In this document: positions 1 to 64,000 of the stretch, one piece after another
How positions within the stretch are numbered: the first letter of the stretch is position 1
Layout: each line of letters starts with the position of its first letter
Assembly (NCBI GenBank): GCA_024508855.1
Contig: JANINJ010000107.1
Location: 124,001-188,000, forward strand
Source: Xanthobacteraceae bacterium
Lineage (GTDB): Bacteria; Pseudomonadota; Alphaproteobacteria; Rhizobiales; Xanthobacteraceae
Direction of reading: 5' to 3'
DNA length: 64,000 nt
Notes under the pieces: generated by a model
Told to the model about the DNA's origin: nothing
Seen by the model: only the letters and a program-made list of their open reading frames with translations
Database searches by the model: none
Translations under genes and position numbers: made by a program

Positions 1-1181
1 TCGGCCCGATCGACGGCCACAATCTCGACCACCTGCTGCCGGTGCTCAAAAACGTCCGCGACATGGAGACCGGGCCGATTCTGGTTCACGTCGTCACGCA
101 AAAGGGCAAGGGCTATGGTCCGGCGGAAGCCGCGGCCGACAAGTACCATGCGGTTGTGAAGTTCGACGTCGCCACCGGCGCACAGTCGAAGTCCAAGCCC
201 AACGCGCCCGCGTACCAGAACGTGTTCGGCCAGTCGCTGGTCAAGGAAGCCCAGAAAGACGAGAAGATCGTTGCCATCACCGCGGCGATGCCGTCGGGCA
301 CCGGCGTCGATATCTTCAACAAGGCCTTCCCGGACCGCACCTTCGACGTCGGTATCGCCGAGCAGCACGCGGTGACGTTCGCGGCCGGTCTCGCCACCGA
401 AGGTTACAAGCCGTTCTGTGCGATCTATTCGACCTTCCTGCAGCGCGGCTACGATCAGGTGGTGCACGACGTCGCCATCCAGAACCTGCCGGTGCGTTTC
501 GCCATCGACCGTGCCGGCCTGGTCGGCGCCGACGGCGCCACCCATGCCGGCTCGTTCGACAACGCCTATCTCGGCTGCCTGCCGAACTTCGTGATCATGG
601 CCGCGGCCGATGAGGCCGAGCTGGTGCACATGGTGGCGACACAGGTCGCGATCAACAACCATCCGAGCGCGGTGCGTTACCCGCGCGGCGAAGGCCGCGG
701 CATCGATATGCCTGAGGTCGGCGTTCCGCTTCCGATCGGCAAGGGCCGTATCATCCGCGAAGGCAGCAAGGTTGCGCTGCTGTCGTTCGGCACCCGGCTC
801 GCCGAGTGCGAGAAGGCAGCCGACGAACTCGCCGCCCATGGCCTCTCCACCACCGTCGCCGACGCGCGCTTCATGAAGCCGCTCGACGTCGATCTGGTGC
901 TGAAGCTGGCGCGCGAGCACGACGTGCTGCTGACGGTCGAGGAAGGCTCGGTCGGCGGTTTCGGTTCGCACGTGATGCAGACGCTGTCCGATCACGGCGC
1001 GCTCGACAGCGGCATGCTGCGCTTCCGCTCCATGGTCCTGCCCGACGAATTCATCGACCACGATACGCCGGCGGCGATGTATGCCCACGCCAAGCTCGAC
1101 GCCAAGGGCATCGTTGCCAAGGTATTCGAGGCGCTGGGCAAGGACGCCAAGACCGAAACCATCAAGCTGGCCGGCGCGTAA
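1..1181 (+). CDS. dxs: 1-deoxy-D-xylulose-5-phosphate synthase, C-terminal part
   Basis: Thiamine-diphosphate enzyme that condenses pyruvate and glyceraldehyde 3-phosphate, the first step of the MEP isoprenoid pathway, in the cytoplasm. The gene enters the window in frame (codons from base 3). About 390 codons of a protein normally near 640 are visible. The first residues, [12 protein letters not shown], match the DXS GPIDGHD-type motif. The transketolase pyrimidine-binding domain follows with VGIAEQHAV, which carries the glutamate that activates the cofactor. The C-terminal transketolase domain ends near [10 protein letters not shown]. tlyA starts 18 bp after the stop, so the two are probably co-transcribed, a common arrangement in alphaproteobacteria. 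The N-terminal cofactor-pyrophosphate domain lies outside the window. Confidence 0.97.
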
Positions 1182-1199
1182 ACCGCGACCGGCAGCGCG

Positions 1200-1931
1200 A
1201 TGGCTGCCCGCAAACGTGCCGACATCCTGCTCGTCGAGCGCGGGCTGTTCGAGAGCCGGGCGCGGGCGCAAGCCGCCATCGCCGCGGGCCTCGTGAGCGC
1301 CGACGGCAAGGTCGTGACCAAACCCTCCGAAACGATTCCTGACGGAGCGGCCCTCGAGGCCGCACCGGCGCATCCGTGGGTGTCGCGCGGCGGCGTCAAG
1401 CTCGCCGGCGCGCTCGAACATTATCCCATCGACATCGAAGACTATGTCTGCCTCGACGTCGGCGCATCGACCGGCGGCTTCACGGAAGTGCTGCTGAGCC
1501 AGGGCGCCTCGCTGGTCTTCGCCATCGACGTCGGGCATGGCCAGTTGCACCCGAGCCTGCACGGCCATCCGCGCATCGTGTCGATGGAGAACACCGATAT
1601 CCGCAGCTACGAGGGCAAACGATTGCCGCAACGGCCCGACGTGGTGGTGATCGACGCCAGCTTCATCTCGTTGAAGCTGGTGCTGCCGGTGGCTTTGTCG
1701 CTGGCGGCAGCGCCCATGAGCCTTCTGGCACTGATCAAGCCGCAGTTCGAAGCGCCACGCGCCGCGATCAAGAAGGGCATCGTTCGCGACGACGCCGTGC
1801 ATCGGGCCGTATGCGATGACATCGCGGCATTCGCAGCATCGCAGGGCTGCACGGATATCGACGTGTTTCCGTCGTCCATTGCCGGCGGCGATGGCAACGT
1901 CGAGTTCTTCATCGGCGCGCGCCGTGGCTGA
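1200..1931 (+). CDS. tlyA: TlyA family rRNA (cytidine-2'-O)-methyltransferase
   Basis: Predicted 2'-O-methyltransferase acting on ribosomal RNA; many databases still call the family hemolysin A. The 243-residue protein has an S4 RNA-binding domain at about residues 5-65 ([20 protein letters not shown]). An FtsJ/RrmJ-type Rossmann methyltransferase domain follows with the SAM-binding loop [14 protein letters not shown] near residue 84. Later motifs [10 protein letters not shown] and LIKPQFEA fit the family catalytic region. Length is normal. The stop codon overlaps the proposed GTG start of the downstream RNA methyltransferase by 8 bp, so the two RNA-modification genes are translationally coupled. 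Haemolytic activity is an old label that I do not infer here. Confidence 0.92.
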
Positions 1932-3162
1932 ACAAATGCTGATCGATCACGTCGGCCAGCGCGGCGATGGCGTCTCTCTCGCCGATAGCGTGGCGCGCTA
2001 CGTGTCTTACACGCTCCCAGGCGAAATCGTCGACGCCAATCCCCTTCCCTCGCATTCCGATCGTATGCAGTTGCTGCGCATCGAACGCGCCAGTCCAGAA
2101 CGGATCGATCCATTTTGCGTACATTTCGGCCGCTGCGGCGGCTGCGCAATCCAGCACTGGCTGCCGGACGCCTATCGCGCGTGGAAACGGGAACTCGTCG
2201 TCGAGACGTTAGCGCGCGCCGGCATCGCGTGCCGTGTCGATGACCTGATCGATGCCCACGGCGCGGGACGCCGCCGCCTCGTCGTCCATGCGCGACACGA
2301 TGCGAGTGGCGCGGTGCCCGTCGGCTTCACGGCCCCGAACAGTCACGCCGTTCTCCCGATCGATGCCTGCCCGATCCTCGATCCGGCGCTGGATGGTGCA
2401 TTCGATGCAGCACGCGCGCTGACCGACGTGTTGAAACCGGTCAACAAGCCGCTCGACATTCAGATCACGGCAACCAACGACGGCCTTGATGTCGATGTCC
2501 GCGGCTCCGGCCCGCTGCCGACGGCGGCGATCACCACGCTCTCGCGTGTCGCCGAACGCCACAAGCTGGCGCGGCTGACGCGACACGGCGAGCTGGTGCT
2601 GATGCGGACGCCACCGCAGATCGATATCGGCGCGGCGAAGGTGCCGCTGCCGCCCGGTTCGTTCCTGCAAGCTACTGTCGCAGGCGAGGAAACGCTCGCC
2701 GCACTGGTGATGACCCATTGCGGCAAGGCCAAACGGATTGCGGACCTGTTCTGCGGCGTTGGACCGTTCGCGCTACGGCTGGCAGCGAAAGCGCGCGTGA
2801 ACGCATTCGACAGCGATGCCGGCGCGATCGGCGCCTTGCAGAAGGCGGCGTCAACGGCACACGGCCTGAAACCGGTCAAGGCCGAGGCACGCGATCTGTT
2901 CCGCCGGCCCTTGATGCCGCAGGAATTGAACGAGTTCGATGCGGCCGTATTCGATCCGCCACGCCAGGGCGCGGAAGCCCAGACTCGACAACTCGCCGCC
3001 ACCAAAATCCCCGTCATCGTCGCGGTGTCGTGCAATGTCACGACATTTGCGCGCGACGCGCGCATCCTGATCGACGGCGGCTATAAGCTCGAAAGCGTGA
3101 CGCCGGTGGATCAATTCCGCCATACGCCGCATGTAGAACTGGTGGCGCGGTTCAAGCGCTAG
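1924..3162 (+). CDS. Class I SAM-dependent RNA methyltransferase, RlmD/TrmA (RumA) family
   Basis: Predicted 5-methyluridine methyltransferase of rRNA or tRNA, 412 residues. A shortened TRAM-like N-terminus is followed by the Fe-S cysteine pattern C-x5-CGGC ([13 protein letters not shown]) and a later cysteine in IDACPILDP, as in RlmD/RumA. The methyltransferase core has [13 protein letters not shown] for SAM binding, FDPPRQGA, and the catalytic-cysteine motif [12 protein letters not shown]. The frame is open from 1816, but residues before [11 protein letters not shown] look non-coding. I place the start at GTG 1924, inside the tlyA stop; ATG 1936 is the alternative. The exact target base (U1939, U747 or tRNA U54) cannot be read from sequence. 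Confidence 0.88.
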
Positions 3163-3200
3163 AGCATGATCCGAAAAAGCTGCTCTCGCTACGAGTGAGC
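3162..3200. repeat. Partial rhizobial palindromic repeat (GAGCATGATCCGAAAA type)
   Basis: Just after the methyltransferase stop the sequence reads TAGAGCATGATCCGAAAAA, the conserved end of a dispersed repeat frequent in Bradyrhizobium-like genomes. Only one arm is recognisable here. It lies between convergent genes and overlaps the 3' end of the LysR gene. A related copy lies at 6007-6057. Confidence 0.45.
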
Positions 3201-4112
3201 TTCATCCGCTTCCAGCGCAAGCTCGGCCTGGATTTGCCGAACCTGCTCCCAGATGAAATCCATCACGAGACGCGTTCGCGGCGCCAGATGCCGCCGCGAC
3301 GGATAGACCAGACTGAACGGAACGCCAGGCGCCGGAAAGTCGCTCAACACGCGAACCAGCCGGCCGCTGCGCAGATCGTCGAATATCTCCACAAGCGTCA
3401 GGTAGGCAATGCCGTATCCGGCGCGTGCAGCCAGATGCACGGCGCGCGCATCGTTGGCGAGAAATCCACCGGACACCCGAAAATCCTGACGCCCATCGGG
3501 CGTAACGAACGTCCACACATCCGAATCCGGGCCGATGTTGTGCACGATGCAAGGATGGTTCACGAGATCGGCCGGTGTGAGAGGAGCGCCATTTTGCTCG
3601 ATATAGCCCGGCGTCGCCACGGCGACGCGCACACCCGCACCTCGCCGGCGCACCACAAGCGACTCGTCCTTGATCTCGCCTATCCGCATCGCGAGATCGA
3701 GACGGTCTTCGATCATGTCGCCGAGCCGGTCGCCAACGACCAGTTCGACCTTCAGCCCTGGATGGGCGTTGAGCAGGGTCGGCAGCCGCAGCGCGAGGAA
3801 GCGGCTGGACACTACCGTGACTCCCACGCGCACCAGACCGACGGGTGACGCGCTGTGCTGCCGGAGCGCCCCTTCCATTGCCTCGACGCCCTCGAGCAAT
3901 GGTTGAGCCATGCCGAAAAGCATCTCGCCGTCATCGGTGAGACTCAGCTTTCGCGTCGTTCGATGGAACAGGCGAACCCCGAAGTGATCTTCCAACTGCG
4001 ATATCTGACGGGCGACCGCTGCCTGGCTGAGCTGACGCTCGCGCGCCGCAGCCGTGAATGAGCCGGTTTTCACCACCCGCACAACGAGATCGAGCGCACC
4101 GAGCATGTCCAT
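3189..4112 (-). CDS. LysR family transcriptional regulator
   Basis: DNA-binding one-component regulator of about 307 residues. The N-terminal winged helix-turn-helix is clear (MLGALDLVVRVVKTGSFTAA followed by QLSQAAVARQISQLEDHFG and RLFHRTTRKLSLTD). An effector-binding domain of the periplasmic-binding-protein fold follows (VGVTVVSSRFLALRLPTLL; DLAMRIGEIKDESLVVRR). The open frame extends to a TTG at 4133. I prefer ATG 4112 because a GGTGA stands 7 bases upstream and the fold starts there; ATG 4106 is also possible. It belongs to the CrgA/AaeR-like class that usually controls a neighbouring oxidoreductase, but no such neighbour is present. Its target is unknown, and it is convergent with the RNA methyltransferase. 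Confidence 0.9.
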   Translation of the reverse strand: MDMLGALDLVVRVVKTGSFTAAARERQLSQAAVARQISQLEDHFGVRLFHRTTRKLSLTDDGEMLFGMAQPLLEGVEAMEGALRQHSASPVGLVRVGVTVVSSRFLALRLPTLLNAHPGLKVELVVGDRLGDMIEDRLDLAMRIGEIKDESLVVRRRGAGVRVAVATPGYIEQNGAPLTPADLVNHPCIVHNIGPDSDVWTFVTPDGRQDFRVSGGFLANDARAVHLAARAGYGIAYLTLVEIFDDLRSGRLVRVLSDFPAPGVPFSLVYPSRRHLAPRTRLVMDFIWEQVRQIQAELALEADEAHS

Positions 4113-4646
4113 CGATTTCACCGAAAAATGCAAAAATCATTCAACCGGGGACGGGATTATCATCTCGCAGGCGGTCGCATATCTGCCAGACACCGCATAC
4201 CGGCCTTGCGCTCCGCGCGCCTTCGGAGGCACCGCCCAAAGCGGAACCGGAATAGTGCAAGGTGAATCGTGTTCAATCTCGCTAAATTGCAAGGATATCT
4301 GACGACCGTCATGCTTGCCGCCGGCGACGGCCTCGCGCGCGGCGACGCACTTCCGGTCATTATCATCTCGAGCTTGTTCGGCGCCGCTCACTCAGGCGTG
4401 GAGACGGAAAACCGAGCGACGCGGCCTCACGCCGCGATGGATTTCTCTCAGTGTCACGATCATCACTGATCCGGGGCCTGCACAGCTACTTCCTACGGGA
4501 ACCAATGTGCATGACGCAGTTCGGAATCTATCCGAGCAGCGGCTATTCCCTCGAAAAATGCAAAAGTCTTGAAAGCAAAAGCGGAATTATTTTTCCGGAT
4601 GAAGCGGTTTAAACCGAGCCGATAATAACAAACAGGAGCGACCGCC
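4113..4646. other. Long intergenic region with a 14-bp direct repeat
   Basis: About 530 bp between the start of the LysR gene and the next plus-strand gene. Short open frames occur (for example 4269-4469), but none has a ribosome binding site, family signature or high-GC codon pattern that would support a gene. The 14-mer CGAAAAATGCAAAA occurs twice in the same orientation, at 4122-4135 just upstream of the LysR start and at 4552-4565 about 80 bp before the next gene. Its lower GC content suggests regulatory sequence or a decayed gene. Confidence 0.5.
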
Positions 4647-4931
4647 ATGACGGCTCACAAAATTCTCGCAGCAGCAGCTTTAGGCCTGACGATGCTGACA
4701 TCCCAGGCGTCTGCGCAATGCGTGGACTGCGCAATGTTTCCTAATCGGGATCACTTGAACAACGGCACCGAGACGCCCGCGAGCAAGATGGGTCTCGAAT
4801 ATTCGGGCGGCGGAGCGCCTGTCGGCGGCTATGGAAATCGCGGGGCCAATGCGGCGATGGAATCGCAAAACCAGGTCACACAGCGATCCATTCACAGAAG
4901 CGCCCACCCGCGCCTTCACAAGAAAAAGTAG
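4647..4931 (+). CDS. Small secreted protein of unknown function
   Basis: A 94-residue protein with a clear cleavable signal peptide (ILAAAALGLTMLTSQASAQ, cut after about residue 24). The mature part is about 70 residues. It has one CVDC motif directly after the cleavage site, a glycine-rich stretch (EYSGGGAPVGGYGNRG) and a basic C-terminus (HPRLHKKK). A good ribosome binding site AGGAG stands 10 bases before the ATG. I recognise no named domain. The two adjacent cysteines could form a disulfide or bind metal in the periplasm. It stands alone between a long upstream region and a hairpin terminator. Confidence 0.7.
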   Translation: MTAHKILAAAALGLTMLTSQASAQCVDCAMFPNRDHLNNGTETPASKMGLEYSGGGAPVGGYGNRGANAAMESQNQVTQRSIHRSAHPRLHKKK

Positions 4932-4947
4932 TTCTTGATTTACAAAC

Positions 4948-4982
4948 GCAGCGGCGACCGATCTCGATCTTGTCGCCGCTGC
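4948..4982. terminator. Bidirectional hairpin terminator between convergent genes
   Basis: Perfect 11-bp inverted repeat GCAGCGGCGAC / GTCGCCGCTGC with a 13-base loop, 16 bp after the stop of the small secreted protein and 43 bp before the end of the convergent DUF1194 gene. Only a short T-run follows on either side, so strength is uncertain. Confidence 0.6.
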
Positions 4983-5025
4983 ACTTTGCTGCAAGATTCA
5001 ACCCATCAGGGACTGATAGCTCGCA

Positions 5026-5865
5026 TTAGCGTCCCCAGCGGTCCTGCCAGATCTTCTCACCGATCGTGCAGGAGACGCGCGGTTCCTTGCCCGCCACGGG
5101 CACGACCCTATGCGGCGGCGTTCGCCCCGCGACCTCCATCACCAGCTTGGTATGGATAGCTTCGCGAAACTTCTCGCGGCCCTTGATCGGAACGACGAAC
5201 GAGCCGGGACCGCCGATGACGCAGTCCTCGTAATAGTAGTCGAGATTCTCGATATCCATCGTCGAATACGATGGCTCCTTCACCATGATCGGAAGCCCGT
5301 TGATGACGATGCCCTTCTCCACCGCGGCGTCGCGCGCGATGGTCACCGGCTCGCCGTTGTTGTTGGGTCCGTCGCCGGAGATATCGATCACGCGGCGCAG
5401 GCCGTGATACTGGTTCTGATCGAATAGCGGCATGGCGAAGTCGATCGCACCGGAGATCGACGTCCGTGACGCCCGGCGCACCGGCGTCTTCATGATCTCG
5501 GCAGCAACGGCATCCGCCGATTCAGGCCCATCGATGACGCGCCAGGGAATGATGACCTTCTGGTCGTTCGATGCCGCCCACTCGAAATAAGTGATTGCGA
5601 TCTTGCCGGACGGCCCGGACTTCAGCGCCTGCAGGAAATCCTTCGAAACGATGGCCTGGGCATAGCCCTCGCGCTGGATCGCAAGTTCGTCCATGTCCAT
5701 CGAATAGGACACATCGACCGCGAGGATCAGCTCGACGTCGACGACGGCCTCCGCGGGCTTGTTGTCGGCAATGCGGGAGGCCGCGTTGGGCGCTGCGAAA
5801 CTCGCCACGTCGCCGGCCATCGTCCCTGCAACAAACATCGCTCCGATCGAGACACACCAGCGCAT
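5026..5865 (-). CDS. DUF1194 / von Willebrand factor A domain protein, secreted
   Basis: A 279-residue exported protein. The signal peptide (MRWCVSIGAMFVAGTMAGDV) is followed by a vWA domain whose metal-site motif appears as LAVDVSYSMDMDEL. Later parts are typical of DUF1194 (YFEWAASNDQKVIIPW, VIDISGDGPNNNG). It presumably binds a divalent metal and a partner protein in the periplasm; no enzymatic role is known. The frame is open to 5970, but ATG 5865 is preceded by GGGAGGA at good spacing and begins the signal sequence. The last ordered segment contains a CxxxxW stretch (SCTIGEKIWQDRW). It stands as a single gene, convergent with the small secreted protein. Confidence 0.85.
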   Translation of the reverse strand: MRWCVSIGAMFVAGTMAGDVASFAAPNAASRIADNKPAEAVVDVELILAVDVSYSMDMDELAIQREGYAQAIVSKDFLQALKSGPSGKIAITYFEWAASNDQKVIIPWRVIDGPESADAVAAEIMKTPVRRASRTSISGAIDFAMPLFDQNQYHGLRRVIDISGDGPNNNGEPVTIARDAAVEKGIVINGLPIMVKEPSYSTMDIENLDYYYEDCVIGGPGSFVVPIKGREKFREAIHTKLVMEVAGRTPPHRVVPVAGKEPRVSCTIGEKIWQDRWGR

Positions 5866-6006
5866 AGCGGTCCTCCCGTCGACTGTCGGGGGATGGTGAC
5901 ACGCAAATTGCGGCGGGAAAAGGTGGGACGGCGTTTCACGCTTCACATGGCTGTCAGTCCGCCACAGCATCCTTGAACGGCGGCTTGCCCGGTATCATTT
6001 TGAACG

Positions 6007-6057
6007 GGCATGATCTTTCCAGAAAGCCGATGCCCGGTCCGCCGGATCGTGCTCTAA
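6007..6057. repeat. Dispersed palindromic repeat upstream of clpS
   Basis: The segment begins near GCATGATCTTTCC and ends GGATCGTGCTCTA. These are the two degenerate ends of the rhizobial repeat that normally reads GAGCATGATCCGAAAA at one end and the inverted ATCATGCTC at the other. It fills much of the gap between DUF1194 and clpS and may overlap the clpS leader. Confidence 0.5.
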
Positions 6058-6100
6058 TTGCTGTGATCTGCCGTCATTCCACGGAAAGCCGGCGTTGCCC

Positions 6101-6418
6101 ATGAACGACCCCATCACCAAGCCGCGCACCAGAGCCCGGCCCAAGATATTGCCAAAGACCGAGCGGCCCCGCCTGCACAAGGTCATTCTGATCAACGACG
6201 ACTATACGCCGCGCGAATTCGTGGTGACCGTGCTGAAGGCGGAATTCCGCATGACCGAGGATCAGGCCCACAAGGTGATGATCACGGCGCATCAGCGCGG
6301 CGTCTGCGTGGTCGCGGTGTTCACCCGGGACGTCGCCGAGACCAAGGCGACGCGGGCCACCGACGCCGGCCGCGCCAAGGGCTATCCGCTGCTGTTCACC
6401 ACAGAGCCGGAAGAATGA
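6101..6418 (+). CDS. clpS: ATP-dependent Clp protease adaptor ClpS
   Basis: Adaptor that delivers N-degron substrates to ClpAP. The 105-residue protein has a basic disordered N-terminus (KPRTRARPKILPKTERPRLH) followed by the ClpS fold: LHKVILINDDYTPREFVV, MITAHQRGVCVVAVFTRDVAETK. The NDDYT and H-x-x-G-V motifs of the family are present. ATG 6101 is preferred over an in-frame TTG at 6095. clpA is not adjacent, unlike in many bacteria. Together with the atypical C-terminus (GYPLLFTTEPEE), this suggests the second alphaproteobacterial paralogue (ClpS2), but that is inference. Confidence 0.92.
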   Translation: MNDPITKPRTRARPKILPKTERPRLHKVILINDDYTPREFVVTVLKAEFRMTEDQAHKVMITAHQRGVCVVAVFTRDVAETKATRATDAGRAKGYPLLFTTEPEE

Positions 6419-6514
6419 GACGGCGCCCGGCCTCGGCCGACGGAGACCGAAGGCCAAGGCTCCATCCAATATAAGGGATAAGGGCCTTCCAAGACCGGAG
6501 ACTCCAAGGCAGAG

Positions 6515-6904
6515 CTACCCGCAGATATCGATCCTGCGCCAGTGCCATCCGTAGCGGGTGTGCACGCGCGTCAAGCGGTAGCAATCATCGTACGAATAAC
6601 CGGCATAGTAATAATCATCGTAATAGTACGGCACGCCGACGCCGATGAAGAACGGCGAGAAGCGGCGGAAGTGATGATGGAAACCGCCATGGAAACCGGC
6701 ACCGTGCATCGCCGCGAAACGCGCGCCGCCCATGCCACCTCCGCTCATGCCACGACCGCCCATGGCGAAACCTCCGCCATGAAAACCTCCTCCACCACCG
6801 TGGAATCCACCGCCGCCGAATCCGCCGCGCGCGGATGCATCCGTCGCGGTGGCGAGACCAAGCGCTGCAACCGCCGCGAGACCGATTACGAATTTGCTGA
6901 GCAT
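6515..6904 (-). CDS. Glycine/histidine-rich secreted protein
   Basis: A 129-residue exported protein. The signal peptide MLSKFVIGLAAVAALGLATA ends near TDASA. The mature chain opens with a low-complexity Gly/His/Met region (GGFGGGGFHGGGGGFHGGG and HGGFHHHFRRF), then a tyrosine-rich patch (VPYYYDDYYYAGYSYDDCY), and ends with a W/R-rich tail carrying cysteines. ATG 6904 has GGGAGTG upstream, whereas the longer frame to 6997 lacks support. Such proteins are common in Bradyrhizobiaceae and have no assigned role. Metal binding through the histidines is plausible but unproven. It is convergent with clpS. Confidence 0.8.
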   Translation of the reverse strand: MLSKFVIGLAAVAALGLATATDASARGGFGGGGFHGGGGGFHGGGFAMGGRGMSGGGMGGARFAAMHGAGFHGGFHHHFRRFSPFFIGVGVPYYYDDYYYAGYSYDDCYRLTRVHTRYGWHWRRIDICG

Positions 6905-7041
6905 GGCTTCACTCCCGATCCAAGTGCAGCCCCGCGGGTGAAGACACCAGCCGGCTCGATTCATTCCCGGTGGACCGGGCCGCCCCGGATTTTTCATTCA
7001 AGATTTTGTTAGCGCGACGCGCGCCGCAGTTGCGCGATGCA

Positions 7042-8238
7042 TCAGCCGCGCGGCGGAAGCGCTTCGTCGGTCAGGCCGTAAACGCGTTCGGAGCGGCGAA
7101 AGCCGGCAATCGGAAATTCGCCGAGGTTGAGCCAGCTTTCCGGCGCGGCTGCCGCGAAAACCTCCGACGCGATGATGATGCGGTTGAGATCGCTGGCGAT
7201 CTTCTCCAGCCGGGCGGCGAGATTGACCGCCGGCCCGATGCAGGTGAAGTCCAGCCGATGCCCGCCGCCGATATTGCCGTACAGCACTTCGCCGACATGC
7301 AGCGCCAGCCCGAACCGGAATTTGTCGAAGGTGACGCCGCCGTGGCGAAAGTTCATGGCCGCGACGCGTTCGCGGCAGTCGCGCGCCGCGGCAAGCACCC
7401 GTCCGCACACTTCCGCTGCATCCGCGCCGCCCTCCGCGATAGGAAACACCGCGAGCAGGCCGTCGCCCATGAATTTCAGGACCTCGCCGCCATGCGCGAC
7501 GATCGGCTCGACCTGGCAGTCGAAATAGAGATTGAGTACATCGACCACCGCCTTCGGCGGCAGCATGTCCGATAGCCGTGTGAAGCCGCGCAAGTCCGAC
7601 AGCCAGATCGCCGCCGACATGGTTTCGGTATGGCCGCGCCGGATTTGCCCGGCAAGGATGCGCTGGCCGGCGCGGTTGCCGACATAGGTGTCGAGCAGCG
7701 CCGTCGCGGTACGCTCCAGATGGACGATCTCGATGACGCGGGCCAGCGCCGACATCAGCGCGCGCAGGGCCTCGACGTCGACCTCGGAGAACCCGCCCGG
7801 CTTCGTCGTGGTCCAGCTCACCGCGTGGATCTCGCCATTGAGGAAACGCAGCGGCATCGCGATGTAGTCGGTCATGCCTTCGGTCCGTGCCTCGGCAAAG
7901 AAGCTGGAGACCGTATCGGCCCGGATTTCAGCCTCGTGCCACCGCATCTCCTGTCCCTTGGTGTAGACCATGCGCAGCGGGCTGGTGAGGAACTCCTCGC
8001 TCTCCTCTATACCGTAGGGCGCGGCGTAGATCCGCACGCCCTCGCCGTGTCGCCAGGTGAAGCTCTGGCCGAACATCTGCGGATGCAGCGTGCGGACGAA
8101 AACGCCGACACGCCACAATGCAAGGCCGGCGCCGACGAGCCGTTCGCACAGTTCCTGCATCATCGCTTCCGGCGCAACGCCATTGCGCTCGCCGGCGGAT
8201 ATCCACGTGGAAATCTCCTTCAGGTCTTCTGCCTGCAT
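7042..8238 (-). CDS. Class III adenylate/guanylate cyclase (second of a tandem pair)
   Basis: Cytosolic 398-residue protein predicted to make cyclic nucleotide from NTP. The N-terminal ~200 residues form a GAF-like sensory region (ELCERLVGAGLALWRVGVFV; MPLRFLNGEIHAVSW). The C-terminal cyclase homology domain shows metal aspartates in WLSDLRGFT and KFMGDGLLAVF. The transition-state pair N-x3-R is in GPAVNLAARLE, and a threonine stands at the base-selecting site (DFTCIG), as in class IIIb enzymes. All catalytic positions I can locate are intact. It lies 129 bp downstream of a paralogue that follows aroC on the same strand. The sensed signal is unknown. Confidence 0.9.
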   Translation of the reverse strand: MQAEDLKEISTWISAGERNGVAPEAMMQELCERLVGAGLALWRVGVFVRTLHPQMFGQSFTWRHGEGVRIYAAPYGIEESEEFLTSPLRMVYTKGQEMRWHEAEIRADTVSSFFAEARTEGMTDYIAMPLRFLNGEIHAVSWTTTKPGGFSEVDVEALRALMSALARVIEIVHLERTATALLDTYVGNRAGQRILAGQIRRGHTETMSAAIWLSDLRGFTRLSDMLPPKAVVDVLNLYFDCQVEPIVAHGGEVLKFMGDGLLAVFPIAEGGADAAEVCGRVLAAARDCRERVAAMNFRHGGVTFDKFRFGLALHVGEVLYGNIGGGHRLDFTCIGPAVNLAARLEKIASDLNRIIIASEVFAAAAPESWLNLGEFPIAGFRRSERVYGLTDEALPPRG

Positions 8239-8367
8239 CTGGTCGGCTCATCGTTGAGGGGAAGCGCTGCGCGCGCGGATGAAGCAACAGGTCCGCGCCG
8301 GTGCCAGCATCGAAGCTCACAGATTCGCGCGAGATTCGATCGAAAGCAAGGCCGCACAGCCCGCCGA

Positions 8368-9558
8368 TCACGCCTGCGTGTCTTCGTCGGTCAAACCGTA
8401 GATGCGCTCGGCATTGGCAAAACCGGCCACGGGAAACGCGCCGAGATCCGACCAGCCATCCACAAAATTGCCCGCGAAGGCCGACGAGGCGACCACCGTC
8501 CGATTGAGGCGGCCGGCCATCTTCTCCAGCCGCGCCGCAAGATTGACGGCGGGGCCGATGCAGGTGAAGTCCAGCCGGTTGCCGCCACCGATATTGCCGT
8601 ACAGCACCTGTCCGATATGCAGCGCGAGACCGAAACGAAAACCCTCGAGCAGTTCGTCGCCATGCGTATAGTTCATTGCCGCGACGTTGGTGCGACTGGC
8701 AATCACGGCCTGCAGCACCGCGCGGCAGACCGTCGGCAGATCCGAGCCGTCCTCGGCGAGCGGAAAGACCGCAAGCAATCCGTCGCCCATGAACTTCAGG
8801 ATTTCGCCGCCGCATTCGAGGATCGGCCCGACCTGACAATCGAAATACTGGTTTAGCAGTTCGACGATCGCCTCCGGCGGCACGCGATCCGACAGCGGCG
8901 TGAAGCCGCGCAAGTCCGACAGCCAGATCACCGCCCGCATGGTTTCGGTATGACCGCGGCGGATCTGGCCGCCGAGAATTCGCGCACCCGCGCGCGGCCC
9001 GACATAATTGTCGAGCAGCCCCGCTGCAGTTCGCCGCAACAGGAAGATTTCAATCATCCGCGACAGCGGCGCATGCATCGCGCGCAGTTCATCGAGGTCG
9101 GTATCCGTGAAACCGTTCTCGCGCCGCGTCGACCAGCTCAAGGCCTCGATCTGACCATCGGAAAATAAAATCGGCAGCGCGAAGTAGTCGGTCACGCCCT
9201 CGGCGCGCATCGAGACCAGGAAGGGCGAATTGCCCGTGCTTTCATCATCGAGCAACCGCCGCCGCACTTCCTTGCCGGTGTTGTAGACGGTCGAGATCGG
9301 GCTCGACAGGTAGTCGTCGGATTCGTCGGCGCCGTAAGGCGATGCCGTGGTCGCGACGCCGGTCTCCGGGCGCCAGATGAAGCCGCGTCCTGCCATGGTC
9401 GGATGAAGCGTGCTGACGAACACACCGGCGCGCCAGATCGGAATGCCGCAGGCCACCATGCGTTCGCAGGTCTCGGTCATGAAGAGATCGACCTGCGTCG
9501 CCGAGCGCGCTCCGTCGATCAGCCAGTCCACCACGCTTTGGAGACGGCCGGCGGGCAT
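8368..9558 (-). CDS. Class III adenylate/guanylate cyclase (first of a tandem pair)
   Basis: Paralogue of the next downstream gene with the same layout: a GAF-like N-terminal half (MTETCERMVACGIPIWRAGV; YFALPILFSDGQIEALSW) and a C-terminal class III cyclase domain. The metal-site motifs WLSDLRGFT and KFMGDGLLAVF, and DFTCIGPAVNLAARLE, are nearly identical between the copies, while the sensory halves have diverged more. ATG 9558 (MPAGRLQSVVDWL) is chosen because the longer frame runs into aroC. The gene begins 10 bp after the aroC stop, so it is probably co-transcribed with aroC. The protein has 396 residues with no membrane segment or signal peptide. Confidence 0.9.
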   Translation of the reverse strand: MPAGRLQSVVDWLIDGARSATQVDLFMTETCERMVACGIPIWRAGVFVSTLHPTMAGRGFIWRPETGVATTASPYGADESDDYLSSPISTVYNTGKEVRRRLLDDESTGNSPFLVSMRAEGVTDYFALPILFSDGQIEALSWSTRRENGFTDTDLDELRAMHAPLSRMIEIFLLRRTAAGLLDNYVGPRAGARILGGQIRRGHTETMRAVIWLSDLRGFTPLSDRVPPEAIVELLNQYFDCQVGPILECGGEILKFMGDGLLAVFPLAEDGSDLPTVCRAVLQAVIASRTNVAAMNYTHGDELLEGFRFGLALHIGQVLYGNIGGGNRLDFTCIGPAVNLAARLEKMAGRLNRTVVASSAFAGNFVDGWSDLGAFPVAGFANAERIYGLTDEDTQA

Positions 9559-9568
9559 GGCCGACGCA

Positions 9569-10654
9569 CTACCCGACCTGGCCGCGATGGCGCAGGAAAT
9601 GATCCGCCAGCACGCAGGCCACCATGGCTTCGCCAACCGGCACCGCGCGAATGCCGACGCAGGGATCGTGGCGGCCCTTGGTGAAGATGTCGGTGTCGTG
9701 GCCCGTGCGATCGACCGTCTTGCGCGGGGACAGGATCGACGACGTTGGCTTCACGGCGAAGCGCGCCACTACCGGCTGCCCGGTGGAGATGCCGCCGAGC
9801 ACGCCGCCCGCATGGTTGGACATGAAGGATGCGCCGTTGTTGCCCATGCGCATTTCATCGGCGTTCTCCTCGCCGGTCAGCGTCGCAGCCTCGAAGCCCG
9901 CACCTATCTCGACGCCCTTCACCGCATTGATGCTCATCAGCGCAGCCGCGAGATCGCCATCGAGCTTGGCATAGATCGGCGCGCCGAGACCCGCAGGAAC
10001 GCCTTCGGCAACCACCTCGATCACCGCCCCGATGGACGAGCCGCTCTTGCGGATGCCGTCGAGATATTCCTCGAAGAATGCCGCCTTCTCCTTGTCGGGG
10101 CAGAAGAACGGATTGCGCGCGACCTCGTCCCAGTCCCAGTTGTCGCGATTGATCTTGTGCGGTCCCATTTGCACCAGCGCGGCCCGCACCACCATGCCCG
10201 GCACGACCTTGCGCGCGATCGCGCCGGCGGCGACCCGCATTGCCGTCTCGCGTGCCGAAGAGCGTCCGCCGCCGCGATAATCGCGCAGGCCGTACTTCGC
10301 CTCATAGGTGAAGTCGGCGTGGCCGGGGCGGAACTTGTCCTTGATGTCGGAATAATCTTTCGAACGCTGATCGGTGTTTTCGATCAGCAGCGCGATCGGG
10401 GTCCCCGTCGTCACCTGCACGCCGTTGTCGGGATGCGCCATCACACCGGACAGGATTTTGACCTGATCGGCTTCCTGCCGTTGCGTGGTGAAGCGCGACT
10501 GCCCCGGACGGCGGCGGTCGAGATCGTGCTGGATTTCCTCCACCGTCAACGGGATGCGCGGCGGGCAGCCATCGACCACGCAGCCGATCGCAACCCCGTG
10601 GCTCTCGCCGAAGGTGGTGACGCGGAACATATGGCCGAAGGTGTTGAAGGACAT
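9569..10654 (-). CDS. aroC: Chorismate synthase
   Basis: Flavin-dependent enzyme that converts 5-enolpyruvylshikimate 3-phosphate to chorismate, the last step of the shikimate pathway. The 361-residue length is standard. Family signatures are present: [20 protein letters not shown] at the N-terminus, then [20 protein letters not shown] with [18 protein letters not shown], and the C-terminal [20 protein letters not shown] 10654 (MSFNTFGH) is the normal N-terminus of the family, although the frame is open to 10753. It heads a co-directional group with the two cyclase genes. Confidence 0.98.
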
Positions 10655-10813
10655 GGGATTCCGAAGAACTGGTTGACTACGAAAACTATCAGATATGCTG
10701 CTTTTCGTAGCTGCAACTGTCGAAAAGCGCAAATAGAACGCAGATATGATCATTTCCGTGGACGGCCGGGACGAGCCCGACCATGACGACGGAGAAATTC
10801 TCAGTCTGGGCCG

Positions 10814-11413
10814 TCAGCTATACTTCGCGAGTTGGCCGCCGCTGAACACATAGACCGCGCCCTGCTCAATGGTCAGGTCGGCAGCCATGGCGGGTGTCGC
10901 GACATCGAGCGCCACCATCAGCGCCCGCGCGGTGCCGCCATGGGCAACCGCCACCGTGTCGCCCTGCAAGGACTCGTACCAGTCGCGCATGCGCAGCGTC
11001 ACCGAGGCATAGCTTTCGCCACCGGGCGGCGGCACGCCCCATTTGTCGATCTCGCGGCTCGCGAAAACGTCGGGATAGGACTCGCGCTGCTGCTGCAGCG
11101 TCGAGCCCTCCCAATGTCCGTAGCCGATTTCGCGCAGCCGATCGTCGAGCGCAAAGCCGTCCGGTGGAAGCTGCAACTCCCCACGTACCAGTTCCATCGT
11201 ATGCCGTGCGCGCTCCAAGGGGCTCGCGACAAACGCCAATGACGATGCGGTGCGATCGTCGCGCGTGAACAGATCGACGAGGATTTCGCCGGCATGCGCC
11301 GCCTGCTCGCGCCCGAGATCGTTGAGCGGAATGTCCTGCGAACCCTGGAAGCGGCCCTCGGCATTCCACGCGGTTTCGCCGTGACGGATGTAGTAGATGG
11401 TGGGGGCGGGCAT
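10814..11413 (-). CDS. Histidine phosphatase (phosphoglycerate-mutase-like) family protein
   Basis: A 199-residue cytosolic phosphatase. The catalytic RHGE motif is at the N-terminus (IYYIRHGETAWN), a second phosphate-pocket histidine is in VAVAHGGTARAL, and the arginine motif is SPLERARHT. Substrate is not determined by the sequence; relatives act on sugar phosphates, cobalamin intermediates or nucleotides. The open frame continues upstream to 11485 only because it reads through a palindromic repeat (MDGRDKPGHDEV is translated repeat). ATG 11413 (MPAPTIYYIRHGE) is therefore the start. It lies between aroC and fabI on the same strand. Confidence 0.88.
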   Translation of the reverse strand: MPAPTIYYIRHGETAWNAEGRFQGSQDIPLNDLGREQAAHAGEILVDLFTRDDRTASSLAFVASPLERARHTMELVRGELQLPPDGFALDDRLREIGYGHWEGSTLQQQRESYPDVFASREIDKWGVPPPGGESYASVTLRMRDWYESLQGDTVAVAHGGTARALMVALDVATPAMAADLTIEQGAVYVFSGGQLAKYS

Positions 11414-11454
11414 TGCTGTTGAAGATACCGTTGAGACACCGCTGAGTATTACTT

Positions 11455-11544
11455 CGTCATGGCCGGGCTTGTCCCGGCCATCCACGTTTTTCGACCACGT
11501 CTGAAAAGGCGTGGATGCCCCGGCATAAAGCCCGGCATGACGAC
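11455..11544. repeat. Paired palindromic repeats (BIME-like) between fabI and the phosphatase
   Basis: Two inverted palindromic units. The first, 11459-11481, is ATGGCCGGG with loop CTTGT and the matching CCCGGCCAT. The second, 11510-11544, is a degenerate opposite copy (GGATGCCCCGGCATAAAG, then CCCGGCATGACGAC). The same unit recurs near 10759, 14775, 14837, 17999, 31441, 52365 and 55984. It lies between genes transcribed in the same direction. Confidence 0.75.
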
Positions 11545-11580
11545 ATCAGTTGTCATTCGTGAGGTACTGAATAGCGAGCA

Positions 11581-12399
11581 TCATTCCTTCGCCAGCGAAA
11601 TGTCCGGCGCGTCCGGGCGCTTCATGCCGACGACATGATAACCGCTATCGACGTGATGCACCTCACCGGTGACACCGCGCGACAGGTCGGAGAGGAAATA
11701 CATGGCGCTATCGCCGACTTCCTCGATCGTCACGGTACGGCGCATCGGCGCGTTGTATTCGTTCCACTTCAGGATATAGCGGAAATCGCCGATGCCGGAC
11801 GCCGCCAGCGTCTTGATCGGCCCCGCCGAGATGGCGTTGACGCGGATGTTCTTCTCGCCGAGATCGGCGGCGAGATAACGCACGCTCGCTTCCAGCGCCG
11901 CCTTGGCGACTCCCATGACGTTGTAATGCGGCATCCACTTCTCTGCGCCATAATAGGTCAGCGTGAGGATAGAGCCGCCATCTAGCATCAGCTTCTCGGC
12001 GCGCTGTGCGATCGCGGTGAGCGAGTAGCAGGAGATCAGCATGCTCTTGCTGAAATTGTCGGCGGTGGTCTCGATGTAACGGCCGTCGAGCTGGTCCTTG
12101 TCGGAAAATGCGATGGCGTGGACCACGAAATCGATCTTGCCCCACTTGGTCTTCAGTTCATCGAACACAGCATCGATGGTCGCGGGATCGGTAACGTCGC
12201 AATGGCCGAGCACGATGCCGCCCAACTCCGCCGCCAGCGGTTCGACGCGCTTCTTCAGCGCCTCGCCCTGCCAGGTCAGCGCGATTTCTGCGCCCTGCGC
12301 CCGGCAGGCCTTGGCGATGCCCCAGGCGATCGAGCGGTTGTTGGCGACGCCGAGGATCACTCCCCGCTTGCCCTGCATCAGGCCTGTATTCTGCACCAT
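11581..12399 (-). CDS. fabI: Enoyl-[acyl-carrier-protein] reductase (NADH)
   Basis: Catalyses the last reduction of each fatty-acid elongation cycle. The protein is about 272 residues with the divergent SDR fold of FabI: GLMQGKRGVILGVANNRSIA at the N-terminus for NADH binding, HAIAFSDKDQLDG, and the active site Y-x6-K in YNVMGVAKAALEASVRY. ISAGPIKTLAASGI near the C-terminus contacts substrate and triclosan-type inhibitors. I choose ATG 12399, which has GATGGGAAA upstream; ATG 12411 is also in frame. Residues further upstream are not family-like. It diverges from the ECF sigma gene. Confidence 0.96.
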   Translation of the reverse strand: MVQNTGLMQGKRGVILGVANNRSIAWGIAKACRAQGAEIALTWQGEALKKRVEPLAAELGGIVLGHCDVTDPATIDAVFDELKTKWGKIDFVVHAIAFSDKDQLDGRYIETTADNFSKSMLISCYSLTAIAQRAEKLMLDGGSILTLTYYGAEKWMPHYNVMGVAKAALEASVRYLAADLGEKNIRVNAISAGPIKTLAASGIGDFRYILKWNEYNAPMRRTVTIEEVGDSAMYFLSDLSRGVTGEVHHVDSGYHVVGMKRPDAPDISLAKE

Positions 12400-12518
12400 G
12401 TCGTTTCCCATCGATCCACATTCGCCCACGCCAGCCCTTCCGGGTACACCAGCGCCGCGGCCCGGCAAAGCCCCAATTTGCCCCGAAACACCGCCTCTCC
12501 CCGGTCCGGTTAATATCT

Positions 12519-12543
12519 GGAATAGTCCTGCGATTCAGGTGTT
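12519..12543 (+). promoter_or_regulatory. Candidate ECF-type promoter before the sigma factor gene
   Basis: A GGAAT element at 12519-12523 is separated by 16 bases from TGTT at 12540-12543, about 40 bases before the sigma-factor ATG. GGAA(C/T) with a CGTT/TGTT-like -10 about 16-17 bases away is the usual pattern for ECF sigma promoters, and autoregulation is common. This is a pattern match only. Confidence 0.35.
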
Positions 12544-12580
12544 TTACTGACGTGAGCAGGTTTTCCCCGACGGCAGGCAA

Positions 12581-13069
12581 ATGAACGCGTTCCGCGAGAG
12601 TGTCGAAGCCATGATCCCGGCACTGCGCCGCTACGCGCGGGCGCTGACACGCGATGCCGATATCGCCGACGACCTGGTGCAGGATACCCTGGTACGGGCG
12701 TTGCGCTCCGAACGGCTGTTTCTCGGCGGCGACATTCGAAGTTGGCTGTATACCATTTTGACCAACCTCAATCGCAACCGCCGCCGCTCGCTGGCGCGCA
12801 AGCCGCAGTTCACGGAGTTTTTCGATACCGCTGCCGATGCCAGCGGCACCGAGGCGGAGGGGCGCGATATCGCCCGCGCGCTGGCGACGCTCCCGGAAGA
12901 ACAGCGTTCGGTGCTGCTGCTGGTGACGCTGGAAGGGCTCAGTTATCGCGAAGTCGCCGATATCCAGGGCGCGCCGATCGGCACCGTGATGTCACGCCTC
13001 GCCCGCGCCCGTGCCCACGTCAAAACATCGATTGAAGGCCAGCGCCCGGCGCTGCGCCGTGTAAAGTGA
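12581..13069 (+). CDS. ECF-family RNA polymerase sigma factor
   Basis: A 162-residue alternative sigma factor with only regions 2 and 4. Region 2 is at about residues 12-75 (LRRYARALTRDADIADDLVQ, then SWLYTILTNLNRN). Region 4 is at about residues 103-155 (LPEEQRSVLLLVTLEGLSYR; IGTVMSRLARARAHVK). It probably recruits RNA polymerase to envelope or stress promoters. The cognate anti-sigma factor begins 22 bp downstream, so they form an operon. A GGAAT/TGTT promoter candidate upstream fits autoregulation. The inducing signal is not evident. This is not EcfG, since no PhyR/NepR genes are nearby. Confidence 0.93.
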   Translation: MNAFRESVEAMIPALRRYARALTRDADIADDLVQDTLVRALRSERLFLGGDIRSWLYTILTNLNRNRRRSLARKPQFTEFFDTAADASGTEAEGRDIARALATLPEEQRSVLLLVTLEGLSYREVADIQGAPIGTVMSRLARARAHVKTSIEGQRPALRRVK

Positions 13070-13091
13070 TTTCAAGGAAGAAGATACGCCA

Positions 13092-13865
13092 ATGACCAAC
13101 TCAAACATTCCCGTTACAGAAGACGAACTTCACGCTTTCGTCGACAACGAGCTGCCCACAGAGCGGCGCGCCGATGTCGAGGCGTGGCTGGCAACGCATC
13201 CGGACGATGCCGAGCGCGTGCATTCATGGCGCACGATGGCCGATGAACTGCACGCTCGCTACGACCGGGTCGCCGACGAAGCCGTGCCGAAGCGGCTCGA
13301 ACTCGAGCGGCTGGCGCGACAGCCGCAACGATGGGTCTATGGCGCGGTCGCAGCGACCCTGGTGGCGTTCATCGCCGGCGGTGCGGCGGGATGGATCGGC
13401 AGGGGCGCTGCGGCTTCGCCATCGTCGTTCCAGAACTTCACCCTCGATGCACTGGAAGCGCACCGGCTTTACGTGGTCGAGGTGCGGCACCCGGTTGAAG
13501 TCGATGCCTCGGAGCGCACGCATATGCAGCAGTGGCTGTCGAAACGCGTCGGCTACCCGATAAAGGCTCCGGAGCTTGACGGCGCAGGCTTGAAGCTGGT
13601 CGGCGGCCGCCTGCTGCCGGGGCCGCAAGCGCCCGCCGCGTTCCTGATGTATGAAAGCCCGACCGGCGAACGCTTCACGCTGTATACCTCGCGCGCGGCG
13701 ACACCGAACACGCAGATGCGCTACGCCACCCGCGCCAACGACGGCGCCTTGTACTGGGCCGACCGTGGCGTCGGCTATGTTCTGTCCGGCCCCGACAGCA
13801 ACAAGGACCGGCTGCAACAGGTCGCGCGCAGCGTCTACGACCAGACCGAGAAGGCCGGCGGGTGA
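13092..13865 (+). CDS. Membrane-anchored anti-sigma factor
   Basis: A 257-residue partner of the adjacent ECF sigma factor. The N-terminal cytoplasmic segment is typical of transmembrane anti-sigma regulators (TEDELHAFVDNELPTERRAD, then VEAWLATHPDDAERVHSWR). It lacks the His-x3-Cys-x2-Cys zinc-binding site, so it is a non-zinc ASD type. One transmembrane helix lies at about residues 78-100 (VYGAVAATLVAFIAGGAAGW). About 155 residues are then predicted to be periplasmic. AAGGAAG precedes the ATG. The periplasmic part (LYVVEVRHPVEVDASERTHM, then GYPIKAPEL) looks like a conserved sensor domain. How the signal releases the sigma factor is unknown. Confidence 0.85.
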   Translation: MTNSNIPVTEDELHAFVDNELPTERRADVEAWLATHPDDAERVHSWRTMADELHARYDRVADEAVPKRLELERLARQPQRWVYGAVAATLVAFIAGGAAGWIGRGAAASPSSFQNFTLDALEAHRLYVVEVRHPVEVDASERTHMQQWLSKRVGYPIKAPELDGAGLKLVGGRLLPGPQAPAAFLMYESPTGERFTLYTSRAATPNTQMRYATRANDGALYWADRGVGYVLSGPDSNKDRLQQVARSVYDQTEKAGG

Positions 13866-13936
13866 GGCCTCTTTCGCTGAGGTGATTTTCGGGTCAATCT
13901 CCCGCCGCGCTGCGGCGCGTGTGGGGAGAACCGAAG

Positions 13937-14755
13937 ATGAAAACAACAACCGTCGAGACCGCGGCCGGCAAGATCGTCTGCCACGAGTCGTCCGGCACCG
14001 GGCAGGCCATCGTTCTGGTGCACGGCAATTCGGCATCGTCGGCGGCGTTCGCGCGCCAGATGGAAGGCGCGCTCGGCGCCAGATACCGGCTGATCGCGTT
14101 CGACCTGCCCGGCCACGGCGCTTCCGACGACGCGGCCGATCCGACCGCCACCTACAACATGCCAGGCTATGCCCGCGTGCTGCTCGCCATCGTCGAACAC
14201 TTTGGCGTTCAGGATGCGATCTTTGTCGGCTGGAGCCTCGGCGGCCATATCGTGCTGGAGGCCGCGCCGGATCTGCCGCGCGCCAAGGGTTTCGTCATCT
14301 TCGGCACGCCGCCGCTGGCGTTTCCGCCGGCAATGGAGCAGGCATTCCTGCCGAACCCGGCCATGGCATACACCTTCCAGCGCGATCTGACCGATGAGCA
14401 GGCCCGCGGCTATGTCGCGGTTGCGTTCCGGCCCGGCATCACCGATCTGCCGCAAGCGATGATCGATGACGTGCTGCGCACCGATGGCCGTGCACGCGAA
14501 CAGCTTGCCGCCAGCATCGCGCCGAACGGCTTTCGCGACGAAGTCGAGATCGTCGCCAATCTCAAGCAGCCGCTCGCGGTGCTGCATGGCGCGCAGGAGC
14601 AACTCATCAACGGTGCTTACTTCGCATCATTGAAGATGCCGACGCTGTGGCGCGGCAAGGTTCAGGTGATCGACGATGCGGGCCATCTGCCGCAATGGGA
14701 GCAGGCGGAAAAATTCGATGCGCTGATCGAGGCCTTCGCGCGCGAGGTGACATAA
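13937..14755 (+). CDS. Alpha/beta-fold hydrolase
   Basis: A 272-residue cytosolic hydrolase. The oxyanion-hole motif is VLVHGNSASS, the nucleophile elbow is FVGWSLGGHIVLEA with the catalytic serine in G-x-S-x-G, and the probable catalytic histidine is in DAGHLPQWEQ near the C-terminus. Substrate is unknown; dehalogenases, esterases and C-C hydrolases share this fold. The longer frame starting at GTG 13919 has no advantage, and ATG 13937 sits after GGAGAACCGAAG. It starts 72 bp after the anti-sigma gene and could be part of its regulon, though no promoter was identified. Confidence 0.85.
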   Translation: MKTTTVETAAGKIVCHESSGTGQAIVLVHGNSASSAAFARQMEGALGARYRLIAFDLPGHGASDDAADPTATYNMPGYARVLLAIVEHFGVQDAIFVGWSLGGHIVLEAAPDLPRAKGFVIFGTPPLAFPPAMEQAFLPNPAMAYTFQRDLTDEQARGYVAVAFRPGITDLPQAMIDDVLRTDGRAREQLAASIAPNGFRDEVEIVANLKQPLAVLHGAQEQLINGAYFASLKMPTLWRGKVQVIDDAGHLPQWEQAEKFDALIEAFAREVT

Positions 14756-14774
14756 CGCGACTGCCACGTCTGTC

Positions 14775-14859
14775 ATGCCCGCGCTTGTGGCGGGCATCCA
14801 CGTCTTTCCTTTGATTTCCATTCAAGCCAGGCGTCGATGGCCGGAACAAGTCCGGCCAT
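14775..14859. repeat. Pair of dispersed palindromic repeats between convergent genes
   Basis: Unit 14775-14797 is ATGCCCGC, loop, GCGGGCAT. Unit 14837-14859 is ATGGCCGGA, ACAAG, TCCGGCCAT, in opposite polarity. Both belong to the family seen at 11455-11544. The pair fills the gap between the hydrolase and the convergent DnaJ-like gene and may end both transcripts. Confidence 0.7.
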
Positions 14860-14882
14860 GACGGCTTATGAACTTCCGTATT

Positions 14883-15866
14883 CTAGCCCAGACCGCTGCG
14901 CGGATTGTACGGGTGACCGTCGCGCCACTTCTGCATCAGCGCTTCCAGTTCGGCATCGTGGCCGTCGGGCAGCATGATGCGGATGGTGACGAACAGGTCG
15001 CCCGATGCGCCGCCTTTCGGCAGGCCCTTGCCCTTGAGGCGGAAGGTGCGTCCGCTCGACGTATTCTTCGGCACCGACAGTTCGACCGCGCCGCCCAGCG
15101 TCGGCACGCGCACCTTGCCGCCAAGCACGGCTTCGTACAGCGTGATCGGCAGATCGACCCGCAGATCGTTGCCGTCCACCTTGAAGAACGGATGCGCTGC
15201 GATGCTGACGGTGATCATCAGATCGCCGGGCCGATGACCCGGAGCGCTCTCGCCCTGCCCTTTCAGCCGGATTTGCTGACCGGACGTCACACCGGCCGGA
15301 ATCTTGACGTTGAGTTCCTTCCCGCTCGGCAGCCTGACGCGCTTCTCGGCACCGTTCACGGCTTCCTCGAGCGACACCGTCATGGCGACGCTGAGATCGA
15401 GATCCGGCGCGCCAAACCCGCCGCCATCGAATTCGAAGGTCTGCGCACCGGCGCCACCGCGGCCGCCACGCGCGCCGCCCGCCGCCGCTCCGCTGAACAT
15501 GCTGTTGAGGATGTCCTCGAAACCGCCGCCGCCGAAGCCGCCGCTTGCGCCGCGTCCGCCGGCACGGAAATTGAAGTTCTCGAACCCGGCGCCGCCTGCG
15601 CCGCGCGCGCCAGAGCCGCCGCCGGGAAAGCCCTGAAAGCGCGGCTTGCCCTCGGCGTCGATCTCGCCACGGTCGAATTGTTTGCGCTTGGTCTCGTCGC
15701 CAAGAATCTCGTTGGCCGCATTCACCTCGGCAAAGCGCGAGGCGGCCTTCGGATCGTTCTTGTTGGCGTCGGGGTGATGCTTCTTCGCAAGCTTGCGAAA
15801 GGCGCTTTTGATCGCCGCAGGGCTTGCGCTCCGCTGCACCCCCAAGACCTCATAGGGGTCGCGCAT
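14883..15866 (-). CDS. DnaJ C-terminal domain co-chaperone (CbpA-like)
   Basis: J-domain protein of 327 residues that stimulates DnaK. The J domain covers residues 2-65 (PYEVLGVQRSASPAAIKSAF) with the essential HPD in KKHHPDANK. A Gly/Phe-rich linker follows (FQGFPGGGSGARGAGGAGFE), then the two beta-rich substrate-binding domains (VSLEEAVNGAEKRVRLPSGK; LPITLYEAVLGGKVRVPTLG). The CxxCxGxG zinc-finger repeats of canonical DnaJ are missing, so it is the CbpA/type II form. AAGGAGA precedes the ATG. dnaK is not nearby. Confidence 0.92.
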   Translation of the reverse strand: MRDPYEVLGVQRSASPAAIKSAFRKLAKKHHPDANKNDPKAASRFAEVNAANEILGDETKRKQFDRGEIDAEGKPRFQGFPGGGSGARGAGGAGFENFNFRAGGRGASGGFGGGGFEDILNSMFSGAAAGGARGGRGGAGAQTFEFDGGGFGAPDLDLSVAMTVSLEEAVNGAEKRVRLPSGKELNVKIPAGVTSGQQIRLKGQGESAPGHRPGDLMITVSIAAHPFFKVDGNDLRVDLPITLYEAVLGGKVRVPTLGGAVELSVPKNTSSGRTFRLKGKGLPKGGASGDLFVTIRIMLPDGHDAELEALMQKWRDGHPYNPRSGLG

Positions 15867-15993
15867 CCGTCTCGTCTCCTTCGGGAATTATCTGAGGCTG
15901 GGCGGCTGCTTTGCCCACCCCGGTTACATCTGGGGGTTTCGTGGCATTTTTGCAACGGGCCCGTGACCCTCATTTGAAAATGCCTTTAGCGCA

Positions 15994-16431
15994 TCAGCCC
16001 TGTTTCCAGGGTTTCAGGGTCTGGATTTCCCAGCGGCCGCCGTCGGCCCGGCACGCCGCGCCTTGCAGCCAGCTCTCCGAACTGCCGTTGACGTAGCTGG
16101 CGAGGAAATCCCGGCAGGTCCGGCCGTCCGCGGAATAGGCGCTGGCCAGCGGCGTCACCGATCCACGGGCGCCGGTGGCGGGGTTCTCCCATGGCTGGCT
16201 GGAATCCTTGCCACCCTTGGTCAGGACATCCGACGCAGCGGTACGGGCGAATGCGAGATCGGCGTCGGTCGGATGGCTTCCGCGCGACCGCGTCAGGTCG
16301 ATCGAGCCCGTCACCTCCTGTGCACCGTCCTTCTGGGCAAACAGGCTGTCGAGCTTGGAGACGCTGCAGCCGCCGAGCAGGCCCGAGCTGGCAATTAGAA
16401 TCGTTGTCATCAGGATACCCGCCGGCCGCAT
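15994..16431 (-). CDS. RT0821/Lpp0805-type surface lipoprotein
   Basis: A 145-residue predicted lipoprotein. The signal peptide MRPAGILMTTILIASSGLLG is followed by GGC with the lipidated cysteine. The mature part has the family pattern (SWLQGAACRADGGRWEIQTL), with two cysteines likely to form a disulfide (TCRDFLASYVNG and AACRADG). It matches the alphaproteobacterial surface-antigen family first named in Rickettsia; the role is unknown. ATG 16431 is chosen because the lipobox then lies at the normal distance, and ATG 16410 is an alternative. Its upstream frame overlaps the 5' end of pdxH on the other strand, so the two genes share a divergent promoter region of about 100 bp. Confidence 0.75.
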   Translation of the reverse strand: MRPAGILMTTILIASSGLLGGCSVSKLDSLFAQKDGAQEVTGSIDLTRSRGSHPTDADLAFARTAASDVLTKGGKDSSQPWENPATGARGSVTPLASAYSADGRTCRDFLASYVNGSSESWLQGAACRADGGRWEIQTLKPWKQG

Positions 16432-16533
16432 CGCAGATAGGCCAATGCGCAGCGGTGCCTTATATAGGCGTGGCCGATATAAAGGCCGTGACGGACTCTG
16501 GACAACAGGCCGGCGCAACTCGGAACTCCAAAC

Positions 16534-17175
16534 ATGACCGATACGACCTCCATCAAACACCAAAGCAAGTTAACGTCTGGTGATTTCACCACTGCAGAGA
16601 ATCCATTTGGTCTGTTCGCCGAATGGTTTGCCGAGGCCGTCGCCAGCGAACCCAACGATCCGAATGCCATGGCGCTTGCGACCGTCGATTCCGACGGCCT
16701 GCCCGATGTGCGCATGGTGCTGATGAAGGGCTATGATACCGATGGCTTCGTGTTCTACAGCCATGTCGCCAGCCAGAAGGGTCGCGAGCTTGCCGCCAAT
16801 CCCAAGGCGGCGTTGCTCTTTCACTGGAAGTCGTTGCGCCGGCAGGTCCGGATTCGCGGTGCTGTGACGCCGGTAACCGAGGCCGAGGCCGATGCCTATT
16901 TCGCCACGCGACCGAAGCAGGCGCAGATCGGCGCCTGGGCCAGCAAACAATCGCAACCGCTGGAAAGCCGTTTCGCCTTCGAGCAGGCGATCGCCAAGGT
17001 GGCGGCGAAGCATGTGATCGGCGAAGTACCGCGGCCGCCCGGCTGGAGCGGCTGGCGCGTCACGCCGCAGGCGATCGAATTCTGGCACGACCGTCCGTTC
17101 CGCCTGCACGACCGCATTGAATTCCGCCGCGCCGCGCCCGACATGGCATGGACCAAGACGCGGCTCTATCCGTAA
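16534..17175 (+). CDS. pdxH: Pyridoxamine/pyridoxine 5'-phosphate oxidase
   Basis: FMN-dependent oxidase forming pyridoxal 5'-phosphate, the final step of vitamin B6 synthesis and salvage. The 213 residues are typical. N-terminal substrate and FMN contacts appear in [20 protein letters not shown] and [15 protein letters not shown]. The C-terminal PNP-oxidase dimerisation motif is [20 protein letters not shown], then LHDRIEFRR, and the protein ends TKTRLYP. It is divergent from the lipoprotein gene, and an SDR gene follows 37 bp later. Confidence 0.97.
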
Positions 17176-17212
17176 CACCGAACCCATGACGCCGAAGGGC
17201 TGAAGCGCACCT

Positions 17213-17965
17213 ATGCAAAACACCAGCAACGCACCGCGCCGGACCATGCTGCTGACTGGCGCGAGCCGCGGCATCGGCCACGCCACCGTGATCCGCTTCT
17301 CCAGCGCCGGCTGGCGGGTGCTGACTTGTTCGCGGCATCCCTTCCCTGAAGAATGTCCGTGGGGCGCCGGACCGGAAGACCACGTCCAGGTCGACCTCGC
17401 CGATCTCGACGACACCCAGCGCGCCATCGATGAAATCCGTGAGCGTCTCGAAGGTGGCGCGCTGCACGCGCTGGTCAATAACGCCGCGATCTCGCCCAAG
17501 GCCGAAGGCGGCGGACGGCTGAGTTCGATCGAAACCGACATCGACACCTGGAGCCATGTGTTTCGCGTCAATTTTTTCGCGCCCATCATGATGGCGCGCG
17601 GCTTGCTCGACGAACTGAAGGCAGCAAAGGGATCGGTGGTGAACGTGACCTCGATCGCAGGCTCTCGCGTGCACCCGTTTGCCGGCGCGGCCTATGCGAC
17701 GTCGAAGGCGGCGCTCGCCGCGCTGACCCGCGAGATGGCGTCGGACTTCGGCCGCTTCGGCGTGCGCGTCAACGCCATCGCGCCGGGCGAGATCGATACC
17801 GCGATCCTGTCGCCGGGCACCGAGAAGATCGTGGAAAGCCAGATCCCGCTGCATCGGCTCGGCACGCCCGACGAAGTGGCGAAGATCATCTATGTGCTGT
17901 GTTCGGAGACGAGCTCTTACGTCAACGGCGCTGAAATCCACATCAACGGCGGCCAGCACGTCTAG
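17213..17965 (+). CDS. Short-chain dehydrogenase/reductase
   Basis: A 250-residue NAD(P)-dependent oxidoreductase of the classical SDR fold. The nucleotide-binding loop is TGASRGIGHATV, the structural NNA motif is ALVNNAAISP, the serine is in VVNVTSIAGSR, and the catalytic YxxxK is in AAYATSKAALAALTREM. The C-terminal SSYVNGAEIHINGGQ is common in the FabG-like group. Substrate is undetermined. It probably shares a transcript with pdxH. A palindromic repeat follows the stop at 17999-18017. Confidence 0.9.
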   Translation: MQNTSNAPRRTMLLTGASRGIGHATVIRFSSAGWRVLTCSRHPFPEECPWGAGPEDHVQVDLADLDDTQRAIDEIRERLEGGALHALVNNAAISPKAEGGGRLSSIETDIDTWSHVFRVNFFAPIMMARGLLDELKAAKGSVVNVTSIAGSRVHPFAGAAYATSKAALAALTREMASDFGRFGVRVNAIAPGEIDTAILSPGTEKIVESQIPLHRLGTPDEVAKIIYVLCSETSSYVNGAEIHINGGQHV

Positions 17966-17998
17966 AGCTTTTCATGTGAAGTGAAGCAACGTCTGATC

Positions 17999-18017
17999 TG
18001 CCCGCTTCTGCGGGCAT
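17999..18017. repeat. Short dispersed palindrome after the SDR gene
   Basis: TGCCCGC, loop TTCT, GCGGGCA. It is a small member of the GCCCG-palindrome family, 34 bp after the SDR stop. It has no T-tract, so a terminator role is uncertain. Confidence 0.5.
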
Positions 18018-18058
18018 GATGGCAGTGTCCTGGCGAGCCATCGCGGTTCGGCCGAAAC

Positions 18059-18262
18059 TCACACCATGGTAGCGCGGAAGCTCGAGGCTGCATCGAGCGT
18101 CGAGCACTCGTCTTCGGATTCGCCTTCGAGCAGCACGGCGCCGCAATGCGAGCACAGCCTGGAACGGGCGATCATCGGCTGGGCGGTAACGGAGTGCGCC
18201 CGCTGCCGATAGGCGGAAAGATCCACAACATTGCGTCCGCGCGTTACGATTTTTTCAATCAT
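18059..18262 (-). CDS. Small conserved protein with a CxxC motif
   Basis: A 67-residue soluble protein. It begins with a short motif I recognise from Bradyrhizobium hypothetical proteins (TRGRNVVDLSAYRQRA) and has one CxxC pair in SRLCSHCGAVLLEGESEDEC, plus a later cysteine in the same segment. This could be half of a zinc ribbon. A GCGAGGA ribosome binding site lies just upstream of the ATG, but it is embedded in a perfect hairpin (18268-18285), suggesting control of translation. The upstream 227 bp to the CorA gene is AT-richer and contains no other gene. Function is unknown. Confidence 0.7.
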   Translation of the reverse strand: MIEKIVTRGRNVVDLSAYRQRAHSVTAQPMIARSRLCSHCGAVLLEGESEDECSTLDAASSFRATMV

Positions 18263-18267
18263 AGGGT

Positions 18268-18285
18268 CCTCGCTTGTCTGCGAGG
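18268..18285 (-). promoter_or_regulatory. Hairpin masking the Shine-Dalgarno of the small CxxC gene
   Basis: In the transcript, CCUCGC, loop AGACAA, GCGAGG forms a perfect 6-bp stem. The 3' arm is the ribosome binding site itself, 6 bases before the AUG. Opening the stem would be needed for initiation. Confidence 0.5.
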
Positions 18286-18489
18286 CTTATCGCAAAAACT
18301 TTTCGCTCAATCGTTCAACGCAACGCTCAAATTTTACGAGGAAAATTGTGGCAGGTTCCATCGCGGCCCTGCGATTCAAGAAATGCCTGTGTCCCAAGAC
18401 GAACTCGCCTCGTTACCACACGATGCAACGAAACGTTTATCTTGAATTTAGGCTGGACAATGCAACCTGTTCGCGCGCGAAGCCGGGCT
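18286..18489. other. AT-richer intergenic region, no gene seen
   Basis: Between the small CxxC gene (leader on the minus strand) and the 3' end of corA. Open frames on the plus strand here are antisense shadows without ribosome binding sites. It probably holds the promoter of the CxxC gene. Confidence 0.5.
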
Positions 18490-19470
18490 TCACAACCACT
18501 TCTTCCACTTGAAGAACACGTACGGCCCGATCGCGGCGAACACCATCATGATCAGCGCCATCGGATAACCGTGCTGCCATTCCAGCTCCGGCATGACCTT
18601 GAAGTTCATGCCATAGACCGACGCGATCAGCGTCGGCGGCATCAACACCACGGCCATCACCGAGAACAGCTTGATGATGTTGTTCTGTTCGAGATTGACG
18701 ACGCCGAGCATCGCATCGAGCACGAAGGTGATCTTGTTCGACAGGTAAGAGGCGTGATCGGACAGTGAAGCGACGTCGCGCTGCATGGTCTTGAGTTGCG
18801 CGCGCATTTCCTTCGACCACTTCACGTTGTCGGCTTCCGCAACCACGAACGTCACCACGCGCCCGATGGAGACGAGACTTTCCCTCACCTTCGACGTCAG
18901 GTCGCCCTTGCGGCCGATGGCGATCAGGATGTCGGAATAACGCCGGGCATGGCCGGTGCGCGCCGATCCTTCCGGTTCGAAGATCTCGCGGCTGACGCCA
19001 TCGACATCGGCGCCGGCGCGTTCGAGAATATCGGCGCAGCGATCCACCACCGCTTCGAGCAGTTCGAGCAGCACGCTTTCGCCATTGATGCCCGGCGTGG
19101 CGGCACGCGCCAGCTTGTTCTCTACGAGCGCAAACGGCTTCGGCATGTCGTAGCGTACCGTCACCAGCCGGTGGTCGGACAGGATGAAAGTCACCGGCGT
19201 GGTGCGCGGCGCATCGGAGTCTGCGCCGCACATCAGGATCGCGGTCATGTAGCGCGCGCCGTTCTCGACGTAGAGGCGGCTGGAAATCTCGATCTCCTGC
19301 ATTTCCTCCCGGGTCGGTACCGCGATCTGGACCAATCCCTCGACGGCATGGTCCTCCTCGGGCGTCGGATTGACCATATCGACCCACACCGCATTTGCCG
19401 GCAGTGCGCCGAGATCCACCCCTTCCACTTTCTTCAAGGCAGATCCGGACGGCGCAAAAATCGTCAGCAT
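18490..19470 (-). CDS. corA: CorA family magnesium/cobalt transporter
   Basis: Inner-membrane divalent-cation channel of 326 residues. The large N-terminal cytoplasmic domain (MLTIFAPSGSALKKVEGVDL) contains long helices. The two C-terminal transmembrane helices carry the diagnostic selectivity motif YGMNFKVMPELEWQHGYPMA, followed by a basic tail (FKWKKWL). Start ATG 19470 has GGAGTG upstream, and the longer frame to 19590 is unsupported. It could be an Mg, Co/Ni or Zn-transporting member; the motif alone does not separate these. It is divergent from the L,D-transpeptidases across 400 bp. Confidence 0.95.
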   Translation of the reverse strand: MLTIFAPSGSALKKVEGVDLGALPANAVWVDMVNPTPEEDHAVEGLVQIAVPTREEMQEIEISSRLYVENGARYMTAILMCGADSDAPRTTPVTFILSDHRLVTVRYDMPKPFALVENKLARAATPGINGESVLLELLEAVVDRCADILERAGADVDGVSREIFEPEGSARTGHARRYSDILIAIGRKGDLTSKVRESLVSIGRVVTFVVAEADNVKWSKEMRAQLKTMQRDVASLSDHASYLSNKITFVLDAMLGVVNLEQNNIIKLFSVMAVVLMPPTLIASVYGMNFKVMPELEWQHGYPMALIMMVFAAIGPYVFFKWKKWL

Positions 19471-19870
19471 GAAGACACTCCGGGACGGGCGCAGGACATG
19501 ATCGGGACAGGCGGACGGGCAAGACGGATTGTCGCAGGCACTTCGAGTGAGTGCGCCAATCCGCTCGATTCGGGCAAGCGTTTCCCACAAGGCCTAACGC
19601 GCCACCGAGACCATTTGCACCGCGGCGATGACAGGGACGTGTCGGGGACACGCAATACGCGCAGCGATATACCGGTGCTGCCGGATACTGGCAGGTTTTT
19701 GCGGCAAAAATGCCACAACCGGCATGCTGCATAGCAAAGCAGGCGTCTAAGTGCTGGAATTAGGGCCGCTTTCGGCGATAATGCGGCTTATCGGAATCGT
19801 AGCACTTGCAGCGCAGATTCAGCACGCAGACGCGCCGATTTGCCCTTTTGACCAGACCTGGAAACAAGTG
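19471..19870. other. 400-bp divergent intergenic region
   Basis: Upstream of both corA (minus) and the first L,D-transpeptidase (plus). The reading frames of both neighbours stay open into it but show no signal peptide or domain and lack Shine-Dalgarno sites. I see no repeat, riboswitch or tRNA. An Mg-responsive leader for corA cannot be excluded by eye. Confidence 0.5.
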
Positions 19871-20545
19871 ATGTCGTCGCTCGTGAAATTCGGAATTCTC
19901 GCCGTCGGCCTGATGCTCGCGGGCTGCCAGACCGCAGCGCAGTATGAGGCTACCAACACGGCCAATTTCAAGCCGCACGACAAGGAGCTGCTCTCCAAGG
20001 TCAGCTACGTGAAGACCCCGGTGGCTGAGCCGTTCCGCCGCGCGATTGTGGATTATCACCGCAAGGAAGCGCCGGGCTCGATCATGGTCGATTCCGACAA
20101 TCACTATCTTTACTACGTGCTCGATGGTGGCAAGGCGATCCGCTACGGAATTACCGTTGGCGAAGAAGCGATGGCGTGGTCCGGAATTGCCAAGGTCGGC
20201 AGCATGACCGAGTGGCCGGCATGGCACCCCACCCCGGGCGAAATCGAACGTCTCGGCGTGCCGAAGTTCGTTGCACCGGGACCAGACAATCCGATGGGTT
20301 CGCGCGCGCTGTACCTCTACTCGGGCGGCAAAGACACGCTGTTCCGCATTCACGGCACCAACCAGCCGGAATACATCGGCTCGTCGATCTCCTCCGGCTG
20401 CATCCGCATGACCAACGAGGACGTCATCGACCTCTACAACCGCGTCAAGCTCGGGACGGTCGTGGTGGTGCTGGAGCCGAAGCATGGCGACTCGCCGTTC
20501 AACTCCAAGCTCGCGCTGCAGGGCGGCGGCAACGGAAACTACTAA
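19871..20545 (+). CDS. L,D-transpeptidase (YkuD/ErfK family), lipoprotein
   Basis: A 224-residue envelope enzyme predicted to cross-link peptidoglycan or attach proteins to it. The lipoprotein signal MSSLVKFGILAVGLMLAGC gives Cys-19. The YkuD domain carries the catalytic motif HGTNQPEYIG then SSGCIRM, with the nucleophilic cysteine and conserved His and Arg. GGAAACAAGTG precedes ATG 19871; the frame upstream to 19751 lacks a signal sequence. It is the first of two adjacent paralogues, 99 bp before the second. There is no LysM domain. Ends near GNGNY. Confidence 0.93.
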   Translation: MSSLVKFGILAVGLMLAGCQTAAQYEATNTANFKPHDKELLSKVSYVKTPVAEPFRRAIVDYHRKEAPGSIMVDSDNHYLYYVLDGGKAIRYGITVGEEAMAWSGIAKVGSMTEWPAWHPTPGEIERLGVPKFVAPGPDNPMGSRALYLYSGGKDTLFRIHGTNQPEYIGSSISSGCIRMTNEDVIDLYNRVKLGTVVVVLEPKHGDSPFNSKLALQGGGNGNY

Positions 20546-20644
20546 CATCTGGGATTAGATGCGTGAGCGCCGGATTGACCGGCGTTCCTGCCACAGGCTG
20601 TGCAAGGCCACGCCCGCCTGCACCAAGCAGATTGGGTTAAATTG

Positions 20645-21322
20645 ATGTCGTTGCGCTCCAAGCTGGGACTTCTCGCCGTCGGCCTGATATTGGCGGGATG
20701 TCAGACTGCAACTCAATTTGAGGCAGCCAACACCAAAGCGTTCAAACCGCGCGACAAGGAACTGCTGGCCAAGGCCCGTTACGTCAACAGCCCTGTCGCT
20801 GAGCCGTTCCGCCGCGCTATCGTCGACTATCATCGCAAGGAAGCGCCGGGATCGATCATGGTCGATTCCGATAATCACTATCTCTATTACGTGCTCGATA
20901 ACGGCAAGGCGATCCGCTACGGCGTCACCGTCGGCGAAGAAGCGCTGGCGTTCTCCGGCGTGGCGCGCGTCGGCAACAAGCGTGAGTGGCCGGATTGGGT
21001 CCCTACCGCCGACATCCATAAACGCATCGAAGGTTTGCCGCAGCGTGTCTCGGGCGGCCCGGACAATCCGCTCGGCGCGCGGGCGCTCTATCTCTATCAA
21101 GGCAACAAGGACACGTTGTTCCGCATCCACGGTACCAATCAGCCGGAATACATCGGCGCATCGATCTCGTCCGGTTGCATCCGCATGCTCAACGAGGACG
21201 TCATCGATCTCTACGATCGCGTCCAGCCGAATGCGCCGGTCGTGGTGCTGGAGCCAAAGCACGGCGACTCGCCATTCAACTCCAGGATGGCCCTGCAGGG
21301 GAGCGGAAACTACAGCTTCTGA
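20645..21322 (+). CDS. L,D-transpeptidase (YkuD family), lipoprotein, tandem paralogue
   Basis: A 225-residue close copy of the preceding gene with the same design: lipobox LAVGLILAGC, catalytic HGTNQPEYIGASISSGCIRM with the cysteine and arginine intact, and a similar C-terminus (NSRMALQGSGNY). The copies are strongly similar across the domain (SPVAEPFRRAIVDYHRKEAP versus TPVAEPFRRAIVDYHRKEAP), and the main differences are in the segment after GKAIRYG. They arose by tandem duplication. A strong hairpin terminator follows at 21346, so the pair may be one transcript. Why two are needed is unknown. Confidence 0.93.
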   Translation: MSLRSKLGLLAVGLILAGCQTATQFEAANTKAFKPRDKELLAKARYVNSPVAEPFRRAIVDYHRKEAPGSIMVDSDNHYLYYVLDNGKAIRYGVTVGEEALAFSGVARVGNKREWPDWVPTADIHKRIEGLPQRVSGGPDNPLGARALYLYQGNKDTLFRIHGTNQPEYIGASISSGCIRMLNEDVIDLYDRVQPNAPVVVLEPKHGDSPFNSRMALQGSGNYSF

Positions 21323-21345
21323 GCCACCTGCCAGGCTGAAATTCG

Positions 21346-21374
21346 AAAGCGCCGGTTTCGACCGGCGCTTTTTG
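21346..21374 (+). terminator. Rho-independent terminator after the L,D-transpeptidase pair
   Basis: Perfect 11-bp stem AAAGCGCCGGT / ACCGGCGCTTT with a TTCG tetraloop and a run of T directly after the stem, 24 bp after the stop. Confidence 0.9.
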
Positions 21375-21402
21375 TTGAACAGGTTGCTACCGAAATCGCC
21401 CA

Positions 21403-21506
21403 GAGCCTTTCCGGTTCTGATGGAATCAGAACCGGGGCTCCATGATTTTGATGTAACGCGTTTTCTTCACGCGAACCGGTATCCACTTCGCTCGAAAACG
21501 CTCTAG
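21403..21506. repeat. Dispersed rhizobial repeat with two hairpins
   Basis: First hairpin: CCGGTTCTGAT, GGA, ATCAGAACCGG flanked by GAGCC/GGCTC (21403-21440). A tail follows carrying GCGTTTTC and its inverted GAAAACGC around CGCGAACCGGTATCCACTTC, ending CTCTAG at 21506. I recognise this as the abundant Bradyrhizobium/Rhodopseudomonas intergenic repeat. It overlaps the last codon of the extensin-like gene. Confidence 0.75.
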
Positions 21507-22978
21507 TCGAACATTCTCCGCAACAGCACCGGGAGGTCCGGAGGCTGATTGCGCGCTCTCGATCGCAGATGTCTTGAGCGCCGGGATTTCGACTTCGCGA
21601 CGCGCGCCTCCCTTTTATCCGTCGCCGCAGGCTCCGCCTCGGGCTTGGTCATGGCGGTCTGCGAGTTCGGCTTCGCAACCCCCGGCTTGATGTCGGTCGG
21701 CTTTGCCGCGACCTCCGGCTTGACGCTCTGAGGTTGCTCCGGCACGGACTTTTCGGGCTTCGCGGTTTGAGATTTGGCCGTTTGAGATTTGGCCGTTTGA
21801 GATTTGGCCGTTTGAGATTTGGCCGTTTGAGATTTGGCGCTGTCCGGCGTGCTGTCCGCAGGCTTGGCGATCACCGGTCGGGCGACGTCCGCCGGCTGTT
21901 TCGCAAGCGGCACCGGCGAGAACGACACCGATGGCGGCGTGGCGGGCTGCACCTTCAGTTGCTCGACTCCGCGGCTCGCGACATCGGCAGGCGGCGCGTC
22001 ATCGGGACGCGGCGCGGGCAACGGCGTGGCCGGCTGCGCGGTTGCCTGCTCGACCTCGCGGCTGGTGACAGTGGGGGACGGTGCAGTCTCGGGGCGCGGG
22101 GTCGGCAAGGGTGACGCGACAACCGGCTCGGAATCATAAACCTCCCAGTGGCAGATGCGGTAGCCATTATGCCGCTCGGCGAGGTCGAGGTGGATGTGAT
22201 CCTCATGGTAGCCATCAGAACCCGGCCCCAGCACGGTGGTAAAGCGCCCGCATGCCGATCCCTTCGCCTTCTCGCGCAGGTCGTGTGTGACGCTGCGATC
22301 GGTCAGCGACAGCATTTTGCCGTTGGCGAGCTTGAGGCCGCGCACATCGAGGGCATTGGCCTTGCCGTGCTCGGATAGTTTGGCGCCGGCGACGCGATTA
22401 CGGCCACGGCACTCGAACGAGTCGAAATTATCCAGTTCGGTAAGCCGCGATGACATGCCCTGCGCCAGCGGCGCCATGTCGTTGCGGATCCAGTTTGCAA
22501 TCGCCGACGCCATTCCACACCGGAGCACCGCCGCCGGCTTCACCGCTACGCGACCCTTGTCAGGCAGCACCACGGCTTCGAGGCGCACGAGGTCCTCGCC
22601 CCCGCACGCGCCAGGCCCGCGGATCGGAGCGATGCTCGGTGCGATGGCAATGGCGTCGGTCAGGGCCAGGCGGCAGGCGCTCGGCGAAGCCGGTGCGGCC
22701 GGTTCGGTTTTCGCGGTTGCGGCGTCGTCATCATGGACGGCTCCTGCCGCCGGGACATCTGCCGGCCGCGGAATGGGCAGCGGCACCACGGCCTGCGATC
22801 CCGCCCGGTCCTGCTGCCGCGCATGAGCGGCATCCGCTCTGGCGACATGGGTCTGCGCCTCCGCGGGTCCCGCGCATCCGGCCAGAACCGCGACGGCGAG
22901 AAGCACCATTGGCCTTTCGCCGCAGGCATTTAGCCCATAAGACCATTTGCGGGGTGCGCGCCGCACGCTAAACTTCAT
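21503..22978 (-). CDS. Extensin-like family lipoprotein with a proline-rich low-complexity tail
   Basis: A 491-residue exported protein. The N-terminal signal has a lipobox (LLAVAVLAGCAG), then a Pro/Ala-rich linker (VVPLPIPRPADVPAAG). The Extensin_like_C domain is at about residues 100-280, with SEHGKANALDVRG and HEDHIHLDLAERHNGY; the His-x6-Asp and His-x-His residues resemble the zinc site of M15-type D,D-carboxypeptidases. The C-terminal half is disordered and Pro/Lys-rich, with five tandem copies of AKSQT (residues about 380-405) encoded by a 15-bp repeat. GAGGGGA precedes the ATG. It probably acts on, or binds to, peptidoglycan, but family members have no agreed activity. Confidence 0.82.
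   Translation of the reverse strand: MKFSVRRAPRKWSYGLNACGERPMVLLAVAVLAGCAGPAEAQTHVARADAAHARQQDRAGSQAVVPLPIPRPADVPAAGAVHDDDAATAKTEPAAPASPSACRLALTDAIAIAPSIAPIRGPGACGGEDLVRLEAVVLPDKGRVAVKPAAVLRCGMASAIANWIRNDMAPLAQGMSSRLTELDNFDSFECRGRNRVAGAKLSEHGKANALDVRGLKLANGKMLSLTDRSVTHDLREKAKGSACGRFTTVLGPGSDGYHEDHIHLDLAERHNGYRICHWEVYDSEPVVASPLPTPRPETAPSPTVTSREVEQATAQPATPLPAPRPDDAPPADVASRGVEQLKVQPATPPSVSFSPVPLAKQPADVARPVIAKPADSTPDSAKSQTAKSQTAKSQTAKSQTAKSQTAKPEKSVPEQPQSVKPEVAAKPTDIKPGVAKPNSQTAMTKPEAEPAATDKREARVAKSKSRRSRHLRSRARNQPPDLPVLLRRMFD
21765..21839. repeat. Five tandem 15-bp repeats in the extensin-like gene
   Basis: GTTTGAGATTTGGCC repeated five times, the last copy differing at its final base. Period 15 keeps the frame and encodes AKSQT units in the disordered tail. 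Confidence 0.95.
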
Positions 22979-23049
22979 GGCAATCCCCTCGAAGGGGACC
23001 CAAGAGACGCGACAAGAGACGCAAGAGACACTTTCAGGAGGGAATTCGA
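22979..23049. promoter_or_regulatory. Divergent region with three CAAGAGAC repeats
   Basis: CAAGAGAC at 23001-23008, 23013-23020 and 23022-23029 lies between the divergent extensin-like and acyl-CoA ligase genes. AGGAGG at 23037-23042 is the ligase ribosome binding site. The repeats could be an operator or simple sequence. Confidence 0.3.
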
Positions 23050-24678
<1,629 letters not shown>

Positions 24679-24713
24679 ATCGCACTTCGTCAAATATAAT
24701 CTCGCGCTACACT

Positions 24714-24748
24714 TCGCCTGCGGCGTGCCCATCGGCATCCGCAGGCGA
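24714..24748 (+). terminator. Hairpin downstream of the acyl-CoA ligase
   Basis: TCGCCTGCGG and CCGCAGGCGA (10 bp) with a 15-base loop, followed by TTTCATTTC. It probably ends ligase transcription before the next gene at 24775. Confidence 0.6.
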
Positions 24749-24774
24749 TTTCATTTCAACGAGGGAGAAACGAA

Positions 24775-25185
24775 ATGAATATCCTCGTCTGTATCCTGGC
24801 GATCCTGTTGCCGACGGCCGCAATGGCGGAGGAGCCGGACGCGTCCGCACCCGCCCTGTGGGGTTCGCCGACCGTCGACAACGGCGCATGCTGCAAGACG
24901 CTCGGCGAGGTAAGAACCAATATCGATCGGCTCGATCGCGAGATCGTGCGCCTGATCGCCGAGCGCGGCCGCTACGTCCATGAAGCCGCGCGCTTCAAGG
25001 CCAATCCGGCGCAGGTTGAAGCTCCGCAACGCGCCGAGGCCGTCGTCAAAAAGGCCATGACGCTGGCGGAGCAGAACGGCCTGTCCCCCAAGGTTGCCGA
25101 GGTGACGTACCGTGCGATGGTGCGAGGCTTCATCGACTACGAGCACGACGTGTTCGCTGCAGAGCAGGCGAAAGGAAAGAAATAA
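24775..25185 (+). CDS. Secreted chorismate mutase-like (AroQ/PchB fold) protein
   Basis: A 136-residue protein with a signal peptide (LVCILAILLPTAAMA) and an all-helical chorismate-mutase domain. It has IDRLDREIVRLIAERGRYVH, a lysine in FKANPAQ, APQRAEAVVKKAMTLAEQNG and PKVAEVTYRAMVRGFIDYEH. The APQR segment and ENGL-like stretch resemble PchB (isochorismate pyruvate-lyase) as well as AroQ chorismate mutases. Export implies a periplasmic role rather than tyrosine/phenylalanine synthesis. GAGGGAG precedes the ATG. A CC pair at residues 39-40 follows the signal region. Activity (mutase, lyase or none) is uncertain. Confidence 0.75.
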   Translation: MNILVCILAILLPTAAMAEEPDASAPALWGSPTVDNGACCKTLGEVRTNIDRLDREIVRLIAERGRYVHEAARFKANPAQVEAPQRAEAVVKKAMTLAEQNGLSPKVAEVTYRAMVRGFIDYEHDVFAAEQAKGKK

Positions 25186-25235
25186 CCGCGGCAGGCACCG
25201 GACGGCCGGGTCGCCGGCGCCTGCTGCGGTCCGGT

Positions 25236-25877
25236 TCAGCCTTGCTTGTCGTAGGAGAACTGGATGCCTGCCGTTCCACCGGTTTCGATGAACAGGTTCA
25301 TGAAGGCCGGAACGGTCTCCGATCGTTTCCAGTCGCGCTGCAGTTCGCAGAACAGTTGCGGCACGCTGATGAGCCTCGCACCTGCCTGTTCGACACGGCG
25401 GAGCGCCGCCTCATGCGCCGCAAGCGATGTCCCGCCGACGGCATCGACAGGCACGTACACCTCGTAACCCTCCTTGAGCGCATCGAGCGCCGGGAAGGTC
25501 AGGCAGGCTTCGGTCCAGAGCGCCGTCATGATGAGCTTCTTGCGGCCAGTCGCCTCGACAGCCTCGCGGAATTCGACATCTTCCCAGGAATTGATCGAGG
25601 TGCGATCGTAGGTCGGATATTTTTCGAGCGCCTTGCGGATCGTGGGGATCGGCGGCTTGTTGAGTCCGGTCTTCACGTTGACGGTCGAGTGGACGATCGG
25701 CAGTCCATAGACCACCGCCGCCTTCGCCGCTCCGGTGATGTTGTTGACGAGGATCTGCCGATCCATCGACGCAATCGAATTCACCTGTACCGGCTGATAG
25801 TCGATGATGATGAACGCCGAATTGTGCGGCGTCAGAAGATGATCCTTTGCCGGATCGCGGATCGCTTCGCTGGCCAT
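25236..25877 (-). CDS. Isochorismatase-fold cysteine hydrolase (YcaC-like)
   Basis: A 213-residue hydrolase of the YcaC branch. Catalytic aspartate is in AFIIIDYQPVQVNS and the nucleophilic cysteine in WTEACLTFPALDAL. The lysine of the Asp-Lys-Cys triad, expected before the INxW motif (YDRTSINSWEDVEF), is not visible: serine stands at that position, with arginine nearby. Length, AHEAALRRVEQAGA and the C-terminus are normal. AAGGAA precedes the ATG. Substrate is unknown; relatives act on amides or hydroxamates. It is convergent with the secreted chorismate-mutase-like gene, 50 bp apart. Confidence 0.85.
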   Translation of the reverse strand: MASEAIRDPAKDHLLTPHNSAFIIIDYQPVQVNSIASMDRQILVNNITGAAKAAVVYGLPIVHSTVNVKTGLNKPPIPTIRKALEKYPTYDRTSINSWEDVEFREAVEATGRKKLIMTALWTEACLTFPALDALKEGYEVYVPVDAVGGTSLAAHEAALRRVEQAGARLISVPQLFCELQRDWKRSETVPAFMNLFIETGGTAGIQFSYDKQG

Positions 25878-25962
25878 GAGTCATTCCTTTCGTTGGGGCT
25901 CGCTTATATTCACGCAAGGTCTATCGACGGCAGGGCGAACGCTCCGGCGCCGAATGCTGAAC

Positions 25963-26000
25963 AGAAAGGCGCGATCCGATCGACCGGATCGCGCCTTTCT
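25963..26000 (-). terminator. Strong hairpin terminator after the pirin gene
   Basis: Perfect 16-bp stem AGAAAGGCGCGATCCG and its complement with a 6-base loop, 9 bp after the pirin stop. The following minus-strand sequence is only moderately T-rich, within TTTCTGTTC. Confidence 0.85.
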
Positions 26001-26009
26001 TGATCGCCG

Positions 26010-26891
26010 TCAGGCATCGGCCGCGACCGGCTCCAGGTTGCCGAAGCGACCGCTCTGGAAATCGACCATGGCCTGCCGGATTTCATCCGTCGTGTTCATG
26101 ACGAACGGTCCGTGCATCACCACCGGCTCATCGATCGGCTCGCCGGAAAGCACCAGCACCGAGGCATCGCCGTTGGCTTCGATCGTCACCGCGCCACCGC
26201 TGCGATCGAGCAGCGCGAACTGCGCTTCGCGGGCGACATCGCTGCCGTTGACCAGCACCGTGCCCTTCAACACCACCACCGCCACGGTATGGCCTTCCGC
26301 CGGCGTCAGCGTCGTGACGGCGTCGCGATTGAGCCGCACGTCGTAGATGTCGATCGGCGTGAAGGTGCGCGCCGGTCCCTTATGACCCGCATACTCGCCG
26401 GCGATGACCCGCAGCGTGCCGGCGCCGTCCGCCAGATCGACCGACGGGATGTCGGCATTGAGCAGGGTCTGATAGCCGGGCTCGGCGTTCTTTGCCTTCG
26501 CCGGCAGATTGACCCATAGCTGCACCATCTCCAGCGTGCCGCCCTTTTTGGTAAAGGCGCGCGAGTGGAACTCCTCGTGCAGGATGCCCGACGCCGCCGT
26601 CATCCACTGCACATCGCCCGGCCCGATCAGGCCGCCGTTGCCGGTGGAATCGCGATGCTCGACCTCGCCCTGATAGACGATGGTGACGGTCTCGAAACCG
26701 CGATGGGGATGCACCCCGACGCCGCGGGGCCGCTCCGTCGGGGTAAAGTCCGCCGGTCCTGCATAGTCCAGCAGCAGGAACGGGCTGACGTGGTCGCCGT
26801 GGCTGGCGTGCGAGAATAGCGAGCGGACCGGAAAACCATCGCCCACCCAATGCGGCCGGGGGCCGCTGAAAACACCAAGAACCTTCCTCAT
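26010..26891 (-). CDS. Pirin family protein
   Basis: A bicupin metalloprotein of 293 residues; family members include quercetin 2,3-dioxygenases and redox-responsive regulators. The pirin iron-binding motif is intact (VGVHPHRGFETVTIVYQGEV then EHRDS), with the downstream glutamate region MTAASGILHEEFHSR. The frame runs open to 27824, but that upstream part is antisense to the LysR gene. ATG 26891 (MRKVLGVFSGPRPHWVGDGF) has GGAG upstream. The divergent LysR gene starts 117 bp away, a classic regulator-target pair. Whether it acts as a dioxygenase is not decided. Confidence 0.93.
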   Translation of the reverse strand: MRKVLGVFSGPRPHWVGDGFPVRSLFSHASHGDHVSPFLLLDYAGPADFTPTERPRGVGVHPHRGFETVTIVYQGEVEHRDSTGNGGLIGPGDVQWMTAASGILHEEFHSRAFTKKGGTLEMVQLWVNLPAKAKNAEPGYQTLLNADIPSVDLADGAGTLRVIAGEYAGHKGPARTFTPIDIYDVRLNRDAVTTLTPAEGHTVAVVVLKGTVLVNGSDVAREAQFALLDRSGGAVTIEANGDASVLVLSGEPIDEPVVMHGPFVMNTTDEIRQAMVDFQSGRFGNLEPVAADA

Positions 26892-26983
26892 GATCGTTAC
26901 TCCATTCGGCGCGGCCGGACCGGCCGCTGCGTTGTCATGGAGAATATGAACGAGACAAAAGGCCCGGTAGCTGGCAAAATCAG

Positions 26984-27007
26984 GTCTCACTGTCCTATAA
27001 TTGAGAC
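26984..27007. promoter_or_regulatory. Palindromic operator with embedded TATAAT between pirin and LysR
   Basis: GTCTCA (26984-26989) and its inverse TGAGAC (27002-27007) are separated by 12 bases. A third half-site GAGACAA lies at 26952-26958. A perfect TATAAT (26996-27001) lies inside the palindrome, 8 bases before the LysR ATG. The arrangement fits a LysR autoregulatory and divergent-activation site. Confidence 0.55.
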
Positions 27008-27008
27008 A

Positions 27009-27950
27009 ATGATGCAGGATCTCAACGATCTCTATTTCTTCGTGCAGGTGGTCGATCATGGCGGCTTCGCCTCCGCCGCACGGGCACTGGGGATGCCGCG
27101 TTCCCGCCTGAGCCGCCGCATCGCTCTGCTGGAAGAGCGGCTCGGCGTACGCCTGATCCAGCGCTCGACCCGGCGCTTCAGTGTCACCGAGATCGGACAG
27201 GACTACTACCGGCATTGCGTCGCCATGCTGGTGGAGGCCGACGCGGCGCAGAACGTCATCGAACGCTCGCGCAGCAAGCCGCAAGGCATCGTGCGGGTAA
27301 GTTGCCCGCCGCCGCTGCTGTACTTTCAGGTCGGCGAGATGATTGCCCGTTTCATGGCGGAATGTCCCGATGTCGAAGTGCATCTGGAGAGCACGCCGCG
27401 CCGCGTCGACGTCATCAGCGAGGGCATCGACATCGCGCTGCGGGTGCGGTTTCCACCGCTGGAGGAAAGCGAGTTGGTGATGCGGGTGCTGGCGGACAGC
27501 ACACAGCGGCTGGTGGCCAGCCCGACGCTGCTGCACGGGTTGGAGCGTCCGCTGGTGCCCGCCGACCTCGCACGGCTTCCCAGTATCGGATGGAGTTCGC
27601 CGCACCAGCGGCACGAGTGGTGCCTGGAAGGCCCTGACGGCGCCACTGCGCTGATCCCTCACGCACCTCGCCTCATCACCGAGGATATGGTGGCACTGCG
27701 TTTCGCGGCGCTGCAAGGTATCGGCGTGGCGCAGTTCCCCACCATGGTGATCCGAACCGATCTGCAAAACGGCACGCTGATCGATGTGCTGCCTGCCTGG
27801 GCGCCGCGGGCCGGAATCGTCCATGCGGTATTTCCGTCGCGCCGCGGCCTGCTGCCGTCGGTGCGGGCGCTACTGGATTTTCTGGCCGCGGAGTTCGCCG
27901 CCCTCACGCGCGCCGACACCGACGTTTCGCCGCAGCGGGAAATGCGCTAG
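27009..27950 (+). CDS. LysR family regulator divergent from pirin
   Basis: A 313-residue transcription factor. N-terminal winged helix (DLNDLYFFVQVVDHGGFASA followed by ALGMPRSRLSRRIALLEERL and RLIQRSTRRFSVTE). Ligand-binding domain begins RSKPQGIVRVSCPPPLLYFQ. It belongs to the group with PRSRLSRR in the recognition helix that often controls an adjacent pirin or quinone gene, here the divergent pirin. Start ATG 27009 (second ATG at 27012) is fixed by the fold, since the upstream open frame to 26850 covers the promoter. A TATAAT 8 bases upstream suggests a leaderless transcript. It probably responds to a quinone or aromatic ligand, by analogy only. Confidence 0.92.
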   Translation: MMQDLNDLYFFVQVVDHGGFASAARALGMPRSRLSRRIALLEERLGVRLIQRSTRRFSVTEIGQDYYRHCVAMLVEADAAQNVIERSRSKPQGIVRVSCPPPLLYFQVGEMIARFMAECPDVEVHLESTPRRVDVISEGIDIALRVRFPPLEESELVMRVLADSTQRLVASPTLLHGLERPLVPADLARLPSIGWSSPHQRHEWCLEGPDGATALIPHAPRLITEDMVALRFAALQGIGVAQFPTMVIRTDLQNGTLIDVLPAWAPRAGIVHAVFPSRRGLLPSVRALLDFLAAEFAALTRADTDVSPQREMR

Positions 27951-27982
27951 GTCATCCGCAAATACTGGAACTAGGATTTTCT

Positions 27983-28831
27983 ATGGCTCGCAGATTTTCT
28001 GCATCCTATCAGCAAGAACCGATCTCCGCGCTCGCATCCTGGGCGCGACGGCTGGCGATCTTCGCCGCCGTGACGGCGCTCGTCTCCGTCATCGTGGTGC
28101 GCTTCGGGTTTCTTGAGGTTCGGCCGGCGCTGGCGACCTTCTTCGGCGCGCTGGCTTGCGCCGGCCTCTCGATCCTGGTGTCGCTGGCGGCATTTGCGGC
28201 GATCTGGCAAAACGGCTCGCGCGGGATGGGGCGCATTCTCGCGGCTCTCCTGATCAATGCACTGGTGTTGGCCTACCCGGCCTACCTTGGCTACAAGTAT
28301 CGCCAGTTGCCGGCGATCCACGACATCACCACCGACCCGATCGACCCGCCGCGCTTCGATGCACTGGCGCGGCTGCGTACCGGCGACGGCACCAACACTG
28401 CTGTCTATGCGGGATTGTACTCCGCCCAACAACAGCGCGTTGCCTATCCCGACATCGAAACGGTGCAGCTCGACGTACCGGAGCAGCGCGCATACGACGC
28501 AACGCTGGCGCTCGTCACCAAGCGCAAGTGGCGCATCGTCGATGCCCGGCCGCCGCAACCGCCGCGCCGCGAAGGTCATATCGAAGCCGTAGCGCGCACC
28601 CCGGTGATGGGTTTTCGCGAGGACGTTGCGATCCGCGTGTTGCCCGACGGCGACGGCGCCCGCATCGATATCCGCTCCTCGTCGCGCTATTTCGAAAGCG
28701 ACCTCGGCAGCAACGCTGCACGCATCGCCAAGCTGATCGACGACCTCAACAGCGTTGCCGACGACAACATCGCACCCGCCAAGAAATCGCCCGCAGCAGC
28801 GCGGGTTCAGGCGAAGGGGCAGAAGAAATGA
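27983..28831 (+). CDS. DUF1499 membrane protein
   Basis: A 282-residue protein with two or three hydrophobic helices in the first 110 residues (LAIFAAVTALVSVIVV; ALACAGLSILVSLAAFAAIW; ILAALLINALVLAYPAYLG). A conserved soluble DUF1499 domain follows (VYAGLYSAQQQRVAYPDIET; RREGHIEAVARTPVMGFRED; FESDLGSNAARIAKLIDDLN). The C-terminus is Lys/Ala-rich. Function is unknown across the family. It starts 32 bp after the LysR stop with TAGGA upstream, so it may share its transcript. The downstream gene is convergent. Confidence 0.85.
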   Translation: MARRFSASYQQEPISALASWARRLAIFAAVTALVSVIVVRFGFLEVRPALATFFGALACAGLSILVSLAAFAAIWQNGSRGMGRILAALLINALVLAYPAYLGYKYRQLPAIHDITTDPIDPPRFDALARLRTGDGTNTAVYAGLYSAQQQRVAYPDIETVQLDVPEQRAYDATLALVTKRKWRIVDARPPQPPRREGHIEAVARTPVMGFREDVAIRVLPDGDGARIDIRSSSRYFESDLGSNAARIAKLIDDLNSVADDNIAPAKKSPAAARVQAKGQKK

Positions 28832-28897
28832 AAGAGCGAATAGGGACTAGGGAGTAGCGAGGGACAGGCGCCCTCAACTTCTTTTATTCGCGGCTCC

Positions 28898-29839
28898 CTA
28901 CTCGCTCGTCTTATTCGCTAGTCTGTAGCTTCCGCCGATCACCGGATCGCCCTCGGTCGCCACCACGCCGCGCGCCACCAGATCCTCAAGATGTGCCAGC
29001 ACCGAGTATCCCGCAGCACCGGTGAGGCGTGGATCGATGCCGATATAGCTGGCGCGCACGATGGTCGGAATGTCCGCCTCGCCTTTCGCCAGCCGATGCA
29101 GGATCGAGGCTTCCCGCGCCTGACGATGGCGGATCAGGAACCGCACGAACTTCTGCGCATCCGGAATCTCCGGGCCGTGGCCAGAAAAATAGAGATGCTC
29201 CTCACGCGCAGCCAGCCGATGCAGCGACGCCATGTAATCGACCATCGAGCCATCCGGCGGCGCGACGATCGAGGTCGACCAGCCCATCACATGATCGCCG
29301 ACGAACAGGACTTTGCGCTCCGGCCAGGCGAAAGCCATGTGGTTGGCGGTGTGGCCCGGCGTCGCGACTGCTTCGAGGGTCCAGCCATCGCCTGCGATGA
29401 CGTCGCCATCGCGGATTTCGATATCAGGCTTGAAATCGCGGTCGGCACCGGACTCGGTGGACATCTTCTCGCTGTCGTAATATGGCCGCGACGCGCGGTG
29501 CACGCCTTCGGCGTAGACTGGCGCGCCGGTCGCGGCCTTGATGCGCGGCGTGTTCGGCGAATGATCGCGATGCGTGTGGGTGACGAGAATGTGCGTCACG
29601 GTCTCGCCGCGCACCGCATCGAGCAACGCCTTCGCATGCGCCTCATCATCCGGACCGGGATCGATGATCGCGACCTTGCCGCGCCCGACGATGTAGCTCA
29701 CCGTGCCGGTGAAGGTGAAGGGCGACGGGTTGTTGCACAACACACGACGCACACCCGGCATCACTTCTTCGGCTACGCCGGGCTTCAAGGGAAAGTTGCG
29801 GTTGAAGGGGACGTCTTCGTTCACGTTGCTGTCGGACAT
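28898..29839 (-). CDS. MBL-fold metallo-hydrolase (LACTB2/beta-lactamase-like)
   Basis: A 313-residue protein with the metal-binding motif HxHxDH in LVTHTHRDHSPN, a further histidine in TPGHTANHMAFAW, the aspartate in LFVGDHVMGW and a final histidine in YFSGHGPEI. A C-terminal winged-helix-like region follows. It resembles the LACTB2/RNase-like or hydroxyacylglutathione hydrolase group. ATG 29839 has GGGAT upstream; an in-frame TTG lies at 29851. Two zinc ions are expected. Substrate is unknown. It is convergent with the DUF1499 gene, with 66 bp between stops. Confidence 0.9.
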   Translation of the reverse strand: MSDSNVNEDVPFNRNFPLKPGVAEEVMPGVRRVLCNNPSPFTFTGTVSYIVGRGKVAIIDPGPDDEAHAKALLDAVRGETVTHILVTHTHRDHSPNTPRIKAATGAPVYAEGVHRASRPYYDSEKMSTESGADRDFKPDIEIRDGDVIAGDGWTLEAVATPGHTANHMAFAWPERKVLFVGDHVMGWSTSIVAPPDGSMVDYMASLHRLAAREEHLYFSGHGPEIPDAQKFVRFLIRHRQAREASILHRLAKGEADIPTIVRASYIGIDPRLTGAAGYSVLAHLEDLVARGVVATEGDPVIGGSYRLANKTSE

Positions 29840-29941
29840 GCGAAATCCCAATAGGCAAGGCGCACCAAGATATGCGCGTTAATTGCGCTCCAAGCGCCTC
29901 TACATGACCTGCGCCCGGATATCAAACGCCCTGCAGTCTGA

Positions 29942-30832
29942 TCAGGTATCCCGAAAAACAAGCGACTGGTGGGTTGCGACACCGGCGAGCGCACCGTCGC
30001 CGACCGCAAGCGCGACCGAACCGAATCCGCGCGCCGCGTCGCCGCAAGCAAATACGCCCGGAACGGTCGTTTCCTTGAAGGCATCGGTCTGGATGAAGGG
30101 GCCCGCAGGACCCTGCTCGAAGCCACAGCCCAACTGCTCGGCCAGCGGACTCGCCATGCTGACATGCGTCATCGTGAACAATCCGTTCAATGAAATGACA
30201 CGGCCATCGTTCAGCATTACATCGGCGTTGCCGATGACCCTTGCCACTGGAACGTTTTCAACTCTCACACCACGCTGACGAAGCTGCGTCAGTTGCTCGG
30301 CGTCCGGTTCGAACGCACCATTGGTGAAGAACGTCGTCCGCCCCCACTCGGGGAGCAGAAGCGCATGATGCATTGATAGCGGAGACACTGCGAGAACCCC
30401 GACCGGCCCATTGTCCAGTTCATAACCGTGGCAATAGGGGCAATGGAAAACGGTTTTGCCCCATCGTTCGCTCAAGCCGGGAATTTCCGGCAGCGCATCG
30501 ACCACGCCCGTTGCGAGGATCACACGGCGGGATTCGTAGGCCGTCCCGTCAGCCAGGCCAACAGAAAATCCGCTAGGCGTGCTGGATGCGCCCTGCGCTC
30601 TTGCATCGACCCACTCTACCGACGGATAGGACATCAGCTGCGCGCGAGCATCGGCAGCAATGTCAGCGGGTGCCCGTCCATCCTGGCCGAGAAAGCCGTG
30701 TGACGCATCGGCGAAGCGATTGCGCCGATTGCCTTCGTCGACAATCAGCGTCGACCGGCGGGCCCGCGCCAATTGCAGCGCAGCCGACAGACCGGCATAG
30801 CTGCCGCCGATTACCATTGCATCAAACATCAC
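29942..30832 (-). CDS. Thioredoxin-reductase-like FAD/NAD(P)-dependent oxidoreductase
   Basis: A 296-residue flavoprotein. FAD-binding motif FDAMVIGGSYAGLSAALQLA is followed by an NAD(P) domain. The redox-active pair is CPYCHGYE, the CxxC of the TrxB fold. The second FAD motif is VPGVFACGDAARGFGSVALA. It probably reduces a small disulfide or thiol partner rather than thioredoxin itself, given the shortened length. Its start overlaps the stop of the upstream Rrf2 regulator by 4 bp (ATGA), so the regulator and reductase form one operon, a frequent pairing for redox sensing. Confidence 0.9.
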   Translation of the reverse strand: MMFDAMVIGGSYAGLSAALQLARARRSTLIVDEGNRRNRFADASHGFLGQDGRAPADIAADARAQLMSYPSVEWVDARAQGASSTPSGFSVGLADGTAYESRRVILATGVVDALPEIPGLSERWGKTVFHCPYCHGYELDNGPVGVLAVSPLSMHHALLLPEWGRTTFFTNGAFEPDAEQLTQLRQRGVRVENVPVARVIGNADVMLNDGRVISLNGLFTMTHVSMASPLAEQLGCGFEQGPAGPFIQTDAFKETTVPGVFACGDAARGFGSVALAVGDGALAGVATHQSLVFRDT

Positions 30833-31284
30833 GACGTATGCCTCCGGCCATGTTTTCGATAGGATGCAGCCCGCGCGCGATAATCCGCGGCAAGCGTCGC
30901 CAGCGTCACGTCGCCCAGACGTTCGATCAGCAACGCCTCGGCATCGCGAAACGCTCCCGTCAGGGAATGATTCACCGCCTGCTCGACAAGACAGGACGGG
31001 CTTTCGAGCTGGATGCCGATCGCCAGCAGCGTCGGCGCACCCAAGGCATCGTAGATATCTTTCAAGGTCACCTTCGAGAGGTCGCAGGCGATCTCCCAGC
31101 CGCCGCCATGCCCCTTTTCCGAACGCACCAGTCCGGCCTCACGCAGACCCGCCATGGTCCGGCGAACGACGACCGCATTGGTGTTCATACAGGTCGCCAA
31201 CTGGGCCGAGGTCATCGGCCGGTCGTTGTCTGCGATATGCAGCAACGCATGCAGCGTCGCCGAAAGTCTGCCATCCCGTCTCAT
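30829..31284 (-). CDS. Rrf2 family transcriptional regulator
   Basis: A 151-residue DNA-binding regulator. The winged helix is MRRDGRLSATLHALLHIADN, SAQLATCMNTNAVVVRRTM and GLVRSEKGHGGGWEIACDLS, typical of Rrf2 proteins. One cysteine precedes the wing (ATCMNTN), and another lies in SPSCLVEQAVN. Three-cysteine Fe-S ligation as in IscR/NsrR is not obvious, so it may be of the thiol-sensing or YwnA/SaiR type. Start ATG 31284 is chosen over the upstream frame because it lies in the expected position and is embedded in a palindrome. It controls itself and the co-transcribed flavin reductase by inference. Confidence 0.9.
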   Translation of the reverse strand: MRRDGRLSATLHALLHIADNDRPMTSAQLATCMNTNAVVVRRTMAGLREAGLVRSEKGHGGGWEIACDLSKVTLKDIYDALGAPTLLAIGIQLESPSCLVEQAVNHSLTGAFRDAEALLIERLGDVTLATLAADYRARAASYRKHGRRHTS

Positions 31285-31320
31285 GTAACTTCTAATGATA
31301 CATGATGACGTGCATGTCAA
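31282..31320 (-). promoter_or_regulatory. Promoter and palindromic operator of the Rrf2-reductase operon
   Basis: CATGTA (31282-31287) and TACATG (31299-31304) form a 6-bp perfect inverted repeat with an 11-base spacer, 7 of 8 pairs if extended. One arm contains the ATG start codon. On the minus strand TTGACA, a perfect -35, lies at 31315-31320, about 31 bases before the ATG. The mRNA may thus be leaderless and the operator may cover the start. Confidence 0.6.
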
Positions 31321-31538
31321 GCGGTCAAGCCGACAGCAGCTCGATCAGACTTTCTTTCGCATCTGCCTTTGAACCTGGTGGAGCGCGACGTGCTGACTGT
31401 TTCTAATCATCTCGCAGTTTCCGTTACAGTCAAAACGTCAATGCCCGCGACAAGCGCGGGCATGACATCTCGAGCCGGGAAGCAATTTTTATCCGTTCCG
31501 ATTTCCGCCAGCCGACGGCCGAGCGGAATCCGAAGCGT
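31321..31538. repeat. 218-bp intergenic region with a palindromic repeat
   Basis: Upstream of the Rrf2 operon and downstream of the glutaryl-CoA dehydrogenase gene. ATGCCCGCG, ACAAG, CGCGGGCAT (31441-31463) is a copy of the dispersed palindrome family. No gene is supported. Confidence 0.65.
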
Positions 31539-32753
31539 TCAGGAAAACGCCTGAATACCGGTGATGGCGCGGCCGAGGATCAAGGCGTGGACGTCGTGCG
31601 TACCCTCATAGGTATTGACCGTTTCCAGGTTCTGCGCGTGGCGCATCACGTGATATTCGATCTGGATGCCGTTGCCGCCGTGCATGTCGCGCGCGACGCG
31701 GGCGATGTCGAGTGCCTTGCCGCAATTGTTGCGCTTCATGATCGAGATCATTTCCGGCGCCATCTTGCCTTCATCCATCAGGCGGCCGACGCGCAGCGAA
31801 CCCTGCAGGCCGAGCGCGATCTCGGTTTCCATGTCGGCGAGTTTCTTCTGCACCAGTTGCGTCGCCGCCAGCGGCCGGTTGAACTGCTTGCGATCCAGCG
31901 TGTACTGGCGCGCGCGATGCATGCAGTCTTCCGCCGCGCCCATGGCGCCCCACGAAATGCCGTAGCGGGCGCGGTTGAGGCAGCCGAACGGACCCTTGAG
32001 GCCGGAGACGTTGGGCAGCAGGTTTTCTTCCGGCACCACCACGCCGTCCATCACGATCTCACCGGTGATCGAGGCACGCAGCGAGAGCTTGCCGCCGACC
32101 TTCGGCGCGGACAGCCCCTTCATGCCCTTCTCGAGGATGAAGCCACGAATCTGGTTGTCATGCGCCGCCGACTTCGCCCACACCACGAACACATCCGCGA
32201 TCGGTGCGTTGGAAATCCACATCTTGGCGCCGTTGAGCCGATAACCGTCGGCCACCTTCTCGGCGCGCGTCTTCATGCCGCCGGGATCGGAACCGGCATC
32301 GGGCTCGGTGAGGCCGAAGCAGCCGACCCATTCGCCGGTCGCCAGTTTCGGAAGATACTTCTTGCGCTGGTTCTCGTCGCCGTAAGCGTAGATCGGATAC
32401 ATCACCAATGACGTCTGCACCGAATTCATCGAGCGATAGCCACTGTCGACACGCTCGATCTCCCGTGCCACGAGGCCATAAGCGACATAGCTGGCATTGG
32501 CGCAGCCATACTCTTCCGGCAGCGTGACGCCGATCAGGCCCAGTTCGCCCATCTCGTTGAAAATTTCGCGATCGGTCTTCTCTTCGAGATAGGCCTTGGT
32601 GACGCGCGGCAGCAGCTTGTCCTGCGCATAGGCGCGCGCGGTATCGCGGATCATCCGCTCGTCTTCGGTGAGTTGGTCGTCGAGCAGGAACGGGTCGTCC
32701 CACTTGAAACTGACCGGAGCCGGCTTGTCCTTGGCTTGCGCGCGCACACTCAT
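31539..32753 (-). CDS. gcdH: Glutaryl-CoA dehydrogenase / acyl-CoA dehydrogenase
   Basis: A 404-residue FAD enzyme of the acyl-CoA dehydrogenase family. N-terminal [20 protein letters not shown] and [20 protein letters not shown]; flavin motif [21 protein letters not shown]-terminal catalytic-glutamate motif [19 protein letters not shown], which is the GCDH signature. It oxidises and decarboxylates glutaryl-CoA to crotonyl-CoA in lysine, tryptophan and aromatic breakdown. AAGGAA precedes ATG 32753; the frame upstream (to 32882) covers leader sequence. It follows ribBX by 64 bp on the same strand. Confidence 0.93.
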
Positions 32754-32817
32754 CGAAGTTCCTTTCAGATCGCTGCCGCAAGTGCTCAAGCGGCGGGCAA
32801 GAGTAAGTCTTTGACCT

Positions 32818-33894
32818 TTAGCCTTCAAGGTATTCGTTGGAGACGATCTCGATCCCGAAACCCGAAAGCCCCTTGTAGTCATGCGCCGATGACGTCAGGT
32901 GACGGATCGATGTGACGCCGAGATCGCGCAATATCTGCGCGCCGACGCCGACTTCGCGCCACTGCCGATTGCGATCGGCTTCCGCGGATTTCGGCGCATC
33001 GAGCGGCGCCACCGGAACGCCGGCCGCACCGTCGCGCAAATAGACCAGCACGCCGTTGCCGGCTTTCTTGAAATGGTTCAGCACCGCCTGCATCCGCTCG
33101 GGTCCGGTGAAGATATCGCGCACGATGTTGGGCTTGTGAAAGCGCGTCAGCACGTTCCTGCCGTCGCCGACGCCGTTATAGACAAAGGCCGCATGTGCGA
33201 TGCTGTCGAACGGCGAGCGATAGGCATAGCCCTGCAGCTGCCCGATCGGACTTTCCACCGTGAAGGTCGAGACACGTTCGATAAGCTTCTCGCGCGCCTG
33301 CCGATACGCGATCATGTCGGCGATGGTGACGTGCTTGAGCTTGTGGGTCTCGGCGAAGCGCGCCACCTGCTCGCCCTTGGTGACAGTGCCGTCGTCGTTC
33401 ATCAACTCGCTGATGACGCCGACCGGCGGCAGCCCGGTCAACCTGCACAAATCGACCGCCGCCTCGGTATGACCGGACCGCAGCAGCACGCCGCCGTCGC
33501 GCGCGATCAGCGGAAAGATATGGCCCGGCCGCGCGAAGTCATTGGCACCAGCGTTGGGATTGGCGAGCGCGCGGCAGCACGAGGCGCGCTCTTCGGCCGA
33601 AATGCCGGTGCCGCCATCCGGCTTGTAGTCGACCGAGACCGTGAACGCCGTGGTGTGATTGGAGTCGTTGTGTGCCACCATCGGGTCGAGCCGCAGCCGC
33701 CGCGCATCGTCCATGGTGATCGGCGCACAGACGATGCCCGACGTATGCCGGATGATGAAGGCCATCTTCTCGGCGGTACAATGCGACGCTGCGACGATCA
33801 GGTCGCCCTCACCCTCGCGATCTTCGTCGTCGGTCACCACGACGATCTCGCCGTTGGCAAAAGCCTGCAGAACTTCGGGAATGGGATGGGGCAT
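32818..33894 (-). CDS. ribBX: 3,4-dihydroxy-2-butanone-4-phosphate synthase with degenerate GTP-cyclohydrolase-II domain
   Basis: A 358-residue riboflavin-pathway protein. The N-terminal RibB half is complete: [18 protein letters not shown], then [27 protein letters not shown], and makes the four-carbon precursor from ribulose 5-phosphate. The C-terminal half aligns with RibA, but the zinc-site cysteines and TGD motif (normally CxTGD and CDC) are absent in [20 protein letters not shown]. It is the RibBX type known in rhizobia, where the second half is catalytically dead and modulates the first. ATG 33894 ([16 protein letters not shown]) is the start. Confidence 0.92.
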
Positions 33895-34011
33895 GAAACC
33901 TGCTCTCGGAACTCGATGAAGACCATATGGCGCAGAGCGTGGGGCGACGCAACCACCGTTCGGGAGGCGTGCCATGCCCCGGAATAAGCCAAAGGAGCGC
34001 GCGGGAAGTGT

Positions 34012-35733
34012 CTAGGGCAGCACCTCGCGGCGCTCGGCTAATTGCGCATCGGTTTCGGCGCGCTTCTCGTCCAGCAGGCCGTTGTCCACCGCCGCGATCA
34101 CCTTGAACAACTCCTGCGCGTCGGTCAGGCGCGGCACGGTGACGTAATCGGCTCCGGCGGAATACAGGTCGTCGACGCTGGCCAGCACATCCGCGGTGGA
34201 GACGATCTTTGCGGTCGCGTTCAGCGTGCGGACATGGCGCACCAGCTTCTCGTTATCGGCGCCTTTCAATAGCGCATCCGGAACGCTGAGGATGACGATC
34301 TCGGCACCGCCGATCCCGGCGTGCACCAGCGTGTCGACATTGCTGATATCACCATAGATGACGTGCAACCCACGGTTCGCCAGATTGCGGAACACGTTGG
34401 GATTGAAATCCACCACGGTGATCTGATCCAGCAGCGATTTGTCCTGGCGCTCGATCTCGCTCAGCAATGCACTGGCGGCGCGGAAGAAGCCGAGGATCAC
34501 GATGCGCCGCGCGGCGCCATGGCCTTCGGCATGTTCGGCAACTGCGCCGTGATCGAGATCGCGAAGCCCCAGCATCTTCAGCGGCCCGATCGCCAGCCGG
34601 ACGATCTGGTCGCTGCGGGCAATGGCGAAGGTCGACAACACCGCCAGAATGACGAATGCGAACGAAGTCGCGTTGGCGGTATCCATCGAAACCTGTTTCG
34701 CCATGACGCCGGTCTGGATCACCACCAGAGAGAACTCGCTGATCTGTGCCAGGTTGATCGCGGGCAACAGGCTGGCACGCAGGCCCTGCTTCATCAGATA
34801 GAGCGGAAGGAATGTCGTGAGCAGCCGGCTTGCCACGGTGAATCCGGCGATTATCAGCGCCAGCCCGATCACCGAACCGTTGGGCACCGGTATGGTCATG
34901 CCGAGGGTGACGAAGAACAGCGTGATGAAGAAATCCCGCAAGGTGGTGACCTTGGCGGTGACGTCCAGCGCGTAGGGAAAGGTAGACAGCGACACGCCGG
35001 CGACCAGCGAGCCCATTTCGCGCGACAGATGCAACCGCTCTGCGATCTCGCCGATCAGAAAACACCACGCCAACGCACCAAGCAGCACCAGCTCGGGCAG
35101 CCGCGCCATCTGGTCGAACAGTTTTGGCAACACGTAACGGCTGAGCACCAGCGCCGTCGCCACCAGCACGCCGACGCGCGCGATCGATAGCAGGATGATA
35201 CCGACCTGAAGGTTATCGAGGCTCGGCTGCACCGCCAGAAACAGGATGGCGAAGATATCCTGCAACACCAGCACGCCGAGCGTGATGCGACCCGGCAGCG
35301 TATCCAGTTCGCGCTTCTCGTAGAGCACCTTGACGATGATCACGGTACTGGAGAGTGCGCAGGCGATGCACAGATACAGCGCATCGAAACTTCCCGATCC
35401 CAGGCCAAGCCCGATCGCGACGAAGAACAGCAGTCCGAGAACGCAGCCGCCGATCAACTGGCCGCCGGCGGCGAACAGGATGACGCGACCGGCCCGCACG
35501 ATCTTCTTCAGGTCGATTTCCAGCCCGATCATGAACAGCATGAAAATCAGGCCCAGTTCGGAAATGGCGCCGATCGATTCCTGCGACTTGACCCAACCGA
35601 TCCCGAACGGGCCGATGATGAAGCCGCCGACCAGATAGGCAAGGATCAGCGGCTGCCGGAAGAAGTGCGCCAGTAGCCCGAGCACCCACGCGAACAGAAT
35701 GCTGAGCGTGATATCGCTGATGAAAGTGTGCAT
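34012..35733 (-). CDS. CPA2 cation:proton antiporter with RCK domain (KefB/YbaL-like)
   Basis: A 573-residue inner-membrane protein, monovalent-cation:proton antiporter-2 family. Twelve or so transmembrane helices fill residues 1-385 (SILFAWVLGLLAHFFRQPLI; LGLIFMLFMIGLEIDLKKIV; FVTLGMTIPVPNGSVIGLAL). A cytoplasmic TrkA-N/RCK domain then starts RRIVILGFFRAASALLSEIE and runs to about residue 550. The usual dinucleotide motif GxGxxG is replaced by GFFRAAS, as in YbaL-type members, so NAD regulation is doubtful. CAGGGGC precedes the ATG. It probably exchanges K+ or Na+ for protons. Confidence 0.9.
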   Translation of the reverse strand: MHTFISDITLSILFAWVLGLLAHFFRQPLILAYLVGGFIIGPFGIGWVKSQESIGAISELGLIFMLFMIGLEIDLKKIVRAGRVILFAAGGQLIGGCVLGLLFFVAIGLGLGSGSFDALYLCIACALSSTVIIVKVLYEKRELDTLPGRITLGVLVLQDIFAILFLAVQPSLDNLQVGIILLSIARVGVLVATALVLSRYVLPKLFDQMARLPELVLLGALAWCFLIGEIAERLHLSREMGSLVAGVSLSTFPYALDVTAKVTTLRDFFITLFFVTLGMTIPVPNGSVIGLALIIAGFTVASRLLTTFLPLYLMKQGLRASLLPAINLAQISEFSLVVIQTGVMAKQVSMDTANATSFAFVILAVLSTFAIARSDQIVRLAIGPLKMLGLRDLDHGAVAEHAEGHGAARRIVILGFFRAASALLSEIERQDKSLLDQITVVDFNPNVFRNLANRGLHVIYGDISNVDTLVHAGIGGAEIVILSVPDALLKGADNEKLVRHVRTLNATAKIVSTADVLASVDDLYSAGADYVTVPRLTDAQELFKVIAAVDNGLLDEKRAETDAQLAERREVLP

Positions 35734-35816
35734 GCCCCTGCCAGTAGGCGGTTTTTCGCCGTTCGTAAACTAAAGGCAGGGTCCCTCGCGTCAACGAGTT
35801 AATTTCATCGCGGGTT

Positions 35817-38651
35817 TCAACGTTCGAGGATCTCGCGAACCTTCGTGGCAAAGGCATCGACCTCGAACGGCTTGGTGATCAGATCGGTGGTCTCGCTCCA
35901 GAAGTCCGCCCCGGCCGCAACCTTTTCGGCGTAACCGGTCATGAACAGGACCTTCAGCGCCGGCCACCTTGCCTGCGCCTGCTCTGCGAGCTGCCTGCCG
36001 TTCATGCCCGGCAGCCCGACATCGGTGACCATCAGGTCGATGGTGTTCGGCGCCGCCAGCAATTCGAGCGCCGCGGCCCCGTCCGGCGCCTCGATCACAT
36101 GGTATCCGAGTTCGTCGAGCGCGGCCGCGACCACGAGACGCACCGCCTCTTCGTCCTCCACCACCAGAACGGTCTCGCCCGGCTGCGCCGGTTCGGCTTC
36201 GGATGGCTCGGCGGGTTGTTCAGGCACGATCTGCATCGCACTGCGCGGCAGGAAGATGGTGACCGAGGTACCGGCCCCCGGCTCACTGGCGATCGAGACA
36301 TGGCCGCGCGATTGCTTGGCGAAGCCGTACACCATGGACAGGCCGAGGCCGGTGCCCTGACCGATCGGCTTGGTCGTGAAGAACGGATCGAACGCGCGCT
36401 CGACTTCCGCAGCCGTCATGCCGACGCCCCGATCGCGAACGACGATGACAACATAGTCACCGGCCGCGATATCGCGCTCGGACGCCGCAAGGGTGCGATT
36501 GCCGGTTTCGATCGTCAGTTCTCCGCCACCCGGCATGGCGTCGCGCGCATTGATAACAAGGTTGAGGACGGCGTTCTCAAGCTGGTTGTGATCCGTTTCC
36601 GCGGTCCATATCTGCGGATCAGCCGCAATGGACAACACGATGTGGTTGCCGAGCGTCCGGCGCAGCATGTCTTCCATCGACAGGATCAGTTGCGAAACGT
36701 CGACCGGTTTGAAGTCGAGCGACTGCTGCCGCGAGAATGCCAGCAGCCGATGCGTGAGCGCGGCGGCGCGATGTGCGGAATTCACCGCGGGGTCGATAAA
36801 CTTGTCGACATCCGCGAACCGCTTGGCGGCAATGCGGCGCTTCGCCAGTTCGAGCCCGCCGATGATTCCGGTCAGCAGATTGTTGAAGTCATGCGCGATG
36901 CCGCCGGTGAGCTGGCCGACGGCTTCCATCTTCTGCGCCTGACGCAACTGCGCCTCTGTCACACGCAGCGCCTGCTGGGCGTTCTTTTCCGCCGAGATAT
37001 CACGACCGACCGCGTAGATCAGATTCTCGTCAAGGACCGATGTCCACGAGATCCATCGCTCGCCGGCACCGCGTGTGGGAAACGGGGTCTCGAAGCGGCC
37101 GAAATCGCCGTCGGCCGCCAGACGCGTCAGCGATTTGCGCGCCTTCTGCAACACCGGCAGATGTTCGTGCTCGATGTTGGTCGGGCCGAGCAATTGATCG
37201 GCGGTCCAGCCCGTCACCTCGCTCCATGCCGGGTTGACGCTGAGCCAGTTTCCTTGCTGATCGAGCACCAGCAGCAGGTCCTGCGACACATTCCAGATCC
37301 GGTCGCGCTCGCGGGTTCGCCGGTCGACCTCGATCGCGAGCGTTTCATTGAGGCGCCGCAGATCGTCCTCGGCCACCTTGCCGGCGGTGATGTCATGCGC
37401 GACGCCGATAAAGCCTGCATGCCGTCCCGAGGCATCCCAACGCGGTTGCGATTCCGAGCGAATCCAGCGCCATTTTCCGTCAGAGCGCAGATACCGCGCC
37501 TCCAGTACGAACGGCTTCAGGGACGACTCACCGGCAACCTGCTCCTTGAGGATGCGCGGCAGATCATTTGGATGCAGGATCTTGCGCCAGTCGAAAACCA
37601 GCGCCTCCTCGTAGCCGAGCCCGAGAAAATCCAGATAGGCCTGGTTGGCGAAGGCGCGCGCGCCATCGAGCCGGGACACCCAGATCGGCACCGGCGCACT
37701 GTTGGCGATCAGGCGGAAGCGCTGCTCGCTTTCGCGCAAGGTTTCCTCTGCCAGCATGCGGTCGGTAATATCGATATGCGCGCCGACCAGCCGCAGCGGA
37801 TGACCAAGCGCATCGCGATCGATCCGTGCCTTCACTGCAATCCAGCGCACTTCGCCGTCGCTCGGCCGGATAATACGATACTCCGCTGCATAGTCGGAGG
37901 ATCCATCGGCGACAGCCTTGAGGAACGCCCGTTCGGCCTTGCCGCGATCCTCGGGGTGAACGCGCCTGACCCAATCGTCATGGGTCTCCCGTGCGGCCTC
38001 GGGTGGAAGGCCGTGGATCGTCAGATATTCCGGCGACCGCCGGTTACGGAAGCCGCTGCGAAGATCGACCTCCACGCCGCCGACGCGGCCGATTTCTTGA
38101 ACGCGCGCCAGTTCGGATTCGCGATCGCGTAAGGCCTTGTCGGAATTCGAGCGTTCGATCGCCAGCGCCACGGTATTGGCCGCAAACGCAAGAAGCTCGC
38201 GCTCACCGACGCCGGGCGGATTCGGCCGCGGAAAGTAGAGCGCGAGGGCACCCAGGATATGGCCATCCAGCGCCAGCACCGGCGCCGACCATGCGGATTG
38301 CAGTACTGCCCCGACGCCTTCGAGCGCGTCCCATTCGGCGACGTTTTCGGTGTAGGTCGATTGCCGGCGCTCGATGGCGAGCCGCGCGGGCGAGGCGGAC
38401 GCATGATCCTTCCCGGTTTCGAGCGCGACGATAGCCGAAGGCAGGTCGCAGGTCGCGGTGTGGGTCAGCCTTCCGTCTGGCTCGCGGAAAAACAGGCCAC
38501 AGCGGCTGCCCTGCCCGACCAGTGCCTCGATGGCCTGCAGCAGAGCGGCGAGCGTTGCGCCCAGCGCTTCCCCGGCAGCCACCCGTCTCAAGGTAGTACG
38601 CTCGATATCGAGCAAACTCAGCGTCTTGCTTTCGATGGCGGGGGTTTGCAA
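35817..38651 (-). CDS. Hybrid sensor histidine kinase (GAF-PAS-PAS-PAS-HisKA-HATPase-receiver)
   Basis: A cytosolic 944-residue kinase. Order: GAF at about 15-170 (GSRCGLFFREPDGRLTHTAT), three PAS domains at about 190-310, 315-440 and 460-580 (WVRRVHPEDRGKA; FRLIANSAPVPIWVSRLDGA; LVLDQQGNWLSVNPAWSEVT), and a HisKA with the phosphorylated histidine in GIAHDFNNLLTGIIGGLELA. The ATPase N, G1 and G2 boxes are LNLVINARDAMPGGG, VVRDRGVGMTAAEV and GTGLGLSMVYGFAKQSRG. The receiver at about 825-944 has phospho-aspartate in MVTDVGLPGMNG and lysine in ITKPF. No membrane segment is present. Start is TTG 38651; GGGAAGG lies 8 bases upstream. Confidence 0.92.
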   Translation of the reverse strand: MQTPAIESKTLSLLDIERTTLRRVAAGEALGATLAALLQAIEALVGQGSRCGLFFREPDGRLTHTATCDLPSAIVALETGKDHASASPARLAIERRQSTYTENVAEWDALEGVGAVLQSAWSAPVLALDGHILGALALYFPRPNPPGVGERELLAFAANTVALAIERSNSDKALRDRESELARVQEIGRVGGVEVDLRSGFRNRRSPEYLTIHGLPPEAARETHDDWVRRVHPEDRGKAERAFLKAVADGSSDYAAEYRIIRPSDGEVRWIAVKARIDRDALGHPLRLVGAHIDITDRMLAEETLRESEQRFRLIANSAPVPIWVSRLDGARAFANQAYLDFLGLGYEEALVFDWRKILHPNDLPRILKEQVAGESSLKPFVLEARYLRSDGKWRWIRSESQPRWDASGRHAGFIGVAHDITAGKVAEDDLRRLNETLAIEVDRRTRERDRIWNVSQDLLLVLDQQGNWLSVNPAWSEVTGWTADQLLGPTNIEHEHLPVLQKARKSLTRLAADGDFGRFETPFPTRGAGERWISWTSVLDENLIYAVGRDISAEKNAQQALRVTEAQLRQAQKMEAVGQLTGGIAHDFNNLLTGIIGGLELAKRRIAAKRFADVDKFIDPAVNSAHRAAALTHRLLAFSRQQSLDFKPVDVSQLILSMEDMLRRTLGNHIVLSIAADPQIWTAETDHNQLENAVLNLVINARDAMPGGGELTIETGNRTLAASERDIAAGDYVVIVVRDRGVGMTAAEVERAFDPFFTTKPIGQGTGLGLSMVYGFAKQSRGHVSIASEPGAGTSVTIFLPRSAMQIVPEQPAEPSEAEPAQPGETVLVVEDEEAVRLVVAAALDELGYHVIEAPDGAAALELLAAPNTIDLMVTDVGLPGMNGRQLAEQAQARWPALKVLFMTGYAEKVAAGADFWSETTDLITKPFEVDAFATKVREILER

Positions 38652-39017
38652 ATCAGCAACCTTCCCATCGATAACCGGGCCGGCACGCCGCCAGTATTCG
38701 TATCGTAAGCATTTTGGATCGAGCCCCCTCGATCGTCGATTGCATCAGAAAATCACTTCATCAAAAAGCCGCTAGCCGGAACGGACTTGAGCAAAGAAAG
38801 TTCCGGCGCAGGTGACTTTTCTGCAATATCACGAGGTTCAGGGAAAATCGTTTGCCGCATGGTGGTCATGGGAGCGGCATCCCGATCGCTCGCCAAATAG
38901 GGATGCGCTACGCCACCCCATATGGCATAGCAACGCCAGCGCCGATGCGGATCGGGACACCAAGATCGTCCAAAAAGGGATTGCTTCGGTCCAAAAGGCG
39001 GGAAACGACCGAAAACG
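38652..39017. other. 366-bp region between the hybrid kinase and tRNA-Pro
   Basis: Holds the ribosome binding site of the kinase (GGGAAGG, minus strand, complement at 38660-38666) and presumably its promoter. Short plus-strand frames here (for example 38812 and 38852) lack ribosome binding sites and homology. No repeat of the known families and no further RNA gene are visible. Confidence 0.5.
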
Positions 39018-39094
39018 TGGTCGGAGTGGCAGGATTTGAACCTGCGACCCCTGCGTCCCGAACGCAGTGCTCTACCGGGCTGAGCCACACTCCG
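39018..39094 (-). tRNA. tRNA-Pro (anticodon CGG)
   Basis: A 77-base cloverleaf read on the minus strand. The acceptor arm CGGAGTG pairs with CACTCCG, followed by discriminator A and an encoded CCA. D-loop region is GCTCAGCCCGGTAGAGC. The anticodon stem CTGCG/CGCAG holds loop TTCGGGA with anticodon CGG. The T-arm has GGTTCAAATCC. Charges proline for CCG codons, which are common in this high-GC genome. Confidence 0.95.
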
Positions 39095-39162
39095 ACAAGA
39101 TGCGCGGCTTATAGCCTTGGCTTTCGCATACCGCAAGAAGGCGAATTGAGGATATGAACTCG

Positions 39163-40155
39163 ATGACCGTGGGCCTGACGACAAAAATGCTGCCAGCGGG
39201 CCCAACCACGGCCGCAGAGGCCGCCAGATGCCTCCTGAATGGCGGCCTGGTGGCGTTTCCCACCGAGACGGTCTACGGCCTCGGCGCCGACGCGACGCAG
39301 CCCGAGGCCATTGCGCGGCTTTATCAGGCCAAGGGGCGGCCTTCCTTCAATCCGCTGATCGCCCATGTGGCCGATCTGGCTGCCGCCGAACGAATCGCCC
39401 GGTTCAATGCAACGGCGCGGAAGCTGGCCGAAGCGTTCTGGCCCGGACCGTTGACCCTGGTGCTGCCGAAAACCGCAAATTGCGTGGTCGCCGACCTCGC
39501 TACCGCCGGGCTCGATACCGTCGCGGTGCGAATCCCGGCCCATGCCGTGGCGCGGGATATTCTCCGCGAACTCGGCCGCCCGATCGTCGCGCCGTCGGCC
39601 AACCGCTCCGGCCACGTCTCGCCGACCGCCGCCGAGCACGTGGCTAGCGACCTCACCGGGCGGATCGACCTGATCGTCGACGGCGGCCCGGTCCCGGTCG
39701 GCGTCGAATCCACCATCATCGGCTGCTTCGATACGCCGCTGCTGCTGCGACCGGGCGGGGTTCCACGCGACGCTATCGAGCGTGTGCTCGGCCACGCTGT
39801 GGGTCGGCCCCCGGAGGAGCCGGATGCGCATTCCAGCCAGCCGCTGGCACCGGGCATGCTGGCCTCACATTACGCGCCCCGAACCAAGGTGAGGCTCAAT
39901 GCGCAGCGCCTCGCGGACGGCGAGGCTTTGCTGGCCTTCGGCCCCGATCCGATTTCCGGAAGCGACGCCGCCGCGGCATCGCTCAACCTCTCGGCGCGCG
40001 GCGACTTGACCGAGGCCGCGGCGAACCTGTTCAGTCACCTGCGCGCGCTGGATGCCGCCCATGCTACTGCCATCGCCGTGATGTCCATTCCTCATGACGG
40101 ACTTGGCGAAGCCATCAACGACCGGCTGCGGCGCGCGGCCGTGCCACAGGATTGA
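39163..40155 (+). CDS. sua5: L-threonylcarbamoyladenylate synthase (TsaC/Sua5)
   Basis: A 330-residue enzyme making threonylcarbamoyl-AMP for the t6A37 modification of tRNAs. The YrdC core is at residues 20-205 (GGLVAFPTETVYGLGADATQ; KGRPSFNPLIAHVADLAAAE; PSANRSGHVSPTAAEHVA). A C-terminal Sua5 domain follows with SHYAPRTKVRLN, so it is the long Sua5 form rather than short TsaC. ATG 39154 abuts GAGGAT with no spacer, so the second ATG at 39163 is preferred, with GAGG 11 bases upstream. It starts 68 bp from the tRNA gene; a GlcD-type oxidase follows closely. Confidence 0.92.
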   Translation: MTVGLTTKMLPAGPTTAAEAARCLLNGGLVAFPTETVYGLGADATQPEAIARLYQAKGRPSFNPLIAHVADLAAAERIARFNATARKLAEAFWPGPLTLVLPKTANCVVADLATAGLDTVAVRIPAHAVARDILRELGRPIVAPSANRSGHVSPTAAEHVASDLTGRIDLIVDGGPVPVGVESTIIGCFDTPLLLRPGGVPRDAIERVLGHAVGRPPEEPDAHSSQPLAPGMLASHYAPRTKVRLNAQRLADGEALLAFGPDPISGSDAAAASLNLSARGDLTEAAANLFSHLRALDAAHATAIAVMSIPHDGLGEAINDRLRRAAVPQD

Positions 40156-40195
40156 ATCCGCCCCGCAGACAACGACAACAACAACGAGACGCGAG

Positions 40196-41623
40196 ATGAA
40201 CATCGTCCAACCGCCGCCCGCCCCGCTCTCACCCGACCTGATCGCGCGCTTCCGCGCCATCGTCGGCGACAAATACGGCGTGACCGATGCGGCCGAGATC
40301 ACACCTTACGTTACCGAGGAACGCAATCTCTACACCGGCCATTCACCGCTGGTGTTGCGCCCCGGCTCGACCGCCGAGGTCTCCGCGATCAGCAAACTCG
40401 CCAGCGAAACCCGCACCGCATTGGTGCCGCAAGGCGGTAATACCGGTCTCGTCGGCGGACAGACTCCACACCATGGCGAGGTAGTGCTGTCGCTGCGGCG
40501 CATGGACAAGATCCGCGACGTCGATACGCAGTCCAACACCATGACGGCGGAAGCCGGCGCGGTGCTGCAGACGCTGCAGCAGCGTGCGAGCGACGTGGAC
40601 CGGCTGTTTCCGCTGTCGCTCGGCGCGGAAGGCAGTTGCACCATCGGCGGCAACCTCTCGACCAATGCCGGCGGCACCGGCGCGCTGGCCTACGGCGTGG
40701 CCCGGGCGATGGCACTCGGCCTCGAAGTGGTGCTGGCGGACGGCCGCGTGCTCAACACGCTGTCGAAGCTGAAGAAGGACAATACCGGCTACAACCTGCA
40801 CAATCTGTTCATCGGCGCCGAAGGCACGCTCGGCATCATCACCGCAGCGTCGCTGAAGCTGTTTCCCAAACCGCGCGCGGTGGAGACGGCATTCGTCGGG
40901 CTGCACTCATCCGAAGCCGCGCTGAAGCTTTTGGAGATTTCGCAGAACGAAGCCGCGGGCAGCCTGACCAGTTTCGAACTGCTGGCCGAAATCTGCATCG
41001 ATTTCTGCGTCAAGCACGGGCCTTCAATCCGCGATCCGCTGTCGAAGCGATATCCCTGGTACGTGCTGATGGAAGTGTCGTCACCACGTGACGACGCGCG
41101 CGCGACGCTGGAAGCCATTCTGGCGCGTGGCATCGAAGACGGCATCGTCGACGATGCGGTGATGGCCGAAAATCTCAGCCAGCGCGCGGCATTCTGGAAG
41201 CTGCGCGAAGTGATCTCGCCAGCCCAAAAGCCGGAGGGCGGCTCGATCAAGCACGATGTGTCGGTGCCGATCGCCGCGGTGCCGGCCTTTATCGAAGAGG
41301 CCAACAGCGCGGTGGTGAAATTGATTCCGGGTAGCCGCCCGGTGCCGTTCGGCCACCTCGGCGATGGTAATATCCACTACAATGTCAGCCAGCCGGTCGG
41401 CGGCGATACCAAGACATTCCTCGACCGCTGGCATGAGGTCAACGCCGTGGTGTTCGAGATCGTACTGAAGATGGGCGGCTCGATTTCTGCCGAACACGGC
41501 ATCGGCGTGATGAAGCGCGACGAGCTTCCCGACGTGAAGGACAAGGTCGCCATCGAACTGATGCGCAGCATCAAGGCGATGCTGGATCCGCTCAACATCA
41601 TGAACCCCGGCAAGGTGTTGTGA
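40196..41623 (+). CDS. FAD-binding oxidoreductase, GlcD/D-lactate dehydrogenase type
   Basis: A 475-residue FAD-linked dehydrogenase of the VAO/PCMH fold, acting on D-2-hydroxy acids such as glycolate, D-lactate or D-2-hydroxyglutarate. FAD-binding motif ALVPQGGNTGLVGGQTP is followed by LGAEGSCTIGGNLSTNAGGT. The C-terminal cap has HLGDGNIHYNVSQ and EHGIGVMKRDELP, which hold metal-binding histidines. ATG 40196 starts the domain; the frame open to 40094 overlaps the end of the Sua5 gene. It is probably co-transcribed with sua5. GlcE/GlcF partners are absent, so it is a single-subunit enzyme. Confidence 0.9.
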   Translation: MNIVQPPPAPLSPDLIARFRAIVGDKYGVTDAAEITPYVTEERNLYTGHSPLVLRPGSTAEVSAISKLASETRTALVPQGGNTGLVGGQTPHHGEVVLSLRRMDKIRDVDTQSNTMTAEAGAVLQTLQQRASDVDRLFPLSLGAEGSCTIGGNLSTNAGGTGALAYGVARAMALGLEVVLADGRVLNTLSKLKKDNTGYNLHNLFIGAEGTLGIITAASLKLFPKPRAVETAFVGLHSSEAALKLLEISQNEAAGSLTSFELLAEICIDFCVKHGPSIRDPLSKRYPWYVLMEVSSPRDDARATLEAILARGIEDGIVDDAVMAENLSQRAAFWKLREVISPAQKPEGGSIKHDVSVPIAAVPAFIEEANSAVVKLIPGSRPVPFGHLGDGNIHYNVSQPVGGDTKTFLDRWHEVNAVVFEIVLKMGGSISAEHGIGVMKRDELPDVKDKVAIELMRSIKAMLDPLNIMNPGKVL

Positions 41624-41656
41624 GTGCGGAGAGCGATCGTATCACGCCTCTCTCAC

Positions 41657-41805
41657 GTCGTCCCTGCGAAGGCAGGGACCCATACGGTGCGGAGTTTCGG
41701 CTGATACGATTCGCATCGCCGGAGCGAAGCAATTCTTTCTTCGACGCACCTCTTAATTCATTCGACGCATTGGTGGTTATGGGTCCCTGCCTTCGCAGAG
41801 ACGAC
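41657..41805. mobile_element. MITE-like element with 28-bp inverted ends
   Basis: A 149-bp segment bounded by 28-bp inverted repeats (41657-41684 and 41778-41805) that match at 27 of 28 positions. Each arm contains TCCCTGCGAAGGCAGGGACC or its complement, itself a hairpin. The interior is 93 bp, AT-richer, and encodes nothing. The ends match an intergenic repeat common in Bradyrhizobium. No target-site duplication is obvious. Confidence 0.65.
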
Positions 41806-41826
41806 ACCATTTATGTCATTGCACCA

Positions 41827-42597
41827 TCAGAACAACGAGCCCTGTCCATCATCTTTTGACGACGCCACCTGCTTGCGTGCAGGCGCTTTCTTCTCTGGCT
41901 TTGGCGTCGGCGCTTCGGCTGCGATCTGCGCTTCCGTGATCGGCAGGATCAGTTGCGCAGTGTCATTGGCAACGCGATTGACGTCGCGCGACACCCGATG
42001 CCAGACGAACTCGCCCTCGCACGGCGCGACCAGCATGCCTTCCGCCTCATCGACATCGACCTGCGCGCAATCCAGCCAGCGGGCGAAATCCTGCGGCTTG
42101 ATCGTGATAGGTACGCGATGATGCAGCACCGCCAGATCGGGACTCGCTGCCGTCGTCATGATCGCGACGGTGTCGAGCTCCTCGCCGTTGGGGCCGGCCC
42201 AGGTTTCCGCAAGCCCGGCAAAGCCGATCGGACCGCCGTGGCGGGGGGCAATAAAATACGGGTGCTTCTGGCCGCCCGTGGTGTGCCATTCGTAATAGCC
42301 GTCGGCCGGAATCAGGCAACGCCGCCGCTTGATCGCGTTCTTGAATGCCGGCTTGTCGCGCGCGGTCTCGGCACGCGCGTTGATCAGCAGCGTGAAGTTG
42401 CGCGGATCCTTGACCCACGCCGGCAGAAATCCCCATCGCATTAAATGAAAATGGCGAATGCCCTGCTCGACGATGACCACCGGAATCGGCTGCGTCGGCG
42501 CGATGTTGTGCCGCGCCGGAAAATTCGGCTGCTCGCCGTATTCAAAGAGCGCGCGAATTGCCTCAGGTGGCGAGGTAATTACATAACGACCGCACAT
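41827..42597 (-). CDS. SOS-response-associated peptidase / abasic-site crosslinking protein (HMCES/YedK family)
   Basis: A 256-residue SRAP-domain protein that covalently traps abasic sites in single-stranded DNA through Cys-2. ATG 42597 gives MCGRYVITS, which exposes the catalytic cysteine; the frame from 42609 would bury it. The other catalytic residues are visible: asparagine in LLINARAETARDKPAF, glutamate in LIPADGYYEWHTTGG, and histidine in AVLHHRVPITI. The last 40 residues are disordered and Lys/Pro-rich (APTPKPEKKAPARKQVAS). It is divergent from the next gene across a 63-bp region that carries a palindrome; I find no clear alphaproteobacterial LexA box (GTTC-N7-GTTC). Confidence 0.92.
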   Translation of the reverse strand: MCGRYVITSPPEAIRALFEYGEQPNFPARHNIAPTQPIPVVIVEQGIRHFHLMRWGFLPAWVKDPRNFTLLINARAETARDKPAFKNAIKRRRCLIPADGYYEWHTTGGQKHPYFIAPRHGGPIGFAGLAETWAGPNGEELDTVAIMTTAASPDLAVLHHRVPITIKPQDFARWLDCAQVDVDEAEGMLVAPCEGEFVWHRVSRDVNRVANDTAQLILPITEAQIAAEAPTPKPEKKAPARKQVASSKDDGQGSLF

Positions 42598-42629
42598 TCT
42601 ATGATCCATTTCGGCGTTTTCTTCAGTAC

Positions 42630-42652
42630 CTTTTAACTCGGCATGTTAAAAG
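42630..42652. promoter_or_regulatory. Perfect inverted repeat in a short divergent promoter
   Basis: CTTTTAAC (42630-42637) and GTTAAAAG (42645-42652) with a 7-base spacer, between the HMCES gene and the conserved unknown gene. It overlaps the first in-frame ATG (42643) of the latter and so argues for the start at 42661. It could be an operator for an unknown dimeric regulator. Confidence 0.5.
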
Positions 42653-42660
42653 TGCACCCG

Positions 42661-43179
42661 ATGGCCTCGAACTCCCTCAAATCCGCTCCGCAGAATTCTC
42701 GTGTGCCCCAGCAGGCTCCGCTCGATGCCGCGCAGCTCGCGGCCGCCAACATCAATCCGCGCACCGGGCTCGCGACCGACTACCTGAATCATTTCAACGA
42801 AGCCATCATGCTGCTGGAGATGATCCCCGACATGCCCGAATGCACGGCGGATTTTCTCGAATGGCGGCCGTTGTCCTACTCCGAACATTTCGCCGCCTCG
42901 AACTTCAAGGCCCGCGACCTGGCGATTGCCGCCTATGCGTCGACCGACGACGCCATCCGCGCCGAATTCGACAACATCACCGGCGCCATGACCTCGATCC
43001 TCACTGCGGTCGGAGATGCGATGCGCGAGGCCCATCAGGACAAGACCCGCGTGGCGCTGGCGCAGCAGGCCACCGGCTGGGTCAAGCCGCTGGTGACACT
43101 GGCCGGCGGCATCATCCACGGCCCCGGCGTCGAAGCCGATGCCGACGTCGATTACATCATGACGCACAAACTGCCGTGA
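42661..43179 (+). CDS. Conserved hypothetical protein of Bradyrhizobiaceae
   Basis: A 172-residue cytosolic protein I recognise only as a conserved family (TGLATDYLNHFNEAIMLLEM; CTADFLEWRPLSYSEHFAAS; IRAEFDNITGAMTSILTAVG). No signal peptide, membrane helix, cysteine pair or catalytic motif is visible. An alternative ATG at 42643 lies inside a palindrome, so 42661 is preferred. Its TGA stop overlaps the GTG of the NUDIX gene by 4 bp (GTGA), showing translational coupling, so it probably works with that hydrolase. Function is unknown. Confidence 0.7.
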   Translation: MASNSLKSAPQNSRVPQQAPLDAAQLAAANINPRTGLATDYLNHFNEAIMLLEMIPDMPECTADFLEWRPLSYSEHFAASNFKARDLAIAAYASTDDAIRAEFDNITGAMTSILTAVGDAMREAHQDKTRVALAQQATGWVKPLVTLAGGIIHGPGVEADADVDYIMTHKLP

Positions 43180-43622
43180 CCACGAACCCCAAGGCCCGCC
43201 CGCAACTGGCCGTCAGCGCGGTCATCTTCCGCGACGGCAAGGTGTTGCTGGTGCGCAGTGCGAACGAGCCGGGCCGCGGCCTCTATTCCGTGCCCGGCGG
43301 CCGGGTCGAGCACGGCGAAACGCTGCACCAGGCGGCCGCCCGCGAGGTGTCCGAAGAAACCTCGCTGGCGATCGATATCGCAGGCTTTGCCGGCTGGCGC
43401 GAAGTGCTGCCCGATCCGGCAGCGGGACGCACAGGACATTATCTGGTGATCTCGTTCGCCGCGCACTGGCGCGGTGGCGACGTCGTGCTCAACGACGAAC
43501 TCGACGAATACCGTTGGGTCGATCCCGAGGCGCTCGGCGAACTGATCCGAAGCCGTACCGTGAAGACGACGCAGGGGCTGCCGGACATCATTGAATCGGC
43601 ACGCAAATTGATCGGAACCTGA
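43176..43622 (+). CDS. NUDIX hydrolase
   Basis: A 148-residue pyrophosphohydrolase. The Nudix box is GGRVEHGETLHQAAAREVSE followed by ET, intact with the catalytic glutamates. N-terminal RPQLAVSAVIFRDGKVLLVR is typical of the MutT/ADP-ribose type. The GTG start at 43176 overlaps the upstream stop (GTGA); the frame upstream to 42840 is a shadow of the preceding gene. It probably cleans up nucleoside diphosphates linked to X, such as NADH, ADP-ribose or oxidised dNTP. Substrate not decidable by eye. Confidence 0.9.
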   Translation: MTTNPKARPQLAVSAVIFRDGKVLLVRSANEPGRGLYSVPGGRVEHGETLHQAAAREVSEETSLAIDIAGFAGWREVLPDPAAGRTGHYLVISFAAHWRGGDVVLNDELDEYRWVDPEALGELIRSRTVKTTQGLPDIIESARKLIGT

Positions 43623-43708
43623 AGCCTCACGCGTAGCTGCCGATGCGGCCGCGCCTTGCTTCGGCCGCTCCGGCAGGGCATATCACGGCGGTTCCGGACC
43701 ACTAGATC

Positions 43709-44101
43709 ATGTTCAAGAGACTTCTGGCAGCAGCCTTCCTGATTGCAGCGTGCGGCTTCGTTCCGGTCGCCGGACCGGCGCGCGCGCAGGACGCCACCGC
43801 GGCGCCGTTCGATGCCGATCTGCAGCGCCTGTCGGAAATCCTCGGCACCTTGCATTACCTGCGCGGAATCTGTGGCGCCAACGAAGGCGCGAAATGGCGC
43901 ACCGAGATGCAGGCGCTAATCAATGCCGAAACGCCATCCGGCGAACGGCGCGCCCGAATGATCGCGGGTTTCAATCGCGGTTATAACGGCTTCCAGCAGA
44001 CCTACCGGAGCTGCACCCCCGCCGCCAACATCGCCATCCGCCGCTATATCGAGGAAGGCGCGCGGATTTCCCGCGATCTGACCGCGCGTTATGCGAACTG
44101 A
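43709..44101 (+). CDS. TIGR02301 family periplasmic protein
   Basis: A 130-residue exported protein. Signal peptide MFKRLLAAAFLIAACGFVPV ends near GPARAQ. The mature chain contains two cysteines (LRGICGANEG, TYRSCTPAAN) and the family pattern LSEILGTLHYLRGICG, MIAGFNRGYNGFQQTYRSC. Conserved in alphaproteobacteria, function unknown. The ATG lacks a good ribosome binding site (ACTAGATC). It stands 86 bp after the NUDIX gene, probably its own transcript. Confidence 0.82.
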   Translation: MFKRLLAAAFLIAACGFVPVAGPARAQDATAAPFDADLQRLSEILGTLHYLRGICGANEGAKWRTEMQALINAETPSGERRARMIAGFNRGYNGFQQTYRSCTPAANIAIRRYIEEGARISRDLTARYAN

Positions 44102-44157
44102 ACCAGGGTTCCGCCTTGTTGCCGGATGGGCGCAGAATGGAACAATCGCGCAATTGC

Positions 44158-44183
44158 TAACGGCGCCGTTAACCTTTCCTAAA
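44158..44183 (+). promoter_or_regulatory. Palindrome and CtrA-like box upstream of the 88-residue gene
   Basis: TAACGGCGCCGTTA (44158-44171) is a perfect 14-base palindrome. Overlapping it, TTAA at 44169-44172 and TAAA at 44180-44183 are 7 bases apart, one mismatch from the CtrA consensus TTAA-N7-TTAA. It lies 113-138 bases upstream of the next ATG. Confidence 0.3.
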
Positions 44184-44295
44184 GAAGTAACCTAGGCGCA
44201 GACCGCCTGCGTGCTAAACCTTAGCGACTCGGTTCGAGGCGATCCTGTGCGTCCGCCGGACCGTCTTGAATTTTTGCCAAGTCCCTGGGAATTTC

Positions 44296-44562
44296 ATGAG
44301 CCAGCCATTGTCGTACTCACCTGCCCGCGAGCCGATGCCCGATCACGAGCAGAAGCAGGCTGCCCTCAGTTATCTCAACGAGGCCTGGGCGGAAGCGCGC
44401 CATGACGGCGTCGACGGCGATTGCCTGGCGCAGGCCAGCCTGTTCGCGGCATTCGCCGAACTGGTCGGCACTTACGGCGAAGATGCGGTGGCGAAATTCG
44501 TCGAAGGCCTCGCCGCGCGCGTGCGCAACGGCGAGTTCTCGATCATTCACGCCAAGCAGTAA
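44296..44562 (+). CDS. Small conserved hypothetical protein
   Basis: An 88-residue helical protein (PDHEQKQAALSYLNEAWAEA; DCLAQASLFAAFAELVGTYG, EDAVAKFVEGLAARVRNGEF). ATG 44296 (MSQPLSYS) is preferred to an upstream in-frame ATG at 44266 because of position and a GGGAA element. No domain assignment. The C-terminus is convergent with dihydroorotase, only 3 bp apart. A possible CtrA-like box lies upstream. Confidence 0.6.
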   Translation: MSQPLSYSPAREPMPDHEQKQAALSYLNEAWAEARHDGVDGDCLAQASLFAAFAELVGTYGEDAVAKFVEGLAARVRNGEFSIIHAKQ

Positions 44563-44565
44563 ATC

Positions 44566-45900
44566 CTACGGCTTCAGCGTCTCGAGGAATCGCACCGGTT
44601 CGCCGGTCGATGGTGTCGCCAGTTCGCCCTGCCACATCACCCGCTTCCCGCGTACGAACGTGCCGACCGGCCAGCCGGTGACCTTGACGCCATCATAAGG
44701 CGTCCATGCCGCACGCGACGCTGTCCAGGCATTGGTGATGGTTTCGCTGCGCTTGAGATCGACCACGGTGAAATCGGCATCGTAGCCTGCGGCGATGCGG
44801 CCCTTCATCGCAATGTTGAACAGCCGCGCCGGGCCGGCACTGCTGAGATCGACGAACCTCGCCAGCGACAGCCGCCCGGCATTGACGTGATCGAGCATCA
44901 CCGGCACCAGCGTCTGCACGCCGGTCATACCGGACGGCGATGCCGGATAAGTCTTCGACTTCTCTTCCAGCGTATGCGGCGCGTGATCCGAGCCCAGCAC
45001 ATCGACGATGCCTTGTTCGATGCCGTACCAGATGCCGTCGCGATGGCTGGCGTCGCGCACCGGCGGATTCATCTGCGCGCGGGTACCGAGCCGTTCGTAG
45101 CATTCCGGCGCCGCGAGCGTGAGGTGATGCGGCGTCGCTTCGCAGGACGCGACGTCCTTGTGATCGCGCAGGAACAGAATCTCTTCCTTGGTCGAGATAT
45201 GCAGCACATGGATGCGTGCGCCGGTCTCGCGCGCGATCGCAACCAGCCGATGCGTCGCCTGCAGCGCCGCGGTCTCGTCGCGCCATACCGGATGCGAGCG
45301 CGGATCGCCCTCGATGCGCAGATGCTTGCGCTCGTTGAGACGATATTCGTCCTCGGCATGGAACGATGCACGACGGCGGATGACGCTCAGAATGCGGCGC
45401 AGGCTCGGATCGTCTTCCACCAGCAGGCTGCCGGTCGAAGAGCCGATGAACACCTTGACGCCGGCGCAGCCCGGTGCGCGCTCCAGTTCCGACAGTTGAT
45501 CGACATTGTCGCGCGTGCCGCCGATGAAGAACGCATAGTCGCAGTGCATGCGATGATGGCCCGCCTTCACCTTCGCGGTGAACGCCTCCTCGGTGACGGT
45601 GAGCGGATTGGTGTTGGGCATCTCGAACACCGCCGTCACGCCACCCATCACGGCGCTGCGCGACCCGCTTTCCAGATCCTCCTTGTGGGTGAGACCGGGC
45701 TCACGGAAATGCACCTGAGTATCGATGACGCCGGGCAGGATGTGCAGGCCCTTGCAATCGATCACCTCGCCGGCGCTGGCCTGCCCCAGCGCACCGAGCG
45801 CCGCAATCCGGCCACCCTTGATCCCGATGTCGCAGACGCCCTCGCCGTCCTGATTGACCACGGTGCCGGATTTTAGAATCACGTCAAATGTCTGGCTCAT
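44566..45900 (-). CDS. pyrC: Dihydroorotase
   Basis: Amidohydrolase of 444 residues that closes carbamoyl-aspartate to dihydroorotate in pyrimidine synthesis. Metal-binding HxH is in VIDTQVHFREPGLTHKEDLE, histidines recur in ASCEATPHHLTLAAPEC, and the catalytic aspartate is in LGSDHAPHTLEEK. The bridging lysine is in GCAGVKVFIGSSTG. It has the class I type length. ATG 45900 is one codon inside a GTG at 45903. It is convergent with the small helical protein gene and divergent from ygfZ. Confidence 0.95.
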   Translation of the reverse strand: MSQTFDVILKSGTVVNQDGEGVCDIGIKGGRIAALGALGQASAGEVIDCKGLHILPGVIDTQVHFREPGLTHKEDLESGSRSAVMGGVTAVFEMPNTNPLTVTEEAFTAKVKAGHHRMHCDYAFFIGGTRDNVDQLSELERAPGCAGVKVFIGSSTGSLLVEDDPSLRRILSVIRRRASFHAEDEYRLNERKHLRIEGDPRSHPVWRDETAALQATHRLVAIARETGARIHVLHISTKEEILFLRDHKDVASCEATPHHLTLAAPECYERLGTRAQMNPPVRDASHRDGIWYGIEQGIVDVLGSDHAPHTLEEKSKTYPASPSGMTGVQTLVPVMLDHVNAGRLSLARFVDLSSAGPARLFNIAMKGRIAAGYDADFTVVDLKRSETITNAWTASRAAWTPYDGVKVTGWPVGTFVRGKRVMWQGELATPSTGEPVRFLETLKP

Positions 45901-46026
45901 CACGCCTCGATCGCAAATGGATGGTGTGGAACGGCCGCCCGGGCCTTGCTGATGCTACCTTAGCGCCTTACCTTTGGTTGCGATATCGGGCATCGCCTTT
46001 TTTCTCAATTCTCCAGAGACTTCGAT

Positions 46027-46923
46027 ATGAAAGCAGCGTTTCTTCCCGACCGTGGCGTGGTGAAAGTCAGCGGCGAAGACGCGCGCGGCTTTCTCAACGG
46101 GCTGGTCACGACCGATACCAGCCTGCTGCAGCCGGGGCTGGGCCGTTTCGGCGCCCTGCTGACGCCGCAAGGCAAGATCATCGCGGACTTCCTGATCACC
46201 GAAGCGGGCGCAGGCCACGGCGGCGGTTTCCTGATCGATTGCCCCAAGGTGCTGGCGCAGTCGCTCGCCACCAAGCTCGGCTTCTACAAGCTGCGCGCCA
46301 AGGTGACCGTCGAAAACCTCTCGGATAGCCTCGGCGTGCTGGCGGTGTGGGACGGCACGCCCGAAGCCAAACTCGATCTCACCTTCGCCGACCCCCGCGA
46401 CGAACGGCTCGGCTGGCGCATCCTGATTCCGCAGGACCTGGCGCAAAAGGCTGCCGCGCTGGTCGGCGCCACCATGGTAGAGGCTTCCGATTACGAGGCG
46501 CACCGCATCGCCTGCGACGCGCCGCGAGGCGGCCTCGATTTCAGCTATGGCGACGCCTTCCCGCATGAAACCAACATGGACCGATTGCACGGCGTCGATT
46601 TCGACAAGGGCTGCTATGTCGGACAGGAAGTCGTGTCCCGCATGCAGCATCGCGGCACCGCGCGCACGCGTACCGTCCGCGTTGCGCTCGACGCAGCACC
46701 ACCCGAAGCGGGCGTAGCGATCATGGCCGGCGACAAGCAGGTCGGCACCATGGGCTCGTCGGCACAGGGCGAAGGCCTTGCTGTCGTGCGCGTCGACAAG
46801 GTCGCCGATGCGCTCGACGCGGGCACGCCGCTGATCGCGGGCGGCATCACGATCCGCCTCGCGGCACCTGACGACGTGCGCAACCTGCAACAGAAAAACG
46901 CAGAACGGAAAACCGTTGCATGA
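46027..46923 (+). CDS. ygfZ: Folate-binding YgfZ/IBA57-type Fe-S assembly protein
   Basis: A 298-residue tetrahydrofolate-binding protein of the GcvT fold that supports maturation or repair of Fe-S enzymes, such as MiaB. Family signature is VDFDKGCYVGQEVVSRMQHR, with the conserved K-G-C-Y-x-G-Q-E. N-terminal LPDRGVVKVSGEDARGFLNG. It overlaps tag by 4 bp, which in turn overlaps the HD hydrolase by 4 bp, so the three are coupled. CAGAGA precedes the ATG. Confidence 0.93.
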   Translation: MKAAFLPDRGVVKVSGEDARGFLNGLVTTDTSLLQPGLGRFGALLTPQGKIIADFLITEAGAGHGGGFLIDCPKVLAQSLATKLGFYKLRAKVTVENLSDSLGVLAVWDGTPEAKLDLTFADPRDERLGWRILIPQDLAQKAAALVGATMVEASDYEAHRIACDAPRGGLDFSYGDAFPHETNMDRLHGVDFDKGCYVGQEVVSRMQHRGTARTRTVRVALDAAPPEAGVAIMAGDKQVGTMGSSAQGEGLAVVRVDKVADALDAGTPLIAGGITIRLAAPDDVRNLQQKNAERKTVA

Positions 46924-47543
46924 CCCGCGCCAAGCTACATGCCGATGGCCTGACGCGCTGTCCGTGGCCCGGTGAAGATCCGCTCTACGTCACCTATCAC
47001 GACACCGAATGGGGCGTGCCGGAATACGATGACCGCGCGCTGTACGAGAAGCTGATCCTCGACGGCTTCCAGGCCGGTCTGTCGTGGATCACCATCTTGC
47101 GCAAGCGCGACAATTTCCGCCGCGCGTTCGACGATTTCGAGCCGGCAAAGATCGCACGCTACAGTGACAAGAAGATTCACGCGCTGATGAATGACGCCGG
47201 CATCGTGCGCAACCGCGCCAAGATCGAAGGCACGGTGAACAGCGCGAAGTCCTACCTGAAAATCATGGAAGACGGCCCCGGCTTCTCCAAATTCCTGTGG
47301 GACTTCCTCGACGGCCAACCCAAGGTCAACCAGTTCAAGACCACCGCCAGCGTGCCGGCGGCGACGCCGCTGTCGACGAAAATCTCGAAGGAGCTTTCCG
47401 CACGCGGCTTCAAGTTCGTCGGACCTACGATCGTCTACGCCTTCATGCAGGCCACCGGCATGGTCAATGACCACCTCGTGAGTTGTCATTGTCACGGCAC
47501 CTGCAGCGCCAAGAAGCACGCACCGCGCCTCGCTGCCAAATGA
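46920..47543 (+). CDS. tag: DNA-3-methyladenine glycosylase I
   Basis: A 207-residue base-excision repair enzyme removing 3-methyladenine from alkylated DNA. Signatures are CPWPGEDPLYVTYHDTEWGV, DDRALYEKLILDGFQAGLSW and VNDHLVSCHCHGTC at the C-terminus, where cysteine and histidine residues form the zinc snap with the N-terminal cysteine and histidine. Glutamate for catalysis is in YHDTEWG. The start ATGA overlaps the ygfZ stop, and its stop overlaps the next start. Confidence 0.95.
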   Translation: MTRAKLHADGLTRCPWPGEDPLYVTYHDTEWGVPEYDDRALYEKLILDGFQAGLSWITILRKRDNFRRAFDDFEPAKIARYSDKKIHALMNDAGIVRNRAKIEGTVNSAKSYLKIMEDGPGFSKFLWDFLDGQPKVNQFKTTASVPAATPLSTKISKELSARGFKFVGPTIVYAFMQATGMVNDHLVSCHCHGTCSAKKHAPRLAAK

Positions 47544-48154
47544 CGGCTTCGAAGGGGACCACCGCGCCGCTGGCGCGTGTCTGGCAACGTATGCTGTCGG
47601 GGCGGCGACTCGATCTGCTCGATCCCTCGCCGCTCGACATCGAGATTGCCGACATCGCTCACGGCCTTGCGCGCGTGGCGCGCTGGAACGGCCAGACCAA
47701 CGGCACGCACATCTTCTCGGTCGCGCAGCATACGTTGCTGGTGGAGGCAGTAATGCGCACCCACGCGCCGCGCATCGATCATCGCCTGCGGCTCGCCGCG
47801 CTGCTGCACGACGCGCCGGAATATGTCGTCGGCGACATGATCTCGCCGTTCAAGGCGGTGATCGGCGGATCGTACAAAGCCGTGGAAAAGCGGCTGCTGG
47901 CAGCGATCCATATCCGGTTCGGACTGCCGCCGGTCTTGCCCGCGGATTTCACGCAGGCCATCAAGGCCGCCGACATGGGCGCCGCCTATCTTGAAGCCAC
48001 GCGGCTCGCAGGCTTCGCGCAGACGGAAGCGAAACGGCTGTTCGGGCGCGATCCGGGGCTGCCGGAATCGACGGAACTCGATTATCTGACGCCGTGGTCC
48101 GCGGGCAAAGCCGAAAAGCGATTTCTCGCCCGTTTCGCCGCACTCCACGTCTAG
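47540..48154 (+). CDS. HD-domain phosphohydrolase (YfbR-like)
   Basis: A 204-residue HD-domain protein. Metal-binding His/Asp are in IFSVAQHTLLVEAVM, RLAALLHDAPEYVVGDM and the downstream KAADMGAAYLEATR. It resembles YfbR/HD-type 5'-nucleotidases. ATG 47540 overlaps the tag stop (ATGA); the frame extending from 47483 is within tag and is not used. It is coupled with ygfZ and tag, which suggests a role in handling abnormal nucleotides, though that is inference. Confidence 0.85.
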   Translation: MTASKGTTAPLARVWQRMLSGRRLDLLDPSPLDIEIADIAHGLARVARWNGQTNGTHIFSVAQHTLLVEAVMRTHAPRIDHRLRLAALLHDAPEYVVGDMISPFKAVIGGSYKAVEKRLLAAIHIRFGLPPVLPADFTQAIKAADMGAAYLEATRLAGFAQTEAKRLFGRDPGLPESTELDYLTPWSAGKAEKRFLARFAALHV

Positions 48155-48215
48155 AGTCTTACATCGCTGAACCGGGAGCGCGCTGGCAAACACATATGCC
48201 AGCAGGAGGTTCGAC

Positions 48216-48812
48216 ATGCGGCTCGGAACGGTACCTATCGCTGCCCTGATGACGGCATTGTTCGGCGTGAGTGCCGCGCTGGCCGATCCGCTTGGCGATC
48301 TATTGTCATCGTCTGGAGGCGGCGCGTGTTTCGAGCGTGTCTACGACGAGGCACATCTCGCACGTGTTGCCCGACAGGACACCCGCAGGGCTTTGCTCTC
48401 GCTCGTCAGCGACACCAAGGCCGGAGGCGCCACGATGCGAATCGTTATCGAGGGCCGCAAACGCACCAGCGTCATCGTCGGCGAATGCGGCTGGAGCGCA
48501 CGCGCCAACCTGGACATCCGGGACAAGCCGCTGCTTCGCAGTTTCAAGGGCGGTCCGGGATTAGATTGCCACGCCTATTCCAGCGTCGACGGTTCGTCGG
48601 CCGAAGAAGGCGGCGATTTCGTCATCGATATCCGCAGCGCAGGCGCGGCTGTCATACACCTGCCGGATTCCATCGCTGCGTGGCCGGCCATCGAACGGCA
48701 CGGCCATGCGAAATGGGTGGAATTTGGCGAGAGCGATCGCGTCTTCAAACTTGAAAAGACCGATCGCAACCTCTGCAAGCGGATCGAAGCGTCGATTCCT
48801 CCGCTGAGATGA
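48216..48812 (+). CDS. Secreted protein of unknown function
   Basis: A 198-residue exported protein. Signal peptide is VPIAALMTALFGVSAALA. Mature part has four cysteines at ACFERVY, GECGWSA, LDCHAYS and NLCKRIE, suggesting two disulfides. Segments include RVARQDTRRALLSLVSDTKA and VSDTKAGGATMRIVIEGRKR. No known domain recognised. AGGAGG precedes the ATG (CAGGAGGTTCGAC). It follows the HD gene by 61 bp; a possible co-transcript. Confidence 0.75.
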   Translation: MRLGTVPIAALMTALFGVSAALADPLGDLLSSSGGGACFERVYDEAHLARVARQDTRRALLSLVSDTKAGGATMRIVIEGRKRTSVIVGECGWSARANLDIRDKPLLRSFKGGPGLDCHAYSSVDGSSAEEGGDFVIDIRSAGAAVIHLPDSIAAWPAIERHGHAKWVEFGESDRVFKLEKTDRNLCKRIEASIPPLR

Positions 48813-48985
48813 GCAAGCAACGGCAACCCGTCGCGGTTCGCGGTGGAATCGCACCGCGGCTTTCGTGGAGGATGCACTGCAACAAGAAACGCTCCAGACT
48901 TTTCCCCACAAGCGCGCGCCGGTGCATCGCTTCCGTTTGCCGACCACGGCAGCTATAATTCGCCCGGACGACAAGGGATACCATC

Positions 48986-49492
48986 ATGATTCATGTGTGC
49001 TCGCTCGCCGCGCTCGCAGATACTGTGCAATCCACCGGCGCCAGCCACATCCTCACCGTCATGGGCAAGATCGATCGCGTGACGCGGCCGGCCTCGGTGC
49101 TTGAAGCCAATCATCTGATGGTCTCGATGGACGATATCAGCGAACCGCTCGACGGTTTCGTTGCGCCCTCCAGCGACCATATCGATCGCGTGCTGGCCTT
49201 CGTGCGCGGCTGGGATCGGCAGGCGCCGCTGGTCGTGCATTGCTACGCTGGCATCAGCCGCTCGACCGCCAGCGCATTCGCGGCTGCCTGCGCACTCAAC
49301 CCGAAACGGGACGAAGCCGAGATCGCACACAGCATCCGCAACGCATCGCCGACCGCGTTTCCGAACCGGTTGATCGTCTCGCTGGCGGATCGCGCACTGG
49401 GACGCGACGGCCGCATGTTACGAGCGCTCGATGAGATCGGCCCCGGCAACATGTCGATCGAGGGCACGCCGTTCCGCATCGATCTGGAATGA
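48986..49492 (+). CDS. Protein tyrosine phosphatase-like protein
   Basis: A 168-residue cytosolic phosphatase with the P-loop motif HCYAGISRSTASAFAAACAL (Cys-x5-Arg). The upstream general-acid region is probably MDDISEPLDGFVAP. The family is common in rhizobia. AAGGGAT precedes the ATG. Substrate may be phosphotyrosine or another phosphoester; unresolved. It lies 173 bp downstream of the secreted protein gene, in an upstream stretch with no other gene. Confidence 0.85.
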   Translation: MIHVCSLAALADTVQSTGASHILTVMGKIDRVTRPASVLEANHLMVSMDDISEPLDGFVAPSSDHIDRVLAFVRGWDRQAPLVVHCYAGISRSTASAFAAACALNPKRDEAEIAHSIRNASPTAFPNRLIVSLADRALGRDGRMLRALDEIGPGNMSIEGTPFRIDLE

Positions 49493-49644
49493 CGCCATTA
49501 GTGTATGCGAGGCAGATCGGATTCGTTCTCCAGACTATTGAACTTCGATCCGGCTCGCCGACACCAAGTCCTTGCGGCACCTGCCGCCCGCGTGAGCGTC
49601 GCCCGCTGATGCGACCGCTCCATCGATAAACTCTCCGAGGTCTC

Positions 49645-52332
49645 ATGTACGAACTGCTTCCGCTGGTGATCGCGCTTGCTGCCTTCATCTTCGCGCGCAA
49701 GGCTTTCACGCAGACGAAGGAATTGCGTGCGCGTCTCGAGACGCTGGAGGCCACGGGCCTTGGCCGCGTCGCGGCACCAGTGCTGCCGGATGTGCCAGCC
49801 AGCACAGACGCGCCGTCGGTCGTGCCGCCGCCATTGCCGGAGGCCGCGCTGCGCAGCGATGAAACTGCGGAAATCGCACCGCCAATTTCACCGGTTTCCG
49901 AAGAGACAGACCAGGCTGCCGTGCCGCCGCCAATTCCGCCGCAACAGACTGGCGCCGGTTTCGAGGAACGCATCGGCACCCGCTGGGTGGTGTGGCTGGG
50001 CGGCCTGACGCTGGCGCTCGGCGGCTTCTTCATGGTGCGCTATTCCATCGAGCAAGGCCTGCTCGGCCCCGGCGTGCGCGTGCTGCTCGGCGGCGCGTTC
50101 GCCGCCGCGCTGCTGCTGGCTGGCGAATGGACACGGCGCAAGGAAAGCGTCTCCTCGATCGCGCCGCTGCCCATCGCCAACATTCCCGCGATCCTTACCG
50201 CCGCCGGCACCGCGGTGGCGTTCGCCACCGTCTATGCGGCCTACGCGCTCTACGATTTTCTCGTGCCGGGCACAGCCTTCGTGCTGCTCGGGCTGGTCGC
50301 GCTCGGCACGCTCGCCGCGGCACTGCTGCACGGCCCCGCGCTTGCGGGTCTCGGCGTCGCCGCGGCCTTCGTGACGCCCGTGCTGGTCTCCTCGGACCAG
50401 CCGGATTACTGGGCGCTGTATATCTATCTCGCCATCATCACGGCTGCCGGATTCGGTCTGGCGCGAATCCGCCTGTGGCGCTGGCTGGCCGTCACCACCA
50501 TCGTGTTCGGGATCCTGTGGACGTTCCCCTGTCTCGACTGCGGCGTATCGATGATCGCGCCGCATGCGTTCCATGTGATCGCCGGCTTCGTGCTGGCAGC
50601 GTTGCTGGTCGTATGCGGCTTCATGTTCGGGCCGCCGGCCGATGCCGGCAAGGTCGAGCCGGTCTCGTCCGGTTCGCTTGCAGCCTACGTGTTCGCCGCC
50701 ACCGCAATCGTCCTTGCCTCGGGTCACGCCGACGGCGCCATCTGGACGTTCGGCGTGCTGGTTGCGGCGACCTTGCTGGTGGCGTGGCGCGCGGAATCGG
50801 CAACCGCTGCCGTTGCAGCAAGCGCGGTGCTGGTCGCCGTGGTCTTCCTGGAATGGGCAGTGCGCGGCAATCCCGACATGCTGGTGCTGCCCGGCGGCGC
50901 CATGCCCGGCATCGGACCGGTCGCGACCGACGAATCCGTCACCACGCATCTGATCGCGGCTGCGATCTTCGCCGTCGGCTTCGGCGCTGCTGGCTTCCTG
51001 GCGCAAGGCCGCTCGGGTAGCGCGCTGGTGCCGGTGATCTGGTCGGCTTCTGCAGTGTTTACGCCCTTGGCACTGCTGATCGCACTGTATGGCCGCATCG
51101 CGCATCTCGATCGCTCCATTCCGTTCGCCATCGTTGCCGTCGTTCTTGCCGCGCTGTTTGCTGCAGCGACCGAAATCCTCACCAAACGCGAGAGCCGCCC
51201 CGGACAGGCGATCGGCGCCGCGCTGTTCGCCACCGGCACGCTCGGCGCTCTGGCGCTGGCCTTCACTTTCGCGCTGGAAAAGGGCTGGCTGACGATCGCG
51301 CTGGCGCTGATGTCGCTCGGTACCGCCTGGATCGCAACGCAACGGCCGATCCCGTTCCTGCGCTGGCTCTCGGCGACCCTTGCCGCCATCGTCGTGGCGC
51401 GCGTCGGCTATGAGCCGCGCATCGCCGGCGACGCGCTCGGCACCACGATCATCTTCAACTGGCTGCTTTGGGGTTATGGCATTCCGGCGGTATCGTTCTG
51501 GATAGCGAGCGCGCTCCTGCGCCGGCGCGGTGACGACGCCCCGCTACGCATGGTGGAAGCCGCCGCAATCCTGTTCACCGTGCTGCTGGCCTTCACCGAA
51601 ATCCGCCACGCGGTCTATCAGGGCGAGATTTATATCGCCGATACCAGCCTCGTCGAATTCGGACTGCAGGTCTGCGTCGCGCTGGCGATGGCGATCGGAC
51701 TGGAGCGGTTGCGGCTGCGAAGCGGCAGCATCATCCACAACATCGGCGCCGTCATTCTGACCATCGGTGCCGGACTGATCGCGGTGTTCGGATTGCTGCT
51801 GCTGGAAAACCCGATGATCTGGCACGTCGACGTCGGCGGCGTGGTCATCAATCTGCTGCTGCTCGGCTACGCGTTGCCGGCGATCCTCGCGCTGCTCCTC
51901 TCCTACACCGTGGCCGGACATCGGCCCCGCGCCTATGCCAACACCATCGCCGGCGGCGCGCTGGTGATGGCCCTTGCTTACGTGACGCTGGAGATCCGCC
52001 GTATCTATTCCGGGCCTGTGATGTCGCTTGGCGAGATCGGCGGCGCCGAACAATACACCTATTCGATCGCGTGGCTGGCGTTCGGCGTGGTGCTGCTTGC
52101 GGCTGGCGTGATCTTCAATTCGCAGCGGGCACGGCTGGCGTCGGCGACGGTGATCGCGCTGACCATCGTCAAGGCGTTCCTGATCGACATGTCGACACTT
52201 ACCGGCGTCTATCGCGCGCTCTCGTTCATGTGCCTGGGTCTGGTGCTGGTGGCGATCGGTTGGCTCTACCAGCGCATCCTGTTCCGGCGACAGGCGCCGC
52301 CGCCGCTTCCAACATCCTCGCCCGGCGCATAA
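49645..52332 (+). CDS. DUF2339 polytopic membrane protein
   Basis: A large 895-residue membrane protein. An N-terminal helix (ELLPLVIALAAFIFARKAF) is followed by a Pro/Val-rich cytoplasmic or periplasmic linker to residue ~110 (APSVVPPPLPEAAL). DUF2339 starts at WVVWLGGLTLALGGFFMVRY. I count more than 20 hydrophobic helices across the rest (SLAAYVFAATAIVLASG; LTIALALMSLGTAWIATQ). GAGGT precedes the ATG. Function unknown in the family. Ends in APPPLPTSSPGA. A palindromic hairpin follows at 52364, between convergent genes. Confidence 0.85.
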   Translation: MYELLPLVIALAAFIFARKAFTQTKELRARLETLEATGLGRVAAPVLPDVPASTDAPSVVPPPLPEAALRSDETAEIAPPISPVSEETDQAAVPPPIPPQQTGAGFEERIGTRWVVWLGGLTLALGGFFMVRYSIEQGLLGPGVRVLLGGAFAAALLLAGEWTRRKESVSSIAPLPIANIPAILTAAGTAVAFATVYAAYALYDFLVPGTAFVLLGLVALGTLAAALLHGPALAGLGVAAAFVTPVLVSSDQPDYWALYIYLAIITAAGFGLARIRLWRWLAVTTIVFGILWTFPCLDCGVSMIAPHAFHVIAGFVLAALLVVCGFMFGPPADAGKVEPVSSGSLAAYVFAATAIVLASGHADGAIWTFGVLVAATLLVAWRAESATAAVAASAVLVAVVFLEWAVRGNPDMLVLPGGAMPGIGPVATDESVTTHLIAAAIFAVGFGAAGFLAQGRSGSALVPVIWSASAVFTPLALLIALYGRIAHLDRSIPFAIVAVVLAALFAAATEILTKRESRPGQAIGAALFATGTLGALALAFTFALEKGWLTIALALMSLGTAWIATQRPIPFLRWLSATLAAIVVARVGYEPRIAGDALGTTIIFNWLLWGYGIPAVSFWIASALLRRRGDDAPLRMVEAAAILFTVLLAFTEIRHAVYQGEIYIADTSLVEFGLQVCVALAMAIGLERLRLRSGSIIHNIGAVILTIGAGLIAVFGLLLLENPMIWHVDVGGVVINLLLLGYALPAILALLLSYTVAGHRPRAYANTIAGGALVMALAYVTLEIRRIYSGPVMSLGEIGGAEQYTYSIAWLAFGVVLLAAGVIFNSQRARLASATVIALTIVKAFLIDMSTLTGVYRALSFMCLGLVLVAIGWLYQRILFRRQAPPPLPTSSPGA

Positions 52333-52363
52333 TCGAACGCTACGTGTAACAGCCAACCATGCA

Positions 52364-52388
52364 GATGGCCGGGACAAGCCCGGCCATC
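52364..52388. repeat. Palindromic repeat, likely bidirectional terminator
   Basis: GATGGCCGGG, ACAAG, CCCGGCCATC, a perfect 10-bp stem of the dispersed family, between the convergent DUF2339 gene (stop 52332) and the 52424 gene. No T-tract on the plus strand. Confidence 0.65.
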
Positions 52389-52423
52389 TCAGATTCGACT
52401 ACAAATCAAATTGCGTCTCGCGC

Positions 52424-53002
52424 TCAGTCCGTCGAGCGGCGTAATTCCGAAACCGCCTCGGCCTTGACCGGATCGATCTTCGAACGCTCGACCTTCGGCG
52501 TCTCGACCCGCGTCGCGACCTCGGTCTTCGCCGGGTCGGCGGACTGCATCATGCGGCGCGAATGCAGCGCACGCGGACCTTTGCCGGAAATCGCACGAGC
52601 CATGATGATGTGGCCGGCGCCTTTATGATGGAAATCGCAATAGGCGAAGCCCATGCCGTAAACCGAACCGCGGAAACTGCGGTCGTCCTGCTTGTCCAGG
52701 TTGAAGCACGGCGAGAACGGCAATCCCTTGAGCGAAGCGCACACCGATTGGCCGCGAACCTGCAACGTATTGCCGGGAACCCGCATGTGCCGGGTCGGAC
52801 CGGAGCCTCCGAACTGGATCGAGCCGGCGGCGGAGCCGTCGTCGAACACGCGGCCTGCGCCGCGGGTGCCATCGAAACAGTTGAAGGCGAAAACTTTGCC
52901 GGCCACGAACTTCTTGGCTTCGTCGGCATTCATCTCGCCTGCGAAGGCCGGCGCGATCACCGCGCCGATGGCGAGGGCTCCCATTACAAAACGCGCAAGC
53001 AT
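52424..53002 (-). CDS. Secreted hypothetical protein with paired cysteines
   Basis: A 192-residue exported protein. Signal peptide MLARFVMGALAIGAVIAPAF is followed by AGEMNADEAKKFVAGKVFAF with a cysteine in FNCFDGT. Further cysteines are in SVCASLKG, SPCFNLDKQ and YCDFHHKG. The middle (FDDGSAAGSIQFGGSGPTR) matches a Bradyrhizobium family without an assigned role. The C-terminus is charged (VETPKVERSKIDPVKAEAV). GGAG precedes ATG 53002. Convergent with DUF2339. Confidence 0.78.
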   Translation of the reverse strand: MLARFVMGALAIGAVIAPAFAGEMNADEAKKFVAGKVFAFNCFDGTRGAGRVFDDGSAAGSIQFGGSGPTRHMRVPGNTLQVRGQSVCASLKGLPFSPCFNLDKQDDRSFRGSVYGMGFAYCDFHHKGAGHIIMARAISGKGPRALHSRRMMQSADPAKTEVATRVETPKVERSKIDPVKAEAVSELRRSTD

Positions 53003-53121
53003 ACTGTAACTCCACACAACTGAGTGCAGGTATGGGACGCCAAGGCGTCCCCTTTACCCGCTGCTTACCATACGAACCATGGCAACATTGGAGCAGCTTG
53101 GTTGGTAAAGTCTGAACGCCG

Positions 53122-54108
53122 CTACAAAATCTTTACCACGATTCGACCGCGGACCTGGCCGGCGAGGATTTTCGCGCCCGCCTCGATAACCTGGTCCAGA
53201 TTGATTTCGTGAGTGATTTCAGCAAGTTTCGCGTGATCCAGATCGGTCGCCAGCCGCGCCCAGGCCTGCTTGCGCAGCTCCAACGGGCACATCACGGAAT
53301 CGATGCCGAGAAGACACACGCCGCGTAAAATGAACGGAGCCACCGACGACGGCAGGTCCATGCCGGCCGCGAGGCCGCAGGCGGCAATCGCGCCACGGTA
53401 CTTCGTCATCGACAACAGATTCGCCAACGTGGTCGATCCGACGCTGTCGACACCACCGGCCCAGCGTTCCTTGGCGAGCGGCTTGGCCGGTCCGGACAAT
53501 TCGTTGCGGTCGATCACTTCCGCGGCGCCGAGCTTGCGCAGATAATCCGCTTCCGAGGCGCGGCCGGTCGAGGCAATCACGTGATAGCCGAGCTTGGAGA
53601 GCACCGCAGTGGCGACCGAGCCGACACCGCCGGCGGCGCCCGTCACGACCATCGGGCCATCCTTCGGCGTCAGGCCGTGGCGCTCCAGCGCCAGCACCGA
53701 CAGCATCGCAGTGTAGCCCGCGGTGCCGATCGCCATGGCATCGCGCGCCGACATGCCATCCGGCAGCCGCACCAGCCAGTCGCCTTTGACGCGTGCGTTC
53801 TCCGCATAGGCGCCGAGATGGGTTTCACCCATGCCCCAGCCGTTGCAGATCACCTTGTCGCCCGCTTTCCACGACGGGTGCGACGACTGCTCCACAGTGC
53901 CGGCGAAATCGATGCCGGCGATCATCGGGAATCGCCGCACCACCGGCGCTTTGCCGGTGACCGCAAGGCCGTCCTTGTAGTTAAGGGTCGACCATTCGAC
54001 GCGAACCGTGACGTCACCATCCATCAATTCGGCTTCGTCGAATTGTGTCAGGGCCACCGTGGTGCCCTTCTCTGCCTTGTCGATCCTTACCGCCTTAAAC
54101 GTGCCCAA
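53122..54108 (-). CDS. acuI: MDR-family NADPH-dependent acrylyl-CoA reductase-like oxidoreductase (AcuI/YhdH)
   Basis: A 328-residue zinc-independent medium-chain reductase. N-terminal [40 protein letters not shown] and the nucleotide loop [20 protein letters not shown] are AcuI signatures. It lacks the structural zinc cysteines of alcohol dehydrogenases. Role in acrylyl-CoA or acrolein detoxification is inferred from family. The start is TTG 54108, supported by GGGAG eight bases upstream (complement 54117-54121); no in-frame ATG lies nearby. No partner gene for dimethylsulfoniopropionate use is nearby. Confidence 0.9.
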
Positions 54109-54293
54109 GCGTCGTACTCCCGCAAGTAACTGCTGATTTTCCGGATATCGAATGATGGCGCCGGGAACCGGCGACGGCCGAACTTAACCAACCCGGCCCG
54201 GCGCAGCAACACTGCAAGCCATGCAGGAACGGAACAGCCGGGCACGAATCATCAGCCTGCGACGCTCGAATCTCGCTCAGGAAGCGTTCGAGA

Positions 54294-55691
54294 TTAGTTC
54301 TTGATCGCAGCCAGCTTGGCGGAAATCTCTGCGGTCTGCGCCGGCGTACCCCAGCTCGGCGCATCGCTGCCGTCGCCCCACGCGCGCGGGCGATAGAAAG
54401 TATGCACGCCGGTGCGATACATCTTCTTCATCTCGTGCACCCAGGACGGATGCACCCAGTACGCGTGGTAATGCGTCGATTTCGCCACTTCCGGCAGCCA
54501 GATCTGGCCGTCGAGCGTCGCCTTGGCGATCTTCCGCGCGCGCACCCACATGTCCGGCTCGCGCACCACATCGGGAATGCCGTCGCAGGCGAAGGTGAAC
54601 TGACACGCCAAGCGACGATTGGCGTTCTGATAGACCACGCCGCACACCGTCGTCGGATAGAAGCCGGAGAACACGCGGTTCATCACCACCTGCGCCACGG
54701 CCATCTGGCCGCGCACCGCTTCGCCGCGCGCCTCGAAATACACCGCTTCGGCAAGACACTTTTCCTGCTTATCGCGGGCACGGCCTTCGAGGTGAAGCCG
54801 CTCGGCGGGAGTCTTGATGTGCGGTCGTTGATCGGTGCTGACCTGGCTATTCACCTTCCCCTTGCCGGCGACGCTTTCACCGGCTTCAGGAGCCGACGGA
54901 GAATCCGACGGCGCAACGGCGGTGGCTTTCATGTCCGGATCGGCGGCGCCGGGGAGCACAACTGTCGGCTCCTCGCCGGGCTGCCAGCGCTGCAGCGTTT
55001 CACTGCTCACACCGAGCGACGATGCGCCGAAATAGAGACTGGCGGTCTTCACCGTAAACCCATCGGTCGTCATCGACGAGGTTGAGGCCTCTTCGTGCGA
55101 AATTGCGGGGCCTTTCAGATCGTCGAGCGGCTGCGATTCCAGCGACATCGAGATATCGTATTGCGGCAGCGGCGGCTCGTTGAGCGCACTCGCCAATTCC
55201 GGATCGAGCGGTTCGGCAGCGGTGGTTTTCTCGCCACGAATGACCGGGATGGAGGTCGATGGTTCGTCCAGCTGCGGCTCGACGCTCTCAGGCTTGGTGA
55301 CGTCAGGCGTGGCGATCGCAAGACGGTCGCCCTTCAGTGTCCGGTTGACCTTGGGAAAATCGGCAGCCTGGTAGCGCGGCGGCGGTGTCATCAACGGATT
55401 GCGCGTCGCCGCGCCGACGATGTCATTGCCTTCGCTTTCCAGACTCGCAAGCAGATAGGCCGCAGTGCGCGGCAACGCGGTTCCAATGGGACGGCCGAAG
55501 CTGAATGTCGCGACCTGAATGGTGCTGACGGTCGGCGAGAACACGCGGTTCTGCCAGCGCTCGGCAACGCCCGGCTGGCGCGCCAGCAGCGAGGCGATAT
55601 CTTGATATCCAATCTCGTTCGGGATCAATGCGAAGACGCAAAGACCAAGACCGAAGGACGCGAAACGCACGCCCTTCGGCCGGTTACGCAT
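54294..55691 (-). CDS. SleB-type cell wall hydrolase
   Basis: A 465-residue protein. N-terminal membrane or signal helix (RFASFGLGLCVFALIP). A long disordered middle (residues ~100-320) is rich in Pro, Ser and Glu. The C-terminal Hydrolase_2 domain carries CLAEAVYFEARGEAVRGQMA with the likely catalytic glutamate in YFEARGE, plus VVMNRVFSGFYPTTVCGVVY and HTFYRPRAWGDGSDAPSW. It is probably a lytic transglycosylase-like enzyme of the SleB family for peptidoglycan remodelling. ATG 55691 or 55700; no strong ribosome binding site decides between them. Confidence 0.88.
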   Translation of the reverse strand: MRNRPKGVRFASFGLGLCVFALIPNEIGYQDIASLLARQPGVAERWQNRVFSPTVSTIQVATFSFGRPIGTALPRTAAYLLASLESEGNDIVGAATRNPLMTPPPRYQAADFPKVNRTLKGDRLAIATPDVTKPESVEPQLDEPSTSIPVIRGEKTTAAEPLDPELASALNEPPLPQYDISMSLESQPLDDLKGPAISHEEASTSSMTTDGFTVKTASLYFGASSLGVSSETLQRWQPGEEPTVVLPGAADPDMKATAVAPSDSPSAPEAGESVAGKGKVNSQVSTDQRPHIKTPAERLHLEGRARDKQEKCLAEAVYFEARGEAVRGQMAVAQVVMNRVFSGFYPTTVCGVVYQNANRRLACQFTFACDGIPDVVREPDMWVRARKIAKATLDGQIWLPEVAKSTHYHAYWVHPSWVHEMKKMYRTGVHTFYRPRAWGDGSDAPSWGTPAQTAEISAKLAAIKN

Positions 55692-56039
55692 AACAACCAT
55701 CGATACGCTCACGCAACGCAACGCTACTCAGCACACGATCGACTGCACGCTCCGTACAATTCGATCGGATTTTTAAGTAACGAATTAAAGTTGCGGGGGA
55801 GTTAATCCGCGATGCAAGCGCGACACACGCAAGCATGGAACCGCTGCGGCGCAGTCACATCGAAAGCCTTGGTAAATATCGGCTCCCGAAAAGTGGTAAA
55901 CATCGCGTCAACAAAAATGATGAAGAAATTTTGCCGCGTGCGCGATCTGAAGTGAGGTGTCGCGTTTTACTCATGCGCACGAAAATGCCCGGGACCAGCC
56001 CGGGCATTCCGCATCAGCATATAATAGAGAGATAAGGCC
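55692..56039. other. Intergenic region with the ppdK terminator
   Basis: A 348-bp gap between the SleB hydrolase (start on minus) and the end of ppdK. It contains AT-rich leader sequence of the SleB gene and the ppdK terminator hairpin near 55984. Plus-strand open frames (55835-56035) have no support. I see no other gene. Confidence 0.6.
55984..56008 (-). terminator. Hairpin terminator after ppdK (palindrome family)
   Basis: AATGCCCGGG, ACCAG, CCCGGGCATT: perfect 10-bp stem 32 bp after the ppdK stop. On the minus strand the stem is followed by TTTCGTG. It is also a copy of the dispersed GGCC-palindrome family. Confidence 0.75.
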
Positions 56040-59000
56040 TCACGCCTGACTGGCGATTTCCTTGCCGAGCGCGGCCTGCGCCGCGGCGAGCCGTGCAATA
56101 GGCACGCGATAGGGCGAGCACGACACGTAGTTCAGCCCGACGGCATGACAGAACGCGACCGAAGCCGGATCGCCACCGTGTTCGCCGCAGATGCCCATCT
56201 TGAGATCGGGCCGCGTCTTGCGGCCACGCTCGACACCGATCTTCACCAGTTCGCCGACGCCTTCACGATCCACCGAGATGAACGGATCGATCTCGAGGAT
56301 ACCGCGCGCGACGTAGGTGCCGAGGAAGCTTGCAGCATCGTCGCGGCTGATGCCGTAGGTCGTCTGCGTCAGATCGTTGGTGCCGAACGAGAAGAACTCG
56401 GCCGTTTCCGCGATCTCGTCGGCCTTGAGGCAGGCGCGCGGCAATTCGATCATGGTGCCGACCTGATACTTCAGCTTGGCGCCGGTCTCGCGCGCCACCG
56501 CCTGTGCGGTAGCGTCGATGCGCGCCTTCACCAGATCGAATTCCGCCTTGGTGGCGATCAACGGCACCATCACTTCCAGGCCGACGACCTTGCCGGTGCG
56601 CTTGCCGGCCTCGACCGCGGCTTCGAAGATGGCGCGAGCCTGCATCTCGGCGATCTCCGGATAGGCGATGGCGAGACGGCAGCCACGGAAGCCGAGCATC
56701 GGATTGAACTCGGCAAGCTCGCGGGCACGATCGGCCAGCACGCGCGGATCGGTATTCATCGCGCGCGCGACTTCCTCGATCTCGGCTTGCGTGTGCGGCA
56801 GGAATTCGTGCAGCGGCGGATCGAGCAACCGGATCGTGACCGGCAAATCCTGCATGATCTCGAACAGTTCGACGAAGTCGGCGCGCTGCATCGGCAGCAG
56901 TTTCGACAATGCAGACCGGCGCGACTGTTCGTCGCCGGCGAGGATCATCTCGCGCACCGTGCGGATGCGGGTTTCCTCGAAGAACATATGCTCGGTGCGG
57001 CACAGGCCGATACCTTCGGCGCCGAACTTGATCGCGGTGTGAGCATCGGCCGGCGTGTCGGCGTTGACGCGCACGCCGAGCTTGCGCACCTGATCGGCCC
57101 AGCCCATCAGCGTACCGAACTCGCCGGACAATTCCGGCTCGATCATCGGCATCCGTCCCGCCAATACCTGGCCGAGCGAACCGTCGATGGTGATGACATC
57201 GCCGGCGTTGAACACGCGATCTCCGATCGACATGGTGCCGCGGCCGTAGTCGACGCGAATGGTGCCGCAACCGGAGACGCAAGGCTTGCCCATGCCGCGC
57301 GCGACCACCGCCGCGTGGGAGGTCATGCCGCCGCGCGTGGTGAGGATGCCCTCGGCGGCGTGCATGCCGTGGATGTCTTCGGGGCTGGTTTCGACGCGGA
57401 CCAGGATGACCTTGCGGCCATCGGCCTGCAGCTTGGTCGCTTCATCGGACGAGAACACGATTTCGCCCGACGCCGCGCCGGGCGATGCCGGCAGGCCGAC
57501 CGCGACCACATCGCGCTTGGCGGATGGATCGATGGTCGGATGCAGCAACTGATCGAGCGAAGCGGGATCGATGCGCGACACCGCGTCCTGCTTCGAGATC
57601 AAGCCTTCGTTGGCGAGCTCAACCGCGATACGCAGCGCGGCCTTGGCGGTGCGCTTGCCGTTACGGGTCTGCAGCATCCACAGCTTGCCGTCCTCGACGG
57701 TGAACTCGAGATCCTGCATGTCGCGATAGTGCTTTTCGAGCAGCGTGTAGATACGCGTCAATTCCTTGAACGCCGCCGGCATCGCGTTTTCCATCGACGG
57801 CTTGTCGGAACCAGATTCCTTGCGCGCATCCTCGGTGATGTCCTGCGGCGTGCGGATGCCCGCCACCACGTCCTCGCCCTGCGCGTTGATGAGGAATTCG
57901 CCGTAGAGCTTGCCTTCGCCGGTCGACGGGTTGCGCGTGAATGCAACGCCGGTAGCGGAAGTTTCGCCCATGTTGCCGAACACCATGGCCTGCACGTTGA
58001 CCGCGGTGCCCCACGACTCGGGGATATCGTGCAGCCGGCGGTAGGTGACGGCGCGCGCATTCATCCACGAGGAGAACACCGCACCGATGGCGCCCCACAG
58101 CTGCGCGTGCGGATCCTGCGGGAAATCACTGCCGGTTTCCTGCGCGACGGCTTCCTTGTAGCGGCCGACCAGTTCGACCCATTCGTCGCCGGTGACGTCG
58201 GTGTCGAGCGTATAGCCCTTGCTGTCCTTGAAGGTGTCGAGGATTTCCTCGAAGTGATGATGCTCGAGACCCAGCACCACGTCCGAATACATGGTGATGA
58301 AACGGCGATAGCTGTCATAGGCAAAACGGCGGTCGCCGGACAGCGCTGCAAGCCCTTCGACCGTCTCGTCGTTGAGGCCGAGGTTGAGCACGGTGTCCAT
58401 CATGCCCGGCATCGAGGCGCGGGCACCGGAACGCACCGATACCAGCAGCGGGTTCTTCGAATCGCCAAAGCCCTTGCCGGTGATCTTGCCGACATAGGCC
58501 AGCGCCTGCTCGACCTGCGTCTTCAATTCCTTCGGATAGGATTTGTCGTGGGCGTAGAAGTAGGTGCAGACCGAGGTCGGAATGGTGAAGCCCGGGGGCA
58601 CCGGCAGGCCCAGATTGGCCATTTCCGCGAGGTTGGCGCCCTTGCCGCCGAGCAGATCGCGCAGGCTGGACTGTCCCTCAGCCTTGCCATCGCCGAAGGT
58701 GTAAACCCACTTGCCGGCCTTGGGCACCACCGCTTTGGGAGCCGCCGACTTGGCCGCAATTGGCTTTTTGGCCACCGGCTTCGCGACCGGCCGGGAAACC
58801 TTTGCTGCAGACTTCACCGCGCCCTTTTTTGCCGCTTTGCCGCCGCCCGCGCTGGCGGTTTTAGCCCGCTTGGGCGCCGGCGCCTTGGCTTTCGCCTTGG
58901 ACTTGGCCGCCGATGTCTTCTTCGTGGAAGACTTCTTGGCAGCAGAGGATTTAGGGGATTTCGCAGACGATTTCTTGGACTTCGATGCAGTTTTGGCCAT
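56040..59000 (-). CDS. ppdK: Pyruvate, phosphate dikinase with Lys/Ala-rich N-terminal extension
   Basis: A 986-residue enzyme that interconverts pyruvate, ATP and phosphate with phosphoenolpyruvate, AMP and pyrophosphate. Normal PPDKs are about 880-900 residues. Residues ~97-430 form the ATP-grasp domain (SLRDLLGGKGANLAEMANLG), residues ~500-620 the swivelling domain with phosphorylated histidine in GGMTSHAAVVARGMGKPCVS, and the C-terminal TIM barrel ends with the catalytic cysteine in MGICGEHGGDP. Residues 1-96 are an unusual basic stretch (KSSAKSPKSSAAKKSSTKK and so on) like histone H1 or AlgP tails. ATG 59000 (MAKTASKSKK) is the family-like start with this tail. Confidence 0.95.
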   Translation of the reverse strand: MAKTASKSKKSSAKSPKSSAAKKSSTKKTSAAKSKAKAKAPAPKRAKTASAGGGKAAKKGAVKSAAKVSRPVAKPVAKKPIAAKSAAPKAVVPKAGKWVYTFGDGKAEGQSSLRDLLGGKGANLAEMANLGLPVPPGFTIPTSVCTYFYAHDKSYPKELKTQVEQALAYVGKITGKGFGDSKNPLLVSVRSGARASMPGMMDTVLNLGLNDETVEGLAALSGDRRFAYDSYRRFITMYSDVVLGLEHHHFEEILDTFKDSKGYTLDTDVTGDEWVELVGRYKEAVAQETGSDFPQDPHAQLWGAIGAVFSSWMNARAVTYRRLHDIPESWGTAVNVQAMVFGNMGETSATGVAFTRNPSTGEGKLYGEFLINAQGEDVVAGIRTPQDITEDARKESGSDKPSMENAMPAAFKELTRIYTLLEKHYRDMQDLEFTVEDGKLWMLQTRNGKRTAKAALRIAVELANEGLISKQDAVSRIDPASLDQLLHPTIDPSAKRDVVAVGLPASPGAASGEIVFSSDEATKLQADGRKVILVRVETSPEDIHGMHAAEGILTTRGGMTSHAAVVARGMGKPCVSGCGTIRVDYGRGTMSIGDRVFNAGDVITIDGSLGQVLAGRMPMIEPELSGEFGTLMGWADQVRKLGVRVNADTPADAHTAIKFGAEGIGLCRTEHMFFEETRIRTVREMILAGDEQSRRSALSKLLPMQRADFVELFEIMQDLPVTIRLLDPPLHEFLPHTQAEIEEVARAMNTDPRVLADRARELAEFNPMLGFRGCRLAIAYPEIAEMQARAIFEAAVEAGKRTGKVVGLEVMVPLIATKAEFDLVKARIDATAQAVARETGAKLKYQVGTMIELPRACLKADEIAETAEFFSFGTNDLTQTTYGISRDDAASFLGTYVARGILEIDPFISVDREGVGELVKIGVERGRKTRPDLKMGICGEHGGDPASVAFCHAVGLNYVSCSPYRVPIARLAAAQAALGKEIASQA

Positions 59001-59093
59001 GGCTTCCAGACGGTCGGCATGAGGGGAAAACGCTGCCGCCTTACACCACGTTTTGGCGGCCTCGCGCAAGACGCGAAGCCGCCAATTCTCGCC

Positions 59094-59249
59094 TTATAGG
59101 TGTAGCGCCTTCAGCACGCCGAGGCCCGCAAGACCGATGAAAATCAGGTAGATGGCGACGACGAGATTGAGGAATCGCGGCATCAGCAAGATCAGGATGC
59201 CCGCGACCAGGGCAACGATTGGCTGAATGTGGGCGCTGGTGATGACCAT
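59094..59249 (-). CDS. DUF3096 small membrane protein
   Basis: A 51-residue protein with two hydrophobic helices (IQPIVALVAGILILLMPRFL; LVVAIYLIFIGLAGLGVLKA). It matches the DUF3096 pattern seen in many alphaproteobacteria (TSAHIQP at the N-terminus). AGAGGA precedes the ATG at 9 bases. The longer frame to 59744 is antisense to the next gene. Function unknown. Confidence 0.85.
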   Translation of the reverse strand: MVITSAHIQPIVALVAGILILLMPRFLNLVVAIYLIFIGLAGLGVLKALHL

Positions 59250-59473
59250 CAGGTTTGTCCTCTGCAAATGAAAATCGTCTTCACGAATCGTGACCGTTTT
59301 TATCATCGCCGTGAGCGTGACGGTAGCGTGGCGCGAAAAGAGCCTGCGGTTTCCACCATCACCAAATGACCTTGCAGATGCCTCATATGTGCAGGAACGC
59401 GGCGGCGTATAACGACTTGTCTCGTCTGCCGCGCCGGATTGCGCGGCCCTATTCATGGCTTCAGGAGAATACC
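59250..59473. other. 224-bp divergent intergenic region
   Basis: Between the DUF3096 gene (minus) and the DUF1236 gene (plus). The frame before the DUF1236 signal peptide stays open but is not supported as coding. Presumably contains both promoters. Confidence 0.5.
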
Positions 59474-59827
59474 ATGCGCAAATCGTTCGTTGTTCTCGCC
59501 GCGCTTGCCGGTGCGATGACTGCACCGCTCGCTGCGAACGCGCAGAGCACCATCGTGGTCGAAGACAGCGCCACCGTCGGCGGTCCTTCGATGATGATTC
59601 CATCAGACCAGTTGCCGCGCTTCCGACAGTACGTGGTCCAGGAAAGCGTGCCGTCCTATGCGGTGGATGAGCCGATCGCCGTCGGTACCGTACTGCCGGA
59701 CGTTGGCGTGACCTATTACGACGTGCCGCAGCAATATGGCGCAACGCCCTATCGCTACACGGTGGTGAACGACCGCACCGTGCTGGTGAACCCGCGCACG
59801 CGCCGCATCATGCAGGTGGTAGAATAA
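59474..59827 (+). CDS. DUF1236-like secreted protein
   Basis: A 117-residue exported protein with signal peptide MRKSFVVLAALAGAMTAPLA, then ANAQSTIVVEDSATVGGPSM. It has the DUF1236 motif RFRQYVVQESVPSYAVDEPI, followed by VGTVLPDVGVTYYDVPQQYG and YTVVNDRTVLVNPRTRRIMQ, typical of Bradyrhizobium periplasmic proteins. AGGAGAATACC precedes ATG 59474. Role unknown. A strong hairpin terminator follows. Confidence 0.85.
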   Translation: MRKSFVVLAALAGAMTAPLAANAQSTIVVEDSATVGGPSMMIPSDQLPRFRQYVVQESVPSYAVDEPIAVGTVLPDVGVTYYDVPQQYGATPYRYTVVNDRTVLVNPRTRRIMQVVE

Positions 59828-59842
59828 ATTTCGTTGAAACAG

Positions 59843-59875
59843 AAGGAGCCTCGCCTCGCTCGGGCGGGGCTTCTT
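59843..59875 (+). terminator. Rho-independent terminator after the DUF1236 gene
   Basis: A 13-bp stem AAGGAGCCTCGCC / GGCGGGGCTTCTT with two G-U pairs and a 7-base loop TCGCTCG, ending in CTTCTTT. It sits 15 bp after the stop. Confidence 0.88.
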
Positions 59876-59880
59876 TGCAA

Positions 59881-60984
59881 CTATGCTCCGCGGAGCATCG
59901 ACAGCAACGTGCTTGTCGTCTTGTAGCTCTGCGCGGCGGTATCGCGGAACGCCGGCGTCCAGTTGGTTGCCTGACGTTCCTCGTCGCTCATGCTTGAATA
60001 GGTATTGAGGATGCCGAGACTCACTTGGCTCGGGTCACCGCTTTTCTGGCCCTGCTGAAGTGCGTTGAGGATGCTCATCCGCGTCCGCGTGTTCAGCTCG
60101 GTCTTCGCGGCGTAGATTTCCTGATTGGAAAACATCTCGCCTTGGTTCAGCACGATCGCCGAGAGCGAGCGATTGTCGAACGAGGACAGGTCCGCAAGCT
60201 GGCCGGTCTTGCGGCCGGGATCGAACACCAATTCCTTGCCGGCGCGTGTCGCCGCATCCTGCTGCGCGTCAAGCGCGGCGCGGACCCCCTTCGCGATGTC
60301 GCCGAATGTCACCGGCGCAGTGGTGTCGCCGGCCGCCGGTTGCGTCAGATAAGCCGCGACCGGATCGCCTGCGATGCCCGAAGGGATTTTGCCCGGAGAC
60401 TGCTCGGTCGCCTGATAGCCCTTTTGCACGGCGGCGCGTTGCGCGGCCCATGTGGTCGTTGCCTTCTCTTCGGGGCTCGCGCCGTCGAGATAATCCAGCG
60501 CGGCCTTGTAGGCGACGGCATAATTCCCGATCAGCTTGGAGGTCGAAGCGGCGGGCGCGAGCGCAGCATTGAAGCGGTTATTCAGTTCGCCGCTGGCGAC
60601 AGCCTGCTCGTCCGGCGTGAACTTGCCGCCGTTGTTGGTGGCGATCGCGAACAGCGAGCGCCGATCCATCGACGACAGATCGATCGTCGCGTTGCCGTCG
60701 GCATCCAGTGGCGAGGTGACATTGGCCGTGGCGTACATTCCGTCGAGCGCAGCACGCGCATCCGCCGTGACGGTAGTGAAATCCTTGGTCGTCGCAGAGT
60801 TCGCAAGCTGCGCACGCGCCGCATCCGACAATGTCAGGTTGGTCGCGGCATTGGGATCGAACGGATTGGTGGAATCAGCAGCATCGAGCGTGCTCGCGAG
60901 CGACGGCTGCGTCGCCGCTGCACGAGCGTAAACCGACCCCATTTGCGCATAGGGATTGGGCAGGCCGGACGTAATAGAGGTCAT
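59881..60984 (-). CDS. Unknown protein with an internal duplication
   Basis: A 367-residue protein without signal peptide or membrane helix. Two similar units occupy about residues 70-193 and 227-357. Anchor pairs are ARAALDG/VRAALDA, DLSSMDRRSLFAIATNNGG versus DLSSFDNRSLSAIVLNQGE, SGELNNRFNAAL versus KTELNTRTRMSIL, and SPEEKATTTWAAQRAAVQKG versus SDEERQATNWTPAFRDTAA. The first unit has an EF-hand/dockerin-like loop DADGNATIDLSS (D94, D96, N98, T100, D102); the second does not. The N-terminus has NLTLSDAARAQLANS. Start ATG 60984; an inverted repeat lies upstream at 61040-61067. Function unknown; calcium binding is a guess. Confidence 0.7.
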   Translation of the reverse strand: MTSITSGLPNPYAQMGSVYARAAATQPSLASTLDAADSTNPFDPNAATNLTLSDAARAQLANSATTKDFTTVTADARAALDGMYATANVTSPLDADGNATIDLSSMDRRSLFAIATNNGGKFTPDEQAVASGELNNRFNAALAPAASTSKLIGNYAVAYKAALDYLDGASPEEKATTTWAAQRAAVQKGYQATEQSPGKIPSGIAGDPVAAYLTQPAAGDTTAPVTFGDIAKGVRAALDAQQDAATRAGKELVFDPGRKTGQLADLSSFDNRSLSAIVLNQGEMFSNQEIYAAKTELNTRTRMSILNALQQGQKSGDPSQVSLGILNTYSSMSDEERQATNWTPAFRDTAAQSYKTTSTLLSMLRGA

Positions 60985-61117
60985 CGGCGGGTCTCGCGTG
61001 TGGCCCGACGGCAAATGTTAAGAAGCCGTTACCGCAGCAACCTCGCAAAACATGGTTAACGCGAGGTAAATACGGTGACGGGCGCGCCAAACGGCCGCAT
61101 CCGAGGCGACTACCGGG

Positions 61118-63262
61118 TCAATCCTGAATCTTGGAGAAGTCCGCAACCGCCCGCGTCGCGGCGCGGATTTCATTCAGAAGCTTGAGGCGATTTTCGCGCA
61201 CTTTCGGATCGTCGTCGTTGACCTTCACCTTGTCGAAGAATGCATCGACCGCCGGACGCAGCTTGGCCATCGCGCTCATGGCAAAGGTGAAGTCTTCATT
61301 CGCGACAGCAATACTGGCTTCACTCTTTACCGCTGCAATCATAAAAGCCAGCGCAGCCTCTGTATCGTCCTTATACAGCGAGGCATCCGGCGCGCCATCG
61401 AACGCGCGCTTGTCCTTCTTCTCTTCGATGGCGAGGATGTTCGACGCACGCTTGGTGCCGGCGAGCAAGTTCTTGCCGTCATCGGTATCGAGGAATTTGC
61501 CCAGGGCTTCGACGCGGCGGACAACCATCAACAGATCGTCCTGGCCTCCGAGCGCAAACACGGCATCAACGAGGTCGTGCCGTGCGCCTTGATCACGAAG
61601 CTGGACCTTCAGACGATCAGCGAAGAAAGAAAGGAGATCGAAAGGCAGCTTATTTCGATCCATAATAGGATGAGATGTTCCTACGCTCAATAACTCCTCA
61701 GCCGCAAATGCAAAACGCTGCTGAAGGCCAACACGCTTCTCATTCTCGACCACCAGTCTAATTACCCCCAACGCTGCGCGACGCAGTGCGTAAGGATCTT
61801 TCGACCCCGTCGGCTTCTCGTCAATCGCCCAGAAGCCGACCAGCGTGTCGATCTTGTCAGCCAGCGCCACCGCGATCGCGACCGGATCGCTTGGCACGCG
61901 ATCGTTCGGACCTTGCGGCTTGTAGTGATCCTCGATCGCTTGCGCGACGGAGGCATCTTCGCCCTGCGTTTGCGCGTAGTATTTCCCCATCAGGCCTTGC
62001 ACTTCGGGGAATTCACCGACCACTTCGGTCAACAAATCCGCTTTCGCCAGACGGGCTGCACGCTTCGCCTTCTCGACGAGCTTCTCTTTCTCCGCGCCTT
62101 GCGCGGTTGGCACGACCAATGGCGCGATCTCGGCGGCGAGGCGTTCGATGCGCGCGATGCGCTCGGCCTGCGTGCCGAGCTTTTCGTGAAATACGATCTG
62201 CTCGAACTTCGGCAGCCGGTCTTCCAGTTTCGTCTTCAGATCGGTGTCGTAGAAGAACTTCGCATCGCTCAGGCGCGCGCGGATGACGCGCTCGTTACCG
62301 GCGACAATCGCCTTGCCGCCGTCAGAGGCTTCGATATTGGCGACGAGGATGAAACGGTTGGCGAGCTTGCCCGTCTTGGGATCGTTGACGACAAAGCACT
62401 TCTGGTTGTTGCGGATGGTGGCGCGGATCACCTCGCCGGGTATCGACAGGAAGTCCTCGTCGAACGATCCCATCAGCACTACCGGCCATTCGACCAGCCC
62501 CGACACTTCGTCAAGCAGCACCTGGTCCTCGACCAGTTCGTAGCCTTGCGCGAACGCCAATTCCTTGGCGTCGGCAAGAATGATGTCCTTGCGGCGCTGC
62601 GAATCGAGCACGACCTTGGCGTCGAACAGTTTTGCCTCGTAATCCTCGAAGCGGCGCACGCTGAATTCGGCGGGCGCCATGAAACGATGACCGCGCGTCA
62701 CCTGCCCGGCCTCGATGCCGGCGACATCGAATGCCACGACGTCCGGGTCTTCGGTTTCCATGCCGAAGGTGGCGATGATCGAATGCAGCGGCCGCACCCA
62801 TTGCAGCGCGCCCGGCTTCGCGGAGCGTTCACCCCAGCGCATCGACTTCGGCCACGGGAAGGTGCGGACGATGACCGGCAGGATTTCCGCGATCACGTCG
62901 ATCGCCGGGCGGCCGGTCTTCTCGATCAGCGCGATATAGAAGTCCCCTTTTTTCGGGTCTTTCTGGATCTTCGCCTCGTCGAGCGACTTCAGGCCGGTTG
63001 CTTTCAGGAAGCCCTGCACAGCGGCGTCGGGCGCGCCGACTTTCGGTCCCTTGCGCTCATCTTTCAAATCCGGCTGGCGCGCCGGAATGCCGTGCACGGT
63101 CAGCGCAAGGCGGCGCGGCGTCGCGAACGCCTTCGCACCCTCGTACACTAGTCCTTCGGCGACGAGCTTGTCGGTGACCATCTTGCGCAGATCATCCGCC
63201 GCCTTCGCTTGCATGCGCGCGGGAATTTCCTCGGAGAACAGTTCGAGCAGAAGATCGGGCAT
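61118..63262 (-). CDS. glyS: Glycine--tRNA ligase beta subunit
   Basis: A 714-residue subunit of the tetrameric alpha2beta2 GlyRS. N-terminus is [20 protein letters not shown]. The HD-like and DALR-type anticodon-recognition regions follow ([40 protein letters not shown]). Ends SKIQD. It is encoded on the same strand directly after glyQ, with 3 bp between the glyQ stop and this ATG, so the two form an operon. It provides tRNA binding and editing-like functions. Confidence 0.97.
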
Positions 63263-63265
63263 CGC

Positions 63266-64000
63266 TTACACTCCGCCCGCTTCGGTATGCACCCAGGCTT
63301 CGCCGCAGGCTTTCGCCAGTTCGCGGACGCGCAGGATGTAGCTCTGGCGCTCGGTGACGGAGATCACGCCGCGCGCGTCGAGCAGATTGAAGACGTGGCT
63401 GGCCTTGATGCACTGGTCATAGGCCGGCAGCGCCATCAGGTGGCGCTCCTTCTTATCGCTATCCCAACCGGCTTCGAGATATTTGCGGCAGGCACCTTCA
63501 GCCATCTTGAACTGCTCGAACAGCATCGCGGTGTCGGAATGCTCGAAATTGTGCCGCGAATATTCCTGCTCGGCCTGCAGGAACACGTCGCCATAGGTCA
63601 CCTTCTCGGCGCCCTCGCGGCCGTTGAAGTTGAGGTCGTAGACGCGGTCGACGCCCTGCACATACATTGCCAGCCGTTCGAGACCGTAGGTGAGTTCGCC
63701 GGCCACCGGCGCGCATTCGACGCCCGCGACCTGCTGGAAGTAAGTGAATTGCGACACTTCCATGCCGTCGCACCAGCACTCCCAGCCCAGTCCCCACGCG
63801 CCGAGCGTCGGGCTTTCCCAGTCGTCCTCGACAAAGCGGATGTCATGCAGCGCGGCGTCGACGCCGATCGCCGCGAGCGATTTCAGATAAAGGTCCTGGA
63901 TGTCCGGCGGCGACGGCTTCAGGATCACCTGAAACTGATAGTAATGCTGCAGCCGGTTCGGATTCTCGCCATAGCGGCCGTCCTTCGGCCGCCGCGACGG
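63266..64000 (-). CDS. glyQ: Glycine--tRNA ligase alpha subunit, C-terminal part
   Basis: Catalytic subunit of the alpha2beta2 GlyRS. Only the final 244 codons are inside the window; the gene is open to the right edge and starts beyond it. Visible motifs are [40 protein letters not shown] and [20 protein letters not shown], which form the class II aminoacyl-tRNA synthetase active site including the motif 2 and 3 region. Codes the ATP and glycine binding half. glyS follows immediately. Confidence 0.96.

Follow-up and report, generated by a model that had tools for sequence, protein, structure and literature searches.

A lysine- and alanine-rich N-terminal tail, predicted to be disordered, on pyruvate, phosphate dikinase of a Xanthobacteraceae bacterium and its relatives

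The window, a stretch of 64,000 nucleotides from contig JANINJ010000107.1 of a Xanthobacteraceae bacterium, carries a gene for pyruvate, phosphate dikinase (PPDK) whose product begins with a long basic leader, raising the question of whether this leader is truly part of the enzyme and what it might do there. The gene is a single open reading frame on the reverse strand, from an ATG at 59000 to its end at 56040. The tail (58713-59000, reverse strand) reads MAKTASKSKKSSAKSPKSS...KAVVPKAG over 96 codons (59000-58713) and is followed by KWVYTFGDG from residue 97. It consists of K 28%, A 28%, S 16%, P 8%, V 6%, G 5%, T 4% and R 2%, with 0% Asp plus Glu, 0% aromatics, 2% Leu, Ile and Met together, 27 lysines in 96 residues and a net charge of +29. 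The preliminary description of this DNA had reported a Lys/Ala-rich PPDK tail of about 96 residues at 58713-59000, and was accurate in both coordinates and composition.

The remainder of the gene (56040-58712, reverse strand) encodes the catalytic core, with nucleotide-binding, mobile and PEP-binding domains, and the stop codon, as assigned from TIGR01828 and alignment to solved PPDKs. TIGR01828, the NCBIfam model for PPDK, matched the window protein over residues 97-978 with 1407.4 bits against a cut-off of 843.45, and three Pfam domains were found in the core. The best-scoring solved PPDK gave 1135 bits in an alignment starting at window residue 96, and for the solved PPDKs listed the alignment begins at window residue 95-97, corresponding to residue 2-4 of their chains; enzymes such as 1KBL and 1DIK share the core and are without such a tail. 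The claim that standard bacterial PPDK lacks the tail holds for these listed structures and for the NCBIfam model. The core contains GGMTSHAAVVARG, the phosphohistidine motif of PPDK, and T560, S561 and H562 were invariant in a 27-row alignment; counted along the core of the window protein, the TSHAAV threonine is residue 464. Judged by these alignments, the core is a complete pyruvate, phosphate dikinase. One PPDK was found in the genome, the runner-up match being short, 36% identical and in another frame.

The tail has the Lys/Ala/Pro-rich, acid-poor composition of the H1-like/AlgP/Hc1 type, which bears out its earlier likening to the low-complexity basic tails of H1-like and AlgP-like proteins. 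Searched alone, it matched 0 Pfam and 0 NCBIfam models at E ≤ 0.001, with no homology to histone H1-like, AlgP or Hc1 proteins by family model, and 0 PDB chains at E ≤ 1, all in searches that are insensitive to low-complexity sequence. Acidic residues are also scarce in the tails of relatives. In the inner clade of the core tree described below, which unites the window protein with those of Bradyrhizobium, Rhodopseudomonas and Afipia, 26 tails held 5 acidic residues in 2197, against 13.4% Asp plus Glu in the core of the same rows; over all 42 tails collected there were 24 in 3319, and 29 of the 42 had none.

Stretches of this kind are rare in the sampled sequence. A census of open reading frames of at least 60 amino acids, chosen greedily without overlap from the window and 19 further stretches (441,733 bases of the window's contig), found a 50-residue segment passing a Lys/Ala filter in one of 447, namely PPDK. 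Of the open reading frames on the same contig outside the window, 1 of 379 passed a looser 40-residue filter, as did 3 of 422 in 400 kb sampled from G024, a complete related genome. The census extended over approximately 8.6% of the genome that holds the window and 5% of G024, and took in only genes lying whole within its stretches, which do not include the contig carrying topoisomerase I. A single-sequence search of the genome with the tail returned the tail itself and three weak places (E 0.04-0.33), each dismissed as noise: the best lies antisense to a frame resembling DNA polymerase I by eye, another contains four stops, and the third falls in a small unrelated frame. A profile built from 26 tails gave six matches, three of them PPDK itself; of the others, L171 is an open reading frame with a Lys/Pro-rich C-terminal tail, L172 overlaps no convincing tailed gene and L174 holds four stops. 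Run against seven genomes, this profile missed both the window tail and topoisomerase I, so that its negatives are meaningless and were not used.

An AlphaFold2 model built from 27 aligned rows, a shallow alignment that yielded a model of moderate quality (mean 66.8, pTM 0.58), placed residues 1-95 below pLDDT 50 without helix or strand, the first structural element appearing at residue 100. The tail is predicted to be disordered, in agreement with this model.

A mis-called start or an assembly frameshift could create such a leader, with the true protein beginning at about residue 92-97, and in the window residues 91 and 92 are both encoded by GTG, in frame and five to six codons ahead of the core. 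The start region argues against this. In all 26 inner-clade rows the ATG (58998-59000, reverse strand), the following GC and the AAA are invariant, the commonest letters at -8 to -1 being TGGAAGCC; M1, A2 and K3 are likewise invariant, and the first residues of the tail are its best conserved stretch. A possible ribosome-binding site, GGAAG (59003-59007, reverse strand), stands two bases from the ATG, which is a short spacing, and is replaced by GCAAG or GAAAG in some relatives. An in-frame TTG at 59069 would extend the open reading frame to 1009 amino acids; the ATG at 59000 is preferred because conservation marks it. The next gene upstream (59097-59249, same strand) encodes a DUF3096 protein of 51 amino acids (PF11295, 59.3 bits). 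No ATG, GTG or TTG occurs past codon one in 12 of the 42 tails, four of them from the five genus mates whose tail could be read, so that a late start of these kinds is impossible in those 12. A start near residue 97, which the preliminary description had allowed for, is contradicted by the conserved ATG, by in-frame selection and by these 12 tails, and its other reservation, a frameshift artefact, by the occurrence of 42 tails with in-frame purifying selection. An artefact is accordingly very improbable, and the comparisons can be taken to confirm that the tail is translated, being neither an assembly artefact nor the product of a mis-called start.

Such a tail may nevertheless escape notice. 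A mock full tryptic digest left two tail peptides of at least seven residues in the window protein and four to seven in three relatives, so that ordinary proteomics, or the mass spectrometry suggested in the preliminary description if done with trypsin, would see little of it. A 2012 study of PPDK phosphorylation in R. palustris (Hu et al.) reportedly numbered the regulatory threonine 487. Since 464 + 23 = 487, this numbering would correspond to translation from the final GTG in the tail of L088, which groups with Rhodopseudomonas in the tree. If that numbering is right, the public R. palustris gene model may hide most of the tail. Both trypsin-based proteomics and gene-start calling can conceal tails of this type.

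Tail evolution was compared with that of the core in 15 overlapping pairs that share members. Tail dN/dS ranged from 0.06 to 0.42 in 14 pairs, the fifteenth being undefined through saturated dS, against 0.010-0.119 for the core of the same pairs; tail dS exceeded core dS in most pairs, a sign of some misalignment. Pooling of seven pairs gave a tail pN/pS of 0.35 in frame against 1.45 and 1.36 in the shifted frames, and differences fell at codon positions 3, 1 and 2 in the ratio 186:85:78, the tails having been aligned at the protein level, a procedure biased towards K-K pairing and frame 0. In the gap-free pair L006/L084 the tail had a dS of 0.26 and a dN of 0.07 (ratio 0.25), the core a dS of 0.28 (ratio 0.059), and tail differences were distributed 17:6:5 over codon positions 3, 2 and 1. 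The tails are under protein-level purifying selection. They also evolve faster than the core, with dN/dS several-fold higher and indels in 14 of the 15 pairs, a pattern that fits weak constraint as well.

What is retained appears to be the lysines rather than the exact sequence. Over aligned positions of the seven close pairs, Lys was conserved at 93%, Ala at 79%, Pro at 76%, Ser at 75% and Arg at 73%, with Val (46%) and Thr (22%) less well kept; the corresponding values for L006/L084 were Lys 100%, Ala 93%, Pro 89%, Ser 83% and Val 50%. Single-base differences in Lys codons (n = 28) comprised 23 silent changes and five replacements (two Arg and one each of Thr, Gln and Asn), with no change to Glu although it is one transition away. 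Lys was involved in 20 of 127 amino-acid differences between paired tails, never against Asp or Glu; a single Ala/Glu difference was seen. Across the 42 tails, length by the start rule ranged from 28 to 216 amino acids (median 75.5) and net charge from +8 to +46, that is 0.21-0.38 per residue, charge and length being correlated with r = 0.94. The 42 tails derive from an automatic rule that marked 44 of 145 rows, from which L050 (an Arg-rich overlapping frame ending MT before the core) and L112 (a duplicate of the window) were dropped. Of the ATGs that fit, the rule picks the one furthest upstream and may therefore overstate a few lengths: L122 measures 152 by rule, with MAKSSK, 115 from the core, the likelier start, and a second ATG is also present in the tails of L098, L100 and L142.

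The distribution of the tail was surveyed at several taxonomic depths. In named genomes, N-termini were read for 80 of at least 593 PPDK loci, and seven of the 80 were tailed: four Bradyrhizobium, Rhodopseudomonas, Afipia and a MAG. The other 73, among them L009, named Bradyrhizobiaceae, have an ATG no more than 12 codons from the core, lying exactly two codons before it in 52. Within the window's GTDB family the PPDK start was readable in 58 of 61 sampled genomes, 31 with the tail and 27 without; in the remaining three (G039, G047 and G048), which are uncounted, no match extended as far as the N-terminus of a close PPDK. All eight genomes of the genus carry PPDK, and the six with a readable start, the window included, are tailed; in two genus genomes PPDK begins at a contig edge, and L148 and L149, whose contig edges lie inside the core, were counted neither way. 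At order level a strong PPDK match was found in 55 of 61 sampled genomes (the window's own and one family member included), and outside the family the tail was absent from each of the ten rows with an alignment beginning ahead of query residue 80; the remaining order-level rows start at residue 84 or later, among them the partial matches G068 and G092, which stop short of the N-terminus.

On a tree of core sequences only (84 rows, 40 of them tailed) the inner clade received an SH-aLRT of 100. Comparison with the N-termini of relatives, which the preliminary description had proposed, found a shared tail, present in 26 of 26 inner-clade rows. At least five changes of tail state are needed on this tree, two of them forced by strongly supported branches, and none of 500 shuffles gave a number as low. 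The tree, a quick one rooted at its midpoint, includes 25 of the 80 loci, omits the partial L141-L143, the edge rows L148/L149 and L112, and contains one long row, L070, whose position is unsure. Outer relatives entirely without a tail, for example L103, L107, L109, L110 and L121, indicate that it is dispensable for the enzyme. The pattern fits one early gain, probably at the root of the Bradyrhizobium/Rhodopseudomonas/Afipia lineage or close to it, followed by several losses, and might also reflect several gains. Most untailed enzymes have M(A/T) immediately ahead of KWVY, which suggests that the tail arose by expansion between MAK and KWVY.

By analogy with known polycationic tails, the reading tentatively favoured here, with a probability of roughly 0.45, is that the disordered tail serves as an electrostatic anchor of PPDK to a cellular polyanion, most likely nucleic acid. 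Known PPDKs are homodimers. The genome's single PPDK would be made with an acid-free, intrinsically disordered tail of +29, or +58 per enzyme if homodimeric, and this tail would hold it to a polyanion independently of sequence. The first candidate partner would be nucleic acid, whether nucleoid DNA or RNA and ribosomes, in the manner of the H1-like tails of AlgP and lysine-repeat topoisomerase I. We infer the binding, its partner and its benefit, DNA binding from composition only; no binding data for such a tail on PPDK were found, and we know of no nucleic-acid role of PPDK. The composition should suit polyphosphate or acidic membranes equally well, and among the options raised in the preliminary description, sequence cannot tell apart a nucleic-acid tether, a polyphosphate tether and phase separation.

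That the residues have simply accumulated is unlikely. Slippage would have expanded the codons between MAK and KWVY, acidic and bulky residues alone being purged for the harm they do to folding or solubility, with no specific partner involved. The wide range of lengths (28-216 residues), the frequent indels, a dN/dS well above that of the core and the loss or absence of the tail in several lineages all suit such accretion. Against it stand lysines conserved at 93%, with greater drift among the other tail residues, a charge density kept within 0.21-0.38 per residue throughout the 42 tails, the universal presence of the tail in the inner clade and the rarity of such stretches in the genome sample (1 of 447 open reading frames).

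Less likely again is attachment of PPDK to polyphosphate granules, which would place an enzyme that makes and uses pyrophosphate beside a phosphate store. The Lys/Ala/Pro tail of AlgP provides a precedent on such granules (PMC9239181, in part), and phosphate and pyrophosphate are among the substrates and products of PPDK (PMC8100219, in part). Nothing in the sequence sets polyphosphate apart from nucleic acid as a partner, however; the window tail has 0 KPAA units, unlike AlgP (two relatives counted, L006 and L091, have 1 and 3), and no polyphosphate link was seen in the five adjacent window proteins scanned. Slightly more improbable still is a regulatory tail, in which acylation and deacylation of lysines, or folding back onto an acidic core, would make activity, solubility or assembly (condensation) follow metabolic state. 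The 27 lysines per 96 residues speak for it, and the Lys repeats of Streptomyces topoisomerase have been suggested as acetylation targets on the authors' unpublished data (PMC7398561, in part), but a regulatory role does not call for 20-30 lysines kept at a constant density, and no acylation data for such tails were found in the open-access literature.

An extension of the anchoring proposal, in which PPDK is tethered to the nucleoid or to RNA and ribosomes across the whole lineage, so that pyruvate/PEP interconversion and turnover of AMP and pyrophosphate take place on nucleic acid, is possible but doubtful. Were it true, metabolic state could act locally on transcription, replication or pyrophosphate removal, and lysine acylation could release PPDK from nucleic acid. 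H1-like tails are a known kind, and those found in print sit on proteins working at DNA or at storage granules; on PPDK, none was found described in the open-access literature among the matches listed, and neither dikinase nor ppdK occurs in the available portions of the main text of PMC4842269, PMC6515984 and PMC4287336; PMC9369019, consulted for Lys tails, contributed nothing further. A selected, clade-wide tail on a soluble enzyme would mean either that PPDK has a cell location that has not been sought or that polycationic tails serve a purpose beyond DNA.

Among known systems, plant and protist PPDKs carry N-terminal extensions that are transit peptides, cleaved after targeting to organelles. 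These resemble the present tail in being N-terminal, basic, on the same enzyme and, as predicted for the present tail, disordered, whereas the window tail is far richer in Lys and belongs to a bacterium without such an organelle. The AlgP and PhaF tails of Pseudomonas are, like the PPDK tail, Lys/Ala/Pro-rich polycations, and are disordered; they are C-terminal, consist of tandem KPAA units and sit on AlgP or on the PHA-granule protein PhaF, in contrast to the N-terminal position of the PPDK tail and to its metabolic host enzyme. For AlgP, binding of DNA by KPAA peptides from its tail has been reported, as has association of the protein with polyphosphate granules, whose normal spacing needs the AlgP C-terminus (PMC9239181, in part). 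In Streptomyces topoisomerase, Lys repeats stabilise the enzyme on DNA, and lysine repeats were also noted in the Caulobacter topoisomerase (PMC7398561, in part). The topoisomerase I of the window's own genome, recognised by its Pfam domains, likewise ends in a C-terminal tail of approximately 80 amino acids with K 31%, A 30% and a net charge of +25. This tail and those of the AlgP type appear closest in make-up to the PPDK tail, a likeness of composition, and the topoisomerase gives the proposed tethering to a polyanion an analogue in the same genome. Lysine-repeat topoisomerase I tails, in Actinobacteria, Caulobacter and the present genome, have a nearly equal composition and are similarly borne by an enzyme, but topoisomerase I acts on DNA and PPDK does not.

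The longest PPDK tail found, in a related genome (L118:180-3497, G009), comprised 216 residues with a net charge of +46; tails were measured from the most upstream fitting ATG, a rule under which some lengths may be overestimates. Nearly the whole of ppdK in the window, tail included, is overlapped antisense by a 984-aa open frame (56145-59099, plus strand), which is probably a shadow of codon bias rather than a gene.

Immediately upstream of ppdK lies a gene for a small DUF3096 protein (59097-59249, minus strand), and a small protein that looks similar by eye may be encoded out of frame upstream in L103, an outer relative with an untailed PPDK. Between glyS and ppdK, a 377-aa ORF (59881-61014, minus strand) yielded no matches in a Pfam scan and contains two internal segments that are alike, RRSLFAIATNNGGKFTPDE and NRSLSAIVLNQGEMFSNQE.

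Lysine-rich tails were also found at the C-termini of other proteins. In topoisomerase I of the same genome as the PPDK (L195:430-3363, G000:C92), the last 80 residues form a Lys/Ala-rich tail whose composition is very close to that of the PPDK tail. In related genomes, a 499-aa ORF of the complete genome G024 (L187:7097-8596) carries a Lys/Pro/Ala-rich C-terminal tail, and a Lys/Pro-rich one terminates a 269-aa ORF (L171:1480-2289, G043), presumably similar to an SRAP/YedK-type protein.
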